Assembly: GCF_900129225.1 (NCBI RefSeq)
Contig: NZ_FQUG01000005.1
Location: forward strand, 124,001-188,000
Length of the DNA: 64,000 nucleotides
From: Schwartzia succinivorans DSM 10502
Lineage (GTDB): Bacteria > Bacillota > Negativicutes > Selenomonadales > Selenomonadaceae
Direction of reading: 5' to 3'
Shown in pieces: positions 1 to 64,000 of this stretch (position 1 is the stretch's first letter; each line of letters begins with the position of its first letter). The notes under the pieces were generated by a model that did no database searches, was not told the DNA's origin, and saw nothing but the letters and a program-made list of their open reading frames with translations. Both the position numbers and the translations under genes were made by a program.

Positions 1-1197
1 GAGCTGACTACTGGACGGGCGGACGGTCTTGCTCACGCGGCACGCACGGGAAAAATCATCAGGAAGAACGCTCTTGACCGTTCGATTCTTACGCTTAATG
101 ATGTGCCTGGCATACGTTCTCAGGTATTTATTTCACCCAGCAAAACGCCGAACCGCGCTGATGCGCTTTTCAAGATTATAACAACGGAGCGCTGCGGCGG
201 AATCACCTATGTGGACAACTACGGCAGCCGCTTCACGGGACGCTGGCGTATCGGCGCAGGCTATCACTGGAACAATCTCAGCCACGTTGGCGACCAGCTG
301 AATATCGCGTATCTTCAGAGCTTCGGGCGCGGGCTGCAGAGCTATGATGTGCGGTATGAGCTTCCTGTGGGAAACAACGGAACATTTGCAGGTATTGAGT
401 TCATGCGCACGGACTACACGCTGGGGGAGCAGTTTTCTTCCATTGACGCTTACGGTACATCCCATGGCTGGAAAATTTATTCAAGAACGCCGTGGAAGCG
501 TACTCTGAATAACAATCTTTACTGGCGCATGGAGGCTTCAACCACGACACTCAGCGACCGTATGAGAGAATACGGTACTGATTCGGAGAAGCACGGCTGG
601 GCGCTGCGCTTCGGACTCGACGGTGACTCACGAAATGAGCGCTCCGCGTCAAGCTATAAGCTGATGCACACAGTCGGGCATATAAATCCGCGCAATGACC
701 TTGCAAGAAGCTCTATGAGGCTTGCGGATACCGAGGGGGGCTTTCAGAAGACAACGCTGGATTTGTATCATATCCAGAAGTTTTCCAACCGTCTTTCCAT
801 GCATGCTTCCTTCGTAGGGCAGTATGCATGGTCGAATCTTGATTCCTCGGAGAAATTTTATACCGCAGGCTATCACGGAGTGAGGGCGTTTCCGCAGGGC
901 GAGTCGGGAGGCGATCACGGCTTCGTGGCATCGGCGGAGCTTCGCTGGGCGACGGGAAATCCTCACTGGCAGCTGGCGGCATTCTATGACTTTGGCTGGT
1001 CGAAAAACAGAAATGCAAGCGTCGCAGGCTCGGATTCCCGAACCCTTGCAGGCGCGGGAATAGGAATTATCTGGGCAGACAACAAAAATTCATACGCACG
1101 GATTGATTATGCGTTTCCGCTGACTGACCACATGTCCAATACCTACGGTCACGATATAGGGGGAACGGTTTGGTTCCAGTTTGTGCAGAAAATCTGA
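1..1197 (+). CDS. TpsB outer-membrane transporter, two-partner secretion (5' partial)
   Basis: The reading frame is open to the first base of the window, so this is the C-terminal part (about 398 residues) of a larger protein. Any start near 103 is an internal GTG. The first residues (LDRSILTLNDVPGIRS) look like the end of a POTRA_2 domain, and the rest fits a ShlB/FhaC-type 16-strand barrel: alternating aromatic strands, a GYHGVRAFPQGES stretch resembling the VRGY/F signature of loop 6, and a C-terminal Phe-containing strand (VWFQFVQKI). Such proteins export a TpsA exoprotein through the outer membrane. The next gene, 55 bp downstream on the same strand, encodes a TPS-domain exoprotein, so the two are almost certainly partners in one operon. 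Confidence 0.88.
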   Translation, partial: ELTTGRADGLAHAARTGKIIRKNALDRSILTLNDVPGIRSQVFISPSKTPNRADALFKIITTERCGGITYVDNYGSRFTGRWRIGAGYHWNNLSHVGDQLNIAYLQSFGRGLQSYDVRYELPVGNNGTFAGIEFMRTDYTLGEQFSSIDAYGTSHGWKIYSRTPWKRTLNNNLYWRMEASTTTLSDRMREYGTDSEKHGWALRFGLDGDSRNERSASSYKLMHTVGHINPRNDLARSSMRLADTEGGFQKTTLDLYHIQKFSNRLSMHASFVGQYAWSNLDSSEKFYTAGYHGVRAFPQGESGGDHGFVASAELRWATGNPHWQLAAFYDFGWSKNRNASVAGSDSRTLAGAGIGIIWADNKNSYARIDYAFPLTDHMSNTYGHDIGGTVWFQFVQKI

Positions 1198-1252
1198 TTG
1201 AGAAGTTTTCGATTGTATGGATTGTATGGAATGAAAGCAGGAGAGAAGTTCT

Positions 1253-4200
1253 ATGGGATGGAAAGAGGAAAAACGCTTAACAAGGAAAATAATGATTGGA
1301 CTTGCGTCAACGGTGCTTGGCCTTATGCCGCTTGATACTGCCGGTGTGGATATCGGCGTAGCTGCGGCAGAGGCAGGAGCCGCAGGCGAGGCTGTGCCTG
1401 ACGTGCGCCTTCCTGAGGGACATAATGTCGTTGATGGCAGCGTCAAGGTAAATGAGCCTATAAATACCGACGGACATGCTGTCATGGACGTTGTTCAAAG
1501 CAGTGACAAGGCTATAATCGACTGGAATACCTTTGATGTCGGCAAGGATGCAACGGTTAATTTCATTCATCTTAAAACGGAGAATAATGTTACCACGCTT
1601 AACACGGCGGCTTCGACCTTAAACCGTGTAACGGGAGGAAAGCTGTCGGAGATTGCAGGTACAATCAACTCGGTTGGTACATTTATTCTCGTCAACCCTA
1701 ATGGGGCGGTGTTTTCGAAGGGCTCCGAGGTAAACGCGGCAGGAATCGTCGTTTCTACAGCTGATATAACCAATGATAATTATAAAAAGGGCAGTCTCTG
1801 GTTTGAGCAGAACAAAAATCAGAATGCCAATATCATAATGGACGGCAGTATGAATGCGGAAACCGGAACGGATAAGACCACAAATTCCGGTGCCAACAAG
1901 GTTTTGAAGCATATTACCGACCTGAAAAACGAGAAAACGAGTCTTGATGCAGAACTGACAGCGGCGAAGGAGGCAGCGTCTGAGGAAGCAGCCGCGGCGG
2001 CGCAGGCAAAGCTTGATACGCTCCAAAAGACGGCAGGAGACCTTCTCATGCTCAACGTAACGGAGCTCAAGCCTGCTACGGGCTTCGCTGTCGGCGCCAA
2101 TGGCATAAAGCTGGTGGCTGACGGTGATATTTTCGTTGGCGCAAACGCGGCGATTACCGCAACAGCAAAGACGGATATATCCGGCGACATGACAGTGGGT
2201 GTTGAGGAGTTTGAGGTTGACGGCGGAACGTCCTCCCGAACAGGCTCCATAGTGCTGCGTGCCGACCAGAATGCCGATGACGTGGCTGTGTATGACAGGG
2301 AAGCACTTGAGGCGCATACGGGCAATGTGGATGTTGTTACCTATGATGCCGACGGAAAAGCAGTTGCTGCAGACAGTGAGGAAAAGGGCAGCCGCAAGAC
2401 GGCGAAGGTCTATCTGAGTGACGAGCTTGAGGGTAAAAATAAAATTCAGTCCCAGCACATTGGTATCTATTACGATGCGGATATCGTAGGAGATATAAAG
2501 GGCACGGACACAACAACGGTTGTTCCAAATGGAGCTGTAAACAGCAAGTTTACGCAGAAAAATTATAAGGAAACGGCTCCTAACTACAAAAGCAAGGTCA
2601 GCCTTACGGGAGAGCTGGATGCCACAAGGGGCGAGTCCTACTCTACGACCTTTGCAATGCTGGTAAATGATGTTTATCAGTTGAAGGCAATCGATGACGC
2701 AACCTATGGTAATCTCGGCGGCTCCTACGCTCAGGGAACAAGCATAAACGCGGCTGAAACGGCAAATTGGAATTCCGGTAAGGGCTTTGAACCTATCGGA
2801 GACACTTCGAATCCGTTTAAGGGTTCCTTCACAGGCAGCGGCGGCTCAAACGGCTATTCTATAAGCAATCTCACCATCAACCGCCCTGATGAAAACAATG
2901 TCGGTCTCTTTGCAAAGGTTGATGGTGGTTCCGTATGGTCGCTGACTCTGGTTGACCCGGGCATAAAGGGACGAAACTATGTTGGCGGCGCTGCGGGCGA
3001 GGGCGTTAACGCGCACTTCGAGGGCGTGACTGTAAGAAAGAGTGCCGCGGCTGATGCGGCAGCTGTCAACGTAGGCGGCGAGAACAGCGTCGGCGGAGTT
3101 GTTGGCGCGGAGCTGAACAGCAGTATCCGTTCCTCGGTAAATGAGTCCTCTGTCAGCGGCGGAAATAACGTTGGCGGTATCGTCGGTATGGCTGTGGGAA
3201 GCCGTGGCGGATATACAATCGACCGCAGTAAAAATAAGGCAGTCGAGACCAATTCGGGAGTCGGAAGTGTAACAGGAACAGGCTCATATACGGGCGGTCT
3301 TGTGGGAGTTCTCCGCGATGATGTATATGCAGGGGAAGGCGAAGCGCAGAAGGGCCCTGAGGCATGGGCAGGAAAGGCAGGAAGCACGGCACTTGTTTCG
3401 GAGTCTGTGAATAACGGCAGAGTTTCTGGACGGGATTATACAGGCGGTATTGTCGGCGCGATGTACGGCACAGGTACAAATACTGTTTCCGTAAAGACGA
3501 CCTACAATTCAAATGAAGGAACAACGCTGGGCACAAAAATCGGCGAAGAAAGTACGGGTGCAGGCACAAGTGAGTTCGGACGTGTGACGGGTAAAGAAAA
3601 TGTCGGCGGTCTTGCGGGCTATATGAATAACTCGGAAATCGAGACGGCATACAACGCAGGAAATGTGACGGGCGAAAAGAATGTTGGCGGTGTCACGGGC
3701 AAGATGGAGGGAAGCTCCTCTATAAGCAAGGCGTACAATGCCGATAATAACACTGTGCTGGTGACTGCAGCGGCAAACGCGACGATAACATCTGCGGACA
3801 ATAACAAATACTATGGCTTTACTGCAAACGGTCATTCCTACCAGTATGACCAGAGCAGTCAGCAGTGGGTGAGAGACGATGGCGAAAAGCTGACTACTGA
3901 AAAGGTTCTTGAGGAAGCTCCTGAATCCACGCGTACCTACAACAACCGTCTTGCATACCGCGACGCTGTTATCTCAGGAAATGAGAATGTCGGCGGTGTC
4001 GTCGGTGATATGGAAGGCGGCACTATTGAACAGGTATATAACGCAGGCCGTGTAAAGGCTGCCGATGGCGCGGCTGCTGATACCATCGGAGATTTTGGCG
4101 GTATCAGAAATGGCGGAACCGTTACGGACAGCTTCTATGTCACAAAGAGACAGGACGGCACAACGGATATAACGAATATCGGAAAGGCCTTCGGCACAGG

Positions 4201-7200
4201 TGACGCCTCGGGCGTAGACGCAAAGAATCTTTACGAGGCTTCAAACATAAAAACCGACGGCGTAAATGGTGTTGATTGGGCGAAGGATGGTGCAAAGATT
4301 GTAAATCAGAATGATGACTGGATGATTTACTCAAACTCCGCGACACCGCTTTTGAAGCATTTCATGAAGAAAATCAACATCAACCGCCAGTACGAGTACG
4401 ACGGCACAACCCACAACCTAGTTACTACGGACGTGGATAATTTCTACGGCGGTGCATTCTTCGAGGGAGAAGGAAAGGGACGCTATGTTACCACGGAAGG
4501 AATCGACACGGTAAGCGGATATGATCCTACGAAATGGAAGGTGAAATCCGGTACAACGAATGCGGCTGATATCAACGGAAAATCCTCTGTTTATACCTAT
4601 GAGAATGCCGACATGTGGTCTCCGCAGCACGGCTACTTCGTAGACTCCAACGCGGCAGTCATCATCGTTCCGAGAATACTGAATGCCGAGGTCACCGGCG
4701 AGAAAACCTACGGACAGGATGCCGTAAGCGGTGCCGTCATCGTGGATGCGAACGCATCGGCAGAGGAAATCAAAAACGCGCAGAACGGTGGCGCAAACTA
4801 TGCAATTCGCTTCGTGAATGACACAACGGGGAAAACAGGCTTTGTCAATGGCGAGGATGCGTACGGGCATGACGGAGCAAAGGGTGTCCTGTCATCGGGG
4901 GGAGCGGCGCTTACTGTCGGAGAGGACGGAAAGGTAAAGATTTCCGGCGGCAGCTACAGTGATGATACGAACATGCTCGACGCTGGAACATACACGGATG
5001 CCAAAAAGTTCACGAATCCTGAGCTTAAGAGCGACCACAACAACTACAAGATTGTCTACACGGATAAGCTTACCGTAAATAAAGCGGATTTGTATTTTAC
5101 GGCAGAGGGAACCCGTGAATACGGCGAGGCGAATAAGGCATCCGATTTCCACTACACGGCTGCCGCTGTCAGTGACGGTACAAACGACACACTGAACAAC
5201 GGCGCGCTGAAGTCCTGGGATAACACGGCTGATAATATTGACGCACTCATTACGAACCGAGGCACCGCAGCTGTTACCGTCAAATCCGAAGCAGGAGCAA
5301 AAACGGGAAAGACGACCTCGGATATCAATATCACGGAGAAATCCTGGGTAAAGGATACGGAGGATAAAAAATATACTCTCGCAAAGGGCAGCTTTGAAAG
5401 CGACGGAAAGAGCGAGCTTGTAAGCAAGAACTACAACCTTATCTTCGTTGACAGCGTTGCTGATGAGGCTGTCGCGGACAAGCAGGGAAAGAGTACATAC
5501 GAGATTACTCCTGTAGACCTTTATTACAACATCGTCGGCACGAGGAAATACGGCGATGCCGCGGATAAGACGGTTTACGATATAACTGCCGCTGACGCGT
5601 CAAAGCTGAAAAACGGGGACAAGCTTTCGGATATTGAGACGCATGACGGCCTTAATTCCTTCGCGGCAGGTGTTGTGGAGCAGCTTGAAAAGGATGGCAA
5701 AATCAACACGGAGCATGTAAAACGCGACGCGGCAGGCAAGGTCGTTTACGTTTACGATGAGGGACTGGATACGGGTGGAGATACGAGCCATATAAACACG
5801 GACGCTGAAAATCCGAATTATAATATGAAGGCAAAAAATCTCCAGTATACGGTCACACCTGCAGAGCTTACCTACAAGGCTGACGATAACACGAAGGTCT
5901 ACGGCAATACGGCTATGGACAGGGATTTCTCGGGAAGCTTTACGACTGGCTTTGTTAACGGAGATTCCGCTGACGGAGTTTATGTGGCAGGCAGCACGGA
6001 GAAGGTCAAGGCATCCGAGGCAGCGGGAACGGCCTCCTATTCGACGAAAATCGACGCAGATAAGAATGTGACGGATGCAAAGACTGACGCAGGAACCTAT
6101 AACGGCGCGATTCAGGCTTCGGGCTTAAAGCTCAACGACTACGAGATTAAATATGAAGCAGGAAATGCCACGGTCACGCCGAGGGATATAAATATCGAGT
6201 ACACGGTATCGGATAAGACGAAGGTTTACGGAGAAACTAATCCTACTCTGTCGGCTGATTCCGATATCAACGTGACGGCAGGTTTTGTAAACGGAGACAC
6301 TCTGAAAAATAATGAGTACACCTTCACGGGAATGCCGGAAAAGAATCAGAAGGCAGACGTGGGAACATACGACCTTGATTTGAAGGACAAGGATTGGCAG
6401 AAGGCTGTCGGAGGAAACTACAAGGTCGATACTGTCACGGCAAACAAGGGAACGCTGACGGTAACTCCGAAGGAAATTTCTCTTGCGGTTGATGACAAGT
6501 CCAAGGTCTACGGAAACGACAATCCTGAGCTTACGGGAACATTCACGGGCATGCTGGACGGAGATACCCACAAAAAGGTTTCCTATAAGACAGATGCAGG
6601 CGAGCGGTCTCACGTAGGCGATTACGGGATTTCAGTTGATTACGGAGACAAGGAGCATACTGCTTACTGGCAGGATATCCTTGGCAAAAACTATACGCTG
6701 AAGGACGAAAATGTTACAAACGGAAGCCTGCACATAACACCGCGCAGCATCTCCTACAAGGCTGATGACGCGACACGTGAGGCCGGCTCCGATAAAGAAC
6801 CTGTTCTTGGCGGCGGCTTTGTCCTCGGCAAAAAAGGAGAAAGCACAGGCTTTATGAGCTGGGATCTTCCGAAGCTTGAGGCATATAATCTTTCATCTGG
6901 GGATTTTACGACAGATACCACGAAGGAATCAGAGCCGGGAGATTATTTGGACGATATCCGGACGGCATACAGCAAGGAGGAGCTTGCGGAACGCTTCGGC
7001 GCAGATGAAAGCTTTAGAAAGGATTATGAAATCGTCGATGTTCTTCCGGGCACGATGCATGTAATCGTGAAACGGGGACTTACTCCGAGCTTCTCAAGCA
7101 ATCCGAGAGGCAATTCTCCACTTCCGGGAGTTGTGCCAATTTCTGATGATACGGCGGTTATCGACGGACAGGGAATGGACATGCCGAAGGAGGCTGTCGC

Positions 7201-7675
7201 ACCGCGTCCGATTGATGATGAATCAAAGAATCATCCGAATGTTTCCTTCCGTCCTGCGGACGAAGATGAGGAAGAGTCAGACAGAGAGAAGGATATCATC
7301 TGGAAGGAGGTTTCCTCGGATAATGTCCCGGAAGCTGATGACGGAGGAGAAATCGAGCGTGAGAGAAGAGGCTCCCTGCGTTTCCTTACCATTGAGGATA
7401 CAGGTATAAACGTAAAGCCCGCTGCACTCTCAGCCAACACGATTACTGTTGATGCATCCAGCCGAAGCGACGGAGGAAGCACCGTGGTCATCGAAAATGT
7501 GCATGATGATATCCGAGTCATAGGAACGAAGCCGCTTCTCAAGGGAACGACAATCGACACGCTCAAGGAAAGCGCTGTCATCCGTGACGAAGGAAACGGG
7601 AAAAGATTTAAGCCTGCAGCTGACCTGGCAGAGGCAGAGCGCGGCGAAATTTTTCCTGAAACAGAAGCAGAATAA
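1253..7675 (+). CDS. TpsA-type filamentous haemagglutinin-like exoprotein with GLUG and MBG repeats
   Basis: A 2140-residue secreted protein, the likely substrate of the transporter upstream. An extended signal region (residues 1-38) is followed by a TPS secretion domain (about 45-330) with the conserved-type segment VNPNGAVF at 147-154. A charged Ala/Glu-rich coiled-coil insertion (about 217-263) interrupts this domain. Residues about 526-963 carry GLUG-like motifs (repeated NVGGVVG/NVGGIVG). About seven MBG-like units follow (about 1137-1943), each introduced by a pattern such as VTPxxI..KVYGxxNP. The C-terminal tail (about 1950-2140) is acidic and has no obvious membrane anchor. The ATG at 1253 follows an AGGAGAG ribosome site, and a strong terminator follows the gene. 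The likely role is adhesion or surface structure; the ligand is unknown. Confidence 0.88.
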   Translation: MGWKEEKRLTRKIMIGLASTVLGLMPLDTAGVDIGVAAAEAGAAGEAVPDVRLPEGHNVVDGSVKVNEPINTDGHAVMDVVQSSDKAIIDWNTFDVGKDATVNFIHLKTENNVTTLNTAASTLNRVTGGKLSEIAGTINSVGTFILVNPNGAVFSKGSEVNAAGIVVSTADITNDNYKKGSLWFEQNKNQNANIIMDGSMNAETGTDKTTNSGANKVLKHITDLKNEKTSLDAELTAAKEAASEEAAAAAQAKLDTLQKTAGDLLMLNVTELKPATGFAVGANGIKLVADGDIFVGANAAITATAKTDISGDMTVGVEEFEVDGGTSSRTGSIVLRADQNADDVAVYDREALEAHTGNVDVVTYDADGKAVAADSEEKGSRKTAKVYLSDELEGKNKIQSQHIGIYYDADIVGDIKGTDTTTVVPNGAVNSKFTQKNYKETAPNYKSKVSLTGELDATRGESYSTTFAMLVNDVYQLKAIDDATYGNLGGSYAQGTSINAAETANWNSGKGFEPIGDTSNPFKGSFTGSGGSNGYSISNLTINRPDENNVGLFAKVDGGSVWSLTLVDPGIKGRNYVGGAAGEGVNAHFEGVTVRKSAAADAAAVNVGGENSVGGVVGAELNSSIRSSVNESSVSGGNNVGGIVGMAVGSRGGYTIDRSKNKAVETNSGVGSVTGTGSYTGGLVGVLRDDVYAGEGEAQKGPEAWAGKAGSTALVSESVNNGRVSGRDYTGGIVGAMYGTGTNTVSVKTTYNSNEGTTLGTKIGEESTGAGTSEFGRVTGKENVGGLAGYMNNSEIETAYNAGNVTGEKNVGGVTGKMEGSSSISKAYNADNNTVLVTAAANATITSADNNKYYGFTANGHSYQYDQSSQQWVRDDGEKLTTEKVLEEAPESTRTYNNRLAYRDAVISGNENVGGVVGDMEGGTIEQVYNAGRVKAADGAAADTIGDFGGIRNGGTVTDSFYVTKRQDGTTDITNIGKAFGTGDASGVDAKNLYEASNIKTDGVNGVDWAKDGAKIVNQNDDWMIYSNSATPLLKHFMKKININRQYEYDGTTHNLVTTDVDNFYGGAFFEGEGKGRYVTTEGIDTVSGYDPTKWKVKSGTTNAADINGKSSVYTYENADMWSPQHGYFVDSNAAVIIVPRILNAEVTGEKTYGQDAVSGAVIVDANASAEEIKNAQNGGANYAIRFVNDTTGKTGFVNGEDAYGHDGAKGVLSSGGAALTVGEDGKVKISGGSYSDDTNMLDAGTYTDAKKFTNPELKSDHNNYKIVYTDKLTVNKADLYFTAEGTREYGEANKASDFHYTAAAVSDGTNDTLNNGALKSWDNTADNIDALITNRGTAAVTVKSEAGAKTGKTTSDINITEKSWVKDTEDKKYTLAKGSFESDGKSELVSKNYNLIFVDSVADEAVADKQGKSTYEITPVDLYYNIVGTRKYGDAADKTVYDITAADASKLKNGDKLSDIETHDGLNSFAAGVVEQLEKDGKINTEHVKRDAAGKVVYVYDEGLDTGGDTSHINTDAENPNYNMKAKNLQYTVTPAELTYKADDNTKVYGNTAMDRDFSGSFTTGFVNGDSADGVYVAGSTEKVKASEAAGTASYSTKIDADKNVTDAKTDAGTYNGAIQASGLKLNDYEIKYEAGNATVTPRDINIEYTVSDKTKVYGETNPTLSADSDINVTAGFVNGDTLKNNEYTFTGMPEKNQKADVGTYDLDLKDKDWQKAVGGNYKVDTVTANKGTLTVTPKEISLAVDDKSKVYGNDNPELTGTFTGMLDGDTHKKVSYKTDAGERSHVGDYGISVDYGDKEHTAYWQDILGKNYTLKDENVTNGSLHITPRSISYKADDATREAGSDKEPVLGGGFVLGKKGESTGFMSWDLPKLEAYNLSSGDFTTDTTKESEPGDYLDDIRTAYSKEELAERFGADESFRKDYEIVDVLPGTMHVIVKRGLTPSFSSNPRGNSPLPGVVPISDDTAVIDGQGMDMPKEAVAPRPIDDESKNHPNVSFRPADEDEEESDREKDIIWKEVSSDNVPEADDGGEIERERRGSLRFLTIEDTGINVKPAALSANTITVDASSRSDGGSTVVIENVHDDIRVIGTKPLLKGTTIDTLKESAVIRDEGNGKRFKPAADLAEAERGEIFPETEAE
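2830..4140 (+). repeat. GLUG-like repeat region inside the TpsA gene
   Basis: The encoded segment (residues about 526-963) repeats a motif of the form ENVGGVVG followed by a Ser/Asn-rich turn, spaced about 25-60 residues apart. This matches GLUG-type repeats found in bacterial surface adhesins. The boundaries are approximate. Confidence 0.65.
4663..7080 (+). repeat. Array of about seven MBG-like domains inside the TpsA gene
   Basis: Translated units of about 95-145 residues begin with a strand such as LTVTPKEISLAVDDKSKVYG and contain GFVNGD- or GMLDGD-like and NYxL/NYKV segments. Clear unit starts are near 4663, 5068, 5500, 5848, 6168, 6457 and 6727. The last unit has lost the KVYG box (it reads REAG). 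MBG domains are Ig-like stalk modules of adhesins, so this is probably an extended stalk. Confidence 0.7.
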
Positions 7676-7687
7676 TTTTTCAAACGC

Positions 7688-7720
7688 AAAAAAGACGCCG
7701 TGAGCTGCGGCGTCTTTTTA
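7688..7720 (+). terminator. Rho-independent terminator after the TpsA gene
   Basis: A perfect 9-bp stem AAGACGCCG / CGGCGTCTT (7692-7700 and 7708-7716) with a 7-nt loop is flanked by an A-run and followed by a T-run. It sits 13 bases after the stop codon and separates the secretion locus from secA. Confidence 0.9.
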
Positions 7721-7743
7721 TGTTATCGGAGCCGTCGATTTCT

Positions 7744-7772
7744 TTGACTTATAATGAGCTCTCTGATAAAAT
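7744..7772 (+). promoter_or_regulatory. Predicted sigma-70-type promoter of secA
   Basis: TTGACT (7744-7749), a 17-bp spacer and TAAAAT (7767-7772) lie about 70 bp before the secA start. This is a close fit to the housekeeping consensus. No other gene lies between it and secA. Confidence 0.65.
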
Positions 7773-7840
7773 TGAAAGTTAGTATGAATAAGTGTACATT
7801 TTTTACCCATAGGGGTTTTAATTGAAGGAGTGGTTCAGTT

Positions 7841-10378
7841 TTGTGGGGATTCTTGAAACGGTTTCTCGGTGATAATAACGAAAAAGAAATTAAAAGATAT
7901 AAGGGCGTTGTAGATAAGATAAACAGTCTTGAGGCAGGTCTTACGGACCTCAGCGACGCTTCACTTGCCGGATACACACAGAAGTTCAAGGACAGACTTG
8001 AAGCCGGCGAGACTCTTGACGATATCCTGCCTGAGGCATTTGCGGTCTGCCGTGAGGCATCGCGCCGTGTTCTCGGTATGCGCCATTTTGATGTTCAGCT
8101 CATCGGCGGTATGTGCCTTCATGAGGGCCGTATCGCTGAGATGAAGACAGGTGAAGGTAAAACCCTCGTGGCTACTCTCCCTGTTTACCTCAACGCTCTC
8201 ACAGGCAAGGGCGTCCACATGGTCACTGTCAATGATTACTTGGCAAAGCGTGACAGTGAGTGGATGGGCCATCTCTATAAGTTCCTTGGTCTTACCGTCG
8301 GACTTATCGAGCATGACATGGATTTCCCTGAGCGCAAGTATGCCTACGGCTGTGATGTAACTTTTGGTACGAACAACGAATACGGATTTGACTACCTCCG
8401 TGACAACATGGTTATCTCTGCGGACCAGATGGTTCAGCGGGAGCTTAACTATGCCATCGTGGATGAGGTGGACAGTATCCTCATTGATGAAGCGCGTACA
8501 CCGCTCATCATTTCAGGTCCGGGCGCAAAATCCACGGACGTTTATGTGAAAATGGCTGCCGCTGTCGCTCCTCTTCGTGAAGGCGAGGATTACAAGGTTG
8601 ATGAAAAGCAGAAGACTGTTGCCCCGAGCGACGAGTCTGTTCATAAGGTGGAGCGCGCTCTCGGCGTAAAGAATCTCTATGCTCCAGAGAACATTGAGTA
8701 TTCCCACTGCTTCAACGCGGCTCTCCGTGCGAAGGCACTCATGAAGCGCGACAGGGATTATGTTGTCCGGGACGGCGAGATTGTTATCGTTGATGAATTT
8801 ACGGGCCGTCTGATGTTCGGACGCCGTTACTCCGAGGGCCTTCATCAGGCTATTGAGGCTAAGGAAGGCGTTAAGGTCCAGCGTGAGTCTCAGACTCTTG
8901 CTACCATTACCTTCCAGAACTATTTCCGCATGTACAGCAAGCTTTCGGGTATGACAGGTACGGCAAAGACAGAGGAAAACGAGTTCCTCAAAATCTATAA
9001 CCTGCCTGTTATCGTTGTACCGACGAACCGTCCTGTACAGCGTATAGATGAGCCTGACCTCATCTATAAGACGAAAAAGGCTAAATATAAGGCCGTTGCA
9101 AAGGCCGTGGACGAGATGCATGCGACGGGACGTCCTATTCTTATCGGTACGACATCCATCACGCAGTCCGAGGAGCTCAGTGCCCTTTTGAGCAAGCACG
9201 GTGTTCCTCATAATGTCCTGAATGCCAAGTTCCATGAGAAGGAAGCTGAAATAATCAAGGATGCCGGTCAGAAGGGCGCGGTCACAATCGCGACAAACAT
9301 GGCAGGCCGTGGTACGGATATTCTTCTCGGCGAGGGCGTCAAGGAGCTGGGCGGTCTCTGTATTATCGGTACGGAGCGTCATGAGTCACGCCGTATTGAC
9401 AACCAGCTCCGCGGACGTGCAGGGCGTCAGGGAGACCCGGGTTCTTCACGCTTCTATCTTTCCCTGGAGGACGACCTTCTGCGCCTCTTTGCGGCAGATA
9501 ACATCGCTTCCGTTATGGATAAGCTGGGCATGGAAGAGGATGAGCCTATCGAGCACAGCCTCATCACACGCTCCATTGAGCATGCGCAGAAGAAGGTAGA
9601 GGCAAGAAACTTCGACATGCGTAAAAATGTCCTTGAATATGATGATGTCATGAACCAGCAGCGTGAGGTTATCTATGCTCAGCGTCGTCAGGTACTCAAC
9701 GGCGAAGGCCTCCGTGATAACATCATGAATATGGTCAAGGAAATCATCAAGAGCGAGATGAACCAGTATGCCAACGAGAAGCTCTATCCGGAGGAATGGA
9801 CTCTGGACGGACTTATCGAGGACGCAGAGGAAATCTATGCTCCTAAGGGCAGCCTTGTGAAGGAAGAGCTGGAGCAGATGAGCCGCGACGAACTGCAGGA
9901 AACTCTGGAAAAGCTGGCTGAGGACAACTACGCTAAACGCGAGGAAATGTTCTCCGAGACTATGATGCGCGAGCTGGAGAAGGTTGTTATGCTCCGGGTT
10001 GTAGACAACAAGTGGATGGAACACCTCGACCACATGGATATGCTTCGTCAGGGTATCAATCTTCGTGCGTACGGTCAGCGCAATCCGCTGGTTGAGTACA
10101 AAATCGAGGGTTACAATATGTTCGAGGAAATGGTACAGCAGATTCAGACCGACATCGCAAAGCTCATGTATCATGTGAGCGTTGTGACGGAGGAGCAGCG
10201 TCAGCTTGAGGACCATCTGCAGAACGCCCAGGCATCCCATGGCGAGGATACAAGCCAGGCGGAGTCTCCGCAGAAATCCGCGAAGAAGCCTGTCCGCTCC
10301 GAGCACATCGGAAGAAATGATTTGTGCCCATGCGGCAGCGGAAAGAAGTATAAAAACTGCTGCGGGAAAAATAAGTAA
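7841..10378 (+). CDS. secA: Preprotein translocase ATPase SecA
   Basis: The motor ATPase that drives unfolded proteins through SecYEG at the inner membrane. At 845 residues it is of normal length. Visible features: Walker A GEGKT (104-108), the [19 protein letters not shown] block (about 207-225), helicase motif VI-like [17 protein letters not shown], and a C-terminal zinc-binding SEC-C motif [13 protein letters not shown]. Translation most likely starts at the TTG at 7841 (protein start [10 protein letters not shown]), preceded by GAAGGAG at 7824-7830. It is followed 38 bp later by prfB, the common secA-prfB order in Firmicutes. Confidence 0.98.
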
Positions 10379-10416
10379 TAAACAAAGTATCATAGATTTA
10401 GGAAGTGAATTCGTCA

Positions 10417-11524
10417 ATGTTAGAAGAACTTAAAGCACCAATAACAGCTTTGAAGGCAAAGCTGGACGAAATGGGGTCATCTCTTTGAAGTCCCTGCAAA
10501 GGAAGAAAAAATCGCTGAGCTCGAATACAAAATGGGCGCACCGGATTTTTGGGACGACACTGAGAAAGCACAGAAGATAAATCAGGAACTTAATGACATA
10601 AAAATCAGCGTGGACAAGTACCGTGCGCTGGAGCAGAAGGCGGACGACCTTATGGCTCTCTGGGAGCTTGGAATGGAGTCCCCGGAGGATATTTCCGAGG
10701 ATGACGTGAAGGCAGAGCTTGAAGACCTCAAGACGAGCCTTCGTTCTCTTGAGCTTGAGGTACTGCTTTCAGGAGAGTACGACGCCAACAACGCGTATCT
10801 TGAGCTTCACGCAGGTGCCGGCGGCACCGAGGCCCAGGACTGGACACAGATGCTGCTGCGCATGTACACACGCTGGGCAGAGCGTCACGGCTTCTCCGTT
10901 GAAACTGTTGACCTTCTGCCGGGTGATGAGGCAGGCGTAAAGTCAGCGACTCTCTTTATCCGTGGACACAATGCCTTCGGATATCTGAAATCCGAAAAGG
11001 GTATTCACCGCCTTGTCCGTATTTCGCCGTTTGATTCCAACGCGCGCCGCCACACATCCTTCTCCGGCTGCAAGGTAATGCCTGAGATTGAGGACGCGCA
11101 GGAGGTAAAAATCAACATGGATGAGGTTCGTGTTGATACATACCGTTCCAGCGGCGCAGGCGGTCAGCATATCAACAAGACATCCTCGGCTGTCCGCATG
11201 ACACATATCCCGACGGGTATCGTGGTCCAGTGCCAGAACGAGCGCTCGCAGCTGCAGAACCGTGAGGTCTGCCTTAACATGCTGCGTGCAAAGCTCTTTG
11301 AAATTGAAGAGGAAAAGAAAGAAGAAGAACGCGCGAAGATTCTCGGCGCCACAAAGAAAATCGAGTGGGGAAGCCAGATTCGCTCTTATGTATTCCAGCC
11401 ATATACCATGGTCAAGGATCACCGTACCAATACGGAAACGGGAAATGTTGACGCGGTAATGGACGGCGAAATTGATATGTTTATTGAGGCATATCTTGCC
11501 GCACGTGCAAACAACGAGCTGTAA
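10417..11524 (+). CDS. prfB: Peptide chain release factor 2, with programmed +1 frameshift
   Basis: RF2 releases peptides at UGA and UAA. The coding sequence is join(10417..10485,10487..11524). Frame one runs from ATG 10417 (ribosome site GGAAGTG) for 23 codons to CTT TGA. Slipping by +1 at CTTT continues as EVPAKEEKIAELEYKMGAPD, giving 368 residues. The RF2 signature tripeptide SPF is present (RISPFDSNARR), as is the catalytic GGQ (SGAGGQHINK). The in-frame UGA lets RF2 limit its own synthesis. The site is not canonical: six bases rather than three separate the GGGG stimulator from CTT, and the base after TGA is A, not C. Confidence 0.95.
10473..10489 (+). promoter_or_regulatory. prfB programmed frameshift site
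   Basis: The sequence is GGGGTCATCTCTTTGAA (10473-10489). CTT (10483-10485) is the slippery codon, TGA (10486-10488) the regulated stop, and GGGG (10473-10476) the only candidate for an internal Shine-Dalgarno stimulator. The usual bacterial form is AGGGGGTATCTTTGAC. Continuation of the RF2 sequence in the +1 frame directly after the stop shows that the shift is used. Confidence 0.85.
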
Positions 11525-11531
11525 TACAAAG

Positions 11532-11608
11532 GCGCGGTGAGCAGAAAAATACAGGAGCGTGCCTGAGCTTTGAAAAGCTTATTTGACCGCGCTCCTGCTG
11601 CTTTTTTG
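11532..11608 (+). terminator. Terminator or attenuator between prfB and the DUF2993 gene
   Basis: CAGGAGCG (11552-11559) pairs with CGCTCCTG (11590-11597), enclosing a smaller AGCTTT/AAAGCT hairpin, and is followed by TTTTTT at 11602-11607. An alternative perfect pairing, GCGCGGT (11532-11538) with ACCGCGC (11586-11592), would exclude it. The gene that follows starts only a few bases after the T-run, so either termination or conditional read-through is possible. Confidence 0.55.
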
Positions 11609-11609
11609 A

Positions 11610-12305
11610 GTGGGTGATATTTTGCGCAAAGCCTTGACTATTGTTTCGTTAATATTCATAATATCTATTGTGTTTGTCGAATTTTTCCTGCCCCCCATTG
11701 CCTCAAAAACAGTGGCATCGAGGTTGGAAAACGTCCTGAAAACCAACACGGTGGATGCTTCCGTTCATACAACGCCGTCCCTTTTGATGTTTTTTGGACG
11801 ATTTGACACTATGGATATTACCGCTAAGCAGGCTGTGCTTGGCGATGTGAAATTTTCCTCGCTTTCTCTCAAGGGCCGCGGAGTTGACATGCCCGTTACA
11901 GGCATTGAGGATGGAAAACTTGAGGTTAAGTCTGCTGACGAGCTTGTTATTACAGGTATCGTGACGGAGGCAGACCTTGCCGATACGCTCATGCGTAAGG
12001 TGGATAAGCTGCAGGATGCCAGGGTAACCATGACACCTGAGCGTATTTCCGCCGACGGTACGGCAAAAATCATGGGAATGAAGGCGGACGTGCATCTTGA
12101 AGGTGTTTTGCTTGAGGACAGCGGCTGCCTGTATTTTCGCATGACAAGGCTGGATATTAAGAACGCCCTTCTGGGACGTGCCCTTACGGGAAATCTTTTT
12201 GGGGACATTATGCTCGCGGATTTTCGGAAGATGAAGCTTCCGGTTGAACTGGATTCCGTGGAGCAGCAGAATGGTCAGGTCACTCTGACTGCAAAAAGGA
12301 AGTAA
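11610..12305 (+). CDS. LmeA-like (DUF2993) periplasmic phospholipid-binding protein
   Basis: A 231-residue protein with one N-terminal membrane or signal segment (about residues 7-27) and a body of alternating beta strands typical of DUF2993/LmeA proteins. In actinobacteria LmeA binds phospholipids and supports envelope glycolipid assembly; the role here is unknown. The GTG at 11610 gives the longest form. A TTG at 11622, with a GGGTGA ribosome site just before it, is an equally good start. It sits 3 bp before the DUF5693 gene and probably forms an operon with it and csaB. Confidence 0.7.
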   Translation: MGDILRKALTIVSLIFIISIVFVEFFLPPIASKTVASRLENVLKTNTVDASVHTTPSLLMFFGRFDTMDITAKQAVLGDVKFSSLSLKGRGVDMPVTGIEDGKLEVKSADELVITGIVTEADLADTLMRKVDKLQDARVTMTPERISADGTAKIMGMKADVHLEGVLLEDSGCLYFRMTRLDIKNALLGRALTGNLFGDIMLADFRKMKLPVELDSVEQQNGQVTLTAKRK

Positions 12306-12308
12306 AAG

Positions 12309-14360
12309 ATGAAAGCTTTTCATTATAATCGGCTGCTTGTTCTTGTTATTTTAGTAGGACTTGTTTCGGCGCTTGTTGTCAATGTTATGCGCTATCGTGC
12401 TGAGCAGCAGAATCTCAGCATTGATATGGCAATTGATTATGAGGGCCTTTTGGAGCTTGCGGAGAGGTCCGGGGAAACGCCGGAGGAAATTTTCCGCCAG
12501 GCCAAGGAAGCGGGTATTACATCGCTGGCTGTCTATGAGACTACCTTCAAAAAGCTTAATCTCAACGGCAAGGCAAGCGCAGTGCCGGGAAGCAAAATTC
12601 TCGAAAATTATCAGACCGGTGCTCTTGTAAGCCCTGAGTGGCGTGCTCTTGTTGAACAGGGCAAAATAATCGGCACAGAGGTATATGTTACGGGACATGA
12701 TGCCCTGACCTACCAGGAGGTAAGGGAGGATCTGATACGCCGTCTCGGAGCCGACCGTGTGCGCCCGTTCATGGTTGACGGTCATGAAGCACTGGCAGTA
12801 AAGGCAAATTACAAGTCCTTTGAAAAAATGAACCTTGGTATGCCAACGGATGAAATGAAGGCTGTAAATGATGCAGGCTTCTATGTCATTGCGCGTCCAA
12901 GCAATTATGAAAAGGTAACTGATGACGATATTCATGCGGTCTTTAAGCGCATGGACGGAATCCGCGTATCCGAGATTATTTATTCGGGCAAGGAGGTGCT
13001 TGGCGCACCGAAGCGTCTGAAGACTGTTATCGAGGAGTGTGAAAAGCGCGGTATAACCCTCGGAATGATTGAAGCAACCACTCAGCTGCAGTTCTATCAG
13101 CAGGACGGGCTCGTGGAGCTGGCGAAGGGTATGGATTACAGAGCTGCCCGCGTATATTCCATACCAAAGGACGAGCAGCCGAAGATGAAGATGGCGGCTG
13201 CCGTTGAGCGCTGGGCGAACACGGATGAGGAACGCAACATCCGAGTAAATCTTATGCGCATTTATGAAGCACCGGCACCTGAGATGACGCTGGTGGAAAC
13301 GAATATGAAGTACTTTAAGGAGACAAAGGAAATCCTTGAGAGAAAGGGCTTTACAACAGGCCCTGCAGGGGTGTTCCCACCCTTTGAGCCGTCTCCTGTC
13401 CTGCGTGCCCTTATTATGCTCGGTGTTGCTGCAGGTGGAGTATTGTATCTTTCCCTGGTAATTCCTGCGCTGAACCGCCGCCCGAAGCTGGAGCTTATTC
13501 TCTTTGCTGTATTCGGTCTTATTGCGGCTGTTCCTGTGCTTATGGGACACGGAGGAAAAATCCGCCTTATCGCGGCGCTGGCAAGCGCTAACATTTTCCC
13601 TGCGCTTGCTGTTATCCGTCAGCTTGACTGGATTCGCGGCCGCAAGGAACGGCCTGAGTCGCTTGCGCGTTTTATTGTTATGGCAGTTGGGGCGCTTTTT
13701 GTTACGGGAGCTATGGCCTTCGCCGGGGCGGCGTATCTTTCGGGTTCGCTTTCCGACGTTGAGTATTTCCTTGAGGTAAATATCTTCCGCGGAATCAAGC
13801 TGACCTTCGTTATGCCGATAATTCTGGTGGCAGCTGCATTCCTGCAGCGGTTCAGTGTATTCGATTCTCCGGATGGAGAAGGTCTTGTCAAACAGCTTAA
13901 AAAGCTTATGGATATGCCCGTGAAGGTGAGCACCCTTATGGTGCTCTTCGGAGTTCTTGTCGCAGGCGTTGTATTCATCGCGCGTTCGGGACATAACATG
14001 GGAATGCCTGTTTCGGGGCTGGAGCTTCGATTCCGTGCGTTCTTGGAACAGGCCCTTTATGCCCGTCCGCGGTCCAAGGAGCTTTTAATCGGTCATCCGG
14101 CATTTCTTGCCGCTGCCTTCGCATGGTGGAAGAAATGGCCGACCATGGTATTCTTCATACTCGTGCTGGTTGCAACAATCGGACAGGGCTCTATGGTTGA
14201 GACCTTTGCGCACATGCGCACACCTGTTATGATGTCCTTTGCACGGGGCATCGGAGGTGTGCTGGGCGGTGCCATGATAGGCACGGCAGCTGTTCTTTTG
14301 GCGGCCGCATGGTACAGGCTCATGGAAAAAGCAAAGCACATGGGTGAGGCGAAAGAATGA
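12309..14360 (+). CDS. DUF5693 family membrane protein
   Basis: A 683-residue protein with an N-terminal membrane segment (about 7-25), an extracytoplasmic domain (about 30-350) starting DYEGLLELAERSGETPEEI, and about eight hydrophobic segments in the C-terminal half. The N-terminal sequence and its place directly before csaB match DUF5693 proteins, which are usually found beside csaB in Firmicutes. The function is not established; this context suggests export or assembly of a cell-wall polymer. It overlaps csaB by 4 bp (ATGA), indicating translational coupling. Confidence 0.8.
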   Translation: MKAFHYNRLLVLVILVGLVSALVVNVMRYRAEQQNLSIDMAIDYEGLLELAERSGETPEEIFRQAKEAGITSLAVYETTFKKLNLNGKASAVPGSKILENYQTGALVSPEWRALVEQGKIIGTEVYVTGHDALTYQEVREDLIRRLGADRVRPFMVDGHEALAVKANYKSFEKMNLGMPTDEMKAVNDAGFYVIARPSNYEKVTDDDIHAVFKRMDGIRVSEIIYSGKEVLGAPKRLKTVIEECEKRGITLGMIEATTQLQFYQQDGLVELAKGMDYRAARVYSIPKDEQPKMKMAAAVERWANTDEERNIRVNLMRIYEAPAPEMTLVETNMKYFKETKEILERKGFTTGPAGVFPPFEPSPVLRALIMLGVAAGGVLYLSLVIPALNRRPKLELILFAVFGLIAAVPVLMGHGGKIRLIAALASANIFPALAVIRQLDWIRGRKERPESLARFIVMAVGALFVTGAMAFAGAAYLSGSLSDVEYFLEVNIFRGIKLTFVMPIILVAAAFLQRFSVFDSPDGEGLVKQLKKLMDMPVKVSTLMVLFGVLVAGVVFIARSGHNMGMPVSGLELRFRAFLEQALYARPRSKELLIGHPAFLAAAFAWWKKWPTMVFFILVLVATIGQGSMVETFAHMRTPVMMSFARGIGGVLGGAMIGTAAVLLAAAWYRLMEKAKHMGEAKE

Positions 14361-15454
14361 ATCATATTGTAGTTTCCGGGTATTACGGCTCGAAAAATGC
14401 CGGCGATGAGGCAATGCTCGCCGCAATGATCGAGGTTTTATCCGATTTGGAACCGAAACTGAATATTACCGTTATTTCGGCAAACCCGGAAGATACAAAG
14501 AAACGCCACGGTGTTGAGGCTGTGTCATGGCTCGATGTGGGGGCGATTCTTTCGGTGCTGAAAAAGGCAGACCTGATGATTTCAGGAGGCGGAAGTCTTC
14601 TGCAGAATGTTACAAGCGGTCGAAGCCTCTATTACTATCTGGGTGTAATCCTTATGGCGCGGATGGTGGGTACGCCTGTCATGCTGTACGCACAGGGAAT
14701 CGGCCCTGTCTGCGGCGGCTTTGCACGCCGTCTGATGACGGCTGTATCGAACCGTGTTTCACTGATTACTGTGCGTGACCATGGTTCCCTTGAGGAACTG
14801 AAAAGCCTTTCGGTCAAGCGTCCACCTATTGAAGTGACAGCAGACCCTGTGCTTGCAATTCATCCGGTGGACCGCGCAATAGGGCGTGCTATTCTGAAGC
14901 GCTACAAGGCTGACGGAGCAAAGCCTGTTATCGGTATATCCGTGCGTGAATGGCGCGGATGGGTCGGCTACAAGAAGGCCATCGCTGAGGCTGCCGACCG
15001 CATGGTGGAGGAGCTGGGAGCGCGTATTCTTTTCATACCGATGCAGTATCCCGAGGATGTGGAGGCAGCAAAGCAGATTGCTTCACGCATGAAGCAGCCG
15101 TCGACACTTCTTGATGAAGAATATACGACAAGCGAGCTTTTATCAATCGTGGGAAATCTTGAGCTTTTGATTTCAATCCGTCTTCATGCTCTGATTTTTG
15201 CAGGAGTTATGAATGTTCCCATGGTGGGAATATCCTATGACCCGAAGATTGACCGCTTCCTCGATTCCGTTGGGCAAAAGCCTGCGGCTGACCTTCAGAC
15301 GGTTACGGCGGATAATCTAATGGAAGACGTGCGTGCGAAGTGGGAGCTTCGGGGCGGTATCCGTGAGAAAAATGCTGAGCTTCTTTCAGAACTCAGACGC
15401 CTTGCCTTCCGCAACGCCGAGCTTGCCCTTGAGCTTATAAAAAATAAGAAATAA
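14357..15454 (+). CDS. csaB: Polysaccharide pyruvyl transferase CsaB
   Basis: A 365-residue member of the polysaccharide pyruvyl transferase family. N-terminal SGYYGSKNAGDEAML, the ISGGGSLLQN loop and C-terminal SIRLHALIFAGVMNVPMVGISYDPK are family landmarks. CsaB adds pyruvate ketals to a secondary cell-wall polysaccharide, which SLH-domain proteins then bind. In Negativicutes SLH domains anchor the outer membrane to the wall, but whether the SLH ligand there is pyruvylated is less clear. It is the last gene of the operon and is followed by a strong terminator. Confidence 0.92.
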   Translation: MNHIVVSGYYGSKNAGDEAMLAAMIEVLSDLEPKLNITVISANPEDTKKRHGVEAVSWLDVGAILSVLKKADLMISGGGSLLQNVTSGRSLYYYLGVILMARMVGTPVMLYAQGIGPVCGGFARRLMTAVSNRVSLITVRDHGSLEELKSLSVKRPPIEVTADPVLAIHPVDRAIGRAILKRYKADGAKPVIGISVREWRGWVGYKKAIAEAADRMVEELGARILFIPMQYPEDVEAAKQIASRMKQPSTLLDEEYTTSELLSIVGNLELLISIRLHALIFAGVMNVPMVGISYDPKIDRFLDSVGQKPAADLQTVTADNLMEDVRAKWELRGGIREKNAELLSELRRLAFRNAELALELIKNKK

Positions 15455-15455
15455 T

Positions 15456-15487
15456 AAAAGGAGCTGTATGATGCAGCTCCTTTTTTG
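15456..15487 (+). terminator. Terminator after csaB
   Basis: GGAGCTG (15460-15466) pairs with CAGCTCC (15474-15480) around a 7-nt loop. An A-run flanks it on the left and a run of T on the right (15481-15486). Confidence 0.9.
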
Positions 15488-15810
15488 TATGCGCGGACGT
15501 CTCTCCTACAGTTCACCTGCGACGATACGATTTCTCTTATCGAAGAAAGCGCCTCCCGCATCGGGGAATCCGTTTGAGCTGCCTAATGGCATTTGCTGAG
15601 CCTTGGCTTTACGGTGGGATAACGATACAGTTCGACGCGGTAGGTTATATTTTGAAATAAATCACTATTTATGAAGTGTCATATCGAGGGCACTACTATA
15701 TTACGAATGTCTTGCGGGGGGGGACATCTGTGATATGATTGAGTCTGTCAGGTGTATCAGCACCTGACTATATGGGGACGGATTAGATTTTTAAGGATGG
15801 GGGAATTGTA
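15488..15810 (+). other. Non-coding stretch before the AT-rich islet gene
   Basis: No credible gene is seen. It contains the left direct repeat (15625-15665), a G-run (about 15715-15723) and a perfect 8-bp hairpin GTCAGGTG / CACCTGAC (15747-15754 and 15761-15768) with a 6-nt loop about 40 bp before the next gene. That hairpin has no T-run, so it is more likely a leader structure or binding site than a terminator. Confidence 0.6.
15625..15665 (+). repeat. 40-bp direct repeat, left copy
   Basis: ATACAGTTCGACGCGGT followed by GGTTATATTTTGAAATA recurs at 16524-16564 in the same direction with about four mismatches in 41 bases. Both copies are preceded by CTTGGCTTT (15602-15610 and 16499-16507). 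The pair brackets an AT-rich gene. Confidence 0.85.
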
Positions 15811-16449
15811 ATGCAAAGAAAATTTTTAGTCGCGATTTGTTTAACGGTGTTTTTGTCGTGCTTGGCAATGGTAGCCAACATGAACCGTGTTTCGGCAATG
15901 GTGCTAGAACCTAAGGTAACTGCTGATATTGCAGGAACATATAGGATTTCTCAAGTATGGAAATTTAAATATGGAAGATATGATGATAAAGTAGTTGACC
16001 CATTGCGTAATTTTGTAGGTCGAATTGTACGAGTCGAAACAGATGATTGTACTGTTGATCAAGGTTATACTGAGTACAATTTGATTATAGTGGGTTACGT
16101 GGTTCCGGAGCCTAACGATATAGATCCTGAATATTTGAAAGATAAGCATGGTGTTACTATAGAGGACTACGAGAAAGAGGAGGTAGATATAGAGTATCTT
16201 GTCGGTCAGAGTGTTTTGAGTTTTTGGTTTAATAACCAATATAATAGGGATAGCAACGGAGGCGGAGGACATTTAGCTTCTTTGGAGTTTTTGAAGGATA
16301 AGTATAGTTTTATAGAGGGCGTGTATGTAGTTATAAAACCAGACTCATTGCTTTTTTATCATTATGGTGATTATGGGCACATGGGGAAGTGGAATTTTGT
16401 TGAAAACATGGTCCGGGAGCCGATTTTGGAGTTAAAGAGAATAGAATAA
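15811..16449 (+). CDS. Secreted protein of unknown function in an AT-rich islet
   Basis: A 212-residue protein with a clear signal peptide (about residues 1-29, cleavage near VSA). The mature part is rich in Tyr, Asp and beta-type strands, and has no motif I recognise. The ATG at 15811 follows GGGGGA. The codon and base composition is distinctly more AT-rich than the neighbouring housekeeping genes. It stands alone between two 40-bp direct repeats, interrupting the csaB and ftsE operons. All this suggests recent acquisition or a mobile cassette. I cannot assign a function. Confidence 0.75.
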   Translation: MQRKFLVAICLTVFLSCLAMVANMNRVSAMVLEPKVTADIAGTYRISQVWKFKYGRYDDKVVDPLRNFVGRIVRVETDDCTVDQGYTEYNLIIVGYVVPEPNDIDPEYLKDKHGVTIEDYEKEEVDIEYLVGQSVLSFWFNNQYNRDSNGGGGHLASLEFLKDKYSFIEGVYVVIKPDSLLFYHYGDYGHMGKWNFVENMVREPILELKRIE

Positions 16450-16464
16450 CTTTCTAAGCTGATT

Positions 16465-16518
16465 AAAGCCAAGATGTCTTGTTATTTTACAGGATAGTCT
16501 TGGCTTTATGTTTTTTTT
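16465..16518 (+). terminator. Terminator after the islet gene
   Basis: A perfect 10-bp stem AAAGCCAAGA (16465-16474) / TCTTGGCTTT (16498-16507) is followed by ATG and a run of eight T. The right arm is also the start of the direct-repeat unit. Confidence 0.85.
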
Positions 16519-16523
16519 AGCCC

Positions 16524-16564
16524 ATACAGTTCGACGCGGTCGGATAAATTTTGAAATATATCTC
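16524..16564 (+). repeat. 40-bp direct repeat, right copy
   Basis: This is the same-orientation copy of 15625-15665, beginning ATACAGTTCGACGCGGT. The distance between copies is 899 bp, spanning the islet gene and its terminator. Confidence 0.85.
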
Positions 16565-16587
16565 AGCAGATTCCACGCGGCTTAATT

Positions 16588-16663
16588 CGCCCGCAGGGCG
16601 TTTAGCAGGTTCAAAGGGCTGCGCAAGCCCTTGTGGGGAAGTTTGAAGGGGCGAAGCCCCGTC
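16588..16663 (+). repeat. Structured GC-rich repeat, family A copy 1
   Basis: It contains nested hairpins CGCCC/GGGCG (16588-16600), AGGGCTGCGCAAGCCCT and GGGGCGAAGCCCC. The segment from AGCAGG (16604) to CCCCGTC (16663) reappears inverted at 44697-44756 and, less fully, in direct orientation at 45065-45117. The rest of the stretch from 16664 to 16760 shows no gene. Confidence 0.75.
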
Positions 16664-16764
16664 AATACCAAATCCAGATTTTGCATTGACACCAAGCGAA
16701 CAGGGTTCTGCTCGTGAATAAGCTGAAAATATGCCGGACATTTCTCTGTTATAACGTAAATTGC

Positions 16765-16812
16765 AAGATTTTCCTATAAAATATGGGAAAATCTTAGCAA
16801 CTGCGGTATAAT
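16765..16812 (+). promoter_or_regulatory. ftsE promoter region with overlapping palindrome
   Basis: A perfect 10-bp inverted repeat AAGATTTTCC (16765-16774) / GGAAAATCTT (16786-16795) ends 11 bp before a consensus -10 box TATAAT (16807-16812). The palindrome covers the expected -35 position and no T-run follows it, so an operator is more likely than a terminator. Confidence 0.5.
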
Positions 16813-16872
16813 AGAAGAGATTGAAAGAATTTTGAACTCGGAAATGGAATATGCATGGAGGGGTAAAATTCC

Positions 16873-17559
16873 ATGATTCAGATGAAGGATATTTCTAAAA
16901 CCTACGAGAATGGAACTGTTGCGCTTGAGCGCGTGAATGTTGAGATAGGAAAGGGCGAGTTCGTTTTTATTGTCGGTGCCAGCGGCGCGGGCAAATCTAC
17001 GTTCATCCGCCTTTTGTTTCGTGAGGTGCTGCCGTCCAGCGGCACTCTTATTGTTAACGGACATGATGTGGTAAACATGCCGAAAAGCGAAGTGCCCTAT
17101 CTTCGCCGCGGCCTTGGAGTTGTGTTTCAGGATTACAGACTTCTGCCGGATAAAACCGTGGCAGAGAATGTTGCCTTTGCAATGCAGGTCATTGAGGCAC
17201 CGAGACGCCGCATGCAGCACAGTGTCAACGCGGTGCTGGATATTGTCGGACTCAGGGATAAATACAAGAATTTTCCTTCACAGCTTTCAGGCGGTGAGCA
17301 GCAGCGTGTTGCAATCGCGAGAGCAATTGTGAATAATCCTGCTCTCGTAATCGCAGACGAGCCTACGGGAAATCTTGACCCGGAAACCTCATGGGAAATT
17401 ATGGATATTTTCAAACGGATAAATGCCAGTGGAACGACAATTGTCATGGCTACACACGACAAATATATTGTTGATACGATGAAGAGGCGCGTTATCGCCA
17501 TTGAGGACGGAAAAATAGTCCGCGATGAAGCGCAGGGGGTATACGGATATGAAAATTAG
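16873..17559 (+). CDS. ftsE: Cell division ATP-binding protein FtsE
   Basis: The ABC-type ATPase of the FtsEX complex, which couples ATP hydrolysis at the divisome to activation of periplasmic wall hydrolases. It has 228 residues with Walker A GASGAGKST (about 35-43), signature LSGGEQQRVAIARA, Walker B LVIADEPTGNLD and the H-loop ATHD. ATG 16873 follows GGAGGGG. It overlaps ftsX by 11 bp and begins the set ftsE-ftsX-EnvC-like-S41 protease. Confidence 0.97.
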   Translation: MIQMKDISKTYENGTVALERVNVEIGKGEFVFIVGASGAGKSTFIRLLFREVLPSSGTLIVNGHDVVNMPKSEVPYLRRGLGVVFQDYRLLPDKTVAENVAFAMQVIEAPRRRMQHSVNAVLDIVGLRDKYKNFPSQLSGGEQQRVAIARAIVNNPALVIADEPTGNLDPETSWEIMDIFKRINASGTTIVMATHDKYIVDTMKRRVIAIEDGKIVRDEAQGVYGYEN

Positions 17560-18436
17560 TACAAGCGAGTATGTGATCCGCGAGGTCTTTTTCTCGCTGC
17601 GCCGCAACAGCTGGATGGCAATAGCCTCTATCAGCACGGTAGCGGTGTCCCTGTTTATTTTCGGTATGTTTATGATTCTTGTGATGAACATGAACCGCAT
17701 GGCAGAATCCCTGGAATCACAGGTCGAAATCAGCGTATACCTGAAGGATGACGTTAAGGAAAGCAGTATTGATGACATACGCGGAACCATCGAATCCATG
17801 CAGGGAATTGATACGGTCACTTTTGTCGGAAAGGAAGAAGCCATGAAGCGCTTTCAGGAGCGCCTTGGCGAGCAGAAATTTCTCCTTGAGGCAATAGGAG
17901 ATACAAACCCGCTTCCGAATGCCTTTGAGGTAAAGGTAAAGCATCCTGATATGGTGAAGGCTGCTGCTGATGAGATTTCCAAAATAAAGGGCGTTGAGTC
18001 GGCAAAATACGGGCAGGATGTTGTGCAGCACATGTTTGATATTACCCGTCTTATCCGTGTTTTCGGTTTCGCGGTTATGGTGCTGCTGGCGGGCGCGACA
18101 CTCTTTATTATTTCAAACACAATCCGCCTTACTGTGTTCGCACGCCGCAAGGAGATTGCGATAATGAAATATGTCGGCGCTACCGACTGGTTTATTCGCT
18201 GGCCGTTTATGCTCGAGGGCATTGTGCTTGGATTTTTCGGCGGTGTTGTGGCTGCCGGAGCGCTTCGTATTGCCTACGGTATGGTAACCAATAAAATTTA
18301 TGATACGCTTGCATTCTTTCCGCTGATACCGATGTTTCCCTTTATCGGCTATGTTGGAATCGGGATTCTTGTCTGCGGTATGGTCATAGGAGCCATCGGC
18401 AGCACGATTTCTTTGAAACGCTTCCTGAATGCTTAA
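17549..18436 (+). CDS. ftsX: Cell division membrane protein FtsX
   Basis: The permease-like partner of FtsE. From ATG 17549 (ribosome site AGGGGG) it has 295 residues. An N-terminal cytoplasmic stretch and first membrane segment (about 20-44) are followed by an extracytoplasmic loop (about 45-165), which in the family binds the hydrolase activator. Three further membrane segments form the C-terminal part. An upstream in-frame ATG at 17525 would extend it inside ftsE but has a poorer ribosome site. The next gene is the probable hydrolase or activator that it controls. Confidence 0.95.
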   Translation: MKISTSEYVIREVFFSLRRNSWMAIASISTVAVSLFIFGMFMILVMNMNRMAESLESQVEISVYLKDDVKESSIDDIRGTIESMQGIDTVTFVGKEEAMKRFQERLGEQKFLLEAIGDTNPLPNAFEVKVKHPDMVKAAADEISKIKGVESAKYGQDVVQHMFDITRLIRVFGFAVMVLLAGATLFIISNTIRLTVFARRKEIAIMKYVGATDWFIRWPFMLEGIVLGFFGGVVAAGALRIAYGMVTNKIYDTLAFFPLIPMFPFIGYVGIGILVCGMVIGAIGSTISLKRFLNA

Positions 18437-18448
18437 GGGGGAACCGGG

Positions 18449-19594
18449 ATGAAGAAATGGAAGGAAAAGGCGGCGGCGCTTTCACTTACGGGAATACTGC
18501 TCTTTAATCCTGCCGCCGCGCTTGCTGCGGATGATGATGATACCGAGGCTCTTGAAGCTCAGCTTGAGGAGCTGCAGATGCGCGCCGATGCCCAGCAGGC
18601 AGAAACGGAGCGTATTCAGGGTAAAATAGACAGCGTTTCCGAGCAGCTTCGCGTGCTGTCTATGCATGTAAGCGAGGCTGAGGCCGAATACGCCGAGGTG
18701 CAGGGAGCTCTTGAGGATACGGAAGGCCGTATCGCTGAGAATCAGGAGCTTCTTGAAAAGACACAGAAGGAACTTAACGAAAAATCGGGACTTTTAAGAA
18801 AGCGCGTGCGCAATATTTATATGCACGGGCAGATAAGCTACATAGACGTACTCTTCGGAGCCAAGAGCTTTAACGACTTTTTGACACGGATGGATCTTCT
18901 GACGCGAATCATAAAGGCTGATTACAACCTTTTGAAAAAGGTGCAGGAGGATAAGCGCGTCGTTGAGAAGGCAAGGGCGGCTCTGGAAACAGAGCGCAAA
19001 ACAAGGATTGCCCTTGTTCGCGACGCGGCTTCAAAGCGTGCTGAGCTTCGTTCAAGAAAGCGTGAAAAGGACGACCTTCTTGAACGCATGGAAAACGACA
19101 AGGCATTGTCACAGCAGGCATACGAGGAAATGCTGGCCGCATCAAAAGAGGTTGAAAAGCTCATTCAGGCGCGGCGCTATCAGTACAGGGGGCCTGCGGT
19201 TGTTGGCGCGGGCGGTCTCATGTGGCCGATTGCCAGCGATGAGATAACATCGGATTACGGCTGGAGAACACATCCTATCACAGGCGACTCCCGCTATCAC
19301 AGCGGAGTCGATATCGGCGGTGATTACGGCGAGCCTATCTATGCTGCGGCAGCCGGAACTGTTGTTTATGCAGGATGGATTTCCGGCTACGGCTACGCGG
19401 TTGTCATTGACCACGGCGGTGGAATATCTACCCTTTACGGTCATAATGAGCAGCTTAATGTTGGTGAAGGTCAGAATGTATCCCAGGGCGATGTTATCGC
19501 CTACTGCGGCTCCACAGGAAACTCCACCGGACCTCACTGTCACTTCGAGGTTCGTGAAAACGGAGAGCCTGTAGACCCGATGGGTTACTTTTAA
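18449..19594 (+). CDS. EnvC-like coiled-coil M23 peptidoglycan hydrolase
   Basis: A 381-residue exported protein: signal peptide (1-26, ending ALA), a long coiled coil (about 30-240), and a C-terminal LytM/M23 domain (about 255-381). The zinc-ligand motifs HSGVDIG and HCHFE are complete, unlike in E. coli EnvC where the metal site is degenerate, so this protein could itself cleave peptidoglycan. Its coiled coil and its position 12 bp after ftsX suggest control by FtsEX. Confidence 0.92.
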   Translation: MKKWKEKAAALSLTGILLFNPAAALAADDDDTEALEAQLEELQMRADAQQAETERIQGKIDSVSEQLRVLSMHVSEAEAEYAEVQGALEDTEGRIAENQELLEKTQKELNEKSGLLRKRVRNIYMHGQISYIDVLFGAKSFNDFLTRMDLLTRIIKADYNLLKKVQEDKRVVEKARAALETERKTRIALVRDAASKRAELRSRKREKDDLLERMENDKALSQQAYEEMLAASKEVEKLIQARRYQYRGPAVVGAGGLMWPIASDEITSDYGWRTHPITGDSRYHSGVDIGGDYGEPIYAAAAGTVVYAGWISGYGYAVVIDHGGGISTLYGHNEQLNVGEGQNVSQGDVIAYCGSTGNSTGPHCHFEVRENGEPVDPMGYF

Positions 19595-19614
19595 ATTTTG
19601 AAGCAGGTGGAATT

Positions 19615-20781
19615 TTGCCAAGAAGCAAGAAAAAATATATTTTGACGGCTGTAGTGTCTGCCTTGACGGGTGCCGTGCTGACAATAGGCGTGCTGGCCTG
19701 GTCGCTGGGACTTACACCGGATAAATATGAAAGATTTGCGAGATTCCTCGTCATGATGCGTTTCGTTGAAACGCAGTATGTTGACGAGGTGAGCTACGAC
19801 AAACTGATGAACGGGGCAATATCCGGGATGATTAAGTCTCTGGGAGACCCGTATTCCGTTTATCTCGACCCGGAAATGTACAAAAAGCTCATTGAGCAGA
19901 CCGGAGGAACCTTTGGCGGTATCGGCGTTGTTATGGGCTTTGAAAACGGAGTCCACATAATGTCGGTGCTGGAGGGTACTCCGGGAGAGGCTGCAGGGCT
20001 TGTAGTGGGGGATGAGATTCTGGCGGTGGATGGTACTCCAACATCCTCTATGGATTCTGAAACCACGGCGATGTCAATCCGCGGAGAGGCAGGCACGGAC
20101 GTAGTACTTTCCATTCGCCATTCCGACGGTCGTGAACAGGAATACACAATTACCCGGGATGTCATTCACGTGAAAACTGCGGCAGGCCGCATGTTTGATA
20201 ACTCAGATATAGGATATATCCGTATAGCGTCCTTCGGAGAAAGCACGGCGAAGGAATTTGAGACAGACTACAACAGACTTCGTGATGAAGGCATGAAGGG
20301 CATGATTATAGACATGCGCGCAAATCCGGGGGGCTATGTAAAGACCTGCGTGGATATTGCAAACCTCATTGTTCCTGCAGGCCCGGTCGTTTCCGTGGTA
20401 CAGAGGGACGGCACACGCGAGGAGCATACATCCGGGCTTTCGGAGCCGACAGTACCTATTGTGGTGCTGATTGACGGGAATTCTGCCAGCGCCTCCGAGA
20501 TTCTTGCGGGAGCTTTGCAGGATACGGGAGCTGCTACGCTGGTGGGAACGACCTCCTACGGAAAAGGCTCTGTTCAGGTTGTTCTTCCAATGCCTGACCG
20601 CACTGAGGCCGTGAAGCTTACAATTGCAAGGTACTATACTCCAAACGGGCGCAGCATAAACGGCGTCGGAATTGAACCGGATGTCTTTGTGGAGCAGCCT
20701 CCTGAGGCGCACAGGGACATGCAGCTTGAAAAGGCTTTGGATGTAATTAAGGAAAAAATGAAAGCTGCGGAAAATAAATAA
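19615..20781 (+). CDS. Carboxy-terminal processing protease, S41 family, with PDZ domain
   Basis: A 388-residue periplasmic serine protease. An N-terminal membrane segment (about 8-28) is followed by a PDZ domain (about 95-175) and the S41 catalytic domain, with nucleophile Ser in NSASASE and general-base Lys in TSYGKGSVQ. The probable start is TTG 19615 after AGGTGG. It lies 20 bp after the EnvC-like gene, the usual ftsE-ftsX-envC-ctp order, and may process or control wall enzymes. Confidence 0.94.
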   Translation: MPRSKKKYILTAVVSALTGAVLTIGVLAWSLGLTPDKYERFARFLVMMRFVETQYVDEVSYDKLMNGAISGMIKSLGDPYSVYLDPEMYKKLIEQTGGTFGGIGVVMGFENGVHIMSVLEGTPGEAAGLVVGDEILAVDGTPTSSMDSETTAMSIRGEAGTDVVLSIRHSDGREQEYTITRDVIHVKTAAGRMFDNSDIGYIRIASFGESTAKEFETDYNRLRDEGMKGMIIDMRANPGGYVKTCVDIANLIVPAGPVVSVVQRDGTREEHTSGLSEPTVPIVVLIDGNSASASEILAGALQDTGAATLVGTTSYGKGSVQVVLPMPDRTEAVKLTIARYYTPNGRSINGVGIEPDVFVEQPPEAHRDMQLEKALDVIKEKMKAAENK

Positions 20782-20805
20782 CGCAGATCGTACTTATTAC
20801 GGATG

Positions 20806-20844
20806 GAGAAAAGATGAAGTTAATTCATCTTTTCTCTTTTCTTT
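20806..20844 (+). terminator. Terminator after the S41 protease gene
   Basis: A perfect 13-bp stem GAGAAAAGATGAA / TTCATCTTTTCTC (20806-20818 and 20824-20836) is followed by TTTTCTTT. Confidence 0.88.
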
Positions 20845-20914
20845 ATACATAAAATACATTATAATAATAAATAAGGTCATTTAATCGTAGACTAATGAAG
20901 GGAGAATCACAAAG

Positions 20915-21514
20915 ATGCAGCTTATGGGAAGACGAGAGCGGAAGAAACTTGAGTCACGGAAGTGCATTATGGATGCAGCGGTGAAAAATTTTGTGGAAAA
21001 TGGCGTGACAGAAACCTCCATCGCTGATATTATGAAGGAAGCGCGCCTGGGGGTAGGAACATTTTATAACTATTTTGAATCAAAGGAAGCGCTGCTTTTC
21101 TGTCTTTTGAAGGAAATTGCTGAAGCGGTTTGCGGACAGGCGGAGAAGTCGATGAAAAACGGAGAGTCCGCAGGAAAAATTCTTCGGGCGGCGGTGAAAA
21201 GCACGACAGAAGCGCTGGAGAAAAATCCTTATGTTCTTCCGCTTTTCCTTGGGACTGCAAGCAGACAGCCCAACGATAAAAACAAATCGGCCGGAAGAAA
21301 TGCCCGTACGCCGGGATTTAAGGGCGTATTTACGGATATTATCAGCTATGGTCAGAAAAAGGGAGAGTTCGATCCTACGCTCGACCCGCATCTCGTTACA
21401 GAGATGTTCCATTCTATTTTCCAGGCGGCCTCCTTCAGCTCGCTTTCATACAGCTTTGAGGAAAATGTCAGTCTGAAGGTGGATTTGATTTTGAAGGGTA
21501 TTGAACCCAGATAA
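20915..21514 (+). CDS. TetR/AcrR-family transcriptional regulator
   Basis: A 199-residue regulator. The N-terminal helix-turn-helix (about 10-55) has the typical TetR core AAVKNFVENGVTETSIADI and the GVGTFYNYFESKEALL segment. The C-terminal ligand domain is not specific enough to name a ligand. ATG 20915 follows AGGGAGA, and a TATAAT box lies at 20860-20865. It is 22 bp before the NirJ1-like gene on the same strand and probably regulates this heme-related operon. Confidence 0.9.
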   Translation: MQLMGRRERKKLESRKCIMDAAVKNFVENGVTETSIADIMKEARLGVGTFYNYFESKEALLFCLLKEIAEAVCGQAEKSMKNGESAGKILRAAVKSTTEALEKNPYVLPLFLGTASRQPNDKNKSAGRNARTPGFKGVFTDIISYGQKKGEFDPTLDPHLVTEMFHSIFQAASFSSLSYSFEENVSLKVDLILKGIEPR

Positions 21515-21536
21515 AGAATATTGACAGGGAGTATTT

Positions 21537-22727
21537 ATGATTAGTGTAACTAAACTGCTTTTTTCAAGAAATTATGATGGGGATGACCTGAGATATCGTC
21601 CGGGTGCGGCGCAGATGAAGCACGGGACCTCAGAGGGACACGGCCCTGTTGTGGCGTGGAACGTGACGAGAACCTGCAATCTCAAATGCCGTCACTGCTA
21701 CATGGATGCGGACGCTGAGAAGCATGATAATGAGCTCACGACAGAGGAAGCCAAAAGATTTATCGACGATTTGGCGGATTTCCATGTGCCTGCTCTGCTT
21801 TTCTCCGGTGGTGAGCCTCTGGTCAGAAAGGACCTCTTCGAGCTTGCGGCCTATGCAAAGGAGAAGGGTGTAAGGCCGACGCTTTCCACCAATGGTACGC
21901 TTATTACCCGTGAGGTAGCGCAGAAGCTCAAGGATATCGGAGTTGCTTATGTCGGTATTTCATTGGATGGCCTGAAGGATGTCAACGACATGTTCCGCGG
22001 CAAGGAAGGTGCTTACGAGGCTGCCATGCAGGGCATCAGAAACTGCGTTGCGGTTGGTCAGCGCGTTGGTCTGCGATTTACTATAAATGAGCATAATGCA
22101 AAAGAGCTTGATAATATCTTTGACTTTATAGAACGGGAAGAAATAAACCGTGTCTGCTTCTATCATCTCGTATACTCGGGGCGTGGAGAAAAAATGGTGA
22201 AGGAGGACGTTTCTCCTGAGGAATCCCGTGCAGCTATTGATACCATCCTTCGCCGCACCCGTGATTTTGAGGAGCGCGGCCTTGAAAAGGAGATTCTTAC
22301 CGTAGACAATCACTGTGACGGTGTGTATATGTACCTCAAAGCAAAGGAAGCAGGGGACGAAAAGCTGGCGGCTCAGATCTGGTCGTATATTTCAATGAAC
22401 GGAGGAAACCGGTCAGGTATAGCCTTCGGCGAGGTAGACCCGGAGGGCAACGTTCATCCCGACCAGTTCACACAGCATCATACCTTCGGCAATGTCCGCG
22501 AGCGTAAATTCAGTGAAATCTGGCAGGATGTGGAGTCGAATCCTATCCTTGCAGGACTCAAGGATAGAAAAGGCCTGCTTAAGGGACGCTGTGCGAAATG
22601 CCGATTCCTTTCGGCGTGCAATGGTAACTTCCGTACCCGTGCAGAGGCGCGGACGGGTGACTACTGGGAATCTGACCCTGCCTGCTACCTCACGGATGAA
22701 GAAATCTTCGGGGAGGAAATGAAATGA
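21537..22727 (+). CDS. Radical SAM protein, NirJ1/AhbC-like (siroheme-dependent heme pathway)
   Basis: A 396-residue radical SAM enzyme with the cluster motif CNLKCRHC (CxxxCxxC), the FSGGEPL loop and a C-terminal SPASM-like set of cysteines (CAKCRFLSAC, DPACY). The opening MISVTKLL and overall sequence match proteins annotated as NirJ1, related to AhbC, which trims acetate side chains of didecarboxysiroheme. It overlaps the next gene, NirJ2-like, by ATGA. The upstream enzymes of the pathway (siroheme synthase, AhbAB) are not in the window. Substrate assignment is inference from family. Confidence 0.85.
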   Translation: MISVTKLLFSRNYDGDDLRYRPGAAQMKHGTSEGHGPVVAWNVTRTCNLKCRHCYMDADAEKHDNELTTEEAKRFIDDLADFHVPALLFSGGEPLVRKDLFELAAYAKEKGVRPTLSTNGTLITREVAQKLKDIGVAYVGISLDGLKDVNDMFRGKEGAYEAAMQGIRNCVAVGQRVGLRFTINEHNAKELDNIFDFIEREEINRVCFYHLVYSGRGEKMVKEDVSPEESRAAIDTILRRTRDFEERGLEKEILTVDNHCDGVYMYLKAKEAGDEKLAAQIWSYISMNGGNRSGIAFGEVDPEGNVHPDQFTQHHTFGNVRERKFSEIWQDVESNPILAGLKDRKGLLKGRCAKCRFLSACNGNFRTRAEARTGDYWESDPACYLTDEEIFGEEMK

Positions 22728-23719
22728 TCGTATCCTGGAACACGACCAATGCCTGCAATCTTACCTGCGCGCACTGCTACCGTGATGCGGGAGCGAAGGC
22801 GGAGGATGAGCTTTCAACGGCGGAAGCCAAAAAAATGCTCACGGAAATCGCCCGGGCGGGATTCAAGATTATGATTTTTTCCGGTGGAGAACCCCTGATG
22901 CGCCCCGATATTCTGGAGCTTGTAAAATTTGCCTCTGACCTCGGGCTTCGTCCTGTGTTCGGAACAAACGGCACACTTATCACGCCTGAGCTTGCAGTTA
23001 AGCTTAAGGAAGCCGGTGCCATGGGAATGGGTATTTCCCTTGATTCGCTTGACGCGGAAAAGCATGACAAATTCCGCGGCATGGACGGCGCGTGGGCCGC
23101 AGCGGTACGCGGCATGGAAAATTGCAGAAATGCGGGACTTGCTTTTCAGATTCATACAACGGTTATGGACTGGAACGAGTCCGAGCTTGAGGCAATGACT
23201 GATTTTGCAGTTGAAAAGGGTGCTGTGGCACATCATTTCTTCTTCCTTGTTCCAACGGGACGGGCAACAACCATTGAGGAGGAGTCCCTGCGTGCTGAGC
23301 AGTACGAATCCGTGCTTACACGCATCATGAAAAAACAGCAGACTGTGGACATAGAGCTGAAGCCTACCTGCGCGCCGCAGTTTTTGCGGATTGCCGCTCT
23401 CATGGGAGTAAAGACACGCTTCCGCCGTGGCTGCCTCGCAGGACTGGCATACTGTATAATAGGTCCCCGTGGAAAGGTACAGCCCTGCGCGTATCTCAAC
23501 ATGGAAATCGGTGATGTAAGAAAGCAGCCCTTTGATGAAATATGGAAGAACAGCGAAGTATTGAAGAAGCTTCGTACCATGGATTATTCAGGCGGCTGCG
23601 GCTCCTGTAACTTTAAGCACGCCTGCGGCGGCTGCCGTGCGAGGGCGGCATATTACCATGACGGGGACTATATGGCAGAGGAGCCGTGGTGCCTCTATCA
23701 TGGGCGTAAAGGACAGTGA
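22724..23719 (+). CDS. Radical SAM protein, NirJ2/AhbD-like
   Basis: A 331-residue radical SAM enzyme with CNLTCAHC, FSGGEPLMRPDI, and C-terminal cysteines CGSCNFKHACGGC plus EPWCLYHG. It closely follows the pattern of NirJ2 proteins, which are related to AhbD, the enzyme that converts Fe-coproporphyrin propionates to vinyl groups to give heme b. It is translationally coupled to the NirJ1-like gene. Together they suggest the siroheme-based route to heme; heme d1 synthesis is less likely because no nir genes are near. Confidence 0.85.
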   Translation: MIVSWNTTNACNLTCAHCYRDAGAKAEDELSTAEAKKMLTEIARAGFKIMIFSGGEPLMRPDILELVKFASDLGLRPVFGTNGTLITPELAVKLKEAGAMGMGISLDSLDAEKHDKFRGMDGAWAAAVRGMENCRNAGLAFQIHTTVMDWNESELEAMTDFAVEKGAVAHHFFFLVPTGRATTIEEESLRAEQYESVLTRIMKKQQTVDIELKPTCAPQFLRIAALMGVKTRFRRGCLAGLAYCIIGPRGKVQPCAYLNMEIGDVRKQPFDEIWKNSEVLKKLRTMDYSGGCGSCNFKHACGGCRARAAYYHDGDYMAEEPWCLYHGRKGQ

Positions 23720-23730
23720 AAAGAATTTAA

Positions 23731-24543
23731 ATGATAAAAGTCGTTTTTTGTGATATGGACGGCACACTTCTTGACGCGGAAGGAAAAATGCCGCCGCAGT
23801 TCGATGAGGTAATGGCGGAGCTCAAGGAGCGTGATGTCCTCTTTGCCCCTGCAAGCGGACGTCAGTACTCGGCACTTCTTAAGCAGATGGGAAAATATAT
23901 CGATGATTTTCTTTTTGTGGCTGAAAACGGCACCTTCGTCGCACGTCATGACAAGGAGCTGTTTTCCAACGAGCTTGACCGCGGCGACATACTGAGAGTG
24001 CTGGATGCCGCAGGTGAGATACCGGGCGCGTATCCTGTTGTCTGCGGTAAAAGACTTGCTTTTGTCACCGATGTGTGGAAACCATATTTTGATGCTATGC
24101 GTCAGTATTTCACCCAGTGTCAGTTCGTGGATGATATACGCGAGGCGGCAGAGAAGGAAGAGGTCATAAAGGTGGCTGTCTGTGATGCCGAGCGCGGGCA
24201 TGCGGAGGAATATATTTATCCGCAGCTTCGTGATGCTGTGGCGGACCCGCTGCAGGTTGTTTTGAGCAGCGGCTACTGGGTTGATATAATGAATCCTGAC
24301 GTTAGCAAGGGCGCGGCGATAAAAAAGGTGCAGCAGCTTCTGGGAGTAAAGCCTGAGGAATGTGCTGCCTTTGGCGATTATCTGAATGACGTTGAGATGC
24401 TTGAGTCGGTTGGCTATGGCTTTGCGATGGAAAATGCCCACCCTGATGTGAAAAAGGTTGCGAAATACACCGCGCCACCCAACACGGAATACGGAGTTAT
24501 GACAAAGCTGCGTGAGATGATAGCGCAGGGCATGATGGGATGA
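23731..24543 (+). CDS. Cof-type HAD-family phosphatase
   Basis: A 270-residue HAD hydrolase with motif I FCDMDGTLLD (nucleophile Asp), motif II-like ASGR, and motif IV GDYLNDVEML. The inserted C2 cap is of the Cof type, whose members dephosphorylate sugar phosphates or cofactors such as pyridoxal phosphate and FMN. The substrate cannot be told from the sequence. It lies 11 bp after the NirJ2-like gene, at the end of that operon before a terminator. Confidence 0.9.
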   Translation: MIKVVFCDMDGTLLDAEGKMPPQFDEVMAELKERDVLFAPASGRQYSALLKQMGKYIDDFLFVAENGTFVARHDKELFSNELDRGDILRVLDAAGEIPGAYPVVCGKRLAFVTDVWKPYFDAMRQYFTQCQFVDDIREAAEKEEVIKVAVCDAERGHAEEYIYPQLRDAVADPLQVVLSSGYWVDIMNPDVSKGAAIKKVQQLLGVKPEECAAFGDYLNDVEMLESVGYGFAMENAHPDVKKVAKYTAPPNTEYGVMTKLREMIAQGMMG

Positions 24544-24553
24544 ATGAGAAAAG

Positions 24554-24581
24554 GAACCCTTCTTCGGAGGGGTTCTTTTTT
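24554..24581 (+). terminator. Terminator after the HAD phosphatase gene
   Basis: GAACCCTTC (24554-24562) pairs with GAGGGGTTC (24567-24575) around a TTCG tetraloop, and TTTTTT follows. Confidence 0.9.
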
Positions 24582-24684
24582 ATTAGAGGCTGATATGTGC
24601 GCCCAAGTCATATTTTTTCTTCGACAAAATACCTGCAATAGCGTAATATAAGTATGTGTAAAATTGTAACCTGGAGGCGAAGGT

Positions 24685-25536
24685 ATGAGACTTGATTATC
24701 ACATGCATTTTGAGCACGGTTCCTATGATGCGGCATGGGTGCAGGGATTTTTTGATGCGGCAGAGAAGCGCGGCATAGACGAAATCGGTATCTCCGAGCA
24801 CAGCCACGGCTTTGAAGAGTTTGAGCCCTTCTATTATAATGACCTCGTTCTTGATGATTCCTTCATTGGAGAGTTTCAGCAGAAGTGGCTGAAAAAGAAA
24901 AAGTTCATGTACTCGCTGGAGGAATATTTTGATTTCATGGAGCAGCTGAAGTCTGCAGGTCATGATGTGAAGACAGGCATCGAGGTGTGCAATTTTCAGC
25001 AGCAGGTTGCTGTAAAAAATATTCTGTGCCGGTATCCCTTCGATTACATCATCGGCTCCGTGCATTTTTTGAGGGGCTGGGCGTATGATTCGGCTGAAAT
25101 CAAAGCGGAGTGGAATGAACATTCCCTTGAGGAAATTTACGAATGGTACACGGCTGAGGCTGAGTATCTCTGCGCAGGCGGCTGCTACGATGTTCTCGGG
25201 CATCCCTTCAACATCCGTCTGTTTAAGTTCATCCCTGACTTTGATGTTACACCGTATCTTGAGCGGGTTGCGAAGGCGATGAAAAAGGCGGATATGGTTG
25301 TTGATGTGAACACGGGGACATTATACCGCTATCCGATTAAGGAAATTTCCCCTTATCCTGATTTCATGGAGATGGCTGCGGAGTATCATCTGCCCATCAG
25401 CTTCGGCTCAGATGCTCATGAGCCTGAGGACTGCGGAGCATATATCAGCGACGCGGTGGATTATGTAAAAAAATACGGGTACAGGGAATCTGTGAGATTT
25501 GATAGGAGAGACCGTGAAATGGTTCTTTTTGACTAA
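24685..25536 (+). CDS. PHP-domain phosphatase, histidinol-phosphatase-like
   Basis: A 283-residue PHP-domain metal-dependent phosphoesterase. Metal-binding motifs are visible: DYHMHFEH (2xH near the N-terminus), ISEHSH, GSVHF and GSDAHEP. This fits the HisK/HisJ type of histidinol-phosphatase, but no his gene is nearby, so another phosphorylated substrate is possible. Upstream are TTCGAC (24620-24625), an 18-bp gap and TAATAT (24644-24649), a plausible promoter. It is monocistronic after the terminator at 24581. Confidence 0.8.
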   Translation: MRLDYHMHFEHGSYDAAWVQGFFDAAEKRGIDEIGISEHSHGFEEFEPFYYNDLVLDDSFIGEFQQKWLKKKKFMYSLEEYFDFMEQLKSAGHDVKTGIEVCNFQQQVAVKNILCRYPFDYIIGSVHFLRGWAYDSAEIKAEWNEHSLEEIYEWYTAEAEYLCAGGCYDVLGHPFNIRLFKFIPDFDVTPYLERVAKAMKKADMVVDVNTGTLYRYPIKEISPYPDFMEMAAEYHLPISFGSDAHEPEDCGAYISDAVDYVKKYGYRESVRFDRRDREMVLFD

Positions 25537-25593
25537 CGATGGAAAAGCTTTTGTGTGAACTTGCCCTGATTGCTTTCAAAACGCTTTCTTTGA

Positions 25594-25623
25594 TTGACAT
25601 TAACGGATTTGTTGATGTAAAAT
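25594..25623 (+). promoter_or_regulatory. Predicted promoter of the WecA/TagO-like gene
   Basis: A perfect -35 box TTGACA (25594-25599), an 18-bp spacer and TAAAAT (25618-25623) lie 28 bp before the start codon. Confidence 0.7.
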
Positions 25624-25651
25624 AGGCAGATGGAAAGAAGGGTGAGAGAAA

Positions 25652-26710
25652 ATGCCAAGTTATGGTGTGGCTTTTTTCGTTGCTGTGGCAGCGGCTCTGT
25701 TTATGACGCCGCTTGTTATCAAGCTCGCATTTAAGACCGGTGCGCTGGACAAGCCGGACGCACGGAAGGTTCATAAAAAACCTATTCCCCGAATCGGAGG
25801 ACTCGGGATATACGCTGCCTTTATGGCGGCTATGGCTGTTTATCTTTCGGCCAACGAGCTGCCGGAGGATGTTGGTCAGGGAATGGTCGGTCTGATGATC
25901 GGTGGAACACTTATTGTTGTCCTCGGTCTTATTGATGATTATTCCAATCTTCCCGCAAAGGTAAAGCTTATCGGTCAGATTGTCTGCGCAGCTGTAGCTG
26001 TGGGCTTTGGTGTCCGTATTGATTTCATCACGGATCCCTTTGGAGATATTCTCTATCTTTATGATTATGTGACGATTCCGGGTTCCATTTTCTGGATGGT
26101 GGGACTCACGAATACAGTGAATCTGATTGACGGCCTTGACGGGTTGGCTGCAGGTGTTTCGACGATTGCCTCGGTGACTATCTTTTTGGTAGCGCTCCAG
26201 CAGAATATAATTCTGGTAGCAGTGGTTACGGCGGCTCTTGCCGGCGCTGCCTTTGGCTTTCTCTGGTACAACTTTAATCCGGCAAAGATTTTCATGGGAG
26301 ATACAGGCAGTATGTTCCTGGGCTTCATGCTTTCGGGAATTTCAATCATCGGCGCGGTGAAGAGTGCTACGACGATTGCGCTTATTGTTCCGATACTTGC
26401 TCTTGGCCTTCCTATTCTTGATACTACCTTTGCCATCGTGCGCCGTTACCGTGGAGGAGTGCCTATTTTCAAGCCTGACAAGGGACATCTTCATCACCGC
26501 CTTTTAAATCTTGGCTTTACGCAGCGTCAGGCTGTTCTTTTGATGTACGTAATAAGTGCCCTTTTGGGCTTCAGTGCCATCGCTATGACTGAGGTATCCA
26601 GCAGTCTTGCGGTTATGATTATGGTTGGTGTTGTTGCCGCGGTGCTTTACGGAGCAAAGCGTATAGGCATTTTCAGAATGAATACAACAACTTCGGCGCA
26701 GGGCCGTTGA
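25652..26710 (+). CDS. Undecaprenyl-phosphate N-acetylglucosaminyl 1-phosphate transferase (WecA/TagO type)
   Basis: A 352-residue polytopic membrane enzyme that transfers a HexNAc-1-phosphate from UDP-sugar to undecaprenyl phosphate, the first step of several surface polysaccharides. Family motifs: KVHKKPIPRIGG, GLIDDYSNLP, NLIDGLDGLAAG, FMGDTGSMFLG and HLHHRLLNLG. The sugar is inferred as GlcNAc. The following gene makes UDP-ManNAc from UDP-GlcNAc, so the pair may start synthesis of an O-antigen-like or wall polymer. Confidence 0.92.
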   Translation: MPSYGVAFFVAVAAALFMTPLVIKLAFKTGALDKPDARKVHKKPIPRIGGLGIYAAFMAAMAVYLSANELPEDVGQGMVGLMIGGTLIVVLGLIDDYSNLPAKVKLIGQIVCAAVAVGFGVRIDFITDPFGDILYLYDYVTIPGSIFWMVGLTNTVNLIDGLDGLAAGVSTIASVTIFLVALQQNIILVAVVTAALAGAAFGFLWYNFNPAKIFMGDTGSMFLGFMLSGISIIGAVKSATTIALIVPILALGLPILDTTFAIVRRYRGGVPIFKPDKGHLHHRLLNLGFTQRQAVLLMYVISALLGFSAIAMTEVSSSLAVMIMVGVVAAVLYGAKRIGIFRMNTTTSAQGR

Positions 26711-26726
26711 ACGGAGGACTCAAGGA

Positions 26727-27890
26727 ATGACAGATAAAAAAATAAAGGTCATGACCGTGTTTGGCACCCGCCCGGAGGCTATTAAAATGGCGCCTGTGGT
26801 TCTGGAGCTTGCAAAGCACCCGGATAAAATTGTTCCGGTGGTGGCGGTCACGGCACAGCACCGTGAAATGCTTGATCAGGTGCTGAATCTTTTCAGGATA
26901 AAGCCTGATTATGATTTGGATATAATGGCGGCAGGACAGACGCTTTTTGATATTACCTCCCGCGCCATGGCAGGACTTGATAAGGTTCTTACGGAGGAAA
27001 AGCCCGATATTGTGCTTGTGCACGGTGATACAACGACCACCTTCGCGGGAGCTTTGGCGGCGTACTATCATCAGACGGATGTGGGACACGTCGAGGCAGG
27101 ACTTCGCACACATAATAAGTACTCCCCGTTCCCTGAGGAGATGAACCGTCATCTCACGGGAGCGATTGCGGATCTGCATTTTGCGCCGACATCTACCTCG
27201 GAGAGCAATCTTCTGATGGAAAATACTCCGAAGGATAAAATTTTTGTTACGGGGAATACGGTTATTGATGCTCTGCATCATACGGTGAAGGATGAATTTA
27301 CCTTTGACCCGTCGCTTTCGGGCATAGGCTTCGGGAAGCACCGCATCGTCCTCGTGACGACGCACCGCCGTGAAAATCTTGGTGAACCGATGCGCCATGT
27401 ATATCAGGCGCTGAAGCGTCTTATTGATGAAATTCCGGATATTGAGATTGTATTTCCGGTGCATAAAAATCCAAAGGTACGCGAGGTCGTTCAGGAGGAG
27501 CTGGGCGGCGTTGAGCGGGTTCATCTAATTGATCCCCTCGATTACGAGCCGTTTGCGAATGTCATGCATCGTTCAGCAATCATTCTTACAGATTCCGGAG
27601 GAGTTCAGGAGGAGGCTCCGGCGCTTGGAAAGCCGGTTCTTGTCCTGAGGGATACAACGGAGCGCCCTGAGGCGGTTGCCGCAGGCACAGTGAAGCTTAT
27701 TGGCACGGACATGGAGCGTGTCTACAGCGAAGCAAAGCGTCTTTTGACCGATGAGGCTGAGTACAGCCGCATGGCAGAGGCGGTAAATCCGTATGGAGAC
27801 GGAAAGGCAGCAGAGCGTATCGTTCAGGCAGTGCTTTACCATTATGGTCTTGCGGCAGAGCCGCCGCAGCGTTTCAGCGGTGTTGAATAA
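26727..27890 (+). CDS. wecB: UDP-N-acetylglucosamine 2-epimerase (non-hydrolysing)
   Basis: A 387-residue GT-B-fold enzyme interconverting UDP-GlcNAc and UDP-ManNAc. Motifs: VFGTRPEAIKMAPVV at the N-terminus, HVEAGLRT, THRRENLGEP and TDSGGVQEEAP. Full length and 16 bp after the WecA/TagO-like gene. It supplies ManNAc units for surface polysaccharide. The ATP synthase accessory gene starts only 21 bp downstream, so some read-through into that operon is likely. Confidence 0.94.
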   Translation: MTDKKIKVMTVFGTRPEAIKMAPVVLELAKHPDKIVPVVAVTAQHREMLDQVLNLFRIKPDYDLDIMAAGQTLFDITSRAMAGLDKVLTEEKPDIVLVHGDTTTTFAGALAAYYHQTDVGHVEAGLRTHNKYSPFPEEMNRHLTGAIADLHFAPTSTSESNLLMENTPKDKIFVTGNTVIDALHHTVKDEFTFDPSLSGIGFGKHRIVLVTTHRRENLGEPMRHVYQALKRLIDEIPDIEIVFPVHKNPKVREVVQEELGGVERVHLIDPLDYEPFANVMHRSAIILTDSGGVQEEAPALGKPVLVLRDTTERPEAVAAGTVKLIGTDMERVYSEAKRLLTDEAEYSRMAEAVNPYGDGKAAERIVQAVLYHYGLAAEPPQRFSGVE

Positions 27891-27911
27891 AAGAAAATAT
27901 GAGGGATTCAC

Positions 27912-28175
27912 ATGAAGGATGACAGCGAAAAGAACGTAGAAAATCCGAAGAATCCATGGGAGAATTATGAGGAGCTGCGCAGAGTTGTCTGGGCAGCTTC
28001 AATTTTTTTCGGGCTTGGAATTTATCTTGCGACGACAGTCGGCGTATGCATCTGGCTCGGAATGAAATTTGATGAATTTTTCGGAACAGAGCCGAATGGA
28101 CTCCTGACGGGGATAGTCATGGGTTTCCCTGTGGCAATCTATTCGGTTTATAAAAAAATGAGAAGAAAAGAATAG
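27912..28175 (+). CDS. AtpZ/AtpI-family accessory protein of ATP synthase
   Basis: A small 87-residue membrane protein with two hydrophobic segments (about 27-50 and 58-78) separated by a short loop, matching the AtpZ-type (F_ATPase gene 1) family often found in front of bacterial atp operons. In other bacteria such proteins are linked to Mg2+/Ca2+ handling or c-ring assembly. It is followed by a gap that contains a separate promoter and then the classical subunit I gene. Confidence 0.8.
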   Translation: MKDDSEKNVENPKNPWENYEELRRVVWAASIFFGLGIYLATTVGVCIWLGMKFDEFFGTEPNGLLTGIVMGFPVAIYSVYKKMRRKE

Positions 28176-28182
28176 TTTTTCC

Positions 28183-28212
28183 TTGCGCTTACATATTTAT
28201 TCGCAGTATAAT
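28183..28212 (+). promoter_or_regulatory. Predicted promoter of the atp operon
   Basis: TTGCGC (28183-28188), an 18-bp spacer and a consensus TATAAT (28207-28212) lie 51 bp before the subunit I gene. They fall in an 88-bp gap that otherwise has no function. Confidence 0.6.
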
Positions 28213-28263
28213 AATGTCAAGTTGTGTTCAGTATTCATCTGAGGCTTAGGGCCGGGGAGGAAT

Positions 28264-28653
28264 ATGAAAAAATTCTTATCAGTTTATGGCCGGGGCGGCA
28301 TATGGATGATCCACCTCCTGGCAGTCTGCACGCTCATATTTTTCTTTGTTCTGCTTTTTCAGGGAAGAGGGGAACTTATAGGCGCGCTTTTTGTCGGGTA
28401 TTTTACGGCAGCCTTATGTTGTTGGACCATGACGAACCGCATGAGCGGGGCGGCTTTCGATGAGAAGAAGGCAGTCCGGCAGTTCAGGCGTGGACCGTTT
28501 ATTCGGTTCGGGTCGCTGGCAGCGATTCTGGCAATTATGGCAAAGATTTCATCATCAGCCTTCTTCGTCACTATCGTGGGCTACTTCCTGTTCATGTTTC
28601 TTGCGTTTGGATGTCTTATAGCATCCAGATTCCTGAAGTCTGGTGGGAATTGA
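28264..28653 (+). CDS. atpI: ATP synthase subunit I
   Basis: A 129-residue protein with four hydrophobic segments, typical of AtpI, an assembly factor for the c-ring. Identification rests mainly on topology, size and its place directly before atpB. ATG 28264 follows GGGGAGG. Confidence 0.75.
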   Translation: MKKFLSVYGRGGIWMIHLLAVCTLIFFFVLLFQGRGELIGALFVGYFTAALCCWTMTNRMSGAAFDEKKAVRQFRRGPFIRFGSLAAILAIMAKISSSAFFVTIVGYFLFMFLAFGCLIASRFLKSGGN

Positions 28654-28680
28654 TATTTTAAAAGCAAAGGAGGGGGGTTT

Positions 28681-29358
28681 ATGGACAAAATCGGTGTCCG
28701 CGAGGTCATAGAGATTGGCGGCTATACATTTAACGAGCATACCATTCTCATGACATGGCTTACGATGGCAATCGTAATCCTGGTCGCGGTACTGGCGACG
28801 CGGAATCTTAAAGAGGTTCCGACGGGATGGCAGAACGCAGTTGAGGCGATTGCGGAGCTTTGGGAGACCCAGGTCAAGAACATGATCGGCAAAGAAGGAC
28901 TTTTCCTTGTCCCGCTTTTCATGACATTGTTCCTGTATCTGATGATAGCCAACTGGCTTGGTCTGACTCCGGGGATGGAATCTCCGACAAACGATTTGAA
29001 CACGACGCTGAGTATGGCTATCCTGATGACATTCTTCGTCAATCACGGCGTTGGAATTGCGAAACAGGGAATCGGCCATCTGAAGCATTTCGTTGAGCCG
29101 TTTGCGCCGTTCATCATCGTAAATGTTATCGAAGAATTGTCGCGGCCGGCATCACTTGCCTTCCGTCTTTTCGGTAATATTCTGGCAGGTGAGGTTCTTA
29201 TCATCATCATCCTGGCTCTTGTGCCGGGTGTTGTGAACTGGCTGCCAAGTACACCGTGGGTGCTTTTCAGTATCTTCGTCGGCGTTGTACAGGCATACAT
29301 CTTTACGATGCTTTCAATCACGTACATTGCGCCGTCTGTCAAGAAGCATCACGACTGA
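28681..29358 (+). CDS. atpB: ATP synthase F0 subunit a
   Basis: The stator channel subunit, 225 residues with five to six membrane segments. The essential arginine lies in ASLAFRLFGNILAGEVLI, and the C-terminal ion-channel helix contains VQAYIFTMLSITYI. ATG 28681 follows AAAGGAGGGG. It works against the c-ring encoded by the next gene, whose ion site is atypical. Confidence 0.96.
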   Translation: MDKIGVREVIEIGGYTFNEHTILMTWLTMAIVILVAVLATRNLKEVPTGWQNAVEAIAELWETQVKNMIGKEGLFLVPLFMTLFLYLMIANWLGLTPGMESPTNDLNTTLSMAILMTFFVNHGVGIAKQGIGHLKHFVEPFAPFIIVNVIEELSRPASLAFRLFGNILAGEVLIIIILALVPGVVNWLPSTPWVLFSIFVGVVQAYIFTMLSITYIAPSVKKHHD

Positions 29359-29385
29359 TTTGATTTTAGCAAGCCGTGGCGGGCT

Positions 29386-29401
29386 GCGGTTTTAAAACCG
29401 C
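29386..29401 (+). promoter_or_regulatory. Intercistronic palindrome between atpB and atpE
   Basis: GCGGTTTTAAAACCGC is a perfect 16-bp palindrome in the 99-bp gap before atpE. The rest of the gap is very A/T-rich and ends in AAGGGAGG. It resembles the A/U-rich translation-enhancing leader of atpE known from E. coli, and may help to raise c-subunit output. Confidence 0.45.
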
Positions 29402-29457
29402 GAGATTCAGCCAATTATTTTAAAAATTTTTTATTTATTTAAGGGAGGATTTTTTCC

Positions 29458-29703
29458 ATGTCACCAGTTATTATGTCTCTTATCGCAGTTATGGTTATTA
29501 TGTGTGTTGCAGCTGCTATGGCTGTTTACGGCGATTCCAAGGTTCTCAGCCGTCTTATGGAAGGTATCACACGTCAGCCGGAAGCTAAAGATGCACTCTT
29601 CACGAACGCACTCGTTTCCTGCGGTCTTATCGAGTCCATGCCGATCATCGCAACTGTCGTTGTTCTTATCCTTATCTTCGCTAACCCGCTCCTCGCAAAA
29701 TAA
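29458..29703 (+). CDS. atpE: ATP synthase F0 subunit c with atypical two-carboxylate site
   Basis: An 81-residue two-helix proteolipid with the loop RQPEAK (39-44) and the ion-binding Glu59 followed by Ser60 (GLIESMPI). Counting from the loop, Asp26 occupies the place of Gln32 in the Ilyobacter tartaricus Na+ c subunit (33 residues before the key Glu in both). The first helix lacks the usual glycine ladder and instead reads AAAMAVYGDSKVLSRLMEG. A carboxylate at this position is known in the Fusobacterium nucleatum c-ring, which couples Na+. Ion specificity here is inferred, not shown. Confidence 0.95.
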   Translation: MSPVIMSLIAVMVIMCVAAAMAVYGDSKVLSRLMEGITRQPEAKDALFTNALVSCGLIESMPIIATVVVLILIFANPLLAK

Positions 29704-29717
29704 GCCAGAGTGAACAG

Positions 29718-29748
29718 AAAGGCGGCAGCTTTACGGCGGTCGCCTTTT
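29718..29748 (+). terminator. Attenuating hairpin between atpE and atpF
   Basis: AAAGGCG (29718-29724) pairs with CGCCTTT (29741-29747), followed by one more T only. It is too weak for full termination but well placed to reduce transcription, or block 3' decay, after atpE. Either would help to give the excess of c subunit over b. Confidence 0.5.
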
Positions 29749-29770
29749 CATAAGGTAAGGAGGTATAGGG

Positions 29771-30274
29771 ATGTTAGACATCAACTCTACATTTTTTGTG
29801 CAGATTTTGAACTTTCTCGTCCTCCTTCTGGTGCTCAAAAAGTTTGCCTGGGGACCGCTCCTCGCTACGCTTCATGCCCGTACGGAAAAGATTGAAAACA
29901 ATATCCGTATGGCAGATGAGGACCGCGCTCAGGCCGCAGAGATGAAGAAGGAATACGAAGCGAAGCTCGCAGACGCACGCAGCAAAGCTCAGGAAATCAT
30001 GGACGCTGCAAATCAGCGTGCAGCCGAGGACACAAAGGCTCAGAAGGAGTCCACGCGTCTTGAGGTTGAAAAGATGAAAGAGACAGCCAAGGCGCAGATC
30101 CAGATGGAGCGCGACGAGGCTGCAAAACAGATGAAGGGCCAGATGGTTTCTTTGTCTCTTGCCGCTGCTGCTAAGCTGATGGGCCGCAAAATGGACGATG
30201 CCGCTGACGAACAGCTCGTTGCGGAGTTCATCGATGGTCTCACGAAAGATAAGATCGGTGATTTGTCATGTTAA
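29771..30274 (+). CDS. atpF: ATP synthase F0 subunit b
   Basis: A 167-residue peripheral-stalk subunit with one N-terminal membrane helix (about 5-25) and a long charged Ala/Lys/Glu coiled coil (about 35-150). ATG 29771 follows AAGGAGG. It overlaps atpH by 7 bp, as is common in these operons. Confidence 0.95.
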   Translation: MLDINSTFFVQILNFLVLLLVLKKFAWGPLLATLHARTEKIENNIRMADEDRAQAAEMKKEYEAKLADARSKAQEIMDAANQRAAEDTKAQKESTRLEVEKMKETAKAQIQMERDEAAKQMKGQMVSLSLAAAAKLMGRKMDDAADEQLVAEFIDGLTKDKIGDLSC

Positions 30275-30810
30275 ATTTACAGCTTGCAAACAAGTACTCC
30301 CGGGCCATTTTCCTGCTCGCGCAGGAGGAGAATAAGCTGGACGAGTACGGCAAAGAGCTCAAACAGCTCAGTGCTGACATCGACAGCTTTCCGGAACTGA
30401 AAACATATCTGGCAAGCCCGATGATTCCCGTGCAGGCAAAAAAAGAAGTAGCCGCTAAAGCAGGCGCCGAGGAAGGCCTTTCACCAATGGTGCAGAATTT
30501 TTTCAGTCTGTTGGTAGAAAAGGGACGTTCCGAGCTTCTTGATGAAATCGTAAGTGAATATGAAAACTTTGCCAACGAGGCACAGGGCATTGTTGTCGCG
30601 GATGTTACCACGGCACGTGACCTTAACGGTTCTCAGACAGATAGACTTTCAAACAAGCTTGCGGAAATCACAGGAAAAACAATCAAGCTGCGTCCACATC
30701 TGGACCCGAAAATCATCGGCGGCGTTGTTGTCCGTATGGGCGACAAACGCATCGACGGCAGCCTGACAGGCAAATTGCAGGCTCTGCAGGCAGAGCTTTT
30801 AGCGGATTAA
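30268..30810 (+). CDS. atpH: ATP synthase F1 subunit delta
   Basis: A 180-residue stator subunit linking b to the top of F1. The helical N-terminal domain starts NKYSRAIFLLAQEE, and the C-terminal GGVVVRMGDKRIDGSL segment is typical of OSCP/delta proteins. Length is normal and the gene is translationally coupled to atpF. Confidence 0.95.
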   Translation: MLNLQLANKYSRAIFLLAQEENKLDEYGKELKQLSADIDSFPELKTYLASPMIPVQAKKEVAAKAGAEEGLSPMVQNFFSLLVEKGRSELLDEIVSEYENFANEAQGIVVADVTTARDLNGSQTDRLSNKLAEITGKTIKLRPHLDPKIIGGVVVRMGDKRIDGSLTGKLQALQAELLAD

Positions 30811-30837
30811 GTGTGAAATTGGGGTGACAGCTAAGTT

Positions 30838-32355
30838 ATGAAGATGAATCCGGAAGAGATAACAGCCATCATCAAAGACCAAATCAAAAATTATAACGTT
30901 GATTTGAGCGTTGATGATGTCGGTACTGTTATCGAAATCGGCGACGGCATTGCCCACATCCACGGCCTGCAGAAGGCTATGGCAGGCGAGCTGCTCGACT
31001 TCGGTAACGATATATTCGGCATGGTCCTCAACCTTGAGCAGGACAATGTCGGCGCCGTTGTTCTTGGTCGTGAGACTGAGATCATGGAAGGCGCAACAGT
31101 AAAACGTACGGGCAGAATCATGCAGGTGCCGGTTGGCGAAGCAATGATCGGCCGTGTCGTTGACGCACTGGGCCGTCCTATCGACGGCAAGGGACCTATC
31201 GCTACGACGGAATACCGTCCTATCGAGAACAAGGCTCCCGGTATTGCAGACAGAAAGTCGGTTCATGAGCCGCTGCAGACAGGTATCAAGTCCATTGATG
31301 CCCTGGTTCCTATCGGACGTGGACAGCGCGAATTGATTATCGGTGACCGCGGTACAGGTAAAACTGCTATCGCAGTTGATACGATTATCAATCAGCATGA
31401 CCAGAACTGTATCTGCGTATACGTTGCAATCGGCCAGAAGGCATCCACGGTTGCACGTGTCGTTCGTACTCTTGAAGAGCACGATGCAATGAAATATACG
31501 ATTGTCGTTGCTGCTACAGCATCCGACAGCGCACCGCTCCAGTACCTGGCTCCGTACTCCGGCGTTTCCATCGCTGAGTACTTCATGTACAAAGGCGGCC
31601 ACTGCCTCTGCGTATACGACGATCTTACAAAGCACGCGGCTGCATACCGCGCAATGTCCCTGCTGCTCCGTCGTCCGCCAGGACGTGAAGCATATCCGGG
31701 CGATGTTTTCTATTTGCACTCCCGTCTTCTCGAGCGTGCAGCAAAACTTTCCGACGACCTCGGCGCAGGTTCGATTACGGCTCTGCCTATCATCGAGACA
31801 CTCGCAGGCGATGTCGGCGGTTACATTCCGACGAACGTTATCTCCATCACAGATGGTCAGATCATGCTCGAAACGGAAATGTTCTACTCCGGTATCCGTC
31901 CGGCCGTCAACGTCGGTCTGTCGGTATCCCGTGTCGGCGGCTCGGCTCAGATCAAGGCTATGAAGCAGGTCGCAGGTACTCTCCGTCTGGATTTGGCTCA
32001 GTACCGCGAACTCGCGGCATTTGCTCAGTTCGGCTCCGACCTCGACAAAGCTACGAAAGATCAGCTCGACCGCGGTGCCCGTATGGTCGAGACACTGAAA
32101 CAGTCACAGTATTCACCGCTTGTTGTCCAGGATCAGGTCATGATTCTTTACACGGCAGTCCACGGCTTCCTTTCCGACATTCCTGTCGACAAGGTTGTTA
32201 CGTTCCAGAAGGACTTCCTCAAGTTCGTTAAATCGAATCATCCGGAAATCGGCAACAAGATTGCGGAGCAGAAGAAGCTCGACGATGCTCTCGAGGCATC
32301 GCTTAAAGCTGCCATTGAGGAGTTCAAGGAAACTGTTACTTACAAGATGGCATGA
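30838..32355 (+). CDS. atpA: ATP synthase F1 subunit alpha
   Basis: A 505-residue nucleotide-binding subunit. Walker [12 protein letters not shown] (about 169-179), the arginine-finger-containing segment [19 protein letters not shown], and the N-terminal beta barrel with [18 protein letters not shown] are all visible. It lies 27 bp after atpH. Confidence 0.98.
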
Positions 32356-32370
32356 CGCGAGGTGATTTAA

Positions 32371-33297
32371 TTGGCTAGTTTACAGGACATACGCCGGCGA
32401 ATCAAAAGCGTAAAAAGCATCCAGCAAATCACCAAAGCAATGAAGATGGTTGCCGCTGCACGTCTGCGTCGTGCGCAGATGGCTGCGATAGCCAATAAAC
32501 CGTATGCGAACAAGATGGCCGAAGTGGTCGAGAGCGTAGCGGCTAATGTTGGAGATTTCAAGCATCCTTTGCTCGAATCGCATCCGGGCGGCAAGGAGCT
32601 TTTCCTTATCGTCGCATCGGATAAAGGTCTTGCGGGCGCTTACGCCAGCAATGTTTTCAAAGAAGCGGTTTCCCATATTCCCGACAAGTCTGCGGCAGAT
32701 TTAATCACAATCGGACGCAAGACGGAGGAACACTTCAGAAACCGTAACTACAACATCGTCAAGTCTTATATGGGCATCAGTGAACGTCCGACGTTTGATG
32801 ATGCGAAAGCAATCGCGAAGGACATCACGGAGCGTTATGAATCCGGAGAGTACAGCGTCGTACATATCGTTTATACACGTTTTGTTTCGGCAATCAGCTC
32901 TGTTCCGGAAACATTCCAGCTTCTCCCGTTCGAGGGACTTGTAGGCGATAATACAAAGGCAGAAGAGAACAGCGAAGAGGAGAACTTCGGTGAGGAGAGT
33001 CTGTTGGATTCCAAGTCGGACGACGACTATATGGATGACGACAAGTATATCTTCGAGCCGAATGCCGAAGAGGTTCTCGGATACCTGCTGCCGCAGTATC
33101 TTGTTACAATGATTTACGCGGCGCAGCTGCAGGCCGCAGCCAGTGAGCTCTCATCGCGTATGACGGCTATGAGCAATGCTACCGACAACGCTGAAGAGCT
33201 GAATAAGAAGCTCGACTTGCAGTATAACAAAGTACGTCAGGCGAACATTACCCGCGAGATTTCGGAAATCGTGGGCGGTGCTGAAGCCTTGAAGTAA
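32371..33297 (+). CDS. atpG: ATP synthase F1 subunit gamma with acidic insertion
   Basis: A 308-residue central-stalk subunit, longer than the usual 280-295. Both conserved coiled-coil ends are present: N-terminal IRRRIKSVKSIQQITKAMKM and C-terminal YNKVRQANITREISEIVGGA. Residues about 192-226 form a very acidic, Ser-rich insertion (for example EENSEEENFGEE and KSDDDYMDDDK) just before the conserved YIFEPN. The start is TTG 32371 after GAGGTGA. Confidence 0.96.
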   Translation: MASLQDIRRRIKSVKSIQQITKAMKMVAAARLRRAQMAAIANKPYANKMAEVVESVAANVGDFKHPLLESHPGGKELFLIVASDKGLAGAYASNVFKEAVSHIPDKSAADLITIGRKTEEHFRNRNYNIVKSYMGISERPTFDDAKAIAKDITERYESGEYSVVHIVYTRFVSAISSVPETFQLLPFEGLVGDNTKAEENSEEENFGEESLLDSKSDDDYMDDDKYIFEPNAEEVLGYLLPQYLVTMIYAAQLQAAASELSSRMTAMSNATDNAEELNKKLDLQYNKVRQANITREISEIVGGAEALK

Positions 33298-34722
<1,425 letters not shown>

Positions 34723-34725
34723 TCT

Positions 34726-35148
34726 ATGCCGACAATCAAGCTGGAGGTCGTTTCCCCTGACGCAATGGTTTATCAGGCGGATATCTCTATGCTCATTGTC
34801 CGTTCTATCGACGGCGAGCTCGGCATTTTGCCGCACCACGCTCCGATGATTGCAGGACTGCTCCCGTGTGCTATGCGGGTGAAGCTTGAGGATCATGAAG
34901 AGCTGATTGCTGTCGCTGGCGGCTTCATGGAGGTTCAGCCGGATAAGATTACGGTACTCGCGTCTGCTGCAGAGACAGCGATCCAGATTGATCCGATTCG
35001 TGCACAGAAGGCTTACGACCGCGCTAAAAAGCGTATCGAAGAATTCAACAGTGCACCGTCGAAGCATCAGGATATCGACATGAACCGTGCCCATCTTGCT
35101 CTTGAACGTGCTGCTGCACGTCTCAAGGCTGTTTCCGGAAAACGATAA
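34726..35148 (+). CDS. atpC: ATP synthase F1 subunit epsilon
   Basis: A 140-residue subunit with an N-terminal beta sandwich (GELGILPHHAPMIAGL is the family landmark) and a C-terminal two-helix regulatory domain rich in Ala, Arg and Lys. It ends the operon; a strong terminator follows. Confidence 0.96.
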   Translation: MPTIKLEVVSPDAMVYQADISMLIVRSIDGELGILPHHAPMIAGLLPCAMRVKLEDHEELIAVAGGFMEVQPDKITVLASAAETAIQIDPIRAQKAYDRAKKRIEEFNSAPSKHQDIDMNRAHLALERAAARLKAVSGKR

Positions 35149-35153
35149 AAATC

Positions 35154-35184
35154 AAAAGAGACTCCTTATGGGGTCTCTTTTTTT
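35154..35184 (+). terminator. Terminator of the atp operon
   Basis: GAGACTCC (35158-35165) pairs with GGGGTCTC (35170-35177), with one G-T pair, around TTAT. It has an A-run before and seven T after. Confidence 0.9.
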
Positions 35185-35210
35185 GTGCGAATTGTGCCTA
35201 AATAAAATCA

Positions 35211-35285
35211 TTGCAAAATCGATTACATTATGTCACAATGAAATTAGGATAGGAGGATTGTATGGATACGGTCTCTATCTTGTGA
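35211..35285 (+). promoter_or_regulatory. Promoter and 7-codon upstream ORF before an unknown gene
   Basis: TTGCAA (35211-35216), 17 bp and CACAAT (35234-35239) form a possible promoter. Downstream, AGGAGG (35251-35256) is well placed for ATG 35262, which opens the very short frame MDTVSIL ending at TGA 35283-35285. A GGCCG...CGGCC hairpin follows at about 35292-35315. A leader-peptide role is possible but unproven. Confidence 0.35.
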
Positions 35286-35396
35286 AGAAATGGCCGGAGC
35301 GCCCGATTCGGCCGGGTTTTGAAAGCGATGATTTATTATCAGAGTTTTCGGAGGGGAGCAGTTCTTTTCGGCTGCTTTCAAAAGGAGGAATGTTAC

Positions 35397-36083
35397 ATGG
35401 ATGTATCGACTATTGCAAAAGTACAGGGCGGAATCAGCGGTTACGCGAAGAATGTAAAGGGTTCGGAGAAACCTAAGGATGCTGAAAATGTAAAGGACGC
35501 GGCTGCTGAAAAACATGCTTATGACGTTAATCTTTCCGAAGAAGGAAAAGCGGCACAGGCAGGAAAAACTCATGGAGATGCTGTAAAGGGACTTACTCCT
35601 GATCAGGTCGAAATGCTTCAGGATGGAATCCAGAAGAGTTATGATTTGATGATTAAGACTCTTACAGCGCAGAACACAAAGCTTCAGGCTTGGCTCAGCC
35701 AGGGCGACGGCAAGCTTAATTTTGACGGTGTGCTTATTGACACTTCAAGATTTGCACTGCCTCCTGTAGGCACAACGCCGGAAGAGGCTGCGGCGGCAAT
35801 CGCACCGGGCGGAGAGTACTCTGTTGAAAAGGTTGCAGACCGTATTATGGGACTTGCACAGGCATTTGCAGGTGAAGATCCCGAAAAACTCAAACAAATG
35901 CAGGATGCTATTGAGGAAGGCTTCCGTCAGGCAGGCGTAGAGTTCAAGGACGCAACGGGTGCCAAGGAAATGCCGGATATCACAAAGCAGACACATGACG
36001 AGATTACGCGCCGCTTCGATGAGCTTTACAAGAAGATTGCGGAAGCCAACAGCGGTATCCAGGCTGCTGAGGAAGAGGAGTAA
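35397..36083 (+). CDS. Conserved-looking protein of unknown function
   Basis: A 228-residue protein from ATG 35397, chosen because AAAGGAGG lies 9 bp before it; an in-frame start at 35319 has none. There is no signal peptide or membrane segment. The N-terminal region (VSTIAKVQGGISGYAKNV) is followed by a Lys/Asp/Ala-rich linker, NLSEEGKAAQ, and an alpha-helical body with QKSYDLMIKTLTAQNTKLQ. The start resembles small proteins linked to flagella or surface structures in Negativicutes, but I do not recognise a defined family. It is monocistronic between two terminators. Confidence 0.7.
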   Translation: MDVSTIAKVQGGISGYAKNVKGSEKPKDAENVKDAAAEKHAYDVNLSEEGKAAQAGKTHGDAVKGLTPDQVEMLQDGIQKSYDLMIKTLTAQNTKLQAWLSQGDGKLNFDGVLIDTSRFALPPVGTTPEEAAAAIAPGGEYSVEKVADRIMGLAQAFAGEDPEKLKQMQDAIEEGFRQAGVEFKDATGAKEMPDITKQTHDEITRRFDELYKKIAEANSGIQAAEEEE

Positions 36084-36126
36084 CTCGGAAATAAGGACGC
36101 GGGCGGTCCGATATATACAGGCAATT

Positions 36127-36157
36127 AAAAGAGCCACGCAGCTGCGTGGCTCTTCGT
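36127..36157. terminator. Bidirectional terminator between convergent genes
   Basis: A perfect 26-bp palindrome AAGAGCCACGCAG / CTGCGTGGCTCTT (36129-36154) lies between two convergent genes. The A-run on its left gives a T-run for the minus-strand gene; the plus-strand side is only TCTTCGT. Confidence 0.85.
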
Positions 36158-36182
36158 GTGTCTTAACGTGTATTTCAGCGGT

Positions 36183-36764
36183 TCAGTACTCCGGCATCAG
36201 CTTGCCGCCGCCCGGGAGGTCATATGTCATGCCGCCGAGGATTGTGCTGGCGTTTTTCTGATAATAGATGTTATGACCGTTGCTCTGGATGTTCCTGAAG
36301 GCCAGGTCTTCATCACTGAAGCTCATGATATGGGAATCATCAGTGAGAATCCACTGAGCATCTTTTGCAAGCGTAAGCGTGACGCTTTTCGCTGTGTTAT
36401 CGGTGTTGACCGCGCCGGTCATGTGAGCACCGTTTTCAAGCTTCAGCTTCAGCGTGCTCTGGTTGTCGATAAAAATGTCCGCTCTGAAATCGGTATTGGT
36501 ATACATGACAGCATCCTTGCCGCCGAGGACGAAGACCTCCGAATCCTGATTATCGGATGAGGTGCTTCTTGGCAGCGCCGATGGAGCCGCAGAAGATGTT
36601 GTCTTTGTGATTTCATTATCAAATCCCGATGCTGAGGCTTCTGATGGGCTGTAGGAAAGCTGAGTGCCATAGGAAGCCGCGTGTGCGGCGGAGATAAAAG
36701 GGAAAGCTGCGGCCATGGACATAAGAAGGCCGGCGGCAATTGTTCTGCAGGGTTTACGTTTCAT
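36183..36764 (-). CDS. Secreted beta-strand-rich protein of unknown function
   Basis: A 193-residue protein with a signal peptide (about 1-29, ending AHA), a Ser/Thr-rich segment (about 35-75), and a repetitive beta-strand region (NQSTLKLKLENGAHMTGAV and DAQWILTDDSHI). These short strand-turn repeats resemble one or two coils of an autotransporter-type beta helix. It has no barrel domain, so it is either a free secreted protein or a fragment of a larger adhesin. The start follows GGAAGGAG on the minus strand. Confidence 0.7.
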   Translation of the reverse strand: MKRKPCRTIAAGLLMSMAAAFPFISAAHAASYGTQLSYSPSEASASGFDNEITKTTSSAAPSALPRSTSSDNQDSEVFVLGGKDAVMYTNTDFRADIFIDNQSTLKLKLENGAHMTGAVNTDNTAKSVTLTLAKDAQWILTDDSHIMSFSDEDLAFRNIQSNGHNIYYQKNASTILGGMTYDLPGGGKLMPEY

Positions 36765-36872
36765 AAAAATTCTCCTTCCAGAGGATTGAAGCCTTGCGAA
36801 GATTAGCTTTACAAAACTCCGATTATGCTTTGTAAAGTTTAATAAAGTTTCATGGAAAAATTGTGGAAAAAA

Positions 36873-36936
36873 ACTCTCCTTCCGTCACGCTGCGCGTGCC
36901 ACCTTCCTCGGAGAGGAAGGCTGACGGGGGGAGAGT
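36873..36936 (-). repeat. Structured palindromic repeat, family B copy
   Basis: Outer arms ACTCTCC..CCGTCA and TGACGG..GGAGAGT enclose two hairpins, CACGC/GCGTG and CCTTCCTC/GAGGAAGG, a three-way-junction shape. On the minus strand the order is CCTTCCTC-loop-GAGGAAGG-TGG-second hairpin-GGAAGGAG. The same order is found at 44965-45010 and at both ends of 62878-63017. Confidence 0.8.
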
Positions 36937-36941
36937 ATGGG

Positions 36942-38849
36942 TTATTCTATCTGACGTCCTGCGCCCGGACCGTCGTTTGCGACGGAAACACGCGCCTCTG
37001 CGAAGGTCTTCATGTCGTTCAGCATGTGAAGGGCAGCATCAACTATCTTTATGCCGAGGCAGGCTGTACAGCCGCCTGTGATTGTCATGCCAAGCTGCAG
37101 GAGCGCAGGCTGGGTATGAAGAATGTATGGCTTCACTGCCGGGCACAGCACCTCCGCGTAGCGGGCGATTATTTCCGTGGATTCGTCGTCAAGCACTATG
37201 AGGGCATTGTTGTGGGCACCTGCTATTATGGCACCGAGAAGGGCAGATACCTCTGTCTGCAGCTCCTTCGGAGTCTTTTGGAGAAATTCCGAGGCTTCGT
37301 AGCGAAGGCTGCCGTCCTCATTTAAAAGGGATTTTCGAAGCTTTGCGGCCTTTGTACCAACGGCATCATCGGGAGCTGATTCGGTAAGCGCAACCCCAAG
37401 AATCGGGTCCGAAAAGGAAAGGGCCTCTCCGATTTCACGGCCGAAGTCAAAGGCCTCGGTGAGAGGACGGTCTTTCCTGAGGTGTGCAATAGTGACACTT
37501 GCACAGGCGTGACGCGCGAAGGACGAGGTCAGCTTGTTCTGCGCCTCACTGAGCTCTCCGGTGGCAAAACAGAGAAGAGAACGTCCGGTGTCCAGGCCCG
37601 GGCGTTCATCGTCAACAATACCTGCCAGTTCTACGGCGATTTCCTCAAGGAAACCAAGGCTGTAAATCGGCTTTGCAAGGTTGTCTATACGGAGTTTGCA
37701 TGCTTCCATTGCAGGCTTTGAAAGCGTCGGAAAGGTATTGAGGTAGAAGTCAAAGGTTTTGTCCGTGATTGGAAGCGACTTCGGCGGCATTGTTTCGTGA
37801 TAAAATTCCGGGGTATCATCACTGTCCGAGAGGGATTTGTAGGCCATGACGGCAGCATCAAGAAGGTTGACGGCGATAGATGAACCGGTGGCCTCCCCAA
37901 GGCGGAACCGCATGTCCATATAGGGGCTGATTCCCAGCTTTTTGAGCATTGCCTTGTGGGCAGGCTCTGCGGCGAGATGTGAGCCCATGAGATAATGTGG
38001 TGTCAGCGGTGCTAAACTCTGGGCAATGAGCGCGGCTGCGCCCGTGTTAAAGCCGTCGATGACGACAAAGGTGTGATGCGCGGCGGCACCAAGGATGATC
38101 CCTGTGATACAGCCTATTTCAAAGCCGCCTACCTTCATCAGAACATCAAGACCGTCATCGGGGTTCGGTTTGTTTATCTCAAGAGCCTTTCTGACTACCT
38201 CGATTTTAAGCTTCAGCCTTTCGTCGGAGATATTGGTTCCGCGGCCTGTTGCTTCTTCAGGAGTCAGCCCGCAGAAGGCTGCGGCAACACATGCGGATGA
38301 GGTGGTGTTGGCGATTCCCATTTCCCCCGGGAGAAAGCAGCAGGTTCCTTTTTCCGCGCATTCAGTGGCAAGCTCTATACCTGTCTCTATTGACTGTATG
38401 GCCTGTTCCCGTGTCATGGCAGGGCCTGCAGCGCAGTTTTTGGTTCCAAGGGCAATTTTTTTATGAATAAGCCCTGGAAGCTGGTCGGTAGGAGCCGCTA
38501 TGCCGAGGTCAGCAACAAGAAGCTCGGAGCCTGCGAAATTTGACAGGGCGTTTGCAACAGCACCCCGTGAGATAAGATAGTTTTCTGTCATCTGCACGGT
38601 GGTTGACGGTGGATATGCGCTGACCTTCATTTCCGCTACTCCGTGGTCGGCACAGCATATTATTGTTGTCTTTTTTGGAGGCTCGGGATGGTCTGAAAGA
38701 GTGATTCCCGCATATTTCAGGAGCAGCTCCTTGAGACCGCCGAGCCCTGTCTCGTCACCTATGGTGCAGTCAAGCTTTGAACGTATGTGCTCCACCGCTT
38801 CGGCGCTTGGGGGCTGTATTTTTGCTATTGTATCTTCAAGTAATGACAT
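36942..38849 (-). CDS. Tandem CobT-CobT fusion; candidate lower-ligand phosphoribosyltransferase (ArsAB-like)
   Basis: A 635-residue protein, nearly twice the usual CobT length of about 350. Residues 1-345 are a complete CobT domain: ADHGVAEMKVSAYPP (about 68-81), GEMGIANTT (175-183), and the catalytic Glu319 in RLGEATGSS. Residues about 380-615 form a second, diverged CobT domain (LRIDNLAKPIYSLGFLEE and LCPAVKPYIL are family landmarks), where the catalytic Glu is replaced (GGCTACLG, Gly593) and the GEMGI loop is lost. CobT activates the cobamide lower ligand from nicotinate mononucleotide. Paired CobT homologues ArsA and ArsB do this for phenols in Sporomusa and Veillonella. No B12 riboswitch is seen upstream. 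Confidence 0.88.
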   Translation of the reverse strand: MSLLEDTIAKIQPPSAEAVEHIRSKLDCTIGDETGLGGLKELLLKYAGITLSDHPEPPKKTTIICCADHGVAEMKVSAYPPSTTVQMTENYLISRGAVANALSNFAGSELLVADLGIAAPTDQLPGLIHKKIALGTKNCAAGPAMTREQAIQSIETGIELATECAEKGTCCFLPGEMGIANTTSSACVAAAFCGLTPEEATGRGTNISDERLKLKIEVVRKALEINKPNPDDGLDVLMKVGGFEIGCITGIILGAAAHHTFVVIDGFNTGAAALIAQSLAPLTPHYLMGSHLAAEPAHKAMLKKLGISPYMDMRFRLGEATGSSIAVNLLDAAVMAYKSLSDSDDTPEFYHETMPPKSLPITDKTFDFYLNTFPTLSKPAMEACKLRIDNLAKPIYSLGFLEEIAVELAGIVDDERPGLDTGRSLLCFATGELSEAQNKLTSSFARHACASVTIAHLRKDRPLTEAFDFGREIGEALSFSDPILGVALTESAPDDAVGTKAAKLRKSLLNEDGSLRYEASEFLQKTPKELQTEVSALLGAIIAGAHNNALIVLDDESTEIIARYAEVLCPAVKPYILHTQPALLQLGMTITGGCTACLGIKIVDAALHMLNDMKTFAEARVSVANDGPGAGRQIE

Positions 38850-38988
38850 GGATTTCCTCCTGTATGGTTAAAAATCAGGGTACCAATATATTATTATACT
38901 GCGAAAAGGAAAGTATATAAAGAAGCGGCGGGTGTGACGACCGACTTTAAAAAGAAAATATCTCAGGCAAATATTCACGAAAAAATAT

Positions 38989-39018
38989 TTGCACTTGAGG
39001 AATGTTAGATAGTATAAT
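38989..39018 (+). promoter_or_regulatory. Predicted promoter of the GGDEF/EAL gene
   Basis: TTGCAC (38989-38994), an 18-bp spacer and TATAAT (39013-39018) lie 48 bp before the start codon in the 217-bp divergent gap. Confidence 0.6.
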
Positions 39019-39066
39019 TGTACTATATCGATTGATAGTGTTTGTATAAATGAAAAGGAATGTGCT

Positions 39067-40839
39067 ATGAAAGAAAACACATACTGCAGTGATGTGCTTT
39101 TAAATTTTATGAAGCGTGTATCAAAGAAATTTGATACTATCGGAGAAGCTACGAACGTATTTCGAAAGGAGCTTCCTACAGTACTCAAGGGTACGAATAT
39201 CGGACGCATGATTCTCACGGTGGCAATGCCGTCGCCGGGAGCTTTTTTGGTGGGAAAACCTCAGGGAGGTCCGCCGGAGGGGGCGCCACCGCAGCGTCTT
39301 ATTCCCTGTCAGATGATGCAGCGGATACTGCAGCAGCCGCCAACAGTGGAAAGGGTTGTGCTCTACGAGAACGATATAGGGCAGGTCGGAAGCGATTGCA
39401 TAACCAGCTCTTTGTCCTCTGAGGTGGGAGTGGATATGGAGGTCATGGTCTATGCTGATGTAGACCATACCTTTACAGATACCGAGCGCAGCTACGCGCA
39501 GTTTTTGATGCAGATGGTGTTTCACGTCATCGGACGCATGCAGATTATGGGGCTTCTTGAGCTCACCCGTGTGACAGATGCGATAACGGGGATACCGAAT
39601 GCCGTCGGACTCAAAAGCTTTATAGGACGTGTCGTCGCGATGCATGAGCAGGACGGCTACACCTCCGTGTTTTTGAATTTCAAGAACTTTAAATATATCA
39701 ATCAGCGCGTTGGGATGCAGAACGGGAATATTATTCTGCGTTATTTTTCAATGGCTATGCAGCGTATGCTTGAAAGGGACGAGGAAATCATCGCCCGTCT
39801 TGGAGGAGATAATTTCTTTCTTCTCGCCAGGGATGAGCATATTGATGATATAGAGAAGCGTCTGAATAATTTCATGCTGGAATTTGACGACGGGGGCAAT
39901 ACACTCTCCATTCGTCTTGAGGTACGCATGGGAATTTATAAAATCGGGGCGAATGACCAGGTCATAGACATCATGGACTGCGCGAATACTGCAATGGTGC
40001 AGTCGCGTGAGCCTGATAAGCCGCTGCACGTGAGATTCCGTCCGGAGATGAGAAAGCGCGAGGTCGGCAGAAAAGAGCTCAGTGTCGTATTCCCCGGTGC
40101 TCTCAAAAATGAAGAATTTGTTGTATATTACCAGCCTAAGGTAAAGCTTGAGGACAGGAGCCTGTGTGGTGCCGAGGCACTGGTGCGCTGGCAGCGTAAC
40201 GGTATCGTTGTTCCGCCGGAGCAGTTCGTTCCTGTTCTTGAGAGGGACGGCAGTATTCATACCTTGGATTTTTACGTGTTCGAGCGTATATGCCGCGACC
40301 AGGCGGACTGGCGCAGCCGGGGGCTTGAGCCTGTGAAGATTTCTGCTAATTTCTCACGGCAGCATCTTATGGACCATGACTGCGCAAGCCATATCCTGCG
40401 CATAATGGAGAAGTATGATATTCCTGCAGGGCTTGTGGAGATAGAGCTGACAGAGCCTTCCGGCATGGAGGATTTTTCGCGCATGAAGGATTTCGTCGGA
40501 GAGCTGACAAAAAATGGTATTGCCGTGTCCATAGATGATTTCGGCACCGGCTATTCCTCGCTGAATATATTGAAGAATCTCCGAGTGAACGGCATCAAGC
40601 TGGACTGCTCATTTGTAAAGACGATTGAGCAGCCAAGGCCTTCGGATCATATCGTACTGAAAAATGTCATTTCGCTTATAAACGACCTTGGTATGGATGT
40701 TATTGCCGAGGGTGTTGAAACAGAAAATCAGGCAGAGTTTTTGGTTGCGAACGGCTGCGGGATGGCTCAGGGGCATCTTTTCGATAAACCGCTCCCGCAT
40801 GATTTGTTCGAGGAACGGTTGGAAAACAGGAAGGAATAA
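39067..40839 (+). CDS. Cyclic-di-GMP phosphodiesterase with degenerate GGDEF and EAL domains
   Basis: A 590-residue cytoplasmic signalling protein. The N-terminal region (1-170) is of unknown type, followed by a GGDEF domain (about 175-320) and an EAL domain (about 335-580). The GGDEF box reads GGDNF, so diguanylate cyclase activity is unlikely and the domain may be regulatory. The EAL box (GAEALVRW), the ELTE-type motif, DDFGTGYSSL and VIAEGVET are all intact, which supports phosphodiesterase activity. It has no membrane segment and is transcribed alone. Confidence 0.9.
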   Translation: MKENTYCSDVLLNFMKRVSKKFDTIGEATNVFRKELPTVLKGTNIGRMILTVAMPSPGAFLVGKPQGGPPEGAPPQRLIPCQMMQRILQQPPTVERVVLYENDIGQVGSDCITSSLSSEVGVDMEVMVYADVDHTFTDTERSYAQFLMQMVFHVIGRMQIMGLLELTRVTDAITGIPNAVGLKSFIGRVVAMHEQDGYTSVFLNFKNFKYINQRVGMQNGNIILRYFSMAMQRMLERDEEIIARLGGDNFFLLARDEHIDDIEKRLNNFMLEFDDGGNTLSIRLEVRMGIYKIGANDQVIDIMDCANTAMVQSREPDKPLHVRFRPEMRKREVGRKELSVVFPGALKNEEFVVYYQPKVKLEDRSLCGAEALVRWQRNGIVVPPEQFVPVLERDGSIHTLDFYVFERICRDQADWRSRGLEPVKISANFSRQHLMDHDCASHILRIMEKYDIPAGLVEIELTEPSGMEDFSRMKDFVGELTKNGIAVSIDDFGTGYSSLNILKNLRVNGIKLDCSFVKTIEQPRPSDHIVLKNVISLINDLGMDVIAEGVETENQAEFLVANGCGMAQGHLFDKPLPHDLFEERLENRKE

Positions 40840-40937
40840 CCTATCACTGAAATTCATACAGAAATACGAAAAAGCACGCATCCGAAATTGAAACGGAAGC
40901 GTGCTTTTCTTAGTGTGTAAAATGCGGTATAGTCTCT

Positions 40938-42275
40938 TTAGAAGACCCAGTGCATCATGAAGTTCAGTCTTGTGGGAGGAACCTTTTCGTCTACGATGTC
41001 ACGTTTCAGAGGTACTCCGAGAGATACTGAAGCGATAAGGCCTTTGTTTGAATACGTGAGTCCGACACCGGTACTGAGCATTGTGGAATTGTCGCTGTTT
41101 CCCATGGCGGTGCCGTATATGCGTCCACCGTCTACAAATGTAAAGGCAGACAGATGGCGGGATTTTTCGACGGGAACCGAGTATTCTACGCTCGCGGCAA
41201 AGCCTTCATCACCGTGGAGCATGCTTTCCTTGTAGCCGCGGACGCTGTTCATTCCACCGAGATAGAAACGCTCCATTGATGACATCTGGCGGCGGTTTGT
41301 AAGCTGCCCGTCAAAGCGGGCTTTAAGCTTTTGCCCGTGCTCGTAATCCTTTTCGTAAAAGGCATTCAGTTCATATTTGATGTAATGCCGATGCCCGAAG
41401 GAAAGAGTGCTTTCGTTCCCGAGGACAAGGCTGTGCTTGTGGTAGAGCACCGTGCTGTCTGTGTAATGTGTTACTGCTATATAAGGAGACCAGCGGTGAT
41501 ACTGGGTATCAAGCACTGTTTTTCTGAAGAGGCCCATGGCAGGGAAAACCTTACCCATATCAGTACTCATTCGGCCGTAGAAATACTGCAGACCTGCCTC
41601 CGTGCGCAAATCACGGGTGCTCATGACCGGTGTTCTTAGGGTTACGACAGCCGCTTTGGAATGACCGTTGACATCTCTTGCGCGCATGGCTCCGTAGACA
41701 AGGTTGTTCGCAGAAGAAATGAAAACGAAATCTGCGGAGGAACCTTTTTTATCAAGGGGCAGGCAGTATTCGAGCGCGCCGGTGTCAAAGCCCTGGGCGC
41801 GGAACCATTCCATGGTAAGGCGGTCTTTGTTTCCTGAGAGACTGCGGTTCGTGTAGATGACTCCTTCACGCATCATACCTGTGGAATCGCTGAAGCCGGC
41901 GTTGTCAACATGCAGGGTAAATGTTTCGCTTTTTGGAGGCTTTGGCCTGTTTGGCGGCATTGAGCCGGAGGGTGTGCCGCTGTTCACGGAAGCGGAAGGT
42001 GGTTTTGTACCCTCGGGTTTTTGCTGCATGCGGCGCATGGCGCGGTCTTTTCCAATCTGTTCGCGAAGACGTGCAAATTCCAGCATGTAGCGTGTGCGGA
42101 ACAGCTGTATTCCTGAGCGGTCTCCTGCGCCTGTACCGGCAATGGTAAGATCCATGATATATTCAGGAGTAGGCGGCCCTGCCGCGAGGGCGGTATCTGA
42201 TACCCCGCTAAGAAGCATAAAGGCGGCCAGAGCCGCGGGGATTTTTTTCATGTAATATTTTGCTTTTGTTTTCAT
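40938..42275 (-). CDS. TpsB/ShlB-like outer-membrane barrel lacking POTRA domains
   Basis: A 445-residue outer-membrane protein. A signal peptide (1-32, ending ALA) is followed by about 100 residues of charged and proline-rich sequence (for example PPNRPKPPKSE), not a POTRA fold. A ShlB-type barrel follows from about residue 120 (HVDNAGFSDSTGMMREGV) to the final MHWVF. The loop-6 signature YLGGMNSVRGYKES is clear. FhaC/ShlB proteins normally have two POTRA domains that recognise the TPS domain; these are absent here. No TpsA gene is adjacent, so its cargo is unknown. Confidence 0.8.
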   Translation of the reverse strand: MKTKAKYYMKKIPAALAAFMLLSGVSDTALAAGPPTPEYIMDLTIAGTGAGDRSGIQLFRTRYMLEFARLREQIGKDRAMRRMQQKPEGTKPPSASVNSGTPSGSMPPNRPKPPKSETFTLHVDNAGFSDSTGMMREGVIYTNRSLSGNKDRLTMEWFRAQGFDTGALEYCLPLDKKGSSADFVFISSANNLVYGAMRARDVNGHSKAAVVTLRTPVMSTRDLRTEAGLQYFYGRMSTDMGKVFPAMGLFRKTVLDTQYHRWSPYIAVTHYTDSTVLYHKHSLVLGNESTLSFGHRHYIKYELNAFYEKDYEHGQKLKARFDGQLTNRRQMSSMERFYLGGMNSVRGYKESMLHGDEGFAASVEYSVPVEKSRHLSAFTFVDGGRIYGTAMGNSDNSTMLSTGVGLTYSNKGLIASVSLGVPLKRDIVDEKVPPTRLNFMMHWVF

Positions 42276-42470
42276 GAGGATATGCCCCCCTGTGCATGTA
42301 CGATATTCGGGAGCGGGCCCGAATAAAACTGCTGATGCTATTCTTATTCGACAAAATTATATAAAGTCCTGCATGAATCTAAATATGCTTTAATAGAAGT
42401 TAATTTATATATGTTCGTAATAAATGGGATTTCAAATGAATTGTACTGAAAATCAGAAGGAGGGAAACAG

Positions 42471-43304
42471 ATGGATGATAAAATAGTATGCGGACTGTGC
42501 CCGAACGCCTGCAGCCTTTCGGAAGGGCAGACGGGAGCCTGCCGAGGCAGGAAAAGAAGCGGCGGGAAAATCGTTCCTATTAATTACGGGTGCATTACCT
42601 CTGCGGCACTTGACCCGATTGAAAAGAAGCCGCTGAAACACTTTCATCCGGGAAGCTTCATCCTTTCTGTGGGGAGCTTTGGCTGTAATCTTCACTGTCC
42701 CTTCTGCCAGAATTTCGAAATTTCCCAGTCGGGAATGGAGCTTCCTCATCAGCCCGTAACTGCTGAGGCGCTGGCGGAAACGGCAAGGGAGATGGCGGAT
42801 AAACCACCGGGAAATTTGGGCGTAGCGTTCACCTACAACGAACCGCTTATCGGCTATGAGTTTGTGCTTGATACGTCAAAACTTTTGAAAAATCTGGGGC
42901 TTTTTTCTGTGCTGGTGAGCAACGGAATGATTTCGGAGGAATATTGGAGAGCGCTGCTTCCTTATATCGATGCAGCAAATATAGACCTCAAGGGCTGGAG
43001 GCAGGAGTTTTATGACTGGTGCGGAGGAAACCTTGCCACGGTAAAAAGAAATATTGAGCTTGCCGCAGGGAAAATACATTTAGAGGTGACAACACTCATA
43101 ATTCCGGGGAAGAATGACAGCGTGGAGGACATGAAAGAGGAAGCATCGTGGCTTGCATCGCTTTCAACTGAGATACCGCTTCACATAAGCAGGTATTTCC
43201 CACGCTGGAGAAGCGAAATTCCGGAAACACCTGTCGGAAAAATAATGGAGCTGGCGGGCACAGCAGGAGAATATCTTAAATACGTTTACCCGGGGAACTG
43301 CTGA
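42471..43304 (+). CDS. AmrS-like radical SAM protein
   Basis: A 277-residue radical SAM enzyme related to pyruvate-formate-lyase activating enzymes. The N-terminal CGLCPNACSLSEGQTGAC motif is typical of the AmmeMemoRadiSam-system enzyme AmrS, followed by the cluster motif CNLHCPFC (CxxxCxxC). AmrS genes usually adjoin Memo-like and AMMECR1-like genes; none is present here. The substrate is unknown. ATG 42471 follows AAGGAGGG. The gene is divergent from the barrel gene upstream. Confidence 0.82.
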   Translation: MDDKIVCGLCPNACSLSEGQTGACRGRKRSGGKIVPINYGCITSAALDPIEKKPLKHFHPGSFILSVGSFGCNLHCPFCQNFEISQSGMELPHQPVTAEALAETAREMADKPPGNLGVAFTYNEPLIGYEFVLDTSKLLKNLGLFSVLVSNGMISEEYWRALLPYIDAANIDLKGWRQEFYDWCGGNLATVKRNIELAAGKIHLEVTTLIIPGKNDSVEDMKEEASWLASLSTEIPLHISRYFPRWRSEIPETPVGKIMELAGTAGEYLKYVYPGNC

Positions 43305-43388
43305 CTGCACGGAGTGGTGCGTATTGCAAAAGCTTTTGCGCTACTGTAGGATATTTTATGAAATTTTGATTTGAGGAAGGTTTGTACG

Positions 43389-44492
43389 TTGTTATCTTAT
43401 CTGAAGAAAAATCCCGACCTCGCTTTTTCAATGCTTTTCGCTCTGGGAGCGGCTTTCGCGGCGCCGTTTTCTGCGGAGGCAATGATAAAAAGCGTGAATT
43501 TGCCGCTGCTTCTGCTGCTCTTTTGCCTGATGGCAATAGTTGCAGGGCTTCGTGAAAGCGGGGTATTTACCTACGGCTTTGTGCGTCTCATGGAGCGGGG
43601 GCCGTCCAGCCGTATGCTGGCCAGACTTTTTATTTTCTGCTGTTTTTTCAGCTCCATGCTTATTACAAATGATGTGGCGCTGATAATTTTTGTTCCCCTT
43701 GCCATACTTACGCTCACAAAAGCTAAGCTTACGGAGCTTATGGTACCCGTTGTAACAGGGGAGACAATCGCGGCTAATATGGGGAGCATGCTCACTCCCA
43801 TAGGCAATCCTCAGAATCTTTTTATTTACTCTCATTACGGGCTGTCTCTTATGGAATTTGTGAGTGTAACAGGACCTGTGGTTCTTGCCAGCGGAATTAT
43901 CCTTTGGATGTCAACTATTCGGATTGCGGATGAGGAATGTACGGTTGATACTGAGGAACTGCCTGAGCTTCCGAAAAAAAGAATTTGTATTCTTCTTGGA
44001 CTTTTTGTTGTCTGCCTCCTGTACGTTCTCAGGGTGCTTCCCGTTGAGTCACTGGCAGCCGCAGCTGCGGTGTTGTTTTTCCTTGACCGCAGACTTTTGC
44101 TGGCGGTGGATTTTAAACTATTGCTGCTCTTTACATTCCTTTTTCTTGGAGTCGGCTGCCTGGTGCGAGTGCCTGCTCTTGCGGACGCGCCGGCACGGCT
44201 TCTTTCGGGACATGAGTTTTATGCGTCGCTTTTATTGAGCCAGATTGTCAGCAACGTACCGACTACGGTAATGCTGGCGCCATATACAGAGGCGGCGGAT
44301 GAACTGCTTCTCGGTGTCAATATAGGCGGTCTGGGAACCATCATAGCATCAATGGCCAGCGTTATATCCTTCAAGGCGTATCTTGATACACGTCCCGACC
44401 GCATGAAGGCATATCTTGTTTTCTTCACGGCTGCAAATCTCCTGCTGCTGGCTGTGCTGCTTTTGGGCGTATGGATTTTGGGATGGATTTGA
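43389..44492 (+). CDS. Ion transporter-superfamily (ArsB/CitM/SLC13-like) membrane protein
   Basis: A 367-residue membrane protein with about ten hydrophobic segments. Two half-repeats each carry a re-entrant-type motif: ITNDVALIIFVPLAI and VSNVPTTVMLAPYT, plus MGSMLTPIGNPQNLFIY. This pattern belongs to the ion transporter superfamily (citrate, arsenite, Na+/H+ NhaD-type). The substrate cannot be told. The best start is TTG 43389, 8 bp after AGGAAGG; an in-frame TTG at 43371 lies before this ribosome site. Confidence 0.85.
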   Translation: MLSYLKKNPDLAFSMLFALGAAFAAPFSAEAMIKSVNLPLLLLLFCLMAIVAGLRESGVFTYGFVRLMERGPSSRMLARLFIFCCFFSSMLITNDVALIIFVPLAILTLTKAKLTELMVPVVTGETIAANMGSMLTPIGNPQNLFIYSHYGLSLMEFVSVTGPVVLASGIILWMSTIRIADEECTVDTEELPELPKKRICILLGLFVVCLLYVLRVLPVESLAAAAAVLFFLDRRLLLAVDFKLLLLFTFLFLGVGCLVRVPALADAPARLLSGHEFYASLLLSQIVSNVPTTVMLAPYTEAADELLLGVNIGGLGTIIASMASVISFKAYLDTRPDRMKAYLVFFTAANLLLLAVLLLGVWILGWI

Positions 44493-44549
44493 ATTTAGTG
44501 TGTTTTCATGGTGTGATTTCGTTGGGCAGATGGAGGGAAATTGGGTAAT

Positions 44550-44690
44550 ATGAGCGAAGAAAAATTTCTGAATATAAGGTTTAAGGGATTTACTGATAGT
44601 TGGGCAGCGTAAGTGTGAGGATCTTAAAGAGGTCAGGAAATTTATGCTTAAGAATATGTTTCCCTGGGGTTGGAATAAAGCAACGTACCG
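44550..44690 (+). pseudogene. Remnant of a type I restriction specificity gene (hsdS)
   Basis: ATG 44550 opens the frame MSEEKFLNIRFKGFTDSWAA, then a stop at 44610-44612. One base out of frame it continues KCEDLKEVRKFMLKNMFP. HsdS proteins have IRFKGFTDxWExRK at the start of a target domain and LLQxMFP-type sequence at the end of the central or C-terminal helix. Having both within 140 bp, with a frameshift, points to a collapsed hsdS relic. No hsdM or hsdR is nearby. Confidence 0.5.
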
Positions 44691-44696
44691 CTCTCA

Positions 44697-44756
44697 GACG
44701 GGGCTTTGCCCCTTCTGCTTTCCCCACAAGGGAGCCTTGCTCCCTTGACCCTTGCT
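44697..44756 (-). repeat. Structured GC-rich repeat, family A copy 2
   Basis: GACGGGGCTTTGCCCCTTC, then CTTTCCCCACAAGGG and CCCTTGACCCTTGCT. This is the reverse complement of 16604-16663 with scattered changes, many of them in loops or compensating within hairpins. Confidence 0.75.
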
Positions 44757-44964
44757 TAACCGCTCCTTACGTCGCTCGGGGAATCCGCGGCGATACTCCC
44801 GTGACAAACCACACACTCCGTTGCCCGCGTCGTAACGCTAGTACTAAAGCCAATTAGTGCCAGCTTTTTGCATAGAAACATACCTGACATTATTCATCTC
44901 TATTCATTAGCTAGTCGCTAATTGGCTCGGGCACGACAGTAGATTCGCGGGCTGACGTGCATAA

Positions 44965-45010
44965 GAGCCTCCCTCCTTGAGGGAGGTGGCGCGTAGCGCC
45001 GGAGGGAGAG
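44965..45010 (+). repeat. Structured palindromic repeat, family B copy
   Basis: Hairpin CCTCCCTC-CTT-GAGGGAGG (44968-44986), then T, hairpin GGCGC-GTA-GCGCC (44988-45000), then GGAGGGAG closing with the left arm. It has the same order of parts as 36873-36936 (inverted) and 62878-63017. Confidence 0.8.
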
Positions 45011-45064
45011 AAGAATCACGCCGCGGGAAAAGCAAAAAAGCGAAGCGTTAAAAAGGAGGGTGTC

Positions 45065-45117
45065 CGGCGGGAACGCAGTTCCTGCGGTGGGGAAGAGCGA
45101 AGGGGCAAAGCCCCGTC
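45065..45117 (+). repeat. Structured GC-rich repeat, family A copy 3
   Basis: GGCGGGAACGCAGTTCCTG, then CGGTGGGGAAGAGCGAAGG and GGCAAAGCCCCGTC. It is in the same orientation as copy 1 (16604-16663) and shares the GTGGGGAAG core and the GGGGC...GCCCC hairpin. Confidence 0.7.
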
Positions 45118-45220
45118 GCATACAATGAAACGTTTAAAATTCATTCACTCCCAACGCGACATAATGCCAAATCTGCACGATTGAAAAAGCCACGTCAGAC
45201 AACACGGTAATAACCCACCC

Positions 45221-45246
45221 AAAAAGAACGTTCAAATGTTCTTTTT
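45221..45246 (+). terminator. Hairpin with T-run upstream of ilvB
   Basis: AAAAAGAAC (45221-45229) pairs perfectly with GTTCTTTTT (45238-45246). It is symmetric, and could end minus-strand or plus-strand read-through from the repeat region. It lies upstream of the predicted ilvB promoter, so it is probably not an attenuator. Confidence 0.6.
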
Positions 45247-45275
45247 GAGTGTACAAGTATTGTAAAGCGTATAAT
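45245..45275 (+). promoter_or_regulatory. Predicted promoter of ilvBN
   Basis: A consensus -10 box TATAAT (45270-45275) lies 71 bp before the start, with TTGAGT (45245-45250) as a weak -35 at 19 bp. A short AGAAGC/GCTTCT hairpin (45308-45323) precedes the ribosome site. Confidence 0.45.
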
Positions 45276-45346
45276 AAACTGCTAAAATAAACAGAAATAC
45301 TTTTAAGAGAAGCAGGGGCTTCTTATGCTGTTGGGGGGCATTCGTT

Positions 45347-47044
45347 TTGCGAATCAATGGAGCGCAGGCTGTGCTTGAAAGCCTGAAAAAAGAAGGCGTT
45401 GACGTTGTCTTTGGGTATCCGGGCGGCGCTGTATTAACCTTATATGATGAACTGTACAAAATGAAATTTCCGCATATTCTCACAAAGCATGAGCAGGGGG
45501 CTGTTCATGCGGCTGACGGATATGCGCGCGCGACGGGTAAGGTCGGCGTAGTTTTCGCCACATCAGGCCCGGGAGCAACGAATCTTGTAACGGGAATTGC
45601 GACGGCAAATATGGACTCGATTCCTCTGGTTTGCTTCACGGGACAGGTTGGCAATCCCTATATCGGAAAGGATTCCTTTCAGGAGGCAGACGTCAGCGGA
45701 ATCGTGACGCCGATAACGAAATACAATTATCTGGTGAAAAATGTTGAGGATCTGCCGAAGGTCATAAAGGAAGCCTTTTTCATCGCGTCAACGGGGCGTC
45801 CGGGACCTGTCGTCATTGATATTGCAAAGGATGTTTTTGCGGCGGAATTTGAGTACAAGTATCCGGCAGAGGTACATCTGCCAGGATATTCGGGAGATTT
45901 CACCGGAAGCACCGCGCAGATTGAATCATTTATTACCGCGCTTGAGGAATCGGAGAGGCCTTTGTTCTTTCTGGGCGGCGGCGTAACGCTTTCCAATATG
46001 ACAGAGGAAATGCGTGCCGTCATAAAACGCACGGGAGCGCCGGTGGTTTCCTCGCTTATGGCTTTGGGCTGTGCGGATCCCGAAGATGAAGCGGCCTTCG
46101 GCATGGCCGGAATGCACGGCTCCTATGCTGCGAACATGGCCATACAGGAGTGCGACCTGCTGATAGGAGTGGGAGTGCGCTTCGATGACCGCGTGACAAG
46201 CCTTGTTGAGGAATTTGCGCCAAAGGCAAGGGTTGCCCACTTCGATGTGGATGCGGCAGAGATAAATAAAAATGTCCGCGTGGATTATCCTGTTCTCGGA
46301 GATTTGCGTTGGTCGCTTCCGCTTCTCAGAAGAAAGCTTGACGCAATGAAAAACGACTTTATCGGACGCTTTGCGGAATGGAGAGCCCACACGATAGCGA
46401 TGAACCGTGAAAAGCCCTTCGCTTATAAATCAGTCGAAGGCGCGGTCATGCCTGAGAAGGTCATTGAGGAGGTCAGCCGTCTGGCAGACGACGATACTAT
46501 CGTTGTTACCGACGTAGGGCAGCATCAGATGTGGGCGGCGCAGTTCTATAATTCAAGAAGACCGCGTCAGTTCCTGACCTCGGGTGGGCTTGGTACTATG
46601 GGCTACGGACTTCCTGCGGCTCTGGGCGCAAAGCTTGGAAAGCCTGAGCAGCAGGTCGTCCTTTTCACAGGGGACGGCAGCATCATGATGAACTGTCAGG
46701 AATTTGCCACAGCGGCGGATTATGATATAGACGTAAAGGTCATAATCCTTCATAACCACGTGCTGGGCATGGTAGCCCAGTGGCAGCGTCTTTTTTACAA
46801 CCGCCATCTTTCTGAATCACGGCTTAACGGACATACGGATTTCGTGAAGCTTGCAGAGGCTATGGGTGTTGCGGCTCTCCGTGTTGAAAAGCCGGAGGAG
46901 CTTTCACCAGCACTTGAAAAGCTGCTTGCTCATAAAGGCCCGATGCTTCTGGATGTGCTTGTTCCGGAGGCTGAGGACGTTCTCCCGATGGTTCCGGGAG
47001 GAAAAAGACTGGACCAGATGGTGATGGGAGGAACGGAAGAATGA
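45347..47044 (+). CDS. ilvB: Acetolactate synthase, large subunit
   Basis: A 565-residue thiamine-diphosphate enzyme, first step of valine/leucine and isoleucine synthesis. The N-terminal VFGYPGGAVLTLYDEL and KHEQGAVHAADGYARATGK (catalytic Glu) are present, along with the TPP/Mg2+ motif beginning GDGSIMMNCQE. The start is TTG 45347 after GGGGGG, giving the typical MRINGAQAVLE beginning. It overlaps ilvN by 4 bp. Confidence 0.96.
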   Translation: MRINGAQAVLESLKKEGVDVVFGYPGGAVLTLYDELYKMKFPHILTKHEQGAVHAADGYARATGKVGVVFATSGPGATNLVTGIATANMDSIPLVCFTGQVGNPYIGKDSFQEADVSGIVTPITKYNYLVKNVEDLPKVIKEAFFIASTGRPGPVVIDIAKDVFAAEFEYKYPAEVHLPGYSGDFTGSTAQIESFITALEESERPLFFLGGGVTLSNMTEEMRAVIKRTGAPVVSSLMALGCADPEDEAAFGMAGMHGSYAANMAIQECDLLIGVGVRFDDRVTSLVEEFAPKARVAHFDVDAAEINKNVRVDYPVLGDLRWSLPLLRRKLDAMKNDFIGRFAEWRAHTIAMNREKPFAYKSVEGAVMPEKVIEEVSRLADDDTIVVTDVGQHQMWAAQFYNSRRPRQFLTSGGLGTMGYGLPAALGAKLGKPEQQVVLFTGDGSIMMNCQEFATAADYDIDVKVIILHNHVLGMVAQWQRLFYNRHLSESRLNGHTDFVKLAEAMGVAALRVEKPEELSPALEKLLAHKGPMLLDVLVPEAEDVLPMVPGGKRLDQMVMGGTEE

Positions 47045-47541
47045 AAAGATACTGCTTGGCTGTTCTTGTAGACAACAAACCGGGCGTACTGACACATGTC
47101 TCCGGACTTATCAGCCGCCGTGCGTTTAATATTGAAAGCATCTCCGCAGGCTATACGGAGGACGAGGATATAACACGTATAAACATCGTGGTTTCCGTTG
47201 ACAGCGACCAGGAGCTGGAGCAGGTAAAAAACCAGCTGGCAAAGCTCGTAGACGTCATAAAGGTCGTCAATATCAGCGATACGGAGCATCTTGCACGGGA
47301 GCTTGTTCTTATTAAGGTGCGGGCAACCGCAGATACACGTGCGGATATTGTAAATATCGTAAACACCTTCAGAGCGAAAATCGTTGATATCAGTCGCTCG
47401 AATGTCGTCATACAGCTGACGGGTAATTCGAAGAAAATCGACGCAATCTGCGAGGTGCTGTCTGATTACGAAATTATCGAAATCGCACGCACAGGGACGA
47501 TTGCCCTCTCCCGTGGCCCGATTCCGGCTAAACATATGTGA
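47041..47541 (+). CDS. ilvN: Acetolactate synthase, small (regulatory) subunit
   Basis: A 166-residue subunit with an N-terminal ACT domain (about 3-75) beginning LAVLVDNKPGVLTHVSGLI, followed by the ALS_ss C-terminal domain. It confers valine feedback control and raises activity of IlvB. It is translationally coupled to ilvB (ATGA). The symbol ilvN or ilvH is equally defensible. Confidence 0.95.
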   Translation: MKRYCLAVLVDNKPGVLTHVSGLISRRAFNIESISAGYTEDEDITRINIVVSVDSDQELEQVKNQLAKLVDVIKVVNISDTEHLARELVLIKVRATADTRADIVNIVNTFRAKIVDISRSNVVIQLTGNSKKIDAICEVLSDYEIIEIARTGTIALSRGPIPAKHM

Positions 47542-47556
47542 TACTATATTAAGCAG

Positions 47557-47583
47557 AAGGTCCGCAGCGCTGCGGGCCTTTTT
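47557..47583 (+). terminator. Terminator after ilvN
   Basis: AAGGTCCGCAGC / GCTGCGGGCCTT (47557-47568 and 47569-47580), a 12-bp inverted repeat with one G-T pair, followed by more T. Confidence 0.88.
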
Positions 47584-47614
47584 AGTGTTCATATCGCAAT
47601 GGAAAAGAGGAGCT

Positions 47615-48526
47615 ATGTCAAATAACATGAAGGGCAGCATAATGCTGCTCATTACCGCCGCAATATGGGGAAGCGCTTTTGTCGCGCAGAGTCTTGGCGT
47701 CGGTGTTGTGGGCCCCTTTACCTTCAGCGCTGTAAGGGCGCTGATGGCACTGGAGGTGCTTATTCCTGTAATATATTTTTTCAGCGCGCAGTCGAGGCGA
47801 AGAAAGCATGCGCCGTTTTTGCTGCGGATTCTTCCCGACCGCTGGACTGTTTTCGGGGGCATCTGGTGCGGAATAGCGCTGACTATTGCGGAGGGACTGC
47901 AGCAGATTGGGCTTTTGTGGACCGGCGCAGGAAAAGCGGGGTTCATAACATCACTTTATATAATCATTGTGCCGCTTATGGGGATTCTTTTGGGCAGGAA
48001 AATAAGAAGTCTGGTGTGGCTCTGCGTTATCATAGCCGCGGCGGGATTTTATTTTTTGTGCATAAAAGAGGACTTTACTGCTGAAACAGGGGATATATTT
48101 ATCCTTGCCAGTACATTGTTTTATTCCGTACACATATATGTTATTGACCACTTCCTAATGCATAATGCGGACGCGATAAAAATGTCCTGGGTGCAGTTTG
48201 GTGCTCAGGCGGCAGGAGCATCGGTTATTGCGCTGATTTTTGAGGTGCCGCAGCTTTCTTCGGTTATGGAAGCCTTTCCGTCAATTGCCTATGCAGGTGT
48301 TTTGTCCAGCGGCGTTGCTTTTACCTTGCAGAACCTGGGACAGAAATACATGGATGATGCATCGGTAGCGACGCTCCTGATGAGTCTTGAATCGGTTTTT
48401 GCGGTGCTTACAGGCTGGGCGGTGCTTGGTGAGGTGCTGACGCCTCGCGAGATATTCGGCTGTGTGCTGGTGTTTGCGGCGGTGCTTCTGGCGCAGAAGC
48501 CGCAGAGAATTGAAATCGGACAGTAA
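47615..48526 (+). CDS. EamA-family (DMT) transporter
   Basis: A 303-residue membrane protein with about ten hydrophobic segments in two EamA halves; the first begins LLITAAIWGSAFVAQSLG and the second ends near SLESVFAVLTGWAVLGEVLT, a classical DMT signature. The substrate is unknown; amino acids or metabolites are usual for the family. ATG 47615 follows AGAGGAG. A longer frame reaching into ilvN is not supported. Confidence 0.88.
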   Translation: MSNNMKGSIMLLITAAIWGSAFVAQSLGVGVVGPFTFSAVRALMALEVLIPVIYFFSAQSRRRKHAPFLLRILPDRWTVFGGIWCGIALTIAEGLQQIGLLWTGAGKAGFITSLYIIIVPLMGILLGRKIRSLVWLCVIIAAAGFYFLCIKEDFTAETGDIFILASTLFYSVHIYVIDHFLMHNADAIKMSWVQFGAQAAGASVIALIFEVPQLSSVMEAFPSIAYAGVLSSGVAFTLQNLGQKYMDDASVATLLMSLESVFAVLTGWAVLGEVLTPREIFGCVLVFAAVLLAQKPQRIEIGQ

Positions 48527-48550
48527 AAAAGAGCCGCGCTTTGGCGGCTC
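48525..48550 (-). terminator. Terminator between convergent genes
   Basis: GAGCCGC (48531-48537) pairs with GCGGCTC (48544-48550). The six A on its left give a T-run for the minus-strand gene that ends at 48555. It may also stop plus-strand transcripts. Confidence 0.8.
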
Positions 48551-48554
48551 AGAC

Positions 48555-49115
48555 TCAGTGTTTTTTCGGTATGGTGATGTCCATTGGAACATCGAGGACT
48601 GCTGAAGCTTTTTCGCGCATTTCCGCAGGACTCATGCGCATATAGATGCTTCCGATGCGCTTCATATGCTCTGACGGTTCCAGCGGCTCAGTGAGCTGGC
48701 TTTCGGTGTGACGTCGGAGTGTCTGCCAGAAATCCTCCTGTATAGGAACGGAGCGCAGCGCAAGAAGCACGTTCAGACGCGAATCCACAAGATAGAGATG
48801 GAGCGTGGGGTCGTTGAGCTTTTCCATCGTCGGCAGCTGCTCTTTTTTCAGCGTGTGCAGAGCGAAGGGGGCATCACCCCAGCCCTCCTTGAAAATGCCG
48901 TCAATCTGATAGAGGAAAAAGAGAAGACCGTCCTCTTCGTAGAGCGCGAACTGCATGTGCCCGGTACGGAAGGCTTCAATAGCGATTATGTCGGTGCGGC
49001 TCAGCTGCAGCACGAACATTGTTCCGTTTGAGTCAACCTGAAAGAGACCTCCGTCCCCCTGCGCGCGAATCGGCAGAGGAAAGGTCTGACCGACCTCGAA
49101 ATTTGTATAATCCAT
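48555..49115 (-). CDS. Cytoplasmic protein of unknown function
   Basis: A 186-residue soluble protein with no signal peptide or membrane segment. The N-terminal half is beta-rich (FPLPIRAQGDGGLFQVDSNG and MFVLQLSRTDIIAIEAF) and the C-terminal part is helical and charged. I recognise no family. It is divergent from hydF across a 101-bp gap. Confidence 0.7.
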   Translation of the reverse strand: MDYTNFEVGQTFPLPIRAQGDGGLFQVDSNGTMFVLQLSRTDIIAIEAFRTGHMQFALYEEDGLLFFLYQIDGIFKEGWGDAPFALHTLKKEQLPTMEKLNDPTLHLYLVDSRLNVLLALRSVPIQEDFWQTLRRHTESQLTEPLEPSEHMKRIGSIYMRMSPAEMREKASAVLDVPMDITIPKKH

Positions 49116-49216
49116 AAAAAACTCCTTTAGTAAAGCTATGGTATAATAATACTGTTTTCCATTAAATTAAGAAATAATATCCATAATATTTTCGTAAAAA
49201 GAAAGGGGATTGTCAA

Positions 49217-50422
49217 GTGTCACTTCAGGATACGCCGCGGGCGGAGCGCCTTCACATAGGCCTGTACGGCGCGCGAAACAGTGGAAAATCATCTCTCATA
49301 AACGCGCTGACGGGGCAAAAGACAGCTCTTGTTTCGGACGTTGCAGGGACTACGACAGATCCCGTATATAAAGCAATGGAGCTATTCGGAGTCGGTCCTG
49401 TAGTATTCATTGATACTGCAGGCTATGATGACGAGGGAGAGCTTGGCACGCAGCGCGTGGAAAAAACGAAAGAAGCGGCACGCAGGACGGATATAGCCCT
49501 CATTCTTATCAGCGATGAAGCTGAAATTGAGAAGGCCGCAGAATGGAAAAAGCGCTTTTCTGAGGCGAAAACTCCTGTGATTCTGCTCCTCAGCCAATGC
49601 GATACAAAAGAGGACGGCGGCAGAGCTCTTGCAAAGAAAATAAAGGCTGTCGTCGGAGAGTTTCCGTTACGCGTGAGTGCTGAAAACGGAGAAGGCATCG
49701 AGGCTATACGCAAAATGATTCTCGAAAAGCTGCCGGAGGACTATGAGGCCGTTTCCCTGACAGGAGATCTTGTGGAACCGGGGGATACCGTTCTCCTTGT
49801 GATGCCGCAGGATATACAGGCGCCTAAGGGGAGACTCATTCTTCCTCAGGTGCAGACAATACGCGACCTTCTTGACCGTTCCTGCGTTGTAATCTCCGTG
49901 ACGACAGAAAAACTGGATGCAGCCCTTGAAGCACTCAGGGAGCCTCCTTCGCTCATCATCACCGATTCACAGGTTTTTCCTGTAGTTTACGCGAAGAAAC
50001 CAAAGGGAAGCCGTCTTACGTCCTTTTCTGTGCTCATGGCACATTATAAAGGGGATATTCCCTATTTTGCGAAATCCGTGGAAAATCTGGAAAATCTGCC
50101 GAAAAATGCCCGCATTCTTATCGCTGAAGCCTGCACGCACAATACCATTGACGGTGATATCGGACGCATAAAAATACCTGCAAAGCTAAGGCAGCTTCTT
50201 GGAGATGGAATCACAGTAGATGTTGTGGCAGGCGCGGATTTCCCTGATGACCTCACAACATATGACCTTGTTATTCACTGTGGCGCCTGCATGTTTAACC
50301 GCCGCTATGTGCTTTCACGCGTGGCACAGGCGAAGAAACAGGGAGTACCAATGACAAACTACGGCATAATCCTTGCCCGCTTCGCAGGAATCCTCGACCG
50401 CATCGAGCTGCCGGGGAAATAA
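49217..50422 (+). CDS. hydF: [FeFe]-hydrogenase H-cluster maturation GTPase HydF
   Basis: A 401-residue maturase. An N-terminal GTPase domain (about 10-170) has G1 GARNSGKSS and G3 DTAG; the G4 box is atypical (SQCD). The C-terminal cluster-binding domain carries the HydF cysteine pattern, CTHN and then HCGAC. HydF carries the precursor diiron site to the hydrogenase. Its usual partners hydE and hydG are not adjacent. The start is GTG 49217 after AAAGGGG. Confidence 0.93.
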   Translation: MSLQDTPRAERLHIGLYGARNSGKSSLINALTGQKTALVSDVAGTTTDPVYKAMELFGVGPVVFIDTAGYDDEGELGTQRVEKTKEAARRTDIALILISDEAEIEKAAEWKKRFSEAKTPVILLLSQCDTKEDGGRALAKKIKAVVGEFPLRVSAENGEGIEAIRKMILEKLPEDYEAVSLTGDLVEPGDTVLLVMPQDIQAPKGRLILPQVQTIRDLLDRSCVVISVTTEKLDAALEALREPPSLIITDSQVFPVVYAKKPKGSRLTSFSVLMAHYKGDIPYFAKSVENLENLPKNARILIAEACTHNTIDGDIGRIKIPAKLRQLLGDGITVDVVAGADFPDDLTTYDLVIHCGACMFNRRYVLSRVAQAKKQGVPMTNYGIILARFAGILDRIELPGK

Positions 50423-50441
50423 ATACAGGAGTATCTTGTTC

Positions 50442-52208
50442 ATGTCTCGTATTATTAAGAAAGAATATTTGCTTCACAGTCTTCTCGCTCTGGCACTGAT
50501 GAACCTTGTTTTTTGGACAACAAAGAGCGAGATTTCGGAAGTTGGAATCGAACTGTTTTTGAGAAAAAGCGCCGTGTGTGCCATTGTGGTGTATGTCATG
50601 CAGTGCCTTGTGAAAAGACCGTTTTTTTCGCGCCGTTGGACAGCACCGCTGCTTTTTATGGGCTGGTGGTATTTGTTTGCTTTTGTAAAGTGCTTCGTGT
50701 TCAGCAGCGGGCACTCTGATTTGTACGAAAACGAGATTTTTATCGGCACATATGGCGCTGCTGCTCTTATCGGGCTTCACTGTTTTTGTGCGGCGAAGGA
50801 AAGCCGTGCGGCACTTTTCCTTGTCAGTCTTTTTGAATGGCTGCTGTGTATTCCTCCTGTAGTCACCTATGTGCACCAGATGATTTATGGAAGACCGGTT
50901 GTTTTTGAGGAGATGCGGGCTGTTTACAACACGAGCTACAGGGAAACATACGAATGGTTTATTACATATGTGGGACCGGTAAACATGCTCGTTATGGCAG
51001 CAGTACTCGCCTTGACGATGTATCTTATTCAATACGCGGGAAGATTTGCGTTTAAAGATACAGTCGAGCCGATGACGGCAGGGCGCAAGTGCATAATTTT
51101 ACTTGCGGCACTTGGTGCCCTGTATTACCCGGCAGACCTTCTGCAAAGAACCGACTGTACGGGCTATTTTGCAAAGGCCGTTGAATATAGCCTGGAGGTA
51201 AAAAATTACTCAAAGACTATTGCGGACAGATATGAGAATATCAAGCTGACAAATCCTGCTGAGGTTGGCGGTACACCACACACCGTAATAATGGTAATAG
51301 GAGAGTCATCAGGACGTGACTATATGCGCGCTTATAATAATGACGTTCCCTACGACAACACCCCGTGGCTTTCACAGTGCAAAAATGACAGCAGCTTTAT
51401 TGTCTTTAATAATGCGTATGCCTGCTACAGCCTGACTCAGCAGGTTCTGGAAAATGCCCTTACGGAAAGAAGCTACTACAACAACAAGGCATTTTTGGAG
51501 TCAATGAATATATTGGATATTGCGAAGAAAAAAGGATATAAGACCTACTGGATTACAAATCTTGGGGGAATAAACAGTGCCTCAAGCTTTGCGCTTGTCG
51601 CTTCGCGTGCCGATGTTGTGAAAGCACAGGCAGCGCCCTACGATGAAAGTATGCTTGACTACATGAAGGAAGTGGTTGACCCGAATACGAATAATTTCAT
51701 TGTGCTTCACGGAAATGGAAGTCACGCCGCCTATAAAAGCAGGTATCCTGAAGACCGGGAGGTATTCAAGGAGCACACGGTAGAAGCGGAATATTCAAAC
51801 TCGCTCAGGTATGTTGATGATTTCCTGAAAAAAGTTTACGAATACGGAAAAGATAATCTGAACCTTCAGGTCATGCTCTACTACCCGGATCACGGTGAAA
51901 ACCTGAAGACCGGACATGGCCCCAGCGACCTTTCCTTTGATAAGGTGCGCATAGCAATGCTCATGTATTTCGGGGAGGATTACAGAAAGCGCAACCCTGA
52001 AAGAATAAAAAGACTCGTGTCACGAAGGGATACCTTTTTTACAAATGACATGATGTACAACACCGTCAGCGGTATTCTGAATGCGGAATCAAATTTCTAT
52101 GACGGAGCAGAGGATTTGTCAGGTGCCGGCTACAAATTTACGCTGGATGATTTGTGGACCTTCGCCAACGAGGTAAAGGTTGCGGAGGATCCGTTTTTGA
52201 AGCACTGA
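50442..52208 (+). CDS. Lipid A/LPS phosphoethanolamine transferase-like sulfatase-fold protein
   Basis: A 588-residue inner-membrane enzyme. About five hydrophobic segments (1-210) are followed by a periplasmic alkaline-phosphatase-type domain. The metal site is suggested by VIGESSGRDYMRAY, the nucleophile region YACYSLTQQ (Thr), and the later YPDHGENL and GHGPSDLSF segments. This matches EptA/CptA-type enzymes that add phosphoethanolamine to lipid A or core. ATG 50442 follows CAGGAG; the longer frame from 50373 would overlap hydF. The exact acceptor is not clear. Confidence 0.85.
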   Translation: MSRIIKKEYLLHSLLALALMNLVFWTTKSEISEVGIELFLRKSAVCAIVVYVMQCLVKRPFFSRRWTAPLLFMGWWYLFAFVKCFVFSSGHSDLYENEIFIGTYGAAALIGLHCFCAAKESRAALFLVSLFEWLLCIPPVVTYVHQMIYGRPVVFEEMRAVYNTSYRETYEWFITYVGPVNMLVMAAVLALTMYLIQYAGRFAFKDTVEPMTAGRKCIILLAALGALYYPADLLQRTDCTGYFAKAVEYSLEVKNYSKTIADRYENIKLTNPAEVGGTPHTVIMVIGESSGRDYMRAYNNDVPYDNTPWLSQCKNDSSFIVFNNAYACYSLTQQVLENALTERSYYNNKAFLESMNILDIAKKKGYKTYWITNLGGINSASSFALVASRADVVKAQAAPYDESMLDYMKEVVDPNTNNFIVLHGNGSHAAYKSRYPEDREVFKEHTVEAEYSNSLRYVDDFLKKVYEYGKDNLNLQVMLYYPDHGENLKTGHGPSDLSFDKVRIAMLMYFGEDYRKRNPERIKRLVSRRDTFFTNDMMYNTVSGILNAESNFYDGAEDLSGAGYKFTLDDLWTFANEVKVAEDPFLKH

Positions 52209-52239
52209 TTTTAGTGCAGCAGAGACGGAAGGAAATTCT

Positions 52240-52269
52240 TTGGGGAACAACTTGGATATATGTTATAAT
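52240..52269 (+). promoter_or_regulatory. Predicted promoter of a secreted-protein gene
   Basis: TTGGGG (52240-52245), an 18-bp spacer and TATAAT (52264-52269) lie 38 bp before the next start codon. Confidence 0.45.
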
Positions 52270-52307
52270 AAGAATGCTATTGCTGTACTGTACGGAGGAG
52301 GATGTTC

Positions 52308-53366
52308 ATGAAACGGAAACCGCTGTTTTTAGGATGTGTACTTGGCTGCTGCCTTTTCAGCATGCATGCCGTTCCCTTGGATATGCCCTTTTATGCTACT
52401 GCGGAGCAGGTGGTTGAGGCTGCGGCTGCCAAAGACAGCTGGGTGCTCATAAGCGAAGACGGGAAATACGGAAAATATTACGCCCCGTCAAACATTCAGG
52501 TCATGAGCCGCGTCAATGGAGTTCCTACGAGAATATCTGCGTGGATTAAAAACACATTTTCCCCTGAAGGGGCGCAGGAGACCATAGAGAACTACGAAAT
52601 TGAGGCAAGTATCCCCAATGCATCGGTGCTTTCATACAGTCTTGCACTGGTTGAAGTAAATCCTCAGCTTCGTACGATTGAATATGTGCAGGAGAATTTT
52701 TACGATTCCACCGGCAATGTAATATGGTCAAAGGTCTATGACCCGCGTACAGTAAAGGAAATCAACAGTCGGGCCTATGATGAGGATTATTACATTGCCA
52801 TTGTTGACGGTGTTTTTCATCACGGCGAAAAGCAGAAAGCACAGGACGCTGACAACAGATGGATTACTCTTTGGGAGTCATCATCACCGGGAGGTTCGTC
52901 ATCATTGGCAAAGGCGGATACGACCACAATGCGTCAGCGTGCCGACAACGTAATATACTGGGAATGGATGGAGACCAAGGATAAAGCAGGTAATTTCGTT
53001 GAGGTCAAGTTCATGAAAAAGGCTGTAAATGTCGTGCAGGGAACACAGCGCGTCATCAAGGGCGAGGAATGGACGCAGGCCAAGGGCTGGCAGGACATCA
53101 CAGCCGAGTTGGACGGTCTCTATTATCCCATCGCGCAGAACAGTGCCGAGGCGAACGGACTCAAGAGGCTCCGTGCCTATTCAAAGGGCTACCAGTACTG
53201 GCTGAACAGATACCGTACGGACCTTCCGTCTGCAGGACGCGGCACTTCTACAGGAACAGCGTCTACACCTGCAAATAAAAATTCAGAGGGAACTGCCGCA
53301 AACCCGGCACCCCATAAGGCCGAAACATCAACGGTACCGGGGGCTGCAGCTGTTCCGCGCGCTTAA
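52308..53366 (+). CDS. Secreted protein of unknown function, possibly with an adhesin-E-like domain
   Basis: A 352-residue exported protein: signal peptide (1 to about 30), then a beta-rich domain (DSWVLISEDGKYGKYYAPSN and RISAWIKNTFS) that resembles surface-adhesin-E-like domains seen in Negativicutes, possibly repeated around 165-255. A Ser/Thr/Pro/Ala-rich tail (about 310-352) lacks a sorting signal. The second ATG (52308) is preferred because GGAGGAGG ends right next to the first (52302). The function is unknown. Confidence 0.72.
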   Translation: MKRKPLFLGCVLGCCLFSMHAVPLDMPFYATAEQVVEAAAAKDSWVLISEDGKYGKYYAPSNIQVMSRVNGVPTRISAWIKNTFSPEGAQETIENYEIEASIPNASVLSYSLALVEVNPQLRTIEYVQENFYDSTGNVIWSKVYDPRTVKEINSRAYDEDYYIAIVDGVFHHGEKQKAQDADNRWITLWESSSPGGSSSLAKADTTTMRQRADNVIYWEWMETKDKAGNFVEVKFMKKAVNVVQGTQRVIKGEEWTQAKGWQDITAELDGLYYPIAQNSAEANGLKRLRAYSKGYQYWLNRYRTDLPSAGRGTSTGTASTPANKNSEGTAANPAPHKAETSTVPGAAAVPRA

Positions 53367-53412
53367 TACGGCAGAATATTAATGGCTGCACTAAAAGGAG
53401 TTTTTTTCGTCA

Positions 53413-54345
53413 ATGCCAATTAAAATACCTAATAATCTTCCGGCTGCCCAGGTGCTTGACCGGGAAAATGTTTTTTATATGAACGCGGACCGTGCGTACG
53501 GTCAGGATATCCGTCCGCTGAAGCTCTGCATTTTGAATCTCATGCCGGTCAAATCCGTAGCGGAAACACAGTTTCTCCGCCTTCTCGGTAATTCTCCGCT
53601 TCAGGTTGAGGTAGATTTTGTATATACGGAGTCTTACGTGCCGCAGCACACCTCACAGGAATATCTTACCGAATTTTACGGAACGTTTGCGGAGGTACGC
53701 AACAAAAAATACGATGGCTTTCTCATGACGGGTGCTCCGGTGGAACAGATGCCCTTTGAGGAGGTTGCCTACTGGGACGAGCTCTGCGAGATTATGGAGT
53801 GGAGCAAGACACATGCTTTTTCCTCCTTTTACATCTGCTGGGGTGCTCAGGCAGGGCTTTACTATCATTACGGAATTCCGAAATATCCCGTAGAGCCGAA
53901 AATCTTCGGTGTGTTCAAGCATCATCTCTGTGTTGAGCATGAAAAGCTGTTCCGTGGTTTTGATGATGAGTTCTATGTGCCTCATTCCAGGCATACGGAA
54001 TTTCGCAGAGAGGATATTGAAAAGGTGCCGGAGCTTACTGTTATGGCAGAGGCGGAGAAGCCGGCAGGTGTCTACTGCGTGGCAGACCTCAAGGAAAACC
54101 AGTTCTTTATATCAGGCCATGCGGAATACGATCCCATGACCCTCAAGGGAGAATATGACAGGGACAAGAAAGCGGGAATGGATATTCAGGTTCCCTGCAA
54201 TTACTATCCGGACAACGACCCGTCAAAGAGGCCTGTTGTGCGTTGGCGGTCCGTTGCGAATCTTTTGTTTGCGAACTGGCTGAATTATTATGTATATCAG
54301 GAAACACCGTATGAGCTTGACCGTATCCATCGGGATTCGGATTGA
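53413..54345 (+). CDS. metA: Homoserine O-acyltransferase MetA, probably acetyl-CoA-specific
   Basis: A 310-residue methionine-biosynthesis enzyme that acylates homoserine. The catalytic Cys142 is in [15 protein letters not shown], and the His/Glu of the triad are in the SGHAEYD region. Residue 111 is Glu (TGAPVE). In this family Glu111 favours acetyl-CoA and Gly111, as in E. coli, favours succinyl-CoA, so this is likely a homoserine O-acetyltransferase despite the MetA fold. No SAM riboswitch fits in the 46-bp gap upstream. Confidence 0.93.
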
Positions 54346-54370
54346 CAGGCTTTTAACGGAAGCATGGATG

Positions 54371-54389
54371 CTGTTTTGAAACAGTTTTT
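54371..54389 (+). terminator. Weak terminator-like hairpin after metA
   Basis: CTGTT (54371-54375) pairs with AACAG (54380-54384) around TTGA, followed by TTTTT. The stem is short, so termination may be partial. Confidence 0.4.
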
Positions 54390-54419
54390 CATATCAAGGG
54401 CTTAGGAGTGGTTAACTAC

Positions 54420-55043
54420 ATGAAGGGGTGTTTGAAACATTTTGCCGTGGCGGTGCTTTTGGGGGCTGTAACCCTGATGCCCGTGGAGGCAGATGCGTCC
54501 GCGATGCATGTACCTGATGATATCTATGAATGGGTGCAGTCTTCTTCAAGGATAAATTATTATTTCAACAAGCGCGAAATTCATTACGATACGGACGAGT
54601 CGGGAAAAATCAACATCAATGTGTTGAAGGTTCCTGTTCTCAAGACCTATGATGCGATTCAGATAGACGATGTCCTGCAGAAACGCAGATGGCGTGAAGC
54701 TGATGTAGACGGCTACGGGGATTTGGCCGGCGAAGCAGACTATCTGACAATCAATCTTGAGGAAAAGAAGGTCACCGTTGAACACGTAGATCTTATTGAT
54801 TCCCAGATGTGGACCATGGAGCGTACATCTCCCAAGAGTGTCTTTGAAATCGATAAGATGTCCGAAAAAAACAAGGAAGCAATCTTTTATAAGGCAATTT
54901 TGGCATATGAGAAAAAGCATGGACCTGAGATAGCAAGGCAGTCGAAGGGTGAACTGAAGCATTCCGATGCCAAGCACCTTGAAAAGGAACGCGAGGCAGC
55001 AGAAAAAGCTGAAAAGGAACGTAATAAGGAAAATAATGATTGA
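54420..55043 (+). CDS. Secreted protein of unknown function
   Basis: A 207-residue exported protein: signal peptide (about 1-27, ending ADA), a beta/alpha body with YEWVQSSSRINYYFNKREIHY, and a highly charged Lys/Glu C-terminal helix (HLEKEREAAEKAEKERNKEN). I recognise no family. The ATG at 54420 is chosen over a GTG at 54408 that overlaps the TAGGAG ribosome site. It overlaps the glycosyltransferase gene by 8 bp, so the two are co-translated. Confidence 0.7.
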   Translation: MKGCLKHFAVAVLLGAVTLMPVEADASAMHVPDDIYEWVQSSSRINYYFNKREIHYDTDESGKININVLKVPVLKTYDAIQIDDVLQKRRWREADVDGYGDLAGEADYLTINLEEKKVTVEHVDLIDSQMWTMERTSPKSVFEIDKMSEKNKEAIFYKAILAYEKKHGPEIARQSKGELKHSDAKHLEKEREAAEKAEKERNKENND

Positions 55044-55956
55044 CAGAAAAATATACGACGGCTTTACGTTTTATAATGAATTTGAGCTTCTGGAATGGCG
55101 GCTGAAGATGCTTTATGACATTGTGGACTGTTTCGTTATTGTGGAATCGGACCGCACATTTCAAAATAAGCCAAAGCCTCTTTATTTTGCGGAAAACAAA
55201 GAACGGTTTGCAAAGTATCTGGACAAAATCAGATACATCCCCGTAACTGATGAAATCAAATGCGAGGACAACTGGTCAATAGAAATTTTTCAGCGCAACT
55301 GCATAGCGAGAGGCCTTGATGACTGCAGTCCGCGGGATATAGTCATGATGGGAGATATTGACGAATTTCCGGATCCAAGAGTATTGGAGGCATTGGAAAG
55401 AGAAGCTGTTTCTGTACGTACTTTTCTTCCCTTTGGTGAAATTGCGGAGCGCAGCGGTATGCGTGGACTTTCCAGAAACGGGAGATGCTTTTTGCACTCA
55501 TTGCCGCTTTTGGGAAAGAGAAATAAAATAATGTCTTTCCTTGAAAAAAGTCCTGTGGTATCCGAGCAGCGCATGTTTGAGTTTTACGTAAATTACGAGT
55601 GCGCGTCACACTGGTGCGGTACAATTTTGACATTGGCGGGAAATCTTGGAGAAATGCAGCAGCTCCGCCGTATGCGCAACAATCTTCCTATGATACAGAA
55701 CGGATGGCATTTTTCATCAATGGGCGGCACAAAGGCTGTGCTCAATAAATTCCGTGCAACGTCGGACGGGATGGGAAATCCTGTATTTAAGCTGCCTTTG
55801 GAGGAACAGGAGGCCTTTGTTGAAAAAGAGCTTGCGGCAGGAAGAATCTGGTGGCGAAATGAGACGCTGATACGCCATGCCGCGGATACTATGGATATTC
55901 CCCATATCAACTGGCTTGCCGAAAAATACGGATTTTTGATAGGCAAATACAATTGA
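55036..55956 (+). CDS. Glycosyltransferase family 17-like protein
   Basis: A 306-residue protein with the GT17 pattern: IYDGFTFYNEFELLEWRL at the start, FVIVESDRTFQNKPKPLYF, and the acidic metal/nucleotide site MMGDIDEFPDP. Bacterial members probably add sugars to surface glycans; the eukaryotic relative makes bisecting GlcNAc. The donor and acceptor are unknown. ATG 55036 after AAGGA is preferred over the longer frame from 54967, which would run inside the upstream gene. Confidence 0.85.
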   Translation: MIDRKIYDGFTFYNEFELLEWRLKMLYDIVDCFVIVESDRTFQNKPKPLYFAENKERFAKYLDKIRYIPVTDEIKCEDNWSIEIFQRNCIARGLDDCSPRDIVMMGDIDEFPDPRVLEALEREAVSVRTFLPFGEIAERSGMRGLSRNGRCFLHSLPLLGKRNKIMSFLEKSPVVSEQRMFEFYVNYECASHWCGTILTLAGNLGEMQQLRRMRNNLPMIQNGWHFSSMGGTKAVLNKFRATSDGMGNPVFKLPLEEQEAFVEKELAAGRIWWRNETLIRHAADTMDIPHINWLAEKYGFLIGKYN

Positions 55957-55977
55957 AAATAATTCAAGGCGCATAAC

Positions 55978-56035
55978 AAAAAGCCCGGGATGCTGTGGAA
56001 ACTGATTTTCCAAAGCAACTCGGGCTTTGCTTATG
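55978..56035 (-). terminator. Terminator after the AGCS symporter gene (minus strand)
   Basis: A long imperfect stem formed by AAAGCCCG.GATGCT.TGGAAA and TTTCCAAAGCA.CTCGGGCTTT. The A-run on its left gives TTTTT on the minus strand. It also lies 20 bp after the plus-strand glycosyltransferase gene and may serve both. Confidence 0.8.
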
Positions 56036-56042
56036 CCGGGTA

Positions 56043-57404
56043 TTAATCCTTTTCTCCGGATTCAAGATGTTCAAGATAACGCTTCGTCTCACTTACAATC
56101 ACACCTGCAAGGGCGATGAGGGCGATAAGGTTAGGAATAGCCATGAGACCGTTTACTATATCGGCAAGAGTCCAGATGGCATCCAGCTTAAGATATGCAC
56201 CTGATGCGACGAGTGCGATGAAAATCAGACGGTAAGGCATAACGCCCTTTGTTCCGAAAAGATAAATGCAGGCACGCTCGCCGTAGTAGTTCCAGCCGAG
56301 AATTGTTGTAAACGCGAAGAGTGCCAGCGAGACAGTGAGCAGGATAACACCCATGTGTCCGTAAGCCGACGCGAATGCGTTGGTGGTCATCATTGCGCCT
56401 GCTGCCGTGCCCTTCCAAACGCCGGTGAGGACGAGTGCAAGGCCTGTCATGGAGCAGATGATGATGGTATCAATGAAGGTTCCCGTCATGGAAATGAGTC
56501 CCTGCTCGGCAGGCCATTTCGTTTTCGCGGCAGCAGCTGCAATAGGAGCAGAACCGAGACCCGACTCGTTGGAGAAAATACCGCGGGCGATACCCTTCTG
56601 CATTGCCATCATTATAGTTGAGCCTGCAAAACCGCCTGCGGCAGCCTCGCCTGTGAAGGCACTGCGTACTATAAGAGCAAGTGCGTCAGGAACAGCATTG
56701 AGATTCATGAGGATAAGACCAATGCTGACGACAACGTATATGACCGCCATGAACGGGACAATCTTTCCTGCGACACGGGCAATATTTTTAAGACCGCCGA
56801 TGGTTATTGCGGCAACAAGAATCGTGATGATTGCATCGGTGACCCAGACCGGAAGACCGAAGGCAATCTTCATGCTGTCGACAATGGCGTTTACCTGCGG
56901 GAACGTACCTATTCCGAAAAATGCTACAAGTATGCAGGCAAAAGCGAAGAAGGCTGCCATAGGAGCCCATTTTTCTCCCATGCCGTTTTTGATATAGAAC
57001 ATCGGGCCTCCGGCAATCTCACCCTTTGCATCCACGCTGCGGTATTTGACTGCCAAAAGACCTTCCGCGTATTTAGTTGCCATACCGAAGAAGGCCGCTA
57101 CCCACATCCAGAAAACCGCGCCCGGTCCACCGAGCTTTACTGCTGTCGCGACACCGACGATGTTTCCTGTACCGACCGTGGCAGCAAGGGCAACGCAGAG
57201 CGCCTTGAAGCTTGAAACATCACCTTTGCCGTCGTTCTGTGCCTTGAATATGAGCTTCAAAGCAAGCGGCAGACGGAACACCTGCAGCAGGTTGAGCCTT
57301 ATTGTAAGATAGATGCCGGTGCCGAGCAGCAGCACAATCAAAGGCACACCCCAAAGAATGTCATCAATTTGCGTAAGTACACTGTTTAGTTCTTCCATGG
57401 ACAA
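56043..57404 (-). CDS. Sodium:alanine/glycine symporter (AGCS family)
   Basis: A 453-residue polytopic membrane protein with about ten segments. The AGCS signature is visible: KALCVALAATVGTGNIVGVATA and GPGAVFWMWVAAFFGMATKYAE, and later GIARGIFSNESGLGSAPIA. It imports alanine or glycine with Na+ (or H+). Upstream on the minus strand are TTGACT (57481-57476), an 18-bp gap and TATTAT (57457-57452). The start follows GAGGGG. Confidence 0.94.
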   Translation of the reverse strand: MSMEELNSVLTQIDDILWGVPLIVLLLGTGIYLTIRLNLLQVFRLPLALKLIFKAQNDGKGDVSSFKALCVALAATVGTGNIVGVATAVKLGGPGAVFWMWVAAFFGMATKYAEGLLAVKYRSVDAKGEIAGGPMFYIKNGMGEKWAPMAAFFAFACILVAFFGIGTFPQVNAIVDSMKIAFGLPVWVTDAIITILVAAITIGGLKNIARVAGKIVPFMAVIYVVVSIGLILMNLNAVPDALALIVRSAFTGEAAAGGFAGSTIMMAMQKGIARGIFSNESGLGSAPIAAAAAKTKWPAEQGLISMTGTFIDTIIICSMTGLALVLTGVWKGTAAGAMMTTNAFASAYGHMGVILLTVSLALFAFTTILGWNYYGERACIYLFGTKGVMPYRLIFIALVASGAYLKLDAIWTLADIVNGLMAIPNLIALIALAGVIVSETKRYLEHLESGEKD

Positions 57405-57451
57405 ATCCCCTCTCAGTCCGCATCACACGGACAAACGTATTCAATAAAGAA

Positions 57452-57481
57452 ATAATACTGTATAATAGTGTCTACAGTCAA
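57452..57481 (-). promoter_or_regulatory. Predicted promoter of the AGCS symporter gene
   Basis: On the minus strand, TTGACT, 18 bp, then TATTAT, ending 48 bp before the start codon. A small GTCCG/CGGAC hairpin lies in the short leader next to the ribosome site. Confidence 0.55.
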
Positions 57482-57735
57482 GAGACTTTTAATGTTTTTA
57501 TCAAATTTGCGGTTATGTATACAAAAGAAAAATACCGGACGGAAAACCGTCCGGCAAATAAAAAAATAAGTGCTTTTGAGTAGGCTGTAAGCCTAGATAC
57601 ATTATATTGTGATTGTATAAAAAAGTCTATAAAAAATGATGGAAATTTCTTTTTCCATGCAATTTTTTTCACTAAGCAGGAAATTTTCAGAAAGCGGAGA
57701 AATAATAGAAGGAACAAGAAAAAGGGGGAATAACC
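57482..57735. other. Divergent intergenic region with an orphan terminator
   Basis: No gene is seen. A perfect hairpin CCGGACGG-AAAA-CCGTCCGG (57535-57554) is followed, on the minus strand, by a T-rich run, so it is a minus-strand terminator with no recognised gene before it. A second small hairpin TAGGCT/AGCCTA lies near 57580-57594. A short minus-strand RNA between about 57535 and 57700 is conceivable. Confidence 0.45.
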
Positions 57736-58653
57736 GTGATAAAAAAACTTTTCTGTCTGATGCTTGCCGCTGTGTTCTTTGTGCAGACAGCAGGTATTGC
57801 GGCAGCCGCAGAGCCTGATACCATGCAGGCAAAGCTTGAGGTTGTTGAGAAAACTGCCTATGGTGGAACACAGACAGGAGCCCTTCTCGACAGAATTTCA
57901 AAGCTTGAAAAGGATTTTTCTACTCCGCAGCCGAAGCAGAGCGTTATGCAGCGCGTTGATGCTCTGTACGACCTGGTATTCAGCAATGAAGGTTCGCCGT
58001 CCCTGGTCACCCAGATGAATGCAATTGAATGGGGAATCACCCGTTCCATCAGCATGAAATCCATCCAGCAGCGTGTGACGGATATGGAAATGACAATGGC
58101 GGGAAAGCCCAGCGAGGGAACGTACCGGACCCGTATCGATCAGCTGGCTGAATATGCGTTCGGCTCCAAGGAGATTCCTCTCGTGAGCACGAATGTTCCT
58201 GCAAATACACTCATTAAAATCGCAACGGTAACTCCAATCAACGCGAAAAACCTGAAGAAAGGCGACGAGATAAAATACCAGGCGGCAGAAGATGTCGTCG
58301 AAAACGGAGTACTGCTCATTGCAAAGGGCGCACCGGGAGTCGGCGTTGTAACAAAGGTTGTCCAGGCGAGAAATTTCGGACGTGATGCCGAAGTGAATAT
58401 CGACTTCAACACCATGCGCGCCATTGACGGAACTGATGTTGAGACGATGCTGGGTCAGGAATCAAAGGAAAAAATGGAATCCGTTGCCATGGCAGCCGGT
58501 GCCAGCGTTGCGGGTATGGTTCTTCTCGGACCTATCGGTATCATAGGCGGAGCCTTTGTACACGGCAAAAACATTGACCTTCCGGAGGGCACGGAGCTTT
58601 ATATTCAGACAAAGAACGACACGACACTCTACGGACTGACAGTAGAACAGTAA
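57736..58653 (+). CDS. Exported protein of unknown function
   Basis: A 305-residue exported protein. A signal peptide (1-24, ending AAAA) is followed by two or three helical repeats of the type GALLDRISKLEKD, QRVDALYDLVF and TRIDQLAEYAFGS (about 40-145). Then comes a beta-rich domain (about 150-250) and a glycine-rich hydrophobic stretch (AAGASVAGMVLLGPIGIIGG, about 255-275). The repeats resemble those in other Negativicutes envelope proteins, but no named family is evident. The start is GTG 57736 after AGGGGG. Confidence 0.72.
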   Translation: MIKKLFCLMLAAVFFVQTAGIAAAAEPDTMQAKLEVVEKTAYGGTQTGALLDRISKLEKDFSTPQPKQSVMQRVDALYDLVFSNEGSPSLVTQMNAIEWGITRSISMKSIQQRVTDMEMTMAGKPSEGTYRTRIDQLAEYAFGSKEIPLVSTNVPANTLIKIATVTPINAKNLKKGDEIKYQAAEDVVENGVLLIAKGAPGVGVVTKVVQARNFGRDAEVNIDFNTMRAIDGTDVETMLGQESKEKMESVAMAAGASVAGMVLLGPIGIIGGAFVHGKNIDLPEGTELYIQTKNDTTLYGLTVEQ

Positions 58654-58656
58654 TCT

Positions 58657-58693
58657 GAAAAGGGAAGTGCTTTATGCGGCGCTTCTCTTTTTC
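58657..58693 (+). terminator. Terminator after the exported-protein gene
   Basis: GAAGTGC (58664-58670) pairs with GCGCTTC (58679-58685), including a G-T pair, extended by AAAAG/CTTTTT on the flanks. Confidence 0.75.
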
Positions 58694-58787
58694 ATTGCGT
58701 TCATTTTCCTTATGATGTAATATTAAACTGATACACTGTCGAAAGAAACAGACAGATTGAACTTCTAATATGATGGGAGCTGTCAGA

Positions 58788-60356
58788 ATGAATAGAAAGA
58801 AAGTCTTGGCGGCATGTGCAGGACTCAGCACAGCAATGCTGCTCATCCCTCAGGGGACGGCCCTCGCGGCGTATTCCTCTACCGGTGATTCGGGAGTCAG
58901 CATTGTTGATTATATCGAAAACCGACGCCGAGGGGAAAGGGAAAACCGCCTTTCCGAGGCTCAGAAGGAGCTTCAAAAGGATGCCGCGGAGATGGTATCG
59001 GAGCTGAGGGGCCCTATTGACCCGACGAAGCCGCTTCCGGTCGCCGTGGAAGGCGATGATATGCTATATGATGAGCGTACCGGAGACGTTTATGCAAAGG
59101 GCAATGTCCGCATTACCGAAATTGATGCACGTCGCTTTACAAGCGATGAGATGACAGGCAATCTCAAGGAACAGGAAGTCAATGTGCCCGGAAAAGGACA
59201 CATGCTTCAGGTGCCTAATGCCGTAGGAAAGAAAAATGGCGGAAAGCTCAGCCAGCCGGCAGACCTTGAGGGTTATCGTATTGTCTATAACTACGGGACC
59301 CAAAAGGGAAGCATGGAAGAGGCAAAGGGTAAAATTGGAAAATACTACGTTTACGGAAAAAGAATTGAATTTTATCCTGAGCGTGTGCTTGTTTATGACG
59401 GCTACGCAACGCGCTGCGGCGCAAAGAATCCTGATTACCGCCTGACGGGTTCTCTTATTGAGGTATATCCCCAGAAGGAAATGATTATCCATAATATGAG
59501 CCTGAAGGTCAAAAATTCCACCATTTACAGTGAGAAGGAGCACCATGTGGATATAAGCCCTGAGGCGCAGAGGGATACCACATACCCGAGAGTCGGCTAC
59601 TCCAACAGTGACGGCTTTTGGATGAGCTATCGGCTGCAGTATGACCTTGCAAGCCGCCTTGATGCCTTTGCCGACCTTGCCTATTATACAAAGCACGGCA
59701 TGAGAAATGTATACGGCATAGAGTGGAGAAACGCCGGAAGCTATGCCTCCGTTCAGTATGGCCGCTACGTCGATGGCGATGACAACTGGATTAAGAAAAA
59801 GCCAACCTTCCTTTACTCATATTCCCACCGTATCGGAGATTTGCCGCTGAGGTACGGTCTCAGCTTTGAGATGGGCCGCTGGGAAAATAAGGGCATCACA
59901 AGTACCCATACAAAATACGGCCTTTCTCTTGCTCCCGATACAATTTATTTGGGGAGTAAAAAGGTGCGCCTGAATCTGGGCGTTGGGTACTCTATTACCC
60001 GTGAGAGCTACGATAAATCTCGTGTTGACGGTTTTAGCTACAACGGTGTTGTTGTTGACGAATTCAGCGATAATTTTGCCCTTTATGCAGGCTATTACTA
60101 TTCAAGGTCAAATAAAGAAAATGCGCTGTTCAACTATGGGTTAAGTGACTATTCCCGCAAGGGTGTTGCCGGAATGAGCGTCGGAATTACGCCGAGGGAC
60201 CGCATCGTGTTCGGAACCGAGTTCAACATGGCAACTCACAGCCTGAAGGATGTGGACTACTACTGGTTCCACGATATGCATTGCGTACAGATGATCCTTC
60301 GTTATCGTGAAAAACGCGACCAGTGGCACGTGACCTTCCAGTTCACACCATGGTGA
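58788..60356 (+). CDS. LptD-like outer-membrane protein (OstA-type N-terminal domain plus barrel)
   Basis: A 522-residue exported protein. A signal peptide (1 to about 27) is followed by a charged region, then an OstA/LptA-like repeat domain (GDDMLYDERTGDVYAKGNVRI, about 85-215) and a C-terminal beta barrel of alternating aromatic strands ending FQFTPW. This is the plan of LptD, which inserts LPS in the outer membrane, but it is shorter than the proteobacterial form (about 780) and lacks its disulfide pattern. It directly precedes heptose and heptosyltransferase genes, which supports an LPS role. ATG 58788 follows GGGAG. Confidence 0.78.
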   Translation: MNRKKVLAACAGLSTAMLLIPQGTALAAYSSTGDSGVSIVDYIENRRRGERENRLSEAQKELQKDAAEMVSELRGPIDPTKPLPVAVEGDDMLYDERTGDVYAKGNVRITEIDARRFTSDEMTGNLKEQEVNVPGKGHMLQVPNAVGKKNGGKLSQPADLEGYRIVYNYGTQKGSMEEAKGKIGKYYVYGKRIEFYPERVLVYDGYATRCGAKNPDYRLTGSLIEVYPQKEMIIHNMSLKVKNSTIYSEKEHHVDISPEAQRDTTYPRVGYSNSDGFWMSYRLQYDLASRLDAFADLAYYTKHGMRNVYGIEWRNAGSYASVQYGRYVDGDDNWIKKKPTFLYSYSHRIGDLPLRYGLSFEMGRWENKGITSTHTKYGLSLAPDTIYLGSKKVRLNLGVGYSITRESYDKSRVDGFSYNGVVVDEFSDNFALYAGYYYSRSNKENALFNYGLSDYSRKGVAGMSVGITPRDRIVFGTEFNMATHSLKDVDYYWFHDMHCVQMILRYREKRDQWHVTFQFTPW

Positions 60357-60361
60357 TACAT

Positions 60362-61357
60362 ATGGAAAATGAACTTAAAAAGCTTCTGCGGGATATGCAG
60401 GGGAAAAGGATATTGATTCTTGGGGATGTCATAGCAGATATTTACCTTTTTGGAAGTATTGCGCGCATCTCCCGTGAGGCTCCCGTGCTTGTTCTTGAGC
60501 AGGCAGAGGAGCGTGTTGTTGCCGGAGGCGCGGCGAATGTTGTAAACAACGTCGCAACCCTTGGCGGAAGCGCAGAGGCCTGCGGAATTGTGGGCGACGA
60601 CAAGGCCGCAGAGGGACTTCGGAATATACTTAGCAAAAATGGTGCAGGTGTAGAGGGACTTCTGACAGACAAAACAAGACCGACCATTGCAAAAACTCGT
60701 ATCATCGCAGGCGGCCGTGAGACTGTAAGCCAGCAGATTGTACGTGTTGACAGGGAAAGCCGCGAGCCTATGACAGAGGCTCTTTCGGATGCGCTTGTTA
60801 AATATGTGGAGAGCCGCATAGAGGAAGGCATTGACGGACTTGTGCTTTCGGATTACGGCGGAGCCGTCGTAACTGACGATGTACAGAAAAAGATACTTGC
60901 GCTTTGCCGTGAAAAAGGCGTTCTGACGATTGTTGATTCCCGTTATTCCGTAAAGCGTTTCGTTGGTGTTGATTATGTAAAGCAGAACGACTCAGAGCTT
61001 TCGGCAGCCTTCGGGCGGGAGCTGAAAGATGAAAAGGACATCAGGGAGACAGGAGCAGAGCTTTTGACGCTTCTTGATGCAAAGGGCATACTTGTCACTC
61101 GGGGCGACAAAGGAATGACTGTCATAGAGGAAGGCGTGGCTGAGGATATACCTGTACGCGACAAGAGCGAGGTCTTTGATGTTTCAGGCGCGGGAGATAC
61201 ATGCGTTGCGGCCTTTATTCTTGCGAAGGCGGCAGGAGCGGATTCGGTGCGGGCGGCAGAGCTTGCGAATTTTGCCTCGGGAATTGCCGTGCGCAAAAAG
61301 GGTACGGCAACCGTCAGCGCGGAAGAGCTCAGTGCTGTAATTGAGAAGTTTGCTTGA
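60362..61357 (+). CDS. rfaE1: D-glycero-beta-D-manno-heptose-7-phosphate kinase (HldE N-terminal-type)
   Basis: A 331-residue ribokinase-fold kinase with N-terminal [13 protein letters not shown], the [15 protein letters not shown] substrate loop and the anion-hole motif [14 protein letters not shown]. It phosphorylates heptose-7-phosphate at C1 for ADP-heptose synthesis. In E. coli this is one half of HldE; here the two halves are separate genes. The start could also be ATG 60350, which overlaps the LptD-like gene; neither has a strong ribosome site, which suggests coupling. Confidence 0.93.
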
Positions 61358-61370
61358 TTCGGAGGAATAT

Positions 61371-61835
61371 ATGCTTATTGCAAGAGAAGATATAGAAAAA
61401 TTCTGCGAAGTGCTCAGAAAGAGCGGAAAGCGCGTCGTTTTCACCAACGGCTGCTTTGATATCCTTCATGCCGGGCATGTCCGCTATCTGGAAAAGGCAA
61501 GAGCACTTGGAGACTGCCTTGTTCTGGGACTTAACAGCGATGCCTCCGTGCGGCGTCTCAAAGGCCCGTCCCGTCCTGTTAACAGGGAAGAGGACAGAGC
61601 TGAGGTCGTGGGAGCATTAAAGTCTGTTGACTATGTGACGGTTTTTGATGAGCCTACCGCATCTGAGCTTATCGCGCTGGTGAAGCCTGCGGTTTACGCA
61701 AAGGGCGGGGATTACACCCTTGATACACTGCCTGAGGCAAAGATCGTTCAGAGCTATGGAGGCGAGGTGGCCTTTATAGACCTTGTGGAAGGACGTTCAA
61801 CCACAAACATCATTGAAAAAATTAAGGAACAGTAG
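61371..61835 (+). CDS. rfaE2: D-glycero-beta-D-manno-heptose 1-phosphate adenylyltransferase (HldE C-terminal-type)
   Basis: A 154-residue nucleotidyltransferase with the family motifs [16 protein letters not shown] (the HxGH is HAGH) and [18 protein letters not shown]. It makes ADP-heptose from heptose-1-phosphate. ATG 61371 follows GGAGG, 13 bp after rfaE1. The following gene starts 1 bp after its stop. Confidence 0.95.
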
Positions 61836-61836
61836 G

Positions 61837-62865
61837 ATGAATATACTTGTAGTAAAGCTCAGTGCCATCGGGGACGTTATTCACGCGCTGCCGGTCTCGT
61901 ACGCCATCAAGGAAACCTTTCCTGACGCACGGCTGACCTGGGTAGTGGAGCCTCCCGCAAAGGAGCTTCTCGTGGATAATCCATATATCGATGACATAAT
62001 AGTATTTGAAAAAAAGAAATTCAAGGCATCCCTGGGAGGCTTTCTGGCGAATTTCGGTCCATTTAGACGGCGTCTGAAGGCAGGTAATTTCGATATTGCC
62101 CTCGACCTGCAGGGACTTGGCAAGTCGGCTGCAATAGCGTATTTTTCAGGAGCACCGAAGAGATTTGGCACCTGTGATATGCGTGAATTCAGCGACAAAA
62201 TATCGAAACCTGTAAGAGGTGCCAACAGAAACGGGCATATCGTGGAACGGTATCTTGATGTTGCCCGCGCTATCGGGTGCCGTGTTGATGAAGTGAGGTT
62301 TCCTGTCGTTGTTTCCCAAAGAGACAAGGAGCTTGTGCCAAAGATTTTGGCGAAGGCCGGTGTCCCTGAGGGTGCTTCCTATGCGGTGCTTGCAGTAGGG
62401 GCAAACTGGCCCAATAAGCGCTGGCCCACAGAGTATTACGCAAGGCTTTCGGATTGGCTTTACGGTAAAAAAATAATTCCTGTCTTTGTGGGAGGCGGTG
62501 CTGTAGATGAAAGCCTTGTTGCCGAAATTGACGCAAAGGCAGAGATACCTCCTGTTAATCTCGTTGGACGTACCAGCCTTAAACAGCTGGCTGAGGTCAT
62601 TTCAGGAAGCAGAATCATGGTCGGCGGCGACACGGGGCCTGTTCATCTTGCTGCAGGGCTTAAGGTGCCTACGGTTATGCTCATGGGGCCTACTGACGCT
62701 GTAAGAAACGGTCCTTACGGTCAGACAGAAAACGCAATAGAGGTTGACCGCTCCTGCAGATACTGCTGGAAGAGGGCTTGTCCCAAGGGACTTGACTGTC
62801 TGGCGGCTATTCGCGTAGAAGAGGTACAGAAAAAAATAGAAGAGATTATAAAAAAAGAGCTGTGA
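61837..62865 (+). CDS. LPS heptosyltransferase (GT9 family)
   Basis: A 342-residue GT-B enzyme. N-terminal LVVKLSAIGDVIHALPVSYA and C-terminal GGDTGPVHLAAGLKVPTVMLMGPTD are the GT9 landmarks. It transfers heptose from ADP-heptose to the inner core of LPS, which fits its place right after rfaE1-rfaE2. Whether it acts as heptosyltransferase I or II cannot be told. A small Cys cluster near the C-terminus (CRYCWKRACPKGLDC) may be structural or bind a metal. Confidence 0.92.
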   Translation: MNILVVKLSAIGDVIHALPVSYAIKETFPDARLTWVVEPPAKELLVDNPYIDDIIVFEKKKFKASLGGFLANFGPFRRRLKAGNFDIALDLQGLGKSAAIAYFSGAPKRFGTCDMREFSDKISKPVRGANRNGHIVERYLDVARAIGCRVDEVRFPVVVSQRDKELVPKILAKAGVPEGASYAVLAVGANWPNKRWPTEYYARLSDWLYGKKIIPVFVGGGAVDESLVAEIDAKAEIPPVNLVGRTSLKQLAEVISGSRIMVGGDTGPVHLAAGLKVPTVMLMGPTDAVRNGPYGQTENAIEVDRSCRYCWKRACPKGLDCLAAIRVEEVQKKIEEIIKKEL

Positions 62866-62877
62866 AAAAGCGTTCTT

Positions 62878-63017
62878 GCCTTCCCCATTGGGGAAGGGGG
62901 ACCACGTAGTGGTGGATGAGGTACACCAAGGAGAGCTGCCATTTATGCACATAGCAGGCACTTTGGGGAGCACCTCATCCGAGCCCTGCGGGCCCACCTT
63001 CTCCTAAAGGAGAAGGC
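62878..63017. repeat. Inverted pair of family B structured repeats (MITE-like, 140 bp)
   Basis: The left arm is GCC then TTCCCC-ATT-GGGGAA, GG, ACCACGTAGTGGT and GGATGAGGT (62878-62922). The right arm is its diverged reverse complement: ACCTCATCC, GAGCCCTGCGGGC, CC, ACC and CCTTCTCC-TAAA-GGAGAAGGC (62972-63017). A 49-bp centre separates them. Each arm has the family B order. The following T-rich stretch could let it act as a terminator for the heptosyltransferase operon. Confidence 0.8.
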
Positions 63018-63077
63018 ATTCTTGTTGCTTTTTTCACAGTTCTTTTTGCAGGTGTTACAAATTTTGAATAACAAAAA

Positions 63078-63101
63078 GCTCCGAAGCCAAGGCTTCGGAG
63101 C
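63078..63101 (-). terminator. Terminator after tRNA-Glu (minus strand)
   Basis: A perfect 11-bp stem GCTCCGAAGCC / GGCTTCGGAGC (63078-63088 and 63091-63101) with an AA loop. On the minus strand it is followed by TTTTTG. Confidence 0.88.
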
Positions 63102-63112
63102 AAATTTTCATT

Positions 63113-63187
63113 TGGTGACTCCTACCGGATTCGAACCGGTGAACCCGCCGTGAGAGGGCGGTGTCTTAACCACTTGACGAAGGAGCC
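63113..63187 (-). tRNA. tRNA-Glu (anticodon CTC)
   Basis: On the minus strand a 75-nt cloverleaf: acceptor stem GGCTCCT / AGGAGTC, D-arm with AAGTGGTTAAGAC, anticodon stem CCGCC / GGCGG with loop CTCTCAC (anticodon CTC, reading GAG), T-arm CCGGTTCGAATCCGG, and an encoded CCA. It lies 62 bp downstream of the gltX stop and before a terminator, so it may be co-transcribed with the synthetase that charges it. Confidence 0.95.
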
Positions 63188-63249
63188 GAGAATTATATTA
63201 CTACAAGTAGGTATCTAAGTCAAGCATTTTTTAAAAATATTTTTTTAAA

Positions 63250-64000
63250 TTACTCACTAACCTTCTTCAGTCCTTTCTTCAAACGCTCAATAGCTTCTTC
63301 CTGTCCCAAAAGATACAGAAGCTCCGTTACTCCGCCCGGAGTAACCTTCTGACCGGAGAGAGCTATGCGCATGGGCCACATGACAGCGCCCATCTTGAGC
63401 TGAGTGCCTGCGACTACACCCTGCATAATTGCATCAAGGGAGTATGGTGTCCAGCCGGGGGCTGCTTCGAGATCACGGATGGCCATCTCAAGAACCTGAG
63501 CCGCAATTTCCTTCGTTACCTTGTTGCGCTTGTTAAGGAAAAGCTCCGCGTCGTATTCAGGAAGCTCGCGGAAGAAATGAATCATATCAGGGATTTCACT
63601 GAAGCGGCTGACACGTGTGCGGAGAAGTCCGCAGGCGTAGAGCCACTTTTTGTCCAGCTCCTCGGTCAGTTCACCTGCAAAGGGGCGTGCAGCCTTAGAG
63701 AAATCGAAATCGCTCATTTTCTTGAAGTATTCACCGTTTACCCAGTCGAGCTTCGCGTAATCGAACACTGCCTGAGATTTGCTGAGACCTTCAAGAGAGA
63801 AAACCTCCGCCATTTCATCCATGGTGAAAAGCTCCTGATTGGACTTCGGGCTCCATCCGAGAAGAGCAACGTAGTTGGTGATTGCCTCCGGAAGATATCC
63901 CATGTCTACCAGCTCGGAGAAGCTCGTCGCGCCGTGACGCTTTGAAAGCTTCGATACAGAGCCGTCCTCGTTCTTGCCCATTACAGGAGCGAGATGAACA
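63250..64000 (-). CDS. gltX: Glutamyl-tRNA synthetase, C-terminal part (5' partial)
   Basis: The frame is open to the end of the window, so about 250 C-terminal residues of a roughly 485-residue enzyme are present. The KMSKS-type motif appears as KLSKRHGATS just inside the edge, preceded by HLAPVMGKNEDGSVS. The rest is the helical anticodon-binding domain (LDKKWLYACGLL, MWPMRIALSGQKVTPG). It charges tRNA-Glu, whose gene follows. Confidence 0.95.
   Translation of the reverse strand, partial: VHLAPVMGKNEDGSVSKLSKRHGATSFSELVDMGYLPEAITNYVALLGWSPKSNQELFTMDEMAEVFSLEGLSKSQAVFDYAKLDWVNGEYFKKMSDFDFSKAARPFAGELTEELDKKWLYACGLLRTRVSRFSEIPDMIHFFRELPEYDAELFLNKRNKVTKEIAAQVLEMAIRDLEAAPGWTPYSLDAIMQGVVAGTQLKMGAVMWPMRIALSGQKVTPGGVTELLYLLGQEEAIERLKKGLKKVSE

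Follow-up and report, generated by a model that had tools for sequence, protein, structure and literature searches.

A single gene in the 64,000-nucleotide stretch of Schwartzia succinivorans DNA analyzed here (the window) most likely encodes a fused form of ArsAB. The protein would act as a nicotinate mononucleotide:phenol/p-cresol-type phosphoribosyltransferase, activating the base that becomes the lower ligand of a cobamide, and in its single chain the ArsA half would supply the chemistry and the ArsB half the lid of one composite active site. We put the probability of this reading at roughly 80%. ArsAB and its role in phenolyl-cobamide formation are already known; what appears to be undescribed is the single-chain form, with a second half that probably serves only as a lid, and how widely this form occurs. 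No fused ArsAB was described in the literature that we searched, and papers beyond that scope may exist.

One reading frame joins ArsA to ArsB

The list of open reading frames contains a frame of 635 codons on the minus strand, which runs from an ATG start at position 38849 down to 36942. The features of the gene, all on the minus strand of the window, are as follows.

36942..38849, minus: fused arsA-arsB gene, 635 amino acids plus stop codon
38856..38861, minus: AGGAGG, resembling a ribosome-binding site, upstream of the ATG
37830..38849, minus: ArsA half, residues 1 to 340, complete CobT fold with catalytic loops
38589..38615, minus: residues 79 to 87, including Tyr79 and Met87, which align to Ser80 and Gln88 of Salmonella CobT
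38313..38327, minus: GEMGI loop, residues 175 to 179, the Glu174 region of Salmonella CobT; kept in the fused family
37893..37895, minus: Glu319, equivalent to the catalytic base Glu317 of Salmonella CobT; invariant
37767..37829, minus: linker, residues ∼341 to 361, pLDDT ∼79 to 89
36945..37766, minus: ArsB half, residues ∼362 to 635, pseudoenzyme half with shortened catalytic-loop region
37668..37673, minus: Lys393-Pro394, corresponding to the CobT motif KPpGSLG; kept in the ArsB half and no longer present in the ArsA half
37071..37073, minus: Gly593, at the catalytic Glu position of the ArsB half
36957..37019, minus: C-terminal tail NDMKTFAEARVSVANDGPGAG, residues 611 to 631, kept in ArsB halves and absent from fused ArsA halves

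The 635-residue protein matches the Pfam family DBI_PRT in three stretches along its length, and its NCBIfam name is CobT (TIGR03160; score of 392.6 bits, cut-off 319.3). A preliminary description of this DNA had proposed two tandem CobT domains, a first half with all expected residues, and a fused enzyme of the ArsAB type. Indeed, the protein consists of two CobT-fold halves, and the C-terminal half alone scores above the Pfam cut-off (73 bits, E value of 3.5e-20, cut-off 22.6). Searching the halves separately, as that description had suggested, gave ArsA as the best match of the N-terminal half (365 bits with Sporomusa ovata ArsA and 215 bits with the best CobT) and ArsB as that of the C-terminal half (95 bits with S. 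ovata ArsB, compared to 37 bits with the best CobT and 15 bits with ArsA). The N-terminal half is 49 to 50% identical to S. ovata ArsA and was placed within the ArsA clade of the tree, together with Sporomusa and Veillonella ArsA. We thus conclude that the protein is an ArsA-ArsB fusion, arranged as the split genes are.

The equivalents of the catalytic Glu317 and Glu174 of CobT, Glu319 and Glu176, are found only in the N-terminal half, where the expected GEMGI loop is present; this half has neither the Lys-Pro motif nor the C-terminal tail. The residue check likewise confirmed that the second half has Gly593 at the catalytic position and no GEMGI loop, ALTESAPD standing in its place. The suggestion that this half keeps the landmarks of the fold could be sustained for the Lys-Pro motif (residues 393 and 394), a thinned Rossmann core and the tail (residues 611 to 631), but not for the catalytic-loop stretch of CobT (profile positions ∼80 to 207), which has been cut from ∼130 to ∼53 residues. 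Across 65 aligned fused proteins, the strictly conserved residues of the C-terminal half are Leu391, Lys393, Pro394 and Glu402 close to its beginning and, in the tail, Met613, Phe616 and Val621. Both catalytic positions are still occupied by Glu in the unfused ArsB of Sporomusa, which marks the dead second half as derived. This half is not decaying, as dN/dS values in close pairs (∼0.03 to 0.15) revealed similar purifying selection on the ArsA and ArsB halves. Relatives in dozens of independent genomes, those of isolates among them, carry the entire frame without interruption.

An AlphaFold2 model of the whole chain was confident in both halves together (pLDDT of 95.2, pTM of 0.94), indicating that the halves have a defined arrangement. 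Its best structural matches were ArsA chains (Z score of 53.7).

The two halves have lost complementary pieces

We took a census of motifs in 118 A/B pairs, including 69 fusions in which the B half is short and 41 split pairs with a full-length B subunit. In the former group, the A halves invariably carried the equivalents of Glu174 and Glu317 (69/69 for each) and never the Lys-Pro motif or the MxTF tail (0/69 for each). Their B halves were the reverse, with Lys-Pro in 68 and the tail in all 69, Glu174 in 1 and Glu317 in 5. Among the split pairs with a full-length B, every B subunit had both Lys-Pro and the tail (41/41 for each), while Glu317 was present in 39 and Glu174 in only 13 of the 41; the A subunits had both Glu residues in all 41 cases, Lys-Pro in 8 and the tail in 6. 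Three short split B proteins apparently lacked the tail only because the sequence stops inside them. The counts for the split pairs thus place the division of labor before the fusion, and the retention of Lys-Pro or the tail by some split A subunits indicates that the decay was stepwise. The split ArsB genes L036, L038, L067 and L146 also lack the catalytic-loop region, and shortening of ArsB is therefore independent of fusion.

The fused protein of Pectinatus is reduced further, its ∼470 to 478 residues comprising a whole A half and 142 to 144 residues of B, with the Lys-Pro segment, the tail and little more. In the model of this protein (pLDDT of 94.7, pTM of 0.95), the B remnant is all helical, with no Rossmann strands. 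Instead, it is the A half that is truncated at the loci L060, L106, L107 and L127, where its own N-terminal piece is missing; no convincing trace of this piece could be detected in the upstream DNA examined. L127 (positions 230 to 1462) encodes 411 residues, with an A half that lacks the N-terminal lid piece and a B half of ∼120 residues, and is in effect a permuted one-site monomer. At L094 (positions 202 to 2391, genome G102), ArsA and ArsB share a reading frame with a single stop codon between them, one step from fusion.

A single composite active site is proposed

Cheong et al. reportedly described, in 1999, a "small domain" of CobT in connection with the neighboring subunit. Our statements on the ArsAB and CobT interfaces are based on PMC9561151, on PDB entry titles and on sequence. 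The base pocket of Salmonella CobT is built from components of both chains (PMC9561151), and the CobT homodimer thus contains a pair of reciprocal sites, in each of which one chain contributes the loops and the other the lid. In the fused protein, the Rossmann domain and every catalytic loop (GEMGI, GTxN..GPAMT and Glu319) would come from the ArsA half. The single pocket of this half would be closed by two parts of the ArsB half, its N-terminal Lys-Pro segment and its C-terminal tail. The second, reciprocal pocket would have been abandoned, and its loops (in B) and lid pieces (in A) would have decayed. The observed complementary decay fits what is expected if only the site made of A loops and a B lid is kept. 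Judging from these patterns of conservation, each chain probably has one active site, with the ArsB half as the lid donor.

Substrate and genomic context

By homology with ArsAB, phenol and p-cresol would be the substrates of the fused enzyme. Tyr79, Met87 and Met177 stand where Salmonella enterica CobT has Ser80, Gln88 and Leu175, and they match the changed residues of the CobT variant S80Y/Q88M/L175M, which was crystallized with p-cresol (PDB 4kqj). These residues point to a phenolic substrate but are suggestive only: some CobT-like proteins of the class that occur singly also have Tyr or Phe at position 80 and Met at positions 88 and 175, so that these residues do not prove phenol specificity. 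Furthermore, ArsAB was also crystallized with dimethylbenzimidazole, according to PDB entry titles, and the enzyme may therefore accept benzimidazoles.

The host genome (2.66 Mb, estimated to be 100% complete) encodes CbiC and CobU near each other on one contig, CobS, CobD and a GHMP kinase together on another, and a methylmalonyl-CoA mutase. No second CobT-family gene was found in it. The check for bluB and bza genes proposed in the preliminary description was carried out, and neither BluB nor any Bza homologue scored over the cut-off in this genome; a match to the BzaB model (627 bits) was a canonical ThiC, which scored higher with ThiC models. With no other CobT, BluB or Bza, the fused gene is the only visible base-activating enzyme of the genome. 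ThiH and HydG are enzymes that release p-cresol from tyrosine. As a possible source of p-cresol, neither was detected over the cut-off in the genome, so that a phenolic base would need another source; the weak matches obtained proved to be HydE. This HydE (G000:C13:257449-258180), in a genome with no HydG or ThiH over the cut-off, would be unusual if an FeFe hydrogenase is matured in the host.

The fused gene is isolated, with the ATP synthase region on one side and a GGDEF/EAL gene on the other. No cobamide gene adjoins it in the window, and a conserved neighborhood of cobamide genes was seen neither here nor in S. ovata or Propionispira; a 725-residue Propionispira neighbor considered as a methylmalonyl-CoA mutase had an S1-type match only. 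Neither a cobalamin riboswitch nor another Rfam element was detected near the gene, the only Rfam match in the window being a tRNA. Flanking the region are an outer-membrane protein of the Omp85/ShlB type and a short protein that has a signal-like N terminus and no Pfam match (window positions 40938-42275 and 36183-36764, respectively; minus strand).

Alternative explanations

The gene might instead encode a fused CobT that activates imported dimethylbenzimidazole or other benzimidazoles and not phenolics, with the fusion and the dead half serving stability only. This would agree with the NCBIfam assignment to CobT (TIGR03160), with the crystallization of ArsAB with dimethylbenzimidazole and with the ThiH/HydG search, which gave no phenolic source in the genome. 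However, the halves are nearer to ArsA and ArsB than to CobT, the N-terminal half falls inside the ArsA group of the tree next to the Sporomusa and Veillonella proteins, and the genome has no BluB or Bza over the cut-off, so that we regard such an enzyme as unlikely. A still less probable view is that the ArsB half does not close the active site but acts as a regulatory or scaffold domain that binds a corrinoid, a metabolite or a partner. In most lineages the B half does retain a thinned Rossmann core, which is more than a lid would need; yet its invariant residues sit in the Lys-Pro segment and the tail, exactly the pieces missing from the A half, and the B half of Pectinatus has dispensed with the remaining parts. 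That the frame is an artifact, whether a frameshift, an assembly join or a decaying duplicate, can be given almost no weight: the length of 635 residues is odd beside the usual 350 residues of CobT, but an intact frame in dozens of independent genomes, including isolates, and the low dN/dS of both halves speak against such an origin. We therefore favor a single-chain ArsAB with the ArsB half as its lid.

Distribution, origin and significance

Of 120 related genomes, 114 contain a match. The fused form is widespread in the Selenomonadaceae, where it was found throughout the family, and it extends to several other families of the Negativicutes, with single sampled genomes in f5, f7, f10, f14, f16 and f17. 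By name, the carriers of fused forms are Schwartzia, genomes labeled Megamonas, Propionispira, Propionispora, Anaerovibrio, Massilibacillus and Pectinatus. On the A-half tree, the fused proteins with a short B half require five changes of state, of which well-supported branches force four. An AU test on this tree rejected a single origin of the fusion (p = 6e-5), with reversals to split genes counted together with gains. The group of the window's gene forms one clade with Pectinatus (SH-aLRT support of 98).

A stepwise collapse might have led from intact pairs through eroded ArsB and repeated fusion to the lid-only ArsB of Pectinatus and finally to the 411-residue protein of L127. We would give even odds to the broader proposal that in the Negativicutes a two-site heterodimer collapsed stepwise to a one-site chain and that the fused Selenomonadaceae are major unrecognized makers of phenolyl cobamides in the rumen and gut. 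The series of intermediates allows a direct test of which parts of a partner subunit a shared active site needs.

Phenolyl cobamides make up 20 to 34% of the cobamides in the bovine rumen and 16% of those in human feces, and only S. ovata and Veillonella parvula are listed as proven producers (PMC8123684). In a survey of 11,000 species, arsAB was defined as two adjacent cobT genes and assigned to 27 species (PMC6461909); the part of the survey list reprinted in PMC8123684 includes none of the fused carriers named above. Here, one open frame of 635 codons takes the place of two adjacent separate genes, and a survey based on that rule would miss fused genes, since it needs two of them. The rule is one of detection and not of function. 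Nor is the protein a single CobT chain of ∼350 residues that unites the loops, the Lys-Pro motif and the tail, as these features are divided between its two halves. Given the spread of fused genes across the Selenomonadaceae, a family rich in rumen genomes, our analysis suggests that many gut and rumen bacteria able to make phenol-type B12 have been overlooked by gene surveys. If fused ArsAB makes phenolyl cobamides, missing producers would be located and predictions of the sharing of B12-type cofactors would be altered.

Comparison with known systems

As in the fused protein, the ArsAB of S. ovata (PDB 4hdk, 4hdm, 4hdn, 4hdr and 4hds) combines an ArsA-like and an ArsB-like CobT homologue in the same order, but as two chains rather than one. 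S. ovata ArsA resembles the fused A half in lacking the Lys-Pro motif and the tail, and S. ovata ArsB has in common with the fused B half the tail NDMKTF..A.V.VA.DGPGA. The S. ovata ArsB keeps both catalytic Glu residues, whereas the fused B half has lost both, together with the catalytic loops. V. parvula, also a member of the Negativicutes, has two genes and a full-length ArsB, in which the Glu of the GEMG motif is already lost (GNIGERAFL) while Lys-Pro and the tail are kept; it also carries a separate CobT (PMC8123684).

With S. enterica CobT (PDB 1d0s), the fused protein has in common the fold, the catalytic Glu and the GE(L/M)G loop. The Salmonella enzyme, however, is a homodimer of identical chains of ∼350 residues with two reciprocal sites, in contrast to the single chain described here. 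A BluB/CobT2 fusion is known from Propionibacterium freudenreichii (PMC4657239). That protein is likewise a single chain containing CobT, but its CobT is joined to BluB, which makes dimethylbenzimidazole, and not to a second CobT homologue as in the fused ArsAB.
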